Shown: positions 1 through 24,445 of the stretch, one piece after another
How the letters are laid out: each line of letters opens with the position of its first letter
Position numbering within the stretch: the first letter of the stretch is position 1
IMG/VR virus record: IMGVR_UViG_3300044644_000322
Span: 1-24,445 of that record
Direction: 5' to 3' (one strand)
DNA: 24,445 nt
Source: a virus
Notes under the pieces: generated by a model
What the model was told of the DNA's origin: nothing
Database searches by the model: none
What the model saw: only the letters and a program-made list of their open reading frames with translations
Translations under genes and position numbers: made by a program

Positions 1-624
1 GAAGATCGTCGGGCAGCAGAGATTGACCGAGACCAAGCGTTTGAAGAAATCACGAACTCGCTCTCGCAATTCAAGCAATACCAGTTCGCGGAGCAAGTCA
101 ACAGTTTCATCAAAGCAACTAACAACCATCATTCAGCCCTCGTTAACTTCGAGGAAACTAAACAAAACATCCTTCAAACGGCAAAACAACGGGAACAAGA
201 TGGGCGCAACAAATATCTGAATCAATGGAAAGAAGGGTATAAGAATACCCAGCAAGAAATTGATAATGCTACCACGATCCCAGATGCAGTAGCTGAATAC
301 ATGAAAGAAAAGGGAATCAAGTATGACTTGTCCCGCGATGAGGCTATCGCATTAGCAGCTACTCAGCAGAGTAATGAGCAAGCATCGGTAGAAGACATGA
401 ACCGCCTTATCAACCAAGGCCGCGCATATCAGAAACTGCAAGCTCAACTCAAAGCATACCAAGAGATGGTTAAAGAGAAAGACGAGTATATTTCACAACT
501 GAAAGGATCGTCACGCATCTCTTCATCTCCAAGTTCAACAGATTCCCAGAAGCCAAGAATGAGTATGACGGAGGGACTGGCCGCGAAGATCGCAAGATTC
601 TCGCCGCAAGCAAGAACTGCATAG
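1..624 (+). CDS. Scaffold-like protein, 3' part (5' end outside window)
   Basis: The frame is open from base 1 to the TAG at 622-624, so this is the C-terminal 207 residues of a longer protein; an internal ATG at 301 is not the real start. The sequence is very rich in Gln, Glu and Lys with long predicted helices and coiled-coil stretches (for example around QAQLKAYQEMVKEKDEY), then a Ser/Pro-rich linker, then a short helix MTEGLAAKIARFS at the C-terminus. That design, plus the position directly upstream of the capsid gene, fits a phage scaffolding protein, which assists capsid assembly and usually binds the coat protein by its C-terminal helix. There is no sequence signature that proves it; another helical head protein is possible. 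Confidence 0.55.
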   Translation, partial: EDRRAAEIDRDQAFEEITNSLSQFKQYQFAEQVNSFIKATNNHHSALVNFEETKQNILQTAKQREQDGRNKYLNQWKEGYKNTQQEIDNATTIPDAVAEYMKEKGIKYDLSRDEAIALAATQQSNEQASVEDMNRLINQGRAYQKLQAQLKAYQEMVKEKDEYISQLKGSSRISSSPSSTDSQKPRMSMTEGLAAKIARFSPQARTA

Positions 625-653
625 CCCATCATTCCTAGTTCTGGTTCATGAGC

Positions 654-695
654 AGGGGGAGGTAGAATTTGGCTACCTCCCCCTAACTTTTTTTA
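654..695 (+). terminator. Rho-independent terminator after the scaffold-like gene
   Basis: A perfect 12-bp stem, AGGGGGAGGTAG at 654-665 and its complement at 673-684, has a 7-base loop and is followed by a T-rich run at 688-694. This is the only one of the GC-rich hairpins in the window with a clear U-tract, so it should stop transcription between the scaffold-like gene and the capsid gene. Confidence 0.85.
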
Positions 696-960
696 AAAAA
701 TCTCTTGACATACTAAATAGGTGATTGCAATGTGGCGCACAAGAGATAGCCGAAATTATCGTTTACGATAAAATTAGGGATTCAGCCGCACTCTGGCTGG
801 CGAGTTTTCGACCTCGCATGAAAAACGATTTCTGGACAGAAAAATCTCTGGGTCGGTTCCAGCAGAGGAAACCAAGCACTCGCTTGCTATTCCTCTGTGG
901 CATAGTTTAGCAGTGCAAAACTAAACTAAACAAAAATCAAACTCTAACAAAATAAATATT
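696..960 (+). other. Structured leader / non-coding region before the capsid gene
   Basis: No convincing gene lies here; an ATG-initiated frame at 725-910 has no recognisable protein character. The stretch holds an exact TTGACA (705-710, possible -35, but 17 bases downstream only CAATGT is found), the dispersed palindrome at 756-771, and three hairpins: GCGAG 800-804 with CTCGC 813-817; CAGAGGAA 863-870 with TTCCTCTG 890-897, enclosing an inner AAGC/GCTT stem at 874-885; and TAGTTTAG 903-910 with CTAAACTA 921-928. It may be the promoter plus a long structured 5' leader of the capsid mRNA, or a small RNA. The final 30 bases are A-rich with no Shine-Dalgarno sequence. Confidence 0.5.
756..771. 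promoter_or_regulatory. Dispersed palindrome copy 1 (TTATCGTTTACGATAA)
   Basis: Exact match to TATCG-N4-CGATA, flanked by T and A to give six-base arms. It lies between the scaffold terminator and the capsid start, where an operator or other protein-binding site would be expected. See the finding on the dispersed palindrome. Confidence 0.6.
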
Positions 961-2373
961 ATGGCATCAGATCAGCTATATTTCAATTCATGTGCTGAGA
1001 TTGACAGTTTCTTCCGCGAGGGCCGCGAATATTTCAACGACCTCTATGTGAAGAAGCTCGTCACTAACTCTGCATACTTCACCCGTTTCGAGGAGCAATC
1101 TTGGCCCTTGAACCACACAACCGAACAGAAAGCGTTCCGCTTTGGCCGTGGATTCCACGATCCTTGCACCCCTTTCCGTGCGATCAACGACACCTACTGC
1201 GAGACCGATTCTTGCGATAGCAAACCAGAAGTGATTCAACGCCCCGGCACTGAGTCCTACACCTTTGAGCTTCTCCGTAAAGAGATGACCACTGACTGGA
1301 TTTGCGTTGAGAGCCTTCTCTACCGCCTTTTCCCTGCTGAAGAGATTCTTCAGTTTGAGGAGTCCAATGCCCGTATCACCAAGAACGTTCACGAAGAGTT
1401 CCTTCGTAGCAACTACATCGGTGGTGCTGGTCACAAATGGATGGGTATCACTACGGATGACGGAACCTACTGCGGACTGGTCGATGACCAAGCATGGTTC
1501 GTTCCCGAACATACTGTCAACAACGAAGCTGGTTACGACCTTTGCGCCATTCGCGTTAAGCTCGCTCCTGCTGACCTCAACAAGATTGCTTACCTCTCGC
1601 TTGATATGCTTGATGACGCACTCGTTGACCTCCAAGACGAAGATGACGCTTTCCGCCTTGATCTCCAAGACGCGACTGGTCAGCCTTTGCTCGACATCGT
1701 TATCCCTGATCCTCAAGTTGGCCGTGCGCTTTACTTCCAAGCCAAGCGCAACAATGGTTACTGGGATGCTAACACGGACTTCGATGAGCGTCTTACCCGT
1801 CTGAAGCTCGGCATCAATCGTATCATCGGCGACTACGCCTTTGGTTATGACATCAACTCCGCTCGCTTCAACGCTGACACCGCCTTCAACGCTGGTCTCG
1901 CTCCGTTCAACGAAGCTGATCCTGCTACTTGGGCGCGTCTCGTTCGCGTTCCTCGCTACATCAAGACCGTTATGGAACAGGGCTGCGCCTATGTTCCGAA
2001 CAAAGCCTACCGCAATGCCGACTTCGGTATCTCGGTTGCTATGGTCAACAAAGCCATGTGCAAATGGACAATGCCTTCCTCGACTGGTTATGGCCAAGCC
2101 CAACAAATGACCCAGAACTACGCTGGTGATTGGGACTGGAAAAACCCTGATTGGGAGTGCAACCGCTGGCGTAAATCGGGCTTCTATCAAGCCCAGTTCC
2201 GTCTTGCCGCACAGGTCAAAGACCCAACCATCATGCACACTTTCTTGCATCGTATGCCAAAGAGCAAGAACCTCTACGGTTCCTGCTGCGAAGTGCAGAG
2301 CTACATCGTCCCTGAGAACAATCAGGACTGCTATAGCTGCGCTGGCGTGGGCGACATCGTTGTGCCTTCCTAA
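961..2373 (+). CDS. Major capsid protein
   Basis: A 470-residue protein encoded directly after a scaffold-like gene and before a decoration-like gene, the usual place of the coat protein. It is acidic and mixed alpha/beta, with no signal peptide or membrane segment; length suits an HK97-fold coat with an extra domain. Codon use is strongly biased (AAC, GCT, CGT/CGC, CTC/CTT dominate) unlike the AT-rich fibre genes, which suggests very high expression. It has 14 cysteines, many for a coat protein, including GSCCEV and DCYSCAG near the C-terminus. The start is ATG 961 behind the A-rich leader AACAAAATAAATATT. A GC-rich stem-loop follows the stop codon. The assignment rests on context, size and codon bias; I could not match a specific fold by motif. 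Confidence 0.75.
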   Translation: MASDQLYFNSCAEIDSFFREGREYFNDLYVKKLVTNSAYFTRFEEQSWPLNHTTEQKAFRFGRGFHDPCTPFRAINDTYCETDSCDSKPEVIQRPGTESYTFELLRKEMTTDWICVESLLYRLFPAEEILQFEESNARITKNVHEEFLRSNYIGGAGHKWMGITTDDGTYCGLVDDQAWFVPEHTVNNEAGYDLCAIRVKLAPADLNKIAYLSLDMLDDALVDLQDEDDAFRLDLQDATGQPLLDIVIPDPQVGRALYFQAKRNNGYWDANTDFDERLTRLKLGINRIIGDYAFGYDINSARFNADTAFNAGLAPFNEADPATWARLVRVPRYIKTVMEQGCAYVPNKAYRNADFGISVAMVNKAMCKWTMPSSTGYGQAQQMTQNYAGDWDWKNPDWECNRWRKSGFYQAQFRLAAQVKDPTIMHTFLHRMPKSKNLYGSCCEVQSYIVPENNQDCYSCAGVGDIVVPS

Positions 2374-2383
2374 AGTTAAATAA

Positions 2384-2410
2384 GGGGAGGGGCTATTAAA
2401 GCCTCTCCCC
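2384..2410 (+). terminator. GC-rich stem-loop after the capsid gene (no U-tract)
   Basis: GGGGAGGGGCT (2384-2394) pairs with AGCCTCTCCCC (2400-2410) over 11 bp with one G-U pair and a 5-base loop. The bases after it (ATAACCTTAAACAAAATAAA) lack a T-run, so it is either a weak or leaky terminator or a stem that protects the 3' end of the capsid mRNA. The next gene begins 25 bases later. Confidence 0.6.
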
Positions 2411-2434
2411 ATAACCTTAAACAAAATAAAATAT

Positions 2435-3049
2435 ATGTCTAATTCTCGACCACTCGCTTATGATCGTGTCAACCTGTTTGGCCCGATTGCCGTTAACCTC
2501 CTCGCTGCTGGAGACGCTGACCTCTTGGTTCTTAACGACCAAGACACTAAGTTCTTCCCAACCAGCATCGTTCTGGAGACTGCCTACGCTCGCGGAACCA
2601 CTGCCACCGATCCAGTTGTGATCGTTGACAATGGAACCACTGGCGAAAACATCACTGGTTCGCTGACCATCACGGACGCTCTTGACAACCAAGGCCGCTA
2701 CAATCCTCTTGCGATTGCCGCCAATCCTTTTGTTATCACTGGCCCCGGCAAACTCCGCTTGCTGAAAAGCACTGTGGGTGCTGGTCAAGCTACCGCTACC
2801 CGCGCTCGCACTTCGGGCGTTGCTACCATCGTTACTGGTGCTGCTCATGGCTTTGCCACGGGCGATGTCATCACGATTGCCAGCATGACCGACAGCACCT
2901 TCAATGACGTGCAGGCGGAAGTAACCGTTGTTGACTCCACTACGTTCACTTATGCGAACGCTGGTGTTGATGTTGTCTCCGGTGCGGATACCGCAGGACG
3001 TGTTGGCGCACTCTACGTGAATGCCTACGTTGTTGGTATCTACTACTAA
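2435..3049 (+). CDS. Capsid decoration-like / small structural protein
   Basis: A 204-residue, beta-rich, Ala/Val/Thr-rich protein following the capsid gene. The first ~112 residues and the last ~15 (ALYVNAYVVGIYY) look like one beta domain. Between them, at residues ~118-190, sits a small beta module (AAHGFATGDVITI, then TTFTYANAG) of a kind found as an add-on domain in many phage virion proteins. Codon bias matches the capsid gene, so it should be abundant. A head decoration or head-fibre role is inferred from position and abundance. The start ATG lies behind AACAAAATAAAATAT, almost the same leader as the capsid gene. Confidence 0.6.
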   Translation: MSNSRPLAYDRVNLFGPIAVNLLAAGDADLLVLNDQDTKFFPTSIVLETAYARGTTATDPVVIVDNGTTGENITGSLTITDALDNQGRYNPLAIAANPFVITGPGKLRLLKSTVGAGQATATRARTSGVATIVTGAAHGFATGDVITIASMTDSTFNDVQAEVTVVDSTTFTYANAGVDVVSGADTAGRVGALYVNAYVVGIYY

Positions 3050-3059
3050 TCACTAATCT

Positions 3060-3088
3060 GGGTGGGGGAGTTACATTCTCCCTCACCC
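3060..3088 (+). terminator. GC-rich stem-loop after the decoration-like gene (no strong U-tract)
   Basis: GGGTGGGGGAG (3060-3070) pairs with CTCCCTCACCC (3078-3088): 11 bp with one G-U pair, 7-base loop. It has the same architecture as the stem after the capsid gene. Only a short TTTTCTT follows, at 3094-3100, just before the next start codon. Confidence 0.6.
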
Positions 3089-3104
3089 TAACCATTTTCT
3101 TATT

Positions 3105-3371
3105 ATGGCTTGTTTCACCTCTCTTCCTTACCGCGATAAAACCTATCCATTTCTTCAAACTATTTTTGCTGCTACTGAACTTTCTCCCATTTCTTTTGGG
3201 TGTTATGATGCAGCGACTGATGCAGCTAAACTCTATCAGTTCTACCTCGGCTTTGCAACCATCGGTGGACTCACCCCAGTTGCTCAAAATTGCTTTGTGC
3301 AAAAAACTGAAGACCAGCAATTCTTCCTCGTTAACGAGGCTTTGTCCGCTGCTCTCAATCCTGTTACCTAA
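3105..3371 (+). CDS. Small structural protein made of three Cys-Phe repeats
   Basis: An 88-residue protein that I do not recognise as a named family. It reads as three repeats of exactly 30 residues, each starting with Cys-aromatic: C3-F4, C33-Y34 and C63-F64. The third, NCFVQKTEDQQFFLVNEAL, matches the repeat in the next three proteins. It lies between a likely decoration protein and a set of lectin-like proteins, so it is probably a virion component or connector. The start ATG at 3105 sits 16 bases after the preceding stem-loop; the stop TAA abuts a copy of the dispersed palindrome. Confidence 0.6.
   Translation: MACFTSLPYRDKTYPFLQTIFAATELSPISFGCYDAATDAAKLYQFYLGFATIGGLTPVAQNCFVQKTEDQQFFLVNEALSAALNPVT
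3108..3371 (+). repeat. Three in-frame 30-residue Cys-Phe repeats
   Basis: Cys residues at 3, 33 and 63 of the encoded 88-residue protein mark three units of 90 bases each. DNA identity between units is low, so the relation is visible mainly in the protein. Further copies are encoded at 3438-3596, at the start of the gene at 4333 and at the start of the gene at 4908. Confidence 0.55.
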
Positions 3372-3387
3372 TTATCGTAAACGATAA
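3372..3387. promoter_or_regulatory. Dispersed palindrome copy 2 (TTATCGTAAACGATAA)
   Basis: Exact match to TATCG-N4-CGATA with flanking T and A. It begins on the base after a TAA stop codon and lies 36 bases before the next start codon. Confidence 0.6.
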
Positions 3388-3422
3388 ATATTGGAACCTT
3401 CTGCGCCTAGAACAAAATAGTA

Positions 3423-4331
3423 ATGGCCGAAGATGATAGAGATTGCTTTATTGCTAAAACAACTGACAACCAGTTGTATGATGTCCTCGTATCATTAAGC
3501 CAAAAGTTCTATGTTCCAGAATTAATATCTAGGAATTGCTTTAATGGCTTAACTGTTGATGGACAGCTATGGCAAATCTACTCCGCAATCAGCGGCGGTG
3601 CATTGTGGACTCCACAGCAAATACCGACAGTATTTTGGTATGATCCGAGTGACGCATCTACAATCACAACTAGCGGATCAACGGTAACTCAAGTTACAGA
3701 CAAAAGCGGGAATAGCCGCACACTGAATGTAACAACTGTCGGAAAGATTGGCCCAACAATTGGAACGCGCAAGCTCAATGGATTAAATGTGTTTGAGTAT
3801 GCATTGCCAGACCCAAACAACCAAGTTTTAGAAAATAATTCATTTACATACAATCAATCTGCAACACCTCTAAATATCGCAATGATTTTTAGAACTGATG
3901 TAGAAACTGTAGCTACACAAGATTTTTTCTTTTCTGGAACCGAAAATACAGGAGTCCGTTTGGCTATTAGGAAAACTACATCAGATGCCTTGCAAATGCT
4001 TGGAACTTCTACTATAGGAACAGCAAATGGAACAGTGCCTGATAATTTGGATTTCATTCTTGTTACTAAATGGAACGCTGCAAATTCACAACTCAGATTG
4101 AATGGAACACTGTTAAACTCTGGAAACATTGGAACAACTAGTTTTTCATCTATAAATTTAGGTGCGAATGAAGCAGAATCTAGTAGTATTGAAGGATACA
4201 TCGCCGAGGTTGTAGCATTTGCTGACAATTCACAGCAGACAGTAGTAGAAGGATATCTAGCTTGGAAGTGGGGACTTGTAGCAAATCTTCCGGCAGGACA
4301 CCCATACAAGAACTCTCCGCCAATTATTTAA
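3423..4331 (+). CDS. LamG/concanavalin-like receptor-binding protein with N-terminal CF repeats
   Basis: A 302-residue protein. Residues 7-58 hold two Cys-Phe repeats (C8 and C39, each followed by a T-x-D-x-Q-L pattern), which probably anchor it to the virion. From about residue 68 (VFWYDPSDAST) to the end it resembles a LamG/concanavalin A-like jelly roll; the ending (EGYLAWKWGLVANLPAGHPY) is typical of such domains in environmental phages and in Verrucomicrobia/Planctomycetes-type proteins. A surface lectin that binds host or environmental glycans is the likely role. Codon use is more AT-rich than in the capsid gene. The start ATG follows GAACAAAATAGTA, a variant of the A-rich leader; there is no Shine-Dalgarno sequence. 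Confidence 0.65.
   Translation: MAEDDRDCFIAKTTDNQLYDVLVSLSQKFYVPELISRNCFNGLTVDGQLWQIYSAISGGALWTPQQIPTVFWYDPSDASTITTSGSTVTQVTDKSGNSRTLNVTTVGKIGPTIGTRKLNGLNVFEYALPDPNNQVLENNSFTYNQSATPLNIAMIFRTDVETVATQDFFFSGTENTGVRLAIRKTTSDALQMLGTSTIGTANGTVPDNLDFILVTKWNAANSQLRLNGTLLNSGNIGTTSFSSINLGANEAESSSIEGYIAEVVAFADNSQQTVVEGYLAWKWGLVANLPAGHPYKNSPPII
3438..3596 (+). repeat. Two in-frame Cys-Phe repeats in the LamG-like protein
   Basis: The units DCFIAKTTDNQLYDVL and NCFNGLTVDGQLWQIY are 31 residues apart at the N-terminus of the LamG-like protein. They match the last unit of the upstream 88-residue protein and the N-termini of the next two proteins. Confidence 0.65.
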
Positions 4332-4332
4332 A

Positions 4333-4887
4333 ATGGAAAAAGACTGCTTCACAGATTTAACAATTAACAATCAGCTTTGGGAAATTCTTAAAGCGATTGA
4401 ATTGTCTGTGCCGTATGGGAGAAGCTATGGGTCATTCTTTGATACAACGGATCAACCATTCTTGACTCTTGGAACCCCACAACCTGTCAGTATCAACTCG
4501 CAGCGTATTGCAAACGGAATAAGCATTGTTAATGGGACAAAGATAACATTCGCAAAAACAGGGATATATTCTCTGTCATTTTCTCTTCAAGTAATCAACC
4601 CAGACAATGCCGTGCATTCGTTTGATTGCTGGCTAAAATACAATGGGAACAATTTCCCGAACAGCACTACAAGGTTTGATATGCAACAACGCAAGAATTC
4701 TGGCTTACCAGCATATCTTGTAGCAAACTTTGAACTTACTGGCGCGGCACAAAATGCTGGTGATTATGTTGAGATTTACTGGAATGCAAATAGCACACAA
4801 TTATCTCTTGCAGAATTTCCAGCCCAAGTTTCTCCTAGCATTCCAGAGACGCCTAGCGTTGTAGTAAATGTTCATCAAATTTCTTAA
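4333..4887 (+). CDS. CF-repeat protein with C1q/TNF-like jelly-roll domain
   Basis: A 184-residue protein. It opens with one copy of the shared repeat (DCFTDLTINNQLWEILKAI, residues 4-22). Residues ~33-184 look like a C1q/TNF-type jelly roll known from phage virion proteins: a strand pattern GIYSLSFSLQV, then DCWLKYNGNN, then GDYVEIYW. Such domains form trimers at the tips of fibres and head decorations and bind host surfaces. The ATG at 4333 lies one base after the upstream stop codon, so translation may be coupled. The shared N-terminal repeat suggests it docks on the same site of the particle as its neighbours. Confidence 0.65.
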   Translation: MEKDCFTDLTINNQLWEILKAIELSVPYGRSYGSFFDTTDQPFLTLGTPQPVSINSQRIANGISIVNGTKITFAKTGIYSLSFSLQVINPDNAVHSFDCWLKYNGNNFPNSTTRFDMQQRKNSGLPAYLVANFELTGAAQNAGDYVEIYWNANSTQLSLAEFPAQVSPSIPETPSVVVNVHQIS

Positions 4888-4907
4888 ACTTTAACAAAAA
4901 TAATAAT

Positions 4908-5090
4908 ATGGCAGACCAAATAAATATTGAATGTTTTAGAAGCATGACTATTGATGGTCAGTTATATGCAATTCTTTCCGCAATTAACGATATGCAAATT
5001 ACCGTTCCAGAAGGTGGGCAAATAGCTCAAGTTCAAAACGGTGAATTGCAGAATGTCGAATTAATTGATGGAGGAGAGTTTACTCCTTAA
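4908..5090 (+). CDS. Small CF-repeat protein
   Basis: A 60-residue protein, half of which is the shared repeat (ECFRSMTIDGQLYAILSAI, residues 8-26). The rest is a short acidic tail rich in Gly, Gln and Glu (VPEGGQIAQVQNGEL, ending GGEFTP). No known family. It may be a minimal version of the docking module, capping or spacing the sites used by the two longer proteins upstream. The start ATG follows TTTAACAAAAATAATAAT, a typical A-rich leader of this phage. Confidence 0.6.
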   Translation: MADQINIECFRSMTIDGQLYAILSAINDMQITVPEGGQIAQVQNGELQNVELIDGGEFTP

Positions 5091-5126
5091 AAACAAAAAC
5101 AACAACAACAAACAATATAAAATAAT

Positions 5127-6044
5127 ATGGCTAATCCAATTATCAAAATCAAGCGCGGTTCAGGCGCACCCGTCTCCTTGCAGACAGGTGAGCTTGCAAT
5201 CGATACACTAAACAAAAGCCTCTTCATCGGCACAGCTGAAGGCGTCCTCGCCATCGGTGGCGAACACGTTTTCGCTAAAAAAACCTATGTCGATAGCGCG
5301 GTTTCGACCGAGCAATCTGCCCGTGAAGCAGCTGACACCACCCTCACCAACAACCTCAATGCGGAAATTTCTCGCGCTCAAGGTGCCGAAAGCGATCTCG
5401 CTGACGACATCTCTGCCGAGGAGACAGCCCGTATCGCGGCTGTTTCCGCTGAAGAGTCTGCTCGTATCGCTGCCGATACCACGCTCCAATCGAACATCAA
5501 CACGGAGAAAGGTCGTATTGACGCGATCCTTGCCGCCGCTGATGCCGACAAGGACAGCTTCGCCGAAATCGTCTCTCTTATCAACAGTGTTGATACCGAG
5601 AATGATACGGCTTTCGCTGGCTACGTTACATCGAACAATGCCGCTCTCGCCGCTGAGACTTCGGCTCGTCAATCTGCTGATACGACCCTTCAAGGTAATA
5701 TCGACACCGTTTCGAGCGATCTTTCTGCACTGACCTCCCGTGTAACCACGGCTGAGTCTGACATCCTTGCTGAAGAGACCGCTCGCATCGCCGCCGTGTC
5801 TGCCGAGCAAACCGCTCGTGAATCCGCTGTTTCCACTCTGGAAGCTGCTGACGATACCCTGCAAGACAACATCGACGCCGAGGCCAGCACCCGCGCTACT
5901 GCGGACACTAGCCTTAGCAATCGTATCGACGCCCTCGAAAGCGCCAGCGCGGATTCCCGCTTGGATGACGTAGAGGCAGACGTTGCTGATCACGAAACCC
6001 GCATCACCGCACTCGAAACCACCATCGACGGCGGAACCTACTAA
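5127..6044 (+). CDS. Trimeric coiled-coil fibre with Mtd-N-like anchor
   Basis: A 305-residue protein. Residues 1-45 (LQTGELAIDTLNKSLFIG) match the anchor domain found at the N-terminus of many phage fibres, including the major-tropism-determinant type. From ~50 on, it consists of degenerate repeats with EETARIAAVSAE- and DTTLQ.NI-like heptads, typical of a long trimeric coiled coil. The end (HETRITALETTIDGGTY) has no globular tip, so another protein may supply the receptor-binding head. Codon use is as biased as in the capsid gene, which argues for many copies per virion. The start ATG follows a CAACAACAACAAACAATATAAAATAAT leader in a 36-base gap; a GC-rich stem-loop follows the gene. Confidence 0.7.
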   Translation: MANPIIKIKRGSGAPVSLQTGELAIDTLNKSLFIGTAEGVLAIGGEHVFAKKTYVDSAVSTEQSAREAADTTLTNNLNAEISRAQGAESDLADDISAEETARIAAVSAEESARIAADTTLQSNINTEKGRIDAILAAADADKDSFAEIVSLINSVDTENDTAFAGYVTSNNAALAAETSARQSADTTLQGNIDTVSSDLSALTSRVTTAESDILAEETARIAAVSAEQTARESAVSTLEAADDTLQDNIDAEASTRATADTSLSNRIDALESASADSRLDDVEADVADHETRITALETTIDGGTY

Positions 6045-6061
6045 TAAACAATAACCAAGTC

Positions 6062-6087
6062 CTCCGTGGGGTAAAACCCACGGGGGC
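6062..6087 (+). terminator. GC-rich stem-loop after the coiled-coil fibre gene (no U-tract)
   Basis: CCTCCGTGGG (6062-6071) pairs with CCCACGGGGG (6078-6087) over 10 bp with one U-G pair and a 6-base loop. It is followed by CAACCATTCTATA and then the next ATG, with no T-run. It is the third stem of this type, again after a gene with strong codon bias. Confidence 0.6.
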
Positions 6088-6099
6088 AACCATTCTATA

Positions 6100-6798
6100 A
6101 TGGCTAACCCAATAATTGTCCCAAAGAAAAGCACAGTCAGTTCTAAAGTTCCAACAACTTCTGACCTTGCTCTTGGCGAGATTGCAATCAATCACGCAGA
6201 CAAAAAACTTTACGCTCGTCACCCAATTTCGGGAACGGTGCAAGAAATCGGCAGTCTTACTGCACATTCGCATGACCAGTTAATCAGCGTTGATTCTACG
6301 GCTGACTTGGAATTGCAGAATAATGGATCAGTAATCATTACTGATGGAGCCGTATCGACAACCCTTGCATTATCGTCAACGATAGCCAGAACAATCACCT
6401 TTCCAGACAAGACTGGAACAGTTGCACTACTTAACAGTGTTCCTATTGAAATTGGTCTGGCAGCATCTGATGAAACTACGGCTTTAACCACAGGAACGGC
6501 AAAGGTCACATTCCGCGCCCCATGCGCTATGACACTTACAGCAGTTCGTGCGAGTGTAACAACTGCTCCAGTTGGCTCTACGATCATCGTAGACATCAAC
6601 GAAAATGGAACATCAATTCTTTCCACAAAACTTTCAATCGACGCCTCGGAGAAAACATCAACAACCGCAGCAACAGCAGCAGTAATCTCTGACTCTAGTA
6701 TTGCGGACGATGCAGAAATCACTATAGACATCGACCAAGTTGGTAGCACTACAGCAGGTGCTGGACTAAAGGTTTGGCTAATCGGAACTCGCTCGTAA
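6100..6798 (+). CDS. Tail fibre protein with Mtd-N-like anchor
   Basis: A 232-residue protein. The N-terminus (MANPII, then LALGEIAINHADKKLYAR at 23-40) is the same anchor type as in the preceding fibre. The middle (~50-110) is a short beta-rich shaft. The last ~115 residues, with STIIVDINENGTSILSTKL and AEITIDIDQVGSTTAGAG, form a beta-sandwich domain that is widespread at the ends of phage tail proteins. It probably attaches to the tail or the neighbouring fibre and contacts the host. It starts a run of seven genes in which each start overlaps the previous stop (6100 to 8973). The gene carries an internal copy of the dispersed palindrome at 6370-6385. Confidence 0.65.
   Translation: MANPIIVPKKSTVSSKVPTTSDLALGEIAINHADKKLYARHPISGTVQEIGSLTAHSHDQLISVDSTADLELQNNGSVIITDGAVSTTLALSSTIARTITFPDKTGTVALLNSVPIEIGLAASDETTALTTGTAKVTFRAPCAMTLTAVRASVTTAPVGSTIIVDINENGTSILSTKLSIDASEKTSTTAATAAVISDSSIADDAEITIDIDQVGSTTAGAGLKVWLIGTRS
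6370..6385. promoter_or_regulatory. Dispersed palindrome copy 3 (TTATCGTCAACGATAG), inside a gene
   Basis: Exact match to TATCG-N4-CGATA within the fibre gene at 6100-6798, read there as Leu-Ser-Ser-Thr-Ile. The other intragenic copies encode unrelated peptides, so the constraint appears to be on DNA. Confidence 0.55.
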
Positions 6799-7601
6799 TG
6801 TTACTGATAAATCCATATAGATTTTCTCCACCAAGATTTATCTCAAATGATGCCAACGTTGTGTCTTATATCTTAGCTGTAGAAGCTGCTGACGGGCAAC
6901 AATTGGAGTCGGGCGTCATCACAGCGGTCGAATCATTCATCACCGGATGCAAATCCGACGGCATCTGGAGCGCCATCAAAGCCTCCTGCATTCTTGCGGG
7001 CGCTCGCACGCTCTCCGGTGCGCTTGTGCCGCTGGTTGGGAGTGTTCCGACAAATAATAATTTTGTCACTGGAGACTATAATCGAAAGACAGGATTATTA
7101 AGTAACGGTTCAACAAAATTCTTAAATACAAACAGAAACAATAATGCCGACCCTCAAAACTCAAAGCATATATCATGCTGGGTCACAGAGAGAATTGCAA
7201 CCAACGCAACTAACGGGAGCATGCTCATTGGCACCCACAATAACCAGTTTGGCCGAACCTTTTTTGGCGTCAATGTAGGGACTCCACCAACAGCTATCAT
7301 TCATGCAGTAAATCTGAACGGAAACTCCTCCGTCACGCCCGCTGCTGCAAATACTGGGCTTCACGGATTAAGTCGTTCTTCATCTGCAAATTATTCTGTA
7401 ATCTCGGCAGGAGTTACAGGCACCGCTTCAGCCGCGTCAGTTACCCCATACTCTCAAAATATCGGTGTTTTTGGCTCTGTCGCTGCACACCGGGTAACCG
7501 CAAGGATTTCATTTTACTCCGTCGGGGAAGCTTTGTCTTTGTCTACTTTTAACTCCCGCGTCAGCACCCTCATGACCGACTTCGCCGCCGCCCTCCCATG
7601 A
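6798..7601 (+). CDS. Receptor-binding-type protein of unknown family
   Basis: A 267-residue protein started at ATG 6798 in a TAATG overlap with the previous stop; an upstream in-frame TTG at 6774 is less likely. After a short N-terminus come ~55 residues (AVEAADGQQLESGVITAVES, later SCILAGARTLSGALVPL) of a type that recurs in environmental phage and prophage fibre regions, then a beta-rich part with Asn/Ser/Thr-rich strands (~100-267) that resembles a lectin-like or LamG-like fold. The function is inferred from position among fibre genes. Base composition is patchy: about 6890-7045 and the last ~60 bases are clearly GC-richer than the rest, consistent with mosaic assembly. Confidence 0.5.
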   Translation: MLLINPYRFSPPRFISNDANVVSYILAVEAADGQQLESGVITAVESFITGCKSDGIWSAIKASCILAGARTLSGALVPLVGSVPTNNNFVTGDYNRKTGLLSNGSTKFLNTNRNNNADPQNSKHISCWVTERIATNATNGSMLIGTHNNQFGRTFFGVNVGTPPTAIIHAVNLNGNSSVTPAAANTGLHGLSRSSSANYSVISAGVTGTASAASVTPYSQNIGVFGSVAAHRVTARISFYSVGEALSLSTFNSRVSTLMTDFAAALP

Positions 7602-7915
7602 CCCTCGCCGACCTCATCACACAGCCTATCAACTACGAGACCGCAAAAGACCTCGCGCTCGTTTTCAGCGCTGAACTCGCCGCGCAACTCGCCGCCGTGC
7701 AAGCCGAGCATGGCAACCCTCGCCATGTCGCCTCCCCCGTCGATCTCATCGATGGTCGCAAGATGCTCTGTGCGGATTTGCTGACCGAAGTCGGCCCCGG
7801 AGGGCTTTACTCCGGCGGATTCTCGCATCTTCCAGTAGAGCTATTTTCTCTTGTGCAAGTAATTCCAATGAGTGATGCTATTTTATTACTACCACAAACA
7901 GAAGAAGAATTATGA
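7598..7915 (+). CDS. Small protein paired with the preceding fibre gene
   Basis: A 105-residue protein that I cannot assign. The start overlaps the previous stop as ATGA. Residues 1-40 are Ala/Leu-rich and helical (ETAKDLALVFSAELAAQLAA); a hydrophobic C-terminal part ends in the acidic PQTEEEL. The 5' ~240 bases are GC-rich, then at about 7835 composition shifts sharply to AT-rich within the same frame, which suggests that a foreign 5' part was joined to a resident 3' part. Position after a receptor-binding-type gene and before the lysis genes would allow a fibre-assembly or accessory role, but nothing shows it directly. Confidence 0.5.
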   Translation: MTLADLITQPINYETAKDLALVFSAELAAQLAAVQAEHGNPRHVASPVDLIDGRKMLCADLLTEVGPGGLYSGGFSHLPVELFSLVQVIPMSDAILLLPQTEEEL

Positions 7916-8109
7916 ATATTGATTCCAACACATCATCACACGGAACAGGATTTGCTGGGACGATATACAGTATGTTTGCCGTAGCAGTTTCTATGTTGCC
8001 AGAACTAGACACATGGTTTAGGATTTTAGCATCAATCAGCGCAATCATAGCGGCATGGGTTTCGATCTATGTTATGATTTCAAAATTAAAGAAAGACAAA
8101 GACAAATGA
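7912..8109 (+). CDS. Holin-like protein, two membrane segments
   Basis: A 65-residue protein starting in an ATGA overlap with the gene before. Two hydrophobic stretches (about 13-30 and 35-57) are joined by a short acidic turn (PELDTW), and the end is strongly basic (KLKKDKDK). This is the layout of small two-span holins, which form inner-membrane lesions at the end of infection. It opens the lysis cassette; a second candidate holin lies at 8261. One of the two could be an antiholin or a spanin-type partner. Confidence 0.55.
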   Translation: MNIDSNTSSHGTGFAGTIYSMFAVAVSMLPELDTWFRILASISAIIAAWVSIYVMISKLKKDKDK

Positions 8110-8264
8110 ATGCTAAACAAATCGCACTTGGAATAATCGTAATCTCTTTTGCATTTCTTGCATTGGCATTATTGACTGGATGCACTACGCTGGGAATCTC
8201 CCTAGAAACACAATATGGTCGGTTCACATACGAACTACCAGAACCAATAGGAACTAAAAAATGA
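8106..8264 (+). CDS. Small lipoprotein (possible outer-membrane spanin)
   Basis: A 52-residue protein starting at ATG 8106 in an ATGA overlap; an upstream in-frame start at 8055 would overlap the previous gene needlessly. It has a hydrophobic signal segment (about 6-23) followed by a lipobox, LLTGC, with the lipidated Cys at 26. The mature part is only 27 residues (polar, with PEPIG near the end). In a lysis cassette of a phage of Gram-negative bacteria, a short lipoprotein is often the outer-membrane spanin subunit, which helps fuse the membranes. No inner-membrane spanin with a long periplasmic coil is seen nearby, so the assignment is tentative. Confidence 0.5.
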   Translation: MNAKQIALGIIVISFAFLALALLTGCTTLGISLETQYGRFTYELPEPIGTKK

Positions 8265-8434
8265 AAATCGTAAATATACTATTAGAACGTCTATCAGAGA
8301 ATAGCACATGGCGCGGCATCATCCTAATCGCTACGGCGGTAGGAGTGAAACTGGAACCAGAGCTTCAAGAGTCCATCATCGTCGCGGGGCTGGGACTCGT
8401 AGGACTCATCAACGTTATCCGCAAAGGAAAATGA
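8261..8434 (+). CDS. Second holin-like membrane protein
   Basis: A 57-residue protein, starting and ending in ATGA overlaps with its neighbours (ATG 8261, TGA 8432-8434). Two short hydrophobic segments (about 18-29 and 38-53) are separated by the acidic LEPELQES, with a basic tail (NVIRKGK). The pattern W-R-G near the start and G-L-I-N-V near the end recalls small phage proteins annotated as holins. It directly precedes the putative cell-wall enzyme, the classic holin position, so it may be the true holin and the protein at 7912 its partner. A long out-of-phase frame starting at 8308 overlaps it and is not a separate gene. Confidence 0.55.
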   Translation: MKIVNILLERLSENSTWRGIILIATAVGVKLEPELQESIIVAGLGLVGLINVIRKGK

Positions 8435-8973
8435 TTCCCCACTCCAGACCACAGCAGGCCAAGGAAAAGACACTCGCAATGGTAATCAAAGCGGGTATCG
8501 AGGATTTGGTTTGCTTGGTCGGGATTCGTGGATACTACCTCGATTCAATGGGAGCAAAAGGAAAGAACGACAGGGGTATCTACGACGATGCGATCATTCT
8601 TCTATCACCAAGCGTTCATGCTACGTTTAACGCTAATACTGATCCATCAGTTTTCAAGAAAGGTATCGCGGTGCTTAAAACGGGTGTGCATCGCTACCGT
8701 AAAGGCAATCATGGCATCTCTAAACCCGGAGGTGGCTACCCTGCGTTACGACCTGCTAACGCGAAAGAACAACTCCCTGTTACGAGAGATGGTGAAGGTG
8801 ATTCGATGGGGACTGCGATAAACATCCATAAGGGAGGATATAGCACTACCAGCAGCCTCGGCTGTCAGACGATCTACCCACCCCAATGGGATGGGTTCAT
8901 AAATCTAGTCTACTCGGAGATGAGTAGATACAACCAAAAGACGATTCCATATCTATTGGTGGAAAACGCTTGA
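8431..8973 (+). CDS. Putative cell-wall-active lysis enzyme (H...SxGC motif)
   Basis: A 180-residue soluble protein starting in an ATGA overlap with the holin-like gene. A motif NIHKGG at 131-136, followed by SSLGCQ at 141-146, gives a His/Ser-x-Gly-Cys signature similar to the active site of L,D-transpeptidase (YkuD-type) folds. Proteins with this arrangement occur in phage lysis cassettes, where cleavage or modification of peptidoglycan is presumed. Glycosidase or amidase motifs are not visible. Position after the holin-like genes supports an endolysin role; the reaction itself is not established from sequence. The stop at 8971-8973 is followed by a 37-base gap with a copy of the dispersed palindrome. 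Confidence 0.5.
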   Translation: MIPHSRPQQAKEKTLAMVIKAGIEDLVCLVGIRGYYLDSMGAKGKNDRGIYDDAIILLSPSVHATFNANTDPSVFKKGIAVLKTGVHRYRKGNHGISKPGGGYPALRPANAKEQLPVTRDGEGDSMGTAINIHKGGYSTTSSLGCQTIYPPQWDGFINLVYSEMSRYNQKTIPYLLVENA

Positions 8974-8986
8974 CTTAACATTAAAA

Positions 8987-9000
8987 TATCGTTAACGATA
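8987..9000. promoter_or_regulatory. Dispersed palindrome copy 4 (TATCGTTAACGATA)
   Basis: A perfect 14-bp palindrome between the lysis cassette and the first beta-helix fibre, 10 bases before its ATG. A TTGACT at 8970-8975 could be a -35 element, with the palindrome lying in the -10 region, as for an operator; the -10 itself is poor. Confidence 0.6.
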
Positions 9001-9010
9001 AAACAAAATT

Positions 9011-11125
9011 ATGGGTAACTGCTCTTCAACTTCTAACTGCAATCCTTGCGGCCCAAACTACGATGCTATCAACCAGCTTGCTACTAAGACAGCAAGCTAC
9101 GCTCGTCAGGCGAATACCTACGCTATCAACGCAGAGAATAGCTGGCTTGAGTTCAACGCCCTTTACCTTGGAGCATTCGCAGTAGCACCCACAGTAGACA
9201 ATGAAGGCGATCCACTTCAGGTTGGGGCGTTGTATTGGAATAGTGTTCTTAATAATTTGTGGGCATGGGATGGAACAAGTTGGATGCCAGCAGTTGAGGG
9301 CGAGCTTTACCTTGGAGGTTTTGCGGCAGCACCAACATTGGACAACGAGGGAAATCCATTGCAGTTAGGAAATCTTTATTGGAACACAGCATCCAATAAC
9401 CTGTGGGCTTACAATGGGACATCTTGGGTTGAAACTGAATTTAACGAGTTCACTCCATTTTTGGCAACGGGAACGACATTTGCTCGCAATCTTGTTACCC
9501 GCTCAGCAGATGTAATCAATGTAAAAGACTTCGGAGCGGTTGGAGATGGTGCGGCGGATGATAGAACTGCATTTACAAATGCAATGAACGCGGCTTCTAC
9601 CACAAAAAAAAAATTGTATATTCCGGCAGGGAATTACAAAATTGATGTTCCAGCAGGCGGAACCTGCTTTGTGCCGCCGCCAGATGTCACAATGGCGGGA
9701 GATGGAAAAGTAAACACAAGACTATTATTTAACCATTTAGGCGGAGGAACTTGTTTTTTTGTTCAACATCCAAATCTTTCAATCAGTAATCTTGCAATAG
9801 AAACAACCGTTCCTGCGAGCGCGCTATCTTTTATCTTCTTAATATCTAATAGCAACTTTACTGTAACCGATTGTTTGATAGACGGGAAAGTAACAAACTC
9901 TGGTTCTGTTGAATCGCATCAAAGTTATGGTTTTTTTCACCTTCCAACGGGAACGCAGAACAATCTGTTGGTTCAAAATTGCGTTATAACAAGGCAGACT
10001 TGGCCATTTATAAAAGACAATGCTGCTACTTCAACTCAAAAAAATATTCGGATTCTATCAAATAAATTCATAACAAATTATCGTAACGATTGTGGGCTTA
10101 ATTCCCCAAAGGGAATTATGGAAGATGTAATTATTGATGGCAACACATTTGAGGATAACAGGTGCAATATTACAGCGGGTCATACTCAAGCACTTGGAAT
10201 AGCATTAGCATCTGTATCAAATGTTATTATTTCAAATAACATTATTAAAGGCCAATATACTGATGGAATACATATCGAAGAAAAATCTTATAATGTAAAA
10301 ATTATTGGAAATAACATAAGTATCACAAAGGGTGGAGCTACAAGTAAATGTATTGAATTTAATGCAAATAGCATTGGCGGGGCAGAATTAAATCCACAAT
10401 ATGTAATTATATCATCAAATAATTTAATTCAATATGGGACTAGCAGAGAAGCGGGAACATTTGGGATAGTTCTGCAAGTATCTGAAATACCCGGAAGCGA
10501 AGTTATTATTGCAGATAATATAATGCATGATTTTGAAACAGGAATATATTCAGTTTGCAAAGGTGAATCTTTAATTTCAATAACAAACAATATTATTTAT
10601 AATTGTGATAAGGGGTTTAATTTTCAAGAAGGTAAAATTACAGCTTTCAACAACTCAACTAAATTATGTAATACTGCAATATTTTCAAATACTACATATT
10701 TGCCAACAGATAGCATACTGGTAAAAGAACATACATTCATAGATTGCACAAATAATGTAACTGTTGTTCCAGAAACATTTATTATTTTAATAAATCCAAA
10801 ATTTGTCTTTAGTGAATTCAATCATGTTGCACCAGCTACATTAAAATATTTATTTCCAGCTAATATCGCATCAAGATTTTATGGCGATATTATGATGAAT
10901 GTCGTAAATGCAACGGGTTCATTTTATTATTGTTATAATGTTTTTGAGATCAAATGGGATGGGACTACATTTACATCAACAGAAATTGTGCAAAGAGAGG
11001 TTGGTTTTGCGGCAGCACCTTTTGTTGGATCATCTCAATTAGGAGTAGAAGTATATAATACACTTTCTTTATCAAATGTTGGACTTCAAATAGATTTTAA
11101 TGGAACAACATTTGTATCACAATAA
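9011..11125 (+). CDS. Beta-helix tail fibre / tailspike
   Basis: A 704-residue protein. Residues 1-45 form a Cys-rich, helical anchor (MGNCSSTSNCNPC). Two ~41-residue repeats follow (51-91 and 99-139, pattern YLG-F-A-AP ... LYWN ... W-G-SW). Residues ~150-172 are a linker (ARN, ADVINVKDFGA) that also occurs in the protein at 13219. From ~173 on, VGDGAADD begins a pectate-lyase-like right-handed beta-helix with Asn-rich rungs (for example ISNNIIKG, IIGNNI), typical of depolymerase tailspikes. The beta-helix part is markedly AT-rich against the 5' part, which suggests a swapped receptor-binding module. No active-site residues could be assigned, so enzymatic activity on host polysaccharide is inference. 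Confidence 0.75.
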   Translation: MGNCSSTSNCNPCGPNYDAINQLATKTASYARQANTYAINAENSWLEFNALYLGAFAVAPTVDNEGDPLQVGALYWNSVLNNLWAWDGTSWMPAVEGELYLGGFAAAPTLDNEGNPLQLGNLYWNTASNNLWAYNGTSWVETEFNEFTPFLATGTTFARNLVTRSADVINVKDFGAVGDGAADDRTAFTNAMNAASTTKKKLYIPAGNYKIDVPAGGTCFVPPPDVTMAGDGKVNTRLLFNHLGGGTCFFVQHPNLSISNLAIETTVPASALSFIFLISNSNFTVTDCLIDGKVTNSGSVESHQSYGFFHLPTGTQNNLLVQNCVITRQTWPFIKDNAATSTQKNIRILSNKFITNYRNDCGLNSPKGIMEDVIIDGNTFEDNRCNITAGHTQALGIALASVSNVIISNNIIKGQYTDGIHIEEKSYNVKIIGNNISITKGGATSKCIEFNANSIGGAELNPQYVIISSNNLIQYGTSREAGTFGIVLQVSEIPGSEVIIADNIMHDFETGIYSVCKGESLISITNNIIYNCDKGFNFQEGKITAFNNSTKLCNTAIFSNTTYLPTDSILVKEHTFIDCTNNVTVVPETFIILINPKFVFSEFNHVAPATLKYLFPANIASRFYGDIMMNVVNATGSFYYCYNVFEIKWDGTTFTSTEIVQREVGFAAAPFVGSSQLGVEVYNTLSLSNVGLQIDFNGTTFVSQ
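9161..9427 (+). repeat. Two 41-residue fibre-shaft repeats
   Basis: Units at 9161-9283 and 9305-9427 encode YLGAFAVAP... and YLGGFAAAP..., each ending W-x-G-T-S-W. Three further units lie at 12607-13017, so the phage keeps five copies in two fibre genes, a substrate for recombination between fibres. Confidence 0.7.
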
Positions 11126-11140
11126 AAAAACAGATAAACT

Positions 11141-11614
11141 ATGAGCAATTGCATACCATGTCCACCCTGCGAAGGAGACGAACCATTAGTCTGTGAACCA
11201 TACGGAACCGTAACCACGGGCAACCGAGTAATGGTAGAAGACGATGCGTTCTGCACCAAGACCATCGCCAACCCATCAAGCCCATCCATGCTGGCATGGG
11301 ACAACGGAATCAAATGGCTTACCGCGCAAGGTTGGCAGGCTATTTCTGCTACTCACTTCGCTAAGGCTGGAGAGAAGTTATCTGTAAATTCTGTAACAGG
11401 GCCATTCAACATCATTCTTCCACAGAACCCTAATCAGTTCGATGAGATTGTGTTTGCAAACCACTTCAATACATGGGGAACAAACAATGTCACAGTCCAG
11501 CGCAACGGATCGTTGATTGAGAATTTGAATGATGATTTGGTATTGAACACAACTTGGCCGATGCAATTCACCTTGCGTTTTGAAGGCTCAACATGGAGGG
11601 TATTTGAAGCATGA
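11141..11614 (+). CDS. Accessory tail fibre protein with Cys-rich N-terminus
   Basis: A 157-residue protein. The N-terminus (MSNCIPCPPCEGDEP, Cys 4, 7, 10, then Cys 18) resembles the Cys-rich anchors of the fibres at 9011 and 12427. The C-terminal ~80 residues (FNIILPQNPNQFDEIVF, then NNVTVQRNGSLIENL) match a small beta domain that is common at the end of phage fibre proteins and is often a receptor-binding tip. It follows the beta-helix fibre by 15 bases and is coupled by ATGA to the next gene, so the two are probably made and used together. Confidence 0.6.
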   Translation: MSNCIPCPPCEGDEPLVCEPYGTVTTGNRVMVEDDAFCTKTIANPSSPSMLAWDNGIKWLTAQGWQAISATHFAKAGEKLSVNSVTGPFNIILPQNPNQFDEIVFANHFNTWGTNNVTVQRNGSLIENLNDDLVLNTTWPMQFTLRFEGSTWRVFEA

Positions 11615-12258
11615 ATCTTACAGATGTAATAGCAATAACCAGCGCAAAGATCGCTAACGGAACAATTGTTGACGTTGATATAAATTCAGCGGCAGCAATA
11701 TCTGGAACAAAAGTATCTCCATTTTTCGGAAGCCAAAACATTCAAACAAGCGGCGACTTAGCTCTTGTAGATGACTCTTCAGTAAACGCTATACTTTCTA
11801 CTGCTGCAAATGCTGGCAATGCATTTATCCAGCTTCGCAGAAGTCGGGGAACTCAAGCTGCACAAACAGTAGTTCAAAATAATGATGCTGTTGGACAAAT
11901 CGTTTACTATGGTCACGATGGAAGCGCATTAGCCGTTGCTGGAGAAATCACAACAAATGTGGCTGGAACCCCAGCGGCTGGTAAGATTCCAATGAGTCTT
12001 ACCATTATTACAAGAAGCGATGCAAATACCTACGCCAGCAGGTTTTTCATTAATGGAGCCAATGGCGATGTTGGAATTAACACCAATAACCCTCAAAGCA
12101 AGTTCCATGTTGCAGGAGATGTGACTGTAACATCTACTACGACCGCAACCACAGTAGGCGCGGCAGGAGGAGCGAGCGCACTGCCAGCTACCCCAGTTGG
12201 ATACTTGGTGGTCAACATCAACGGAACAGCGCGGAAGATTCCTTATTACAATGTATGA
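11611..12258 (+). CDS. Tail fibre protein
   Basis: A 215-residue protein starting in an ATGA overlap. The N-terminus (AITSAKIANGTIVDVDINSAAAISGTKVS) is the short repeated type seen at the start of phage shaft segments. The middle is beta-rich. The segment GDVGINTNNPQSKFHVAGDV at ~149-168 is a widespread phage fibre motif that often precedes an intramolecular chaperone domain, but here no such domain follows; instead the protein ends in a short TTVGAAGGASALPATP and KIPYYN tail. It probably forms a trimeric fibre next to the beta-helix protein. It is followed, again with an ATGA overlap, by a 55-residue gene. Confidence 0.6.
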   Translation: MNLTDVIAITSAKIANGTIVDVDINSAAAISGTKVSPFFGSQNIQTSGDLALVDDSSVNAILSTAANAGNAFIQLRRSRGTQAAQTVVQNNDAVGQIVYYGHDGSALAVAGEITTNVAGTPAAGKIPMSLTIITRSDANTYASRFFINGANGDVGINTNNPQSKFHVAGDVTVTSTTTATTVGAAGGASALPATPVGYLVVNINGTARKIPYYNV

Positions 12259-12422
12259 AGACTTTGATTTCACAAACCAAGAATAGTGCGGTCTATGAGC
12301 TTTCTCACGATGGGAATAGTAAGACTGTAGAGTTTACATCCATGGAAGATGGCGCTGACTTTGAGAAGGCTGCTATTGACGAGCATGAGAAATGGTTGAA
12401 ATGGCTTGGTGTAACTGAATAA
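12255..12422 (+). CDS. Small acidic protein in the fibre operon
   Basis: A 55-residue gene, easily missed for its size. ATG 12255 overlaps the TGA of the fibre gene (ATGA), the frame is open to TAA 12420-12422, and the next fibre gene begins 5 bases later. The product (starts MKTLISQTKN, ends KWLKWLGVTE) is acidic, soluble and probably a beta hairpin followed by a helix, with no signal or membrane segment and no family I recognise. The tight coupling and lack of space for anything else support it as a real gene. It may be a fibre-assembly factor or a small virion part. Confidence 0.6.
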   Translation: MKTLISQTKNSAVYELSHDGNSKTVEFTSMEDGADFEKAAIDEHEKWLKWLGVTE

Positions 12423-12426
12423 AATT

Positions 12427-13200
12427 ATGAGTTGCCGAAACTACGATCCTTGCCTTGATAGCAAGTTAAACCAGATTGGAAGCTATGCGTCTGTAGCCAG
12501 ACAGAGCGCACAGAGTGCAACTGCTAGTGCAGCCGCAGCAGATGCCGATGCAACAGCAGCAGCAGCCAGCGCAGCAGCAGCAGCAGCCAGCGCAGAGATT
12601 GCAGGCATCTATCTTGGCCCATTTGCAACTCCTCCAACAGTAGATAACCAAGGAGGCCCATTGCAGGAAGGGATGCTCTACTACAATACGGGGAGCAACA
12701 CGCTTTTCGTCTGGAATGGTTCAAGCTGGTCAGCAATCCAAGATGATGAAATCTATCTCGGAGGATTTGCGGCAGCACCCGTGCTAAACAACCAAGGACT
12801 CCCATTAGTAAATGGGAATATGTATTGGAATACGGTTTCCAGCAGATTATTCACTTGGAATGGCTCTGCTTGGATTCAAGCGTTTGGTCAAAACTATCTG
12901 GGCGGATTTGCAGTTGCACCGACGCTAAACAACCAAGGCTTGCCACTTGTGCTTGGGAACCTCTACTGGAATAGCGTAACGAACAACTTGTGGGCCTACA
13001 ATGGGGTAGCATGGATCGTAACAACCTCAAACATGCCAACTGGCGGAGGAACAAACAGAATTTTTTACTTGAACGATAATCAAGTTACGGCAGACTACAC
13101 TATACCAGCAGGGAAAAACGCAATGAGTGCTGGGCCAATCACAGTAAATCCGGGCGTAACTGTAACAGTTCCTCCGGGCCAATCTTGGACAATCGTATAA
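12427..13200 (+). CDS. Tail fibre with Ala-rich coiled stalk and three shaft repeats
   Basis: A 257-residue protein. Residues 1-25 (MSCRNYDPCLDSKLNQIG) are a Cys-containing anchor like that of the fibre at 9011. Residues ~29-58 are a run of Ala-rich helix, likely a trimeric coiled coil. Three copies of the YLG-F-A-P ... LYWN ... W-G-W unit follow (61-101, 109-149, 157-197). Residues ~208-257 (IFYLNDNQVTADYTIPAGK ... VTVPPGQSW) form a small beta cap common at phage fibre ends. The start ATG lies behind GAATAAAATT without Shine-Dalgarno sequence. It looks like the partner of the beta-helix protein at 13219, just as the proteins at 9011 combine both parts in one chain. Confidence 0.7.
   Translation: MSCRNYDPCLDSKLNQIGSYASVARQSAQSATASAAAADADATAAAASAAAAAASAEIAGIYLGPFATPPTVDNQGGPLQEGMLYYNTGSNTLFVWNGSSWSAIQDDEIYLGGFAAAPVLNNQGLPLVNGNMYWNTVSSRLFTWNGSAWIQAFGQNYLGGFAVAPTLNNQGLPLVLGNLYWNSVTNNLWAYNGVAWIVTTSNMPTGGGTNRIFYLNDNQVTADYTIPAGKNAMSAGPITVNPGVTVTVPPGQSWTIV
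12514..12597 (+). repeat. GCA/GCC-rich low-complexity tract encoding polyalanine
   Basis: Imperfect tandem GCAGCA/GCCAGC units within the fibre gene encode the Ala-rich stalk (residues ~30-57). Such tracts are prone to slippage, which would change the length of the coiled-coil stalk in multiples of an alanine. Confidence 0.55.
12607..13017 (+). repeat. Three 41-residue fibre-shaft repeats
   Basis: Units at 12607-12729, 12751-12873 and 12895-13017 encode the same shaft motif as the two units at 9161-9427. Parts such as GGATTTGCGGCAGCACC are nearly the same at the DNA level in both fibre genes. Confidence 0.7.
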
Positions 13201-13218
13201 CAAAAAACAAATAAAATT

Positions 13219-14640
13219 ATGTCACTACAACTAAACGGAACAATCGGAGTAATCGGCCCAGTCAATGAGGGGTTTGTTACAGCAACCGGATCAACTACAG
13301 CACGCAATCTCGATGATCGCTTTGCGGATGTGGTGAACGTGAAGGACTTTGGAGCAAGTCCATCTGCATCCGCATCAACAAATACAGCTGCAATACAAGC
13401 AGCAATTGATTATGCTAGTGCATCCGCATCAAGAAGCTGTGTTTTTATACCTCCGGGATTTTATTTTACAAACGCTTCTATAATTGTTAATAGCAGTATT
13501 AGTATTACGGGATGCAATAGAAGTAGAACAAGCATTGTTGCTAATCATGCAGGCGATGGAATTGTTTTTCAATCCGTGAATGGAGGAAGACTTTCAAATA
13601 TATCAATAACAAGAACAACATCTGACAATACTGGTTCAGCCATTTGGATGAATAGAAGCTCTAATATGGTTTTGGACGATATTGCTGCAAATAATCATCA
13701 ATATAATATAAGAATATCTGGTGGTCAACTTAATCTATTAAGTAATATTTATGTATATAACTTTTCGCCATTTACATATAATTCAACCGGAGCTTCGATT
13801 CTTTTAGAGGCAGCTGGTGGGGACGGAGGATCGTTCCAACCCTGCTATACTGTTTCAATAAATAATATTGTTGGTTCCGCATCAGATTTATTGCCTAACA
13901 TAATAAGAGTCCACTATGCAGATGGTCTTAATATAAATAACGGGTATTTTAATTTCTCAACCGATTCTTTGTTTACTTTCGAGAGATCGTCTATTAATGA
14001 TCAAATTATTGGAGTAAATTTAAGCAATTTGTATTTTGATGGTGGCCCTCAAAGTATAAAAGTAGATAATTTATTGCCAGCAGGAAATGAAGGTGCAAGG
14101 CATATGAGTTTAACTAATTGCTTTATAGCAAACCAAAGAGATTTTAGTGCTACTGATAGATTGGTTAATATAAAAAGATATGTTACAGAAATGCAATTCT
14201 CAAATTGTCAGATAAGAACTGCCCTAAGATCATATGGAATAAGAATACACGATGAAGTATCTGGCCCTTCTAATGGAAGATACAAATTTACAGGGAATGC
14301 TTTTGCTAACCTTTCTCCAGAAGATGGTGGTGGAGCAGTATATGCAAAAAATGTTGAATGCATATCATTTTGTGGAAATACATTTACAAATACTTCATCA
14401 GCATTTTATGAAATTTTAATTGATGGAACTGTAGATACAGTGTCAGCAATAGGAAATATTACAGATGGAACACCACCAATGTTTTTATCAAGCATTGCGA
14501 CAATAAATAGAAATATGATATTGTTAAATGCTGGAGATTCCATTGGTAATATAGTTAGCCTCGCGCTCCCGACATCATCCGCTGGCTTGCCGTCTGGTTC
14601 GATGTGGAATAACGCTGGCGATGTAAAAATCGTCCCATAA
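13219..14640 (+). CDS. Second beta-helix tail fibre / tailspike
   Basis: A 473-residue protein. The first ~40 residues carry the linker TTARNLDDRFADVVNVKDFGA, which matches residues ~154-175 of the fibre at 9011; here it starts the protein, without the anchor and shaft. A pectate-lyase-like right-handed beta-helix follows (ASTNTAAIQAAIDYASASAS, then Asn-rich rungs such as ISITGCNRS). The C-terminus (SLALPTSSAGLPSGSMWNNA) is a recurrent ending of phage spikes. The middle of the gene is AT-rich, the two ends are not. Host polysaccharide binding or cleavage is likely, but no catalytic residues could be assigned. The start ATG follows CAAAAAACAAATAAAATT. Confidence 0.75.
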   Translation: MSLQLNGTIGVIGPVNEGFVTATGSTTARNLDDRFADVVNVKDFGASPSASASTNTAAIQAAIDYASASASRSCVFIPPGFYFTNASIIVNSSISITGCNRSRTSIVANHAGDGIVFQSVNGGRLSNISITRTTSDNTGSAIWMNRSSNMVLDDIAANNHQYNIRISGGQLNLLSNIYVYNFSPFTYNSTGASILLEAAGGDGGSFQPCYTVSINNIVGSASDLLPNIIRVHYADGLNINNGYFNFSTDSLFTFERSSINDQIIGVNLSNLYFDGGPQSIKVDNLLPAGNEGARHMSLTNCFIANQRDFSATDRLVNIKRYVTEMQFSNCQIRTALRSYGIRIHDEVSGPSNGRYKFTGNAFANLSPEDGGGAVYAKNVECISFCGNTFTNTSSAFYEILIDGTVDTVSAIGNITDGTPPMFLSSIATINRNMILLNAGDSIGNIVSLALPTSSAGLPSGSMWNNAGDVKIVP

Positions 14641-14644
14641 CCTA

Positions 14645-16663
14645 ATGCCAACAGAAGGATCAGTCTTTGATGGGTTCACAAGTATCATCGCGCAAGACGC
14701 AGATACTCATCCATCGTATTTGCCAGAGTCTGTAGTATCAGAATCGGTTAATAGGACATTCCGAGGTGGCATTAACCGAACCAGACCGAGCATTCGGAAC
14801 ATTCCGATTATCGCTGGAGACGGAGAAGCCGCGACTATCGTTAACGATATTCTTGGTGGTAACTTCCAAGGTGCGTATCCATATCGGGCGACTAACTACA
14901 GAACGAGCGATGGAATGTTGCTATCGGTATCGGGGATTATCTACTTTCTCAAGATCGTAAACAACCGAGCGTTTGCCTACAAGGTCATCGAAGGCAACGA
15001 TCCGGGCATGATGCACACATTCTTCGTGCAAGCTGAAGATCGGGCGTATATCCAAAACGGCTACCAAAATGCAATAGCATGGGATGGGGTATTAGGAACA
15101 CTGACAGCAAGTGAAATCCAGAACGGAGACTACTGCGAGATTGTTTCGCTTGGAGATGGGGTTACAAATACAAACTTTACTTTGATCGGCGCACCATCCA
15201 ATACGATTGGAGTTAAGTTCACAGCAATAATTACAGACACTCAAAGGGGAACAGGCACAGGGACAGTTAAACTACCTGCTTACCGACTGAATCCATACTT
15301 GGCAAAGATGCCAATTGGAACGATCATGGAGTATGCTTTTGGGCGAGTCTTTGTTTCTGACAGGTTCAACCAAATCTACGCTTCTGACATCATCTATGGT
15401 GGTGGGTTTACTGACACCAAGAATACGGAGAACTTCACGGAGATTGGATACTGGGCAGAAGGCGGGGCGTTCTCGACACCAGCCATGATGGGGAATATCA
15501 CAGGGATGAAGGTCATGCCAGAGCTTGGATACAACCTTCGCGGCCAAGGTCAGCTTGTAGTTCTTACAGGGAACGGAGCATTCTCAATGGATGTATCTCT
15601 ACCAAGGTCACAATGGAACACATCAAACATCCAGCGCATCTCACTCCTTGGGCGCGGATGCACTAGCCCTAATCTTGCTCTAGTTAACTCCGAACTCTGG
15701 TTCAGATCACACGATGGCTGGGCGTTCTATTCCAATACCCAATCCGAGTTCAATAGATACTTCTCACTTCGTAAACTATCAAGGGATGTGAACAAGTGGG
15801 TATCAAATGATACCCCGTGGATGAAGCAATTCGCTTCGACTATCTTTTTCGATAACTACCTCATCAATACTGTCTCACCACAGACCTATCGCGCAGAAGG
15901 CGTAGAGGGACTGAACAGGTTTCATAGGGGCATGGTTGTTCTCGACCTCGACCAATCCTCAACTCCCGCACCGGACGCACAACTATCATTCCGTTGGAAT
16001 GGAGTATGGACAGGCATCAGACCAACTCAACTTCTAACTGCACTGATCCAAGGCGAAAAGCGGGGATTCGGATTCTCATTCGACAAAGACAACAAGAACC
16101 GCCTCTACGAGTTCACCACAGCACAAGGGGACGATTACGGCCCGAATGGAACTAGACAGATCGAATCCTTCTTCACAACTGGTAGGTATGACTTCAACCG
16201 AAGCGGGGCTACCAACAAGTTCCTCCGTAAAAAGATTACTGGTGGAGAAATGTGGATGAGTGAGATTAAAGGTGAAGTAGATAGCTATGTCGATTTCCGC
16301 GCAGACTCTAACCCTTGCTGGTCACAACTCAAAGTGCCTACGACGTTCGGGTGCGATCCATGCTCGCCAGTAGTAACTGATTGCTTCCCACAACGAGGCG
16401 GTAATCGCTACAAACGCTACAAGTTTAACACGCCAGACCCAAGTGAGTGCAATGACTTGGCAGGCATCCCATCAGTAGAAGGATCAGAATTCCAGATCAA
16501 AGTAAACCTAACCGGAGCAGCTACAGTTGACCGAGTAAGGTTGATGGCAAACATCAAGAACAACGATGACTCTCCAGTTGGTGACTGCCCAGAAGAAAAT
16601 CAAGAGTGTGAACCATTTTTGTGTTGCCAAGAGAAATACTGGAACTACAATATCGTCAATTAA
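14645..16663 (+). CDS. Tail nozzle-like beta-propeller protein
   Basis: A 672-residue protein starting 4 bases after the previous stop. Repeated blade-like segments (MLLSVSGIIYFLKI, FFVQAEDRAYIQNG, FGRVFVSDRFNQIYASD, ALVNSELWFRSHDGWAFYS) are typical of the propeller of short-tailed phage nozzle proteins (T7 gp12 and relatives), which close the tail end. A small module at residues ~152-209 (nt ~15098-15271; NTNFTLIGAPSNTIGV, then GTGTGTVK) looks like a mobile phage beta domain inserted in the propeller. The C-terminal ~130 residues are Cys-rich (GCDPCSP, GDCPEENQEC, LCC). A palindrome copy lies at 14836-14849. Nozzle is inferred from pattern and context. Confidence 0.6.
   Translation: MPTEGSVFDGFTSIIAQDADTHPSYLPESVVSESVNRTFRGGINRTRPSIRNIPIIAGDGEAATIVNDILGGNFQGAYPYRATNYRTSDGMLLSVSGIIYFLKIVNNRAFAYKVIEGNDPGMMHTFFVQAEDRAYIQNGYQNAIAWDGVLGTLTASEIQNGDYCEIVSLGDGVTNTNFTLIGAPSNTIGVKFTAIITDTQRGTGTGTVKLPAYRLNPYLAKMPIGTIMEYAFGRVFVSDRFNQIYASDIIYGGGFTDTKNTENFTEIGYWAEGGAFSTPAMMGNITGMKVMPELGYNLRGQGQLVVLTGNGAFSMDVSLPRSQWNTSNIQRISLLGRGCTSPNLALVNSELWFRSHDGWAFYSNTQSEFNRYFSLRKLSRDVNKWVSNDTPWMKQFASTIFFDNYLINTVSPQTYRAEGVEGLNRFHRGMVVLDLDQSSTPAPDAQLSFRWNGVWTGIRPTQLLTALIQGEKRGFGFSFDKDNKNRLYEFTTAQGDDYGPNGTRQIESFFTTGRYDFNRSGATNKFLRKKITGGEMWMSEIKGEVDSYVDFRADSNPCWSQLKVPTTFGCDPCSPVVTDCFPQRGGNRYKRYKFNTPDPSECNDLAGIPSVEGSEFQIKVNLTGAATVDRVRLMANIKNNDDSPVGDCPEENQECEPFLCCQEKYWNYNIVN
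14836..14849. promoter_or_regulatory. Dispersed palindrome copy 5 (TATCGTTAACGATA), inside a gene
   Basis: A perfect 14-bp palindrome identical to the copy at 8987-9000, here within the propeller gene and read as Ile-Val-Asn-Asp-Ile. Confidence 0.55.
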
Positions 16664-17193
16664 CAATCAACCATTACAGGCTTACGGACAATCAATCTTC
16701 ATCTCCAGCACTTACTTTCCCAAATGTCCCAGATGACTTTTGTCCAACTGGTAACTGGCAGAATGTATTCCAAGTATTCATTGATGAAGTTCTGACTAAT
16801 GGAACCATCAATGTGCCGGGATTGGGCGATGTAACTCCAGCGCAAGTTGCTCAAATCAACGAAGACCTTGCTGACCAGCAAACACAGATTAGCGCACTTG
16901 ATACGCGAGTCGATGCTTTAGAATTAAATCCAACAATTAGGGTTAGATACGGAACATACTCTCCAATTTCGGCTGGAGACACAACATCCATTGGAATTAC
17001 TTTTAGTTCTCCTCTACCAACTGCCGCTTATGGAATCTCATTGACTCCTATTTACGCTTCTGGGACTCCATTGACAACGCCGCTTTACACTATTGTTTCA
17101 CAAAACACAGCAGGATTTACATTTCGCGTTGATAACAACATTGCAGAAATTACGAGCTTGAACTGGATGGCGGTTCATTCTTCGACACCATAA
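16621..17193 (+). CDS. Fibre-tip protein with H-type lectin-like domain (start uncertain)
   Basis: A frame of up to 190 residues, ending at TAA 17191-17193. No ATG is available near the 5' end: the first candidates are GTG 16621 and TTG 16624, which overlap the propeller gene by ~40 bases. Conserved-looking protein begins around residue 21 (LTDNQSSSPALTFPN). Residues ~80-103 (VAQINEDLADQQTQISALDT) form a coiled coil. The last ~85 residues (RVRYGTYSPISAGDTTSI ... TSLNWMAVH) resemble an H-type lectin or gp37-like beta sandwich often found at phage fibre tips. Role: probable receptor-binding tip near the tail end. The start could use a rare codon, or the protein could be made by reinitiation after the propeller stop at 16661. 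Confidence 0.55.
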   Translation: MLPREILELQYRQLTINHYRLTDNQSSSPALTFPNVPDDFCPTGNWQNVFQVFIDEVLTNGTINVPGLGDVTPAQVAQINEDLADQQTQISALDTRVDALELNPTIRVRYGTYSPISAGDTTSIGITFSSPLPTAAYGISLTPIYASGTPLTTPLYTIVSQNTAGFTFRVDNNIAEITSLNWMAVHSSTP

Positions 17194-17218
17194 GCCATCA
17201 CAAAGAAAAACTAAACAT

Positions 17219-17383
17219 ATGACACCACTAAAAGGAACAGAACCAAAGTTAGTTTCAGGCGGCGCACCAACTCGCGGCATGATCCGTGAAGGTATGGGCA
17301 ACATGAACCCTCCTAACAAGGGTAACAATCCATACTCCAGCGCACCTATGCCCAAGTCTGGAAAGCCAGTTGGACAGAAATAA
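17219..17383 (+). CDS. Small disordered Pro/Gly/Asn-rich protein
   Basis: A 54-residue frame from ATG 17219 to TAA 17381-17383, filling most of the gap between the lectin-like gene and the HNH gene. The product (starts MTPLKGTEPK, ends KSGKPVGQK) is basic, low in hydrophobic residues and rich in Pro, Gly, Asn and Met; it is probably unstructured. The start follows GAAAAACTAAACAT, in keeping with the A-rich leaders here. Small disordered basic proteins of this type occur in structural regions of environmental podoviruses, but I know no function. The stop codon abuts a palindrome copy. Confidence 0.55.
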   Translation: MTPLKGTEPKLVSGGAPTRGMIREGMGNMNPPNKGNNPYSSAPMPKSGKPVGQK

Positions 17384-17400
17384 TTATCGGAAACGATAAT
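17371..17400 (+). promoter_or_regulatory. Possible promoter for the HNH gene overlapping a palindrome
   Basis: TGGACA (17371-17376; 5 of 6 to TTGACA) and GATAAT (17395-17400; 5 of 6 to TATAAT) are 18 bases apart. The right arm of the palindrome supplies the -10, so a protein bound to the palindrome would block this promoter. The +1 would fall close to or after the ATG at 17405, so a leaderless or nearly leaderless transcript would be needed; the call is weak. Confidence 0.25.
17384..17399. promoter_or_regulatory. Dispersed palindrome copy 6 (TTATCGGAAACGATAA)
   Basis: Exact match to TATCG-N4-CGATA with flanking T and A. It begins on the base after the TAA of the small upstream gene and ends 5 bases before the HNH start codon. 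Confidence 0.6.
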
Positions 17401-17404
17401 CCCT

Positions 17405-18118
17405 ATGGTATCCGTAAACGATAGTTGTTGCTCATCTTCTTTGGATCGCAAGCTCAAGCGCGGCGACACCAGAGAGGATGGCTATCGTTTTAGTAAATTT
17501 TTCAGAAAGAAAACCAAATTTAGTGAAGTTAAAACTTACGAGAAATGGTTATCTCCTGCTGCTTGGAAAAAAGAAATAGATAATGTAAGCATTCGTTCTC
17601 GTGAGTATAGGTTGAAAAATAAAAACAACCCAGAATATAGGGCGAGAAAAAAAGCCGCAGATGCAAAATCAAAAAGCAGGGAGTCAGCAAAGATTAAACA
17701 AGCTGAATACTTTAAAAGTTACTACCAAAATCCAGAAAAAATAGAACATAGACGAAAGTATATGCGTAACTATCTTGATAGAAAGAAAAACTATCTAAAT
17801 AGATTAAAGCATAATATTGGAACTCTAATAAGAATATCTATTAAAACAAAAGGTTTTAGCAAGGATACCAAAACAGAAGAAATACTCGGATGTTCTTGGA
17901 GTTTTTTCAAATTATATATTGAAGCCAGATTCCAAGAAGGACAAGGTTGGCACAACAGGGACTTGTGGGATATTGACCACATCAAACCTATCAAGTCAGC
18001 AAAGACAAAAAAAGAAGTAATGGCATTAAATCATTATTCAAATCTTCGCCCTCTTTGGAGGAAAGAGAATAGAGCAAAATGGTATAATCCACTTGAGGAA
18101 CAATTAAACTTAATCTAA
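17405..18118 (+). CDS. HNH endonuclease (free-standing, homing-type)
   Basis: A 237-residue, strongly basic protein. The N-terminal part (GDTREDGYRFSKFF ... KWLSPAAWKKEI) and a Lys/Arg-rich helical middle are DNA-binding in character. The C-terminal domain holds the HNH signature: W188-x-I-D191-H192-I, then L-N-H210-Y-S-N213-L-R-P-L-W and E-N222. Such enzymes nick or cut DNA with one metal ion and in phages often spread as free-standing homing endonucleases. The gene is AT-rich against its neighbours, interrupts an otherwise tight structural gene block, and starts between two palindrome-like sites. The stop is 2 bases before the next gene. Homing versus a packaging-linked role cannot be told from sequence; the terminase genes are not in view. 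Confidence 0.8.
   Translation: MVSVNDSCCSSSLDRKLKRGDTREDGYRFSKFFRKKTKFSEVKTYEKWLSPAAWKKEIDNVSIRSREYRLKNKNNPEYRARKKAADAKSKSRESAKIKQAEYFKSYYQNPEKIEHRRKYMRNYLDRKKNYLNRLKHNIGTLIRISIKTKGFSKDTKTEEILGCSWSFFKLYIEARFQEGQGWHNRDLWDIDHIKPIKSAKTKKEVMALNHYSNLRPLWRKENRAKWYNPLEEQLNLI
17409..17424. promoter_or_regulatory. Degenerate second palindrome at the HNH gene start
   Basis: TATCCGTAAACGATAG resembles the palindrome but has an extra base in the left arm (TATCC-G-TAAA-CGATA). It lies 25 bases downstream of copy 6, so the ATG at 17405 sits between two related sites, an arrangement typical of paired operators. Confidence 0.35.
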
Positions 18119-18120
18119 AT

Positions 18121-19083
18121 ATGGCTGACACATTAGAAGAAATGGTTGAAGTTGTTAAGGGATTCGTGGGTGATTCAGGTGTATGCTCTTATGATAGAGC
18201 TGTTAAGGCTGTTAATCAAGCTCGTAGATTGTTGTGGAATAAAAGGGCATGGAGTAGCCAAGAAGAGTATGTCCAAATCTGCTGTGTGAACGATTGCTTC
18301 ACGCTGCCAGCCCGATATGAGCAAATCAAACTAGCTTGGATCGGGAATGAATCTGCGTCTCTAGCAGACGAATGGTTCAATGCTACTAACGCTTTTGCTC
18401 TCCATGCGGATCACTCATGCCATAGGTTGATTACAGAAGTAGGAGGACTCCATGTCCTTTTCCGTGATTATACTACACGGCCATATCAAATCGCAGTCCT
18501 CGCTGAAAATTCAGAAGACATCGGCGTGGAGTTGATGTTTGAAGCGCAGGATGAATATTCCACATATCATAAAGTAACTGTAACAGCGCAAGCATATCCA
18601 TCCATTGGGAAGTCTGATGTCTCTGTAAGGGGAATTAGAACAGTCAGCAAGCCAGTTACCAAAGGTAGGATTCGGGTGTATGCCTATGACGCTACTTTGG
18701 AAACAAAAACGCTGATAGCAATCTATCAACCGAATGATGCTAACCCAACCTTCCGTAGGTTCAAAGCACCGAGGACTTGCGAGTGTATCACGCTTTACGC
18801 ATCGAAGAAATACTTTGATTTGACCGACCCTAAAGAGTTGGTTGAGTTCATTCCTGATGCGATGATCTATGCTGTGTTGGCATTGAACTCGCGTGAGAAT
18901 CGCAAGGCGCAGGAGTTCTTGAGTAACCTATCCCTTGCTGTGCAGGAGCAAGAGAAGGAAATGGCAGGATACGAGATACCAACTGCCGCTCCAATTCGGT
19001 TCGCCAACTATAGCAGAGCAGATAACCTAATCGGGTCTGACCTACTCTCTCCCTCACCAAACGACTACTTCCTTTCAAGATGA
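18121..19083 (+). CDS. Structural protein, adaptor (head-tail connector) candidate
   Basis: A 320-residue protein starting behind CTTAATCTAAAT. The N-terminal ~50 residues are helical (LEEMVEVVKGFVGDSG, then YDRAVKAVNQARRLLWNKRAW), the rest is mainly beta with short helices. Helical start, then a beta domain beginning near C55-C56 and FTLPARYEQIKLAWIG, recalls adaptor or tail-tubular-A type proteins of short-tailed phages, but I see no decisive motif, and 320 residues is longer than T7 gp11. It opens a run of overlapping genes (cupin-like, ejection proteins), which supports a virion role at the tail or portal. An alternative is a tail-associated protein of unknown fold. Confidence 0.45.
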   Translation: MADTLEEMVEVVKGFVGDSGVCSYDRAVKAVNQARRLLWNKRAWSSQEEYVQICCVNDCFTLPARYEQIKLAWIGNESASLADEWFNATNAFALHADHSCHRLITEVGGLHVLFRDYTTRPYQIAVLAENSEDIGVELMFEAQDEYSTYHKVTVTAQAYPSIGKSDVSVRGIRTVSKPVTKGRIRVYAYDATLETKTLIAIYQPNDANPTFRRFKAPRTCECITLYASKKYFDLTDPKELVEFIPDAMIYAVLALNSRENRKAQEFLSNLSLAVQEQEKEMAGYEIPTAAPIRFANYSRADNLIGSDLLSPSPNDYFLSR

Positions 19084-19568
19084 CGCTGACAATCCCAGAT
19101 AAGATTGATGCAAGGAATGTCGTTGGATATGGTGATCCAGACTACGAGCTTAATCTAATGGACTTGGAGATTCTGAAACTCCCTCCACGGGAATGTCCGT
19201 TGATTCACAAGTTTACTCCGGGGATGTATATTCGGGAAATCTATATGCCGAAGGATACGATCCTCACTACTCTGCTCCATCTGACTACCCATCCATTCTT
19301 CGTAATGAAAGGTGATGTGACTGTCTGGTATCATGGTATCCCTGCTCATCGTTACAAAACAGGGTATAGCGGGATCACAGAAGCAGGAACAAGGCGAATG
19401 CTCTACACCCATAGAGACACAATCTGGACTACCTGCCATGTCACAGACTTAACTGATCCAGACGAAATTATTGACACAATCACTTCTAGAGACTTTAATC
19501 CCCACATCGCCAAGGAAGACCCAAAGGTGCAGAAGTGGCGTCATAACCGAACCGATCTAATCAAATGA
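19080..19568 (+). CDS. Cupin-like small virion protein
   Basis: A 162-residue protein starting in an ATGA overlap. The core (YIREIYMPKDTILTTLLHLT, then HPFFVMKGDVTVWY, then EAGTRRMLYTHRDTIWTTCH) is the double-stranded beta-helix pattern of small cupin-type proteins found in structural gene blocks of many phages. In those phages the function is not established; a structural or tail-associated role is presumed. Histidines at the usual cupin metal positions (for example in HLTTHPF) are present, but metal binding is not shown. It overlaps by ATGA with the ejection-type gene downstream. Confidence 0.6.
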   Translation: MTLTIPDKIDARNVVGYGDPDYELNLMDLEILKLPPRECPLIHKFTPGMYIREIYMPKDTILTTLLHLTTHPFFVMKGDVTVWYHGIPAHRYKTGYSGITEAGTRRMLYTHRDTIWTTCHVTDLTDPDEIIDTITSRDFNPHIAKEDPKVQKWRHNRTDLIK

Positions 19569-20617
19569 GATTTCTTTTACCAGACCCGCTAGGCAACGAT
19601 AAACATTCAATGATGTTTCATACCGCAGCATTCGCTATTGCTGCTGGAGTTGTAGGGGTTGGAGCGGCGGGAGCATCAGCGGCGGTATCAATGTCAGCGG
19701 CTTCAAGAGCATCTAAGGCTCAAGGCGCGGCAGCAAAGAAGTTTCAGCAACAACAGAGAAAAGCTACTAAAGGACTCGTCAAAGGACAGCAACAAGTCCA
19801 AGGGATGATTAATGAAGTTAAGGCTCCAGAGTATAACTTGGGAGCGATGATCGGCGATGCTGGTCAGATTTCTAATTACTATCGTCAGCAACTTGAGACA
19901 TTCCAGCCCGGAGCGGCACAGCAACGCCAACAAGCGCAAACTCAAATCGGGCAAGCGATGGATGTTGTTTCCAGCTACCTTCGTGGAGATATACCCCAAG
20001 ATGTCAAAGACCAGATCACACGGAATGTTGCCGAGAGTGCAGGAGCGGGATTCAACCCAGCAACAGCAGGAAGAACTGGAGGATTCCAAGCGGCACAAGG
20101 TCAGATGGCACGTAACCTTGGACTGACCTCACTTGATATTCAAGGCCGAGGACTCGCCGCAATGCCATCCGTTCAAGGAACAGCACAAAACTGGCAGCAA
20201 TTGGCGCGAGCATTTACAGCAGACCCGCTTGATGTAGGTAGGGTTCAACTTGGATTCCAGACCGCCCAAGCAGAAGTCGGCTTGCAGAAAGCCAAGATGA
20301 CATCTGATATGTTCTCTAACATCTACAATGCTCAGTCTGGTCTTGCTTCACAAATCTACGGAGCGAACAAAGAAAACATCGCCGCAAGCTACGCAGCACA
20401 GCAAGCAGTTGGCGAGGGCGTTGGAAGATTTGGGAAAGCTGGTGCTGATGCGTTGTCTGGAATGAGCTACGCATCAGCGGCCCAGCAAGGACTTGGATCG
20501 GGGATTGGTGGATATGGGTCAAATCCATATTACGGAGGAATGGGAAGCGGTTCTCAAATTTACAATGAAGGAACTGGTAGTAGAGAATTCTACAATCCAA
20601 GAACAGCAATAGGGTAA
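19565..20617 (+). CDS. Internal virion / DNA-ejection-type protein
   Basis: A 350-residue protein. After a short polar start there is a strongly hydrophobic Ala/Gly segment (about 18-45, AAFAIAAGVVGVGAAGASAA), then a Gln/Ala-rich helical region (50-75), a mixed helical middle and a Gly/Tyr/Ser-rich end (GGYGSNPYYGGMGSGS). This layout is common in internal proteins of short-tailed phages that are ejected to form a channel through the cell envelope. The start ATG 19565 overlaps the previous stop (ATGA); internal ATGs at 19610 and 19613 would give a start just before the hydrophobic segment and are a possible alternative. It acts with the next two genes as the probable ejectosome set. Confidence 0.6.
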   Translation: MRFLLPDPLGNDKHSMMFHTAAFAIAAGVVGVGAAGASAAVSMSAASRASKAQGAAAKKFQQQQRKATKGLVKGQQQVQGMINEVKAPEYNLGAMIGDAGQISNYYRQQLETFQPGAAQQRQQAQTQIGQAMDVVSSYLRGDIPQDVKDQITRNVAESAGAGFNPATAGRTGGFQAAQGQMARNLGLTSLDIQGRGLAAMPSVQGTAQNWQQLARAFTADPLDVGRVQLGFQTAQAEVGLQKAKMTSDMFSNIYNAQSGLASQIYGANKENIAASYAAQQAVGEGVGRFGKAGADALSGMSYASAAQQGLGSGIGGYGSNPYYGGMGSGSQIYNEGTGSREFYNPRTAIG

Positions 20618-20623
20618 AACACT

Positions 20624-21979
20624 ATGTCTATCGCAGAACTCATAATGCAGGGAACGCAACGATCATCGGAATCTACCGCATGGGTTGGAGATTCTTTGGC
20701 TAAACTTGGTCAGAATGTAGGGAAAGCATTAGCTGATCGTGAGCAACAGAAGCAAGCGCAAGAGATGCTTCCCATGTTCCAGCAGAGTATGCAGGATGCT
20801 ATGATTCTCGCTAATAAGGGTGATGCTGGATTGGCTTATTCTAAACTGATGCCATTCTTGGCTGATCCAGCGGTTGCGAATAATCCATATATGATGCGAG
20901 CTATACCTGCATTTGAAAAGGGAATAGCGTTTGCAGCGGAAAGCTACGCTAGAAATATCCGAGCAGAAGCATACAGGGATCGCTACAGTGGCGGTGGTGG
21001 GGATGGCGGACTTACAGGGGCGGAATTAGCAGAGCAAGCAATTACTGGGGGAGTTCCAGCCATATCTCAAGGCGAGGAACCAGTAACAGTTATTGATGTA
21101 AATGGAACAGAAAACTTTACAGAAGGAGTAACTGGATTACCTCAAGGAGCAACAATGGCATTTGGAATGAACCAGCCTACTTCGACCGAATTTTCATTAA
21201 GAAATCAACAAGTAAATCAAGATCAAGAACTGATTGCTCCAGTAGAAGAACAGGCCGCAACTCCAAATCAGCAAGCAATGAAGGCTCAAGAGGAGTTTGA
21301 TAAGATGCCTGCATATAAACAAGCATCTGTAGCAAATGTTACTGGATTTAATGCGTTGCCACCACAGCAAAAAGTTCAAGCTGCGAATCAGTCTGTAGCA
21401 TTTGATCCCGGAGCCTCTAAATATGAAGAGGCTAAAATTGATCTTGGTGAATATGGAATTGATGTTGGAAGTATCGGTGTCCCAAAAGTGAATGAGCAAG
21501 TTCGCATCAAGATGACTGCGAGCGGAACTACTACCGATCCAAGTGTTCGTAAAACATTTTCTCAAGATTTTATAAAAGTCGGAGAAGAGCAATATAAGGA
21601 TAACAAAGAGTTTATTTCTAAACTTAGAGACTCTTCATCTAAACTTTCAAGAGAACGTCCCGCTGCTGATCTTCCTACATTTAAAGAAATCTTTCAGCAA
21701 AATGGTGGTATCTTAAATGCAACATTAGCCCCATCTCAATCTGAAGATGAACTTGAGATTAAGAAATACCCATTCGTTGTAGTCCCAAGACAGGGCGCAA
21801 CCCCTATTCCGATTACTGAAAAACAATATGAGATGATTCAAACGATTCAAACTGTTCCAGCAATTGCTAACTCTACGGGATTGAATCTATCTGCATCAAA
21901 AAATCTTCAGAAACAAGAAGTGCCATCTCAAAAATCTGGACAACGCAGACCGATGACTGATATATTTGGCAACAAATGA
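20624..21979 (+). CDS. Internal virion protein, second ejection-type component
   Basis: A 451-residue protein starting 6 bases after the previous stop. The N-terminal ~120 residues are helical (DSLAKLGQNVGKALADREQQ, then AAESYARNIRAEAYRDRY), followed by a Gly-rich hinge (SGGGGDGG), a long low-complexity Gln/Pro/Glu-rich part (~130-250) and a more ordered C-terminal part (VRIKMTASGTTTDPS ... FVVVPRQGATPIPITE). It is not a recognised family; its place between a hydrophobic internal protein and a giant polyvalent protein suggests an internal virion component. The stop overlaps the next start as ATGA. The gene has moderately AT-rich codon use like its neighbours. Confidence 0.55.
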   Translation: MSIAELIMQGTQRSSESTAWVGDSLAKLGQNVGKALADREQQKQAQEMLPMFQQSMQDAMILANKGDAGLAYSKLMPFLADPAVANNPYMMRAIPAFEKGIAFAAESYARNIRAEAYRDRYSGGGGDGGLTGAELAEQAITGGVPAISQGEEPVTVIDVNGTENFTEGVTGLPQGATMAFGMNQPTSTEFSLRNQQVNQDQELIAPVEEQAATPNQQAMKAQEEFDKMPAYKQASVANVTGFNALPPQQKVQAANQSVAFDPGASKYEEAKIDLGEYGIDVGSIGVPKVNEQVRIKMTASGTTTDPSVRKTFSQDFIKVGEEQYKDNKEFISKLRDSSSKLSRERPAADLPTFKEIFQQNGGILNATLAPSQSEDELEIKKYPFVVVPRQGATPIPITEKQYEMIQTIQTVPAIANSTGLNLSASKNLQKQEVPSQKSGQRRPMTDIFGNK

Positions 21980-24445
21980 TCTTCACGGCAGATAAACTTA
22001 AAGAGGCGCGGGATTCTGGATACTCTGATGAAGAAATCTGGGGTTACGTAAGTTCATCTGATGATAGGTTTAATGCAGCAAAATCAGAAGGCTATTCACT
22101 TGATGAAGTAGCCACATTCTTTTCAAGTCAAAAACCAGTAGAAACATCTATTACTGACAAGCTCCAAACAGCAACAGAAGAATTAGAAGCTGGAATTGGC
22201 AGGGCTGGTGGAGCATTTGCGAAATCAGCAGTTGGATCGGCAAGGATGATCACCGATCTATTTGGTGCTAATAATAAAGTATCTAAAGAGATTGCTGGAG
22301 TAGAGGACTACATTGACCAGTTCACTAGCGCACAAGCCAAGCAAGACAAGGAAGAGATTAATAGGTTATTCCAAGAAGCAGAAGGAAAAGGTCTTGGTGC
22401 GAAGGTATTGGCTGGGCTTCAAGCCGTTGCTGTATCTCCAGAGACAATGGTAGCAGAGACTGCTGGATATATGTTGCCATCATTGGCTACTGGCGTATTG
22501 GCTACAATAGCTGCCGCCCCAACAACGGTTGCCATAGGAGCGCAAGCAATAGTTGGAGGCTATCAAGCAGCAGGAATGGTAAAGGGAGATATTTACAAAT
22601 CTGTTTTAGAGTATTCCCGCGAGCAAGGATTAGATGAAGTTGAGGCTGATCGTGCTGCTACGGAGGCTCAAGCGTCTGGAGGAAAAAATTCTGATTTAAT
22701 TCTACTAAACGCAGGGCTTGGGGCATTAGCTGCATCTACCGGAGCAGAAAAGATTGCTGCCAGAATACTTGCTGGCAAGGGAAAAGAAGTCACAAAAAAA
22801 TCCATCGGAGAGTTCTTGAAGCAAGGTGCTATGGCTGGTGGTGTAGAGGCTTTGACAGAAGGAACTCAAGAAGCGGCAGAACAAATCTCACAGAACATCG
22901 CCCTACAAAGACAAGGCAAGGATGTGCCTACTTTCCAGAATGTCCCGCAGGTAGCTACGATGGGCGCAGTGGCAGGTGGTATTATTGGTGGTGGATTAAA
23001 GGGAGTTGAGTTTCTTTCAGCGGAAGAGAAAGCTGAACAAGACATCAATCGCTCCGCAGATAGAGAAGCGAGATCACTTTTTGCTACTGACTCTACAACC
23101 AAAAAGGTTATCAATGATCTTAACCAATCTGAGAATGCGATTGATTCTTTAAGGCAAGAGTTAGACACGCTGGAGCCTACTGATCCAAAAGCACAGCAAT
23201 TGCGGATGCGAATCTCCGAGGAGCAAAAGAAAGCTACAGGACTAAAGCAATCCATTGGAGAAGAATTATCGGAACCGATAACAGAAGCCGAGCGTCAGCA
23301 AGCCGAGTTAGCCAAGGCGATAGTAGAAGAACCTGCCCCAACTGACAAGGAATCCTTGACAGTTCAACCTACAGAAGCTGCTCCCGTAGCCGCGCCAGTA
23401 GAACAAGTAGTTACGCCACCCGTAGAGGTTGCGCCCGCCATCGCAGAGGCCGCGCCAGTTGAGCCAGCCACTCCCGCACCAGTCACCGAGCAAGCTGTAA
23501 CCACTCCAACTACAGGTAAGCCATTTGAGTTTTTCTCAATACGAAACACAGAAAAATCTCCCGATCTTGGAGCGCAGTTTGGGCAAGACATAGAACCAAG
23601 CGGTAAATATGTTTCTGAATCAACTCCAAGCGCCGCTAAGAATCTGGATGAAAGATTTGAGAAAGGAACTGTTCGTTTTGAAAACCCTCTAGTTATTAAC
23701 TTTGGTGGAGAATACGGAAGCGAAACGAACTGGAAGAATGTTTTATCAAGTCAGTATGGAGGCAAGACAGGTGTTGAATTATCGCAATCGGTGCGTGACG
23801 CAGGTTACGATGGGATCGTAACTATTGAACCAGCCAAAGGCCCGAATAGACCAGCATCTACTAGCGAGATTGTTGATATTAGAAGTTTTAAACCAAAGGC
23901 TCAAGCCGTCGAAACAACGCCAGTAGTAGCCACCGCTCCAGCACAACCAGAAGGCATCGCAGTAGGCAACCGCATCAAGCTAGGCAAGAGTCCACAGACA
24001 TACACTATCGAAGAAGTAATCCCGCAGACTGCTAACGACAAGAAGTTCGGCGAGCAGTATTACAATGTAAAGAACGAGCGCACAGGCAAGACGCAGGTAG
24101 TCGAGAAGAACGACATGAAGCCTGTCAGTAGCAGAAGGCGCAAAATGGCATCAGAGCCAGACCCTCTTCCAGAGAATGAAAGATACGGGCAGGTTAAACT
24201 GAACCAAAGAATCCAAAGGTATTTCGGTGGAAAGATTCCAGACCGAATATATGTAGTGGATGACGCAGTAGATAAAGAGAAGAAATACCAAGCGGCATAC
24301 TACCCTGACTTGGGAATTCTTATTGTAAACAATGCTTACATTAAAAAGAACGCGAATGTTGGAGACATCATCGCTCACGAACTAGGTCACTACGCATTCG
24401 GAGATAAGAAATTTAAGGCGGCATTCGATAATTTCTACAACTCTC
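21976..24445 (+). CDS. Polyvalent internal virion protein with ART-like and metallopeptidase-like domains (3' end outside window)
   Basis: ATG 21976 overlaps the previous stop (ATGA) and the frame is open to the window edge (823 residues seen). Order: two short N-terminal repeats (ARDSGYSDEEI, AKSEGYSLDEV); hydrophobic Ala/Gly-rich stretches near 166-195, 240-270 and 328-345, likely membrane-active; a coiled coil around 370-430; a Pro/Ala/Val linker (~450-513); a domain at ~514-643 (FEFFSIRNTEK ... AGYDGIVTI ... EIVDIRSFKP) resembling ADP-ribosyltransferase-like domains of phage polyvalent proteins; an SH3-like stretch (~657-715); then a domain with HELGH (801-805), a zinc-peptidase motif. 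It is probably packaged, ejected and active in the host. ART catalytic residues were not assigned. Confidence 0.65.
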   Translation, partial: MIFTADKLKEARDSGYSDEEIWGYVSSSDDRFNAAKSEGYSLDEVATFFSSQKPVETSITDKLQTATEELEAGIGRAGGAFAKSAVGSARMITDLFGANNKVSKEIAGVEDYIDQFTSAQAKQDKEEINRLFQEAEGKGLGAKVLAGLQAVAVSPETMVAETAGYMLPSLATGVLATIAAAPTTVAIGAQAIVGGYQAAGMVKGDIYKSVLEYSREQGLDEVEADRAATEAQASGGKNSDLILLNAGLGALAASTGAEKIAARILAGKGKEVTKKSIGEFLKQGAMAGGVEALTEGTQEAAEQISQNIALQRQGKDVPTFQNVPQVATMGAVAGGIIGGGLKGVEFLSAEEKAEQDINRSADREARSLFATDSTTKKVINDLNQSENAIDSLRQELDTLEPTDPKAQQLRMRISEEQKKATGLKQSIGEELSEPITEAERQQAELAKAIVEEPAPTDKESLTVQPTEAAPVAAPVEQVVTPPVEVAPAIAEAAPVEPATPAPVTEQAVTTPTTGKPFEFFSIRNTEKSPDLGAQFGQDIEPSGKYVSESTPSAAKNLDERFEKGTVRFENPLVINFGGEYGSETNWKNVLSSQYGGKTGVELSQSVRDAGYDGIVTIEPAKGPNRPASTSEIVDIRSFKPKAQAVETTPVVATAPAQPEGIAVGNRIKLGKSPQTYTIEEVIPQTANDKKFGEQYYNVKNERTGKTQVVEKNDMKPVSSRRRKMASEPDPLPENERYGQVKLNQRIQRYFGGKIPDRIYVVDDAVDKEKKYQAAYYPDLGILIVNNAYIKKNANVGDIIAHELGHYAFGDKKFKAAFDNFYNS
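23266..23281. promoter_or_regulatory. Dispersed palindrome copy 7 (TTATCGGAACCGATAA), inside a gene
   Basis: Exact match to TATCG-N4-CGATA; here the arms extend to seven bases (TTATCGG/CCGATAA). It lies within the polyvalent gene, read as Leu-Ser-Glu-Pro-Ile. Confidence 0.55.

Follow-up and report, generated by a model that had tools for sequence, protein, structure and literature searches.

The DNA analysed here, hereafter the window, is one entire viral record, 24,445 bases long; it carries fibre, tailspike-like and putative head genes and gave no tRNA or Rfam match along its length. Four adjacent genes in it, here called p88, p302, p184 and p60 after their products, encode proteins that share a short unit in seven copies, distributed 3, 2, 1 and 1. 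The unit has the form C-[FY]-x3-T-x-[DN]-x-Q-L-[YWF] and leads into a helix, and all seven units lie at the cysteine positions listed in a preliminary description of this DNA. The features are as follows.

3105..3371, + strand: p88, three units and no other domain (22-row alignment; AlphaFold pLDDT 86; dN/dS 0.08-0.17)
3111..3170, + strand: p88 unit 1 (Cys 3), divergent (scores above each of 5000 column permutations against the non-p88 profile)
3201..3260, + strand: p88 unit 2 (Cys 33), divergent (profile p=0.0004 with the C-F columns omitted; predicted helices 31-36 and 39-53)
3291..3350, + strand: p88 unit 3 (Cys 63) (HMM E 1e-10; predicted helices 61-65 and 69-84)
3372..3387, no strand: 16-bp palindrome TTATCGTAAACGATAA, at the left boundary of the exchanged adhesin block
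3390..8104, + strand: adhesin block exchanged between close relatives (unrelated DNA between conserved flanks)
3423..4331, + strand: p302, two units and then a LamG-type beta sandwich (AlphaFold model and fold matches; phrog_10356 at E 8e-17)
3444..3503, + strand: p302 unit 1 (Cys 8) (HMM E 2e-10; predicted helices 4-10 and 12-29, low pLDDT)
3537..3596, + strand: p302 unit 2 (Cys 39) (HMM E 2e-11; predicted helices 37-41 and 45-56)
3603..4286, + strand: LamG-type domain of p302 (fold match)
4333..4887, + strand: p184, one unit and then a probable C1q/BclA-like domain (unit HMM E 5e-11; BclA_C E 0.003)
4345..4404, + strand: p184 unit (Cys 5) (HMM E 5e-11)
4908..5090, + strand: p60, one unit and a conserved short tail, NGELxNVxxIDxGEF (8-row alignment)
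4932..4991, + strand: p60 unit (Cys 9) (HMM E 5e-12)

Upstream lies the gene of a putative major capsid protein (961-2373, 470 residues). The protein is conserved at 93-99% across 80 viral contigs and ends in a cysteine-rich C-terminus (GSCCEV...DCYSCAG); Pfam and the isolated phages gave no match to it, and PHROGs none that was significant. We infer the capsid and decoration identities solely from position and conservation. In the related loci p88 begins some 600-730 bases past the capsid gene, after the decoration gene, or, in the clade of L083, immediately after the capsid gene. Purifying selection acts on all four unit genes (dN/dS 0.05-0.41 overall; 0.12-0.17 for p302, 0.05-0.09 for p184 and 0.11-0.41 for p60), which are therefore real protein-coding genes.

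The unit as a conserved, predicted helical hairpin

A profile built from five of the window units was iterated against related loci. Eighty loci of the same phage group, collected via the 470-residue putative capsid protein, held 145 units, and the set of 119 loci that resulted from two further viral scans, no locus being contained in another, held 242 units at E<0.01, every one on the coding (+) strand. Given that reversed sequences produced no unit at this threshold (top score E 0.8), a chance origin of the unit was rejected. Among 92 distinct units from proteins other than p88, extracted with Cys and Phe/Tyr required, the Gln is present in 92, the Asp in 89 and the Thr in 78. A DNA-pattern scan for the motif in 2.9 million viral contigs returned 36 stretches; 14 of those not yet assigned to the group were examined, and all except L209 encode unit proteins that the profile recognises. 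The relationship is also visible within the window, where p60 matches the two unit-plus-domain proteins at E 4e-5 and 0.002 when the window's own proteins are compared.

The first two units of p88 are more divergent and were tested separately against a profile made from units outside p88, omitting the C-F columns and using 5000 column permutations. No permutation was as good as unit 1, and unit 2 reached p=0.0004, so that both belong to the family, as had been claimed at the outset; Cys 3, Cys 33 and Cys 63 are moreover invariant in the 22-row alignment of p88.

The expectation that the units would share a fold is likewise borne out by the models. The AlphaFold2 model of p88, computed with 22 homologues, is all-helical with a mean pLDDT of 86, residues 1-10 being of low confidence, and unit 2 (helices 31-36 and 39-53) and unit 3 (helices 61-65 and 69-84) are built alike. 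The model of p302 is weaker (mean pLDDT 66); it starts with helices, and those of its second unit, 37-41 and 45-56, are in the same register as in p88. In both models the C-F pair sits inside a short helix, and a long one comes after the Thr that stands five residues past the Cys, giving the same short-helix, turn, long-helix arrangement. As modelled, the unit is thus a hairpin of two helices, about 20-25 residues long: a short C-F helix, a Thr cap and a longer helix.

Attached domains, gene order and exchange

Profile searching of viral loci recovered, as the preliminary description had anticipated, many further members placed before varied fibre or lectin domains. Behind the unit stand LamG-like domains of two kinds (one of them phrog_17104), C1q/BclA-like and collagen-like parts, a small beta domain, glycine-rich Gly_rich_2 (PF21722), DUF285 leucine-rich repeats and the tail-fibre part phrog_24754. 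In p302 the LamG-type assignment rests on fold: structures of this type match from residue 58-67 to about 285 with Z up to 16.5, an arabinanase domain being the top match at that value, and one relative has a Laminin_G_3 match. A match of p302 to a protein of Pseudanabaena phage PA-SR01 was set aside as a unit relative, the LamG part alone being held in common and the unit absent. Another LamG-like protein that matches p302, in Pseudanabaena phage Pam2 (ON014754.1, 57610-58305), is annotated 'botulinum neurotoxin type A'; the match suggests that this name was transferred on the strength of the common LamG-type fold. The C-terminal domain of p184, described earlier as C1q-like, is probably C1q/BclA-like to judge from its sequence; it resembles BclA_C at E 0.003, with a score of 17.9 bits that lies below the curated cut-off of 38. 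The further claim that a binding domain follows the unit fails for p60, in which the unit is followed only by the short tail and no binding domain. Similarly, two-unit proteins of 53-57 residues without any other domain exist and are conserved.

Several small proteins bear on the variety of these arrangements. The p60 tail (NGNEVAQIQNGELxNVAEIDAGEY) also occurs behind an unrelated N-terminus, FNPFTGxLDF, in L049, L061 and L071, after p88 and an ~85-aa gene; from its sequence context, this N-terminus may be an alternative anchor. At L015:9719-9937 and L187:10893-11201 (minus strand) there are small proteins with C-F and QQ-type motifs and a (V)DAGxY tail at the end, which seem to be p88 or p60 relatives that have diverged strongly.

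Gene order is regular at its start and variable thereafter. Each of the 77 loci that extend 3.5 kb or more past p88 has a unit protein next. The HMM recognises it in 69: a single one-unit protein in 54, a two-unit and then a one-unit protein in eight, and the 2-1-1 series of the window in seven, so that a 2-1 or 2-1-1 series follows p88 in 15 loci. The other eight were candidates for loci in which p88 is not followed by a unit protein, and these were rejected when the sequences were read: seven carry a divergent tandem pair, CFKDATEDVQRLEILRAI, without an HMM match, and in L071, also without one, the unit shares one long frame with p88. A strict order of three, then two, then one was rejected as well, L213 having 3, 1, 2, 1 and L212 at least 3, 1, 2; most genomes show 3, 1.

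Exchange is seen at two scales. Within a gene, L095 and L096 have identical units (24 of 24 residues) and unrelated C-terminal parts, and their DNA falls from about 90% to 20-40% identity in a sharp break at the glycine linker. At the scale of the whole cassette, the window is 85-94% identical to six relatives (L007, L010, L013, L032, L048 and L110) until about 3390 and unrelated to them beyond; homology returns near 8104 in five of the six, with a right flank up to 94% identical. The left break falls about 20 bases past the stop codon of p88, which is therefore the last constant gene before the exchanged adhesin block. Both kinds of event fit, and support, a docking or assembly module.

The palindrome at this left edge may be an operator, a hairpin or a recombination boundary. 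Copies of TTATCGNNNNCGATAA lie at 756-771, 3372-3387, 17384-17399 and 23266-23281 of the window, with near matches at 6370, 8986 and 14835; in 1.46 Mb of related loci there are 382, where base composition predicts 0.11. Roughly one site in four falls no more than 20 bases past a stop codon, and in the 80 loci with the window's gene order a copy lies between p88 and the first cassette gene. An ORF that looks by eye like an HNH endonuclease (17405-18118) begins 6 bases past one of the copies.

Role of the unit and of p88

These data are most simply read as a docking or assembly role for the unit, with p88 as its receiver. The unit would stand at the N-terminus of a set of exchangeable adhesin-type virion proteins. 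Those encoded later would carry one or two units ahead of varied fibre or lectin domains; p88, with three units, no other domain and a place always beside the putative head genes, would be the constant partner that receives them, and unit-unit contacts would join these proteins to p88 and, via p88, to the virion. We infer the virion presence of the proteins, the unit-to-unit contact and the part of p88 as hub. That the unit carries different domains is the strongly supported element of the docking proposal made in the preliminary description, given the varied attached parts and the common modelled fold. Likewise p88, which is conserved throughout the phage group, looks like a constant partner rather than one further adhesin. 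Taken as a whole, with p88 as that partner, we give this explanation a somewhat better than even chance of being right.

The units of p88 and those of the other proteins are far apart in sequence, and near-identical p88 proteins accompany quite different unit types, so that co-variation of p88 with its proposed partners was not seen in the related loci. A more specific form of the proposal, in which p88 would be a universal socket whose three hairpins pair with adhesin N-termini of one or two units, the 3-2-1(-1) series would set the make-up of a branched complex and replacement downstream would change the binding set, is tentative and in our judgement doubtful.

Alternatively, each unit protein, p88 included, might independently bind some feature that recurs on the capsid or decoration protein, giving head fibres placed much as gp8.5 is in phi29, without a p88 hub. 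The unit genes do come after the putative capsid and decoration genes, with p88 directly after the capsid gene in the clade of L083, and decoration proteins with cell-binding roles are known and provide a precedent (PMC7602432). In the same genome, the tailspike-like genes at 9011 and 12427 bear different N-terminal modules, and the tail may therefore already be served. Yet such anchoring leaves unexplained both the three domain-free units of p88 and the unit protein that always comes next, and a match to the gp8.5 fold was not seen among the PDB matches of p88. We consider it unlikely.

The N-terminal modules of the tailspike-like genes belong to a second, cysteine-rich style (MGNCSSTSNCNPCGP, MSNCIPCPPCEGD, MSCRNYDPCLD) found on tailspike- or fibre-like proteins. 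In the window it occurs at 9011-11125, 11141-11614 and 12427-13200, and among the relatives in L048 and L028; some of these starts lead into repeats of LYLGGFAxAPTLDNxGxPLxxGxLYWNT.

A role in trimerisation or folding is quite improbable. The unit would here gather three fibre chains in the manner of a foldon, and p88 would mimic, within a single chain, a trimer of units or serve as a folding factor. Collagen-like and C1q/BclA-like domains, which are typically trimeric, are among the attached parts, and the units stand at the extreme N-terminus ahead of glycine linkers, as such a role would have it; but tandem units before single domains would be unnecessary, and conserved proteins made solely of two or three units exist. 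Least probable by far is that the unit is kept mainly as a shared stretch of sequence for the exchange of adhesin genes rather than for a role in the protein, since the breaks of swaps at the linker and the frequent palindrome at the cassette edge are outweighed by strong purifying selection at the protein level (dN/dS about 0.1 for p88), retention of the hairpin at low sequence identity and conservation of p88 without any attached domain.

The docking or assembly reading has practical consequences. Within a widespread uncultured phage lineage, the unit would be a very short helical marker of exchangeable adhesin-type proteins, and its profile lets such proteins be recognised even when their variable parts match nothing. 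Further, p88 offers one concrete candidate for the partner on which several adhesins are mounted on one virion.

Relation to known proteins and phages

The statement that the unit belongs to no described family holds, at the sensitivities used, in Pfam, PHROGs, the PDB, isolated phages and GTDB. Neither p88 nor p60 has a Pfam-A match; in PHROGs v4 the best value, E 0.0084, came from one of 22 p88 members and none was consistent; no PDB chain matched the p88 profile with E up to 10; and tblastn of isolated phages with p88, the ~85-aa protein and the putative capsid protein gave nothing meaningful. By fold, the p88 model reached at best a chance-level Z of 3.0 in the PDB and had no match in BFVD with E up to 0.001. 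Relatives of p88 or of the capsid protein were not found in GTDB genomes, and there is therefore no host link.

Shared N-terminal modules in multi-adhesin sets are already known, as in phage CBA120; what appears new is the helical repeat, its copy numbers of 3/2/1 and a three-unit protein with no further domain. In CBA120 the tailspike TSP4 has XD1-3 and TSP2 has XD2-3, and the spikes join through these XD modules (PMC8825819). As with TSP1-TSP4, the binding proteins of one phage here share N-terminal modules in graded copy number. The modules of CBA120 join spikes, whereas the contacts between units are our proposal, drawn by analogy. The XD modules have a beta fold akin to that of T4 gp10, unlike the all-helical hairpin of about 20 residues predicted here, and TSP4 carries a spike and a baseplate anchor, whereas p88 has its three units and no other domain.

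The position of the genes and the helical repeat are reminiscent of the phi29 head fibre as well. Its gp8.5 is a homotrimeric capsid fibre with helix-turn-helix repeats in the stem and N-terminal beta-barrels on the capsid, for which attachment to the host surface has been proposed (PMC6542822, PMC7602432). In contrast, p88 is modelled as all-helical and p302 as beginning with helices, without a beta-barrel base; gp8.5 is moreover a single fibre, with no module that different proteins have in common, and it was matched here neither in sequence nor in fold. With helical modules and no beta-barrel base of the gp8.5 kind, the system is therefore neither of the CBA120 type nor of the gp8.5 type by the features tested. 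A third likeness, to the tailspike of cyanopodophage Pan3 (PDB 9vyh), concerns the binding domain only: its LamG-type fold corresponds to residues 58-284 of p302 (Z 16.0, rmsd 3.0, 211 aligned residues), in an alignment that starts at Pan3 residue 21 and leaves the p302 units uncovered.
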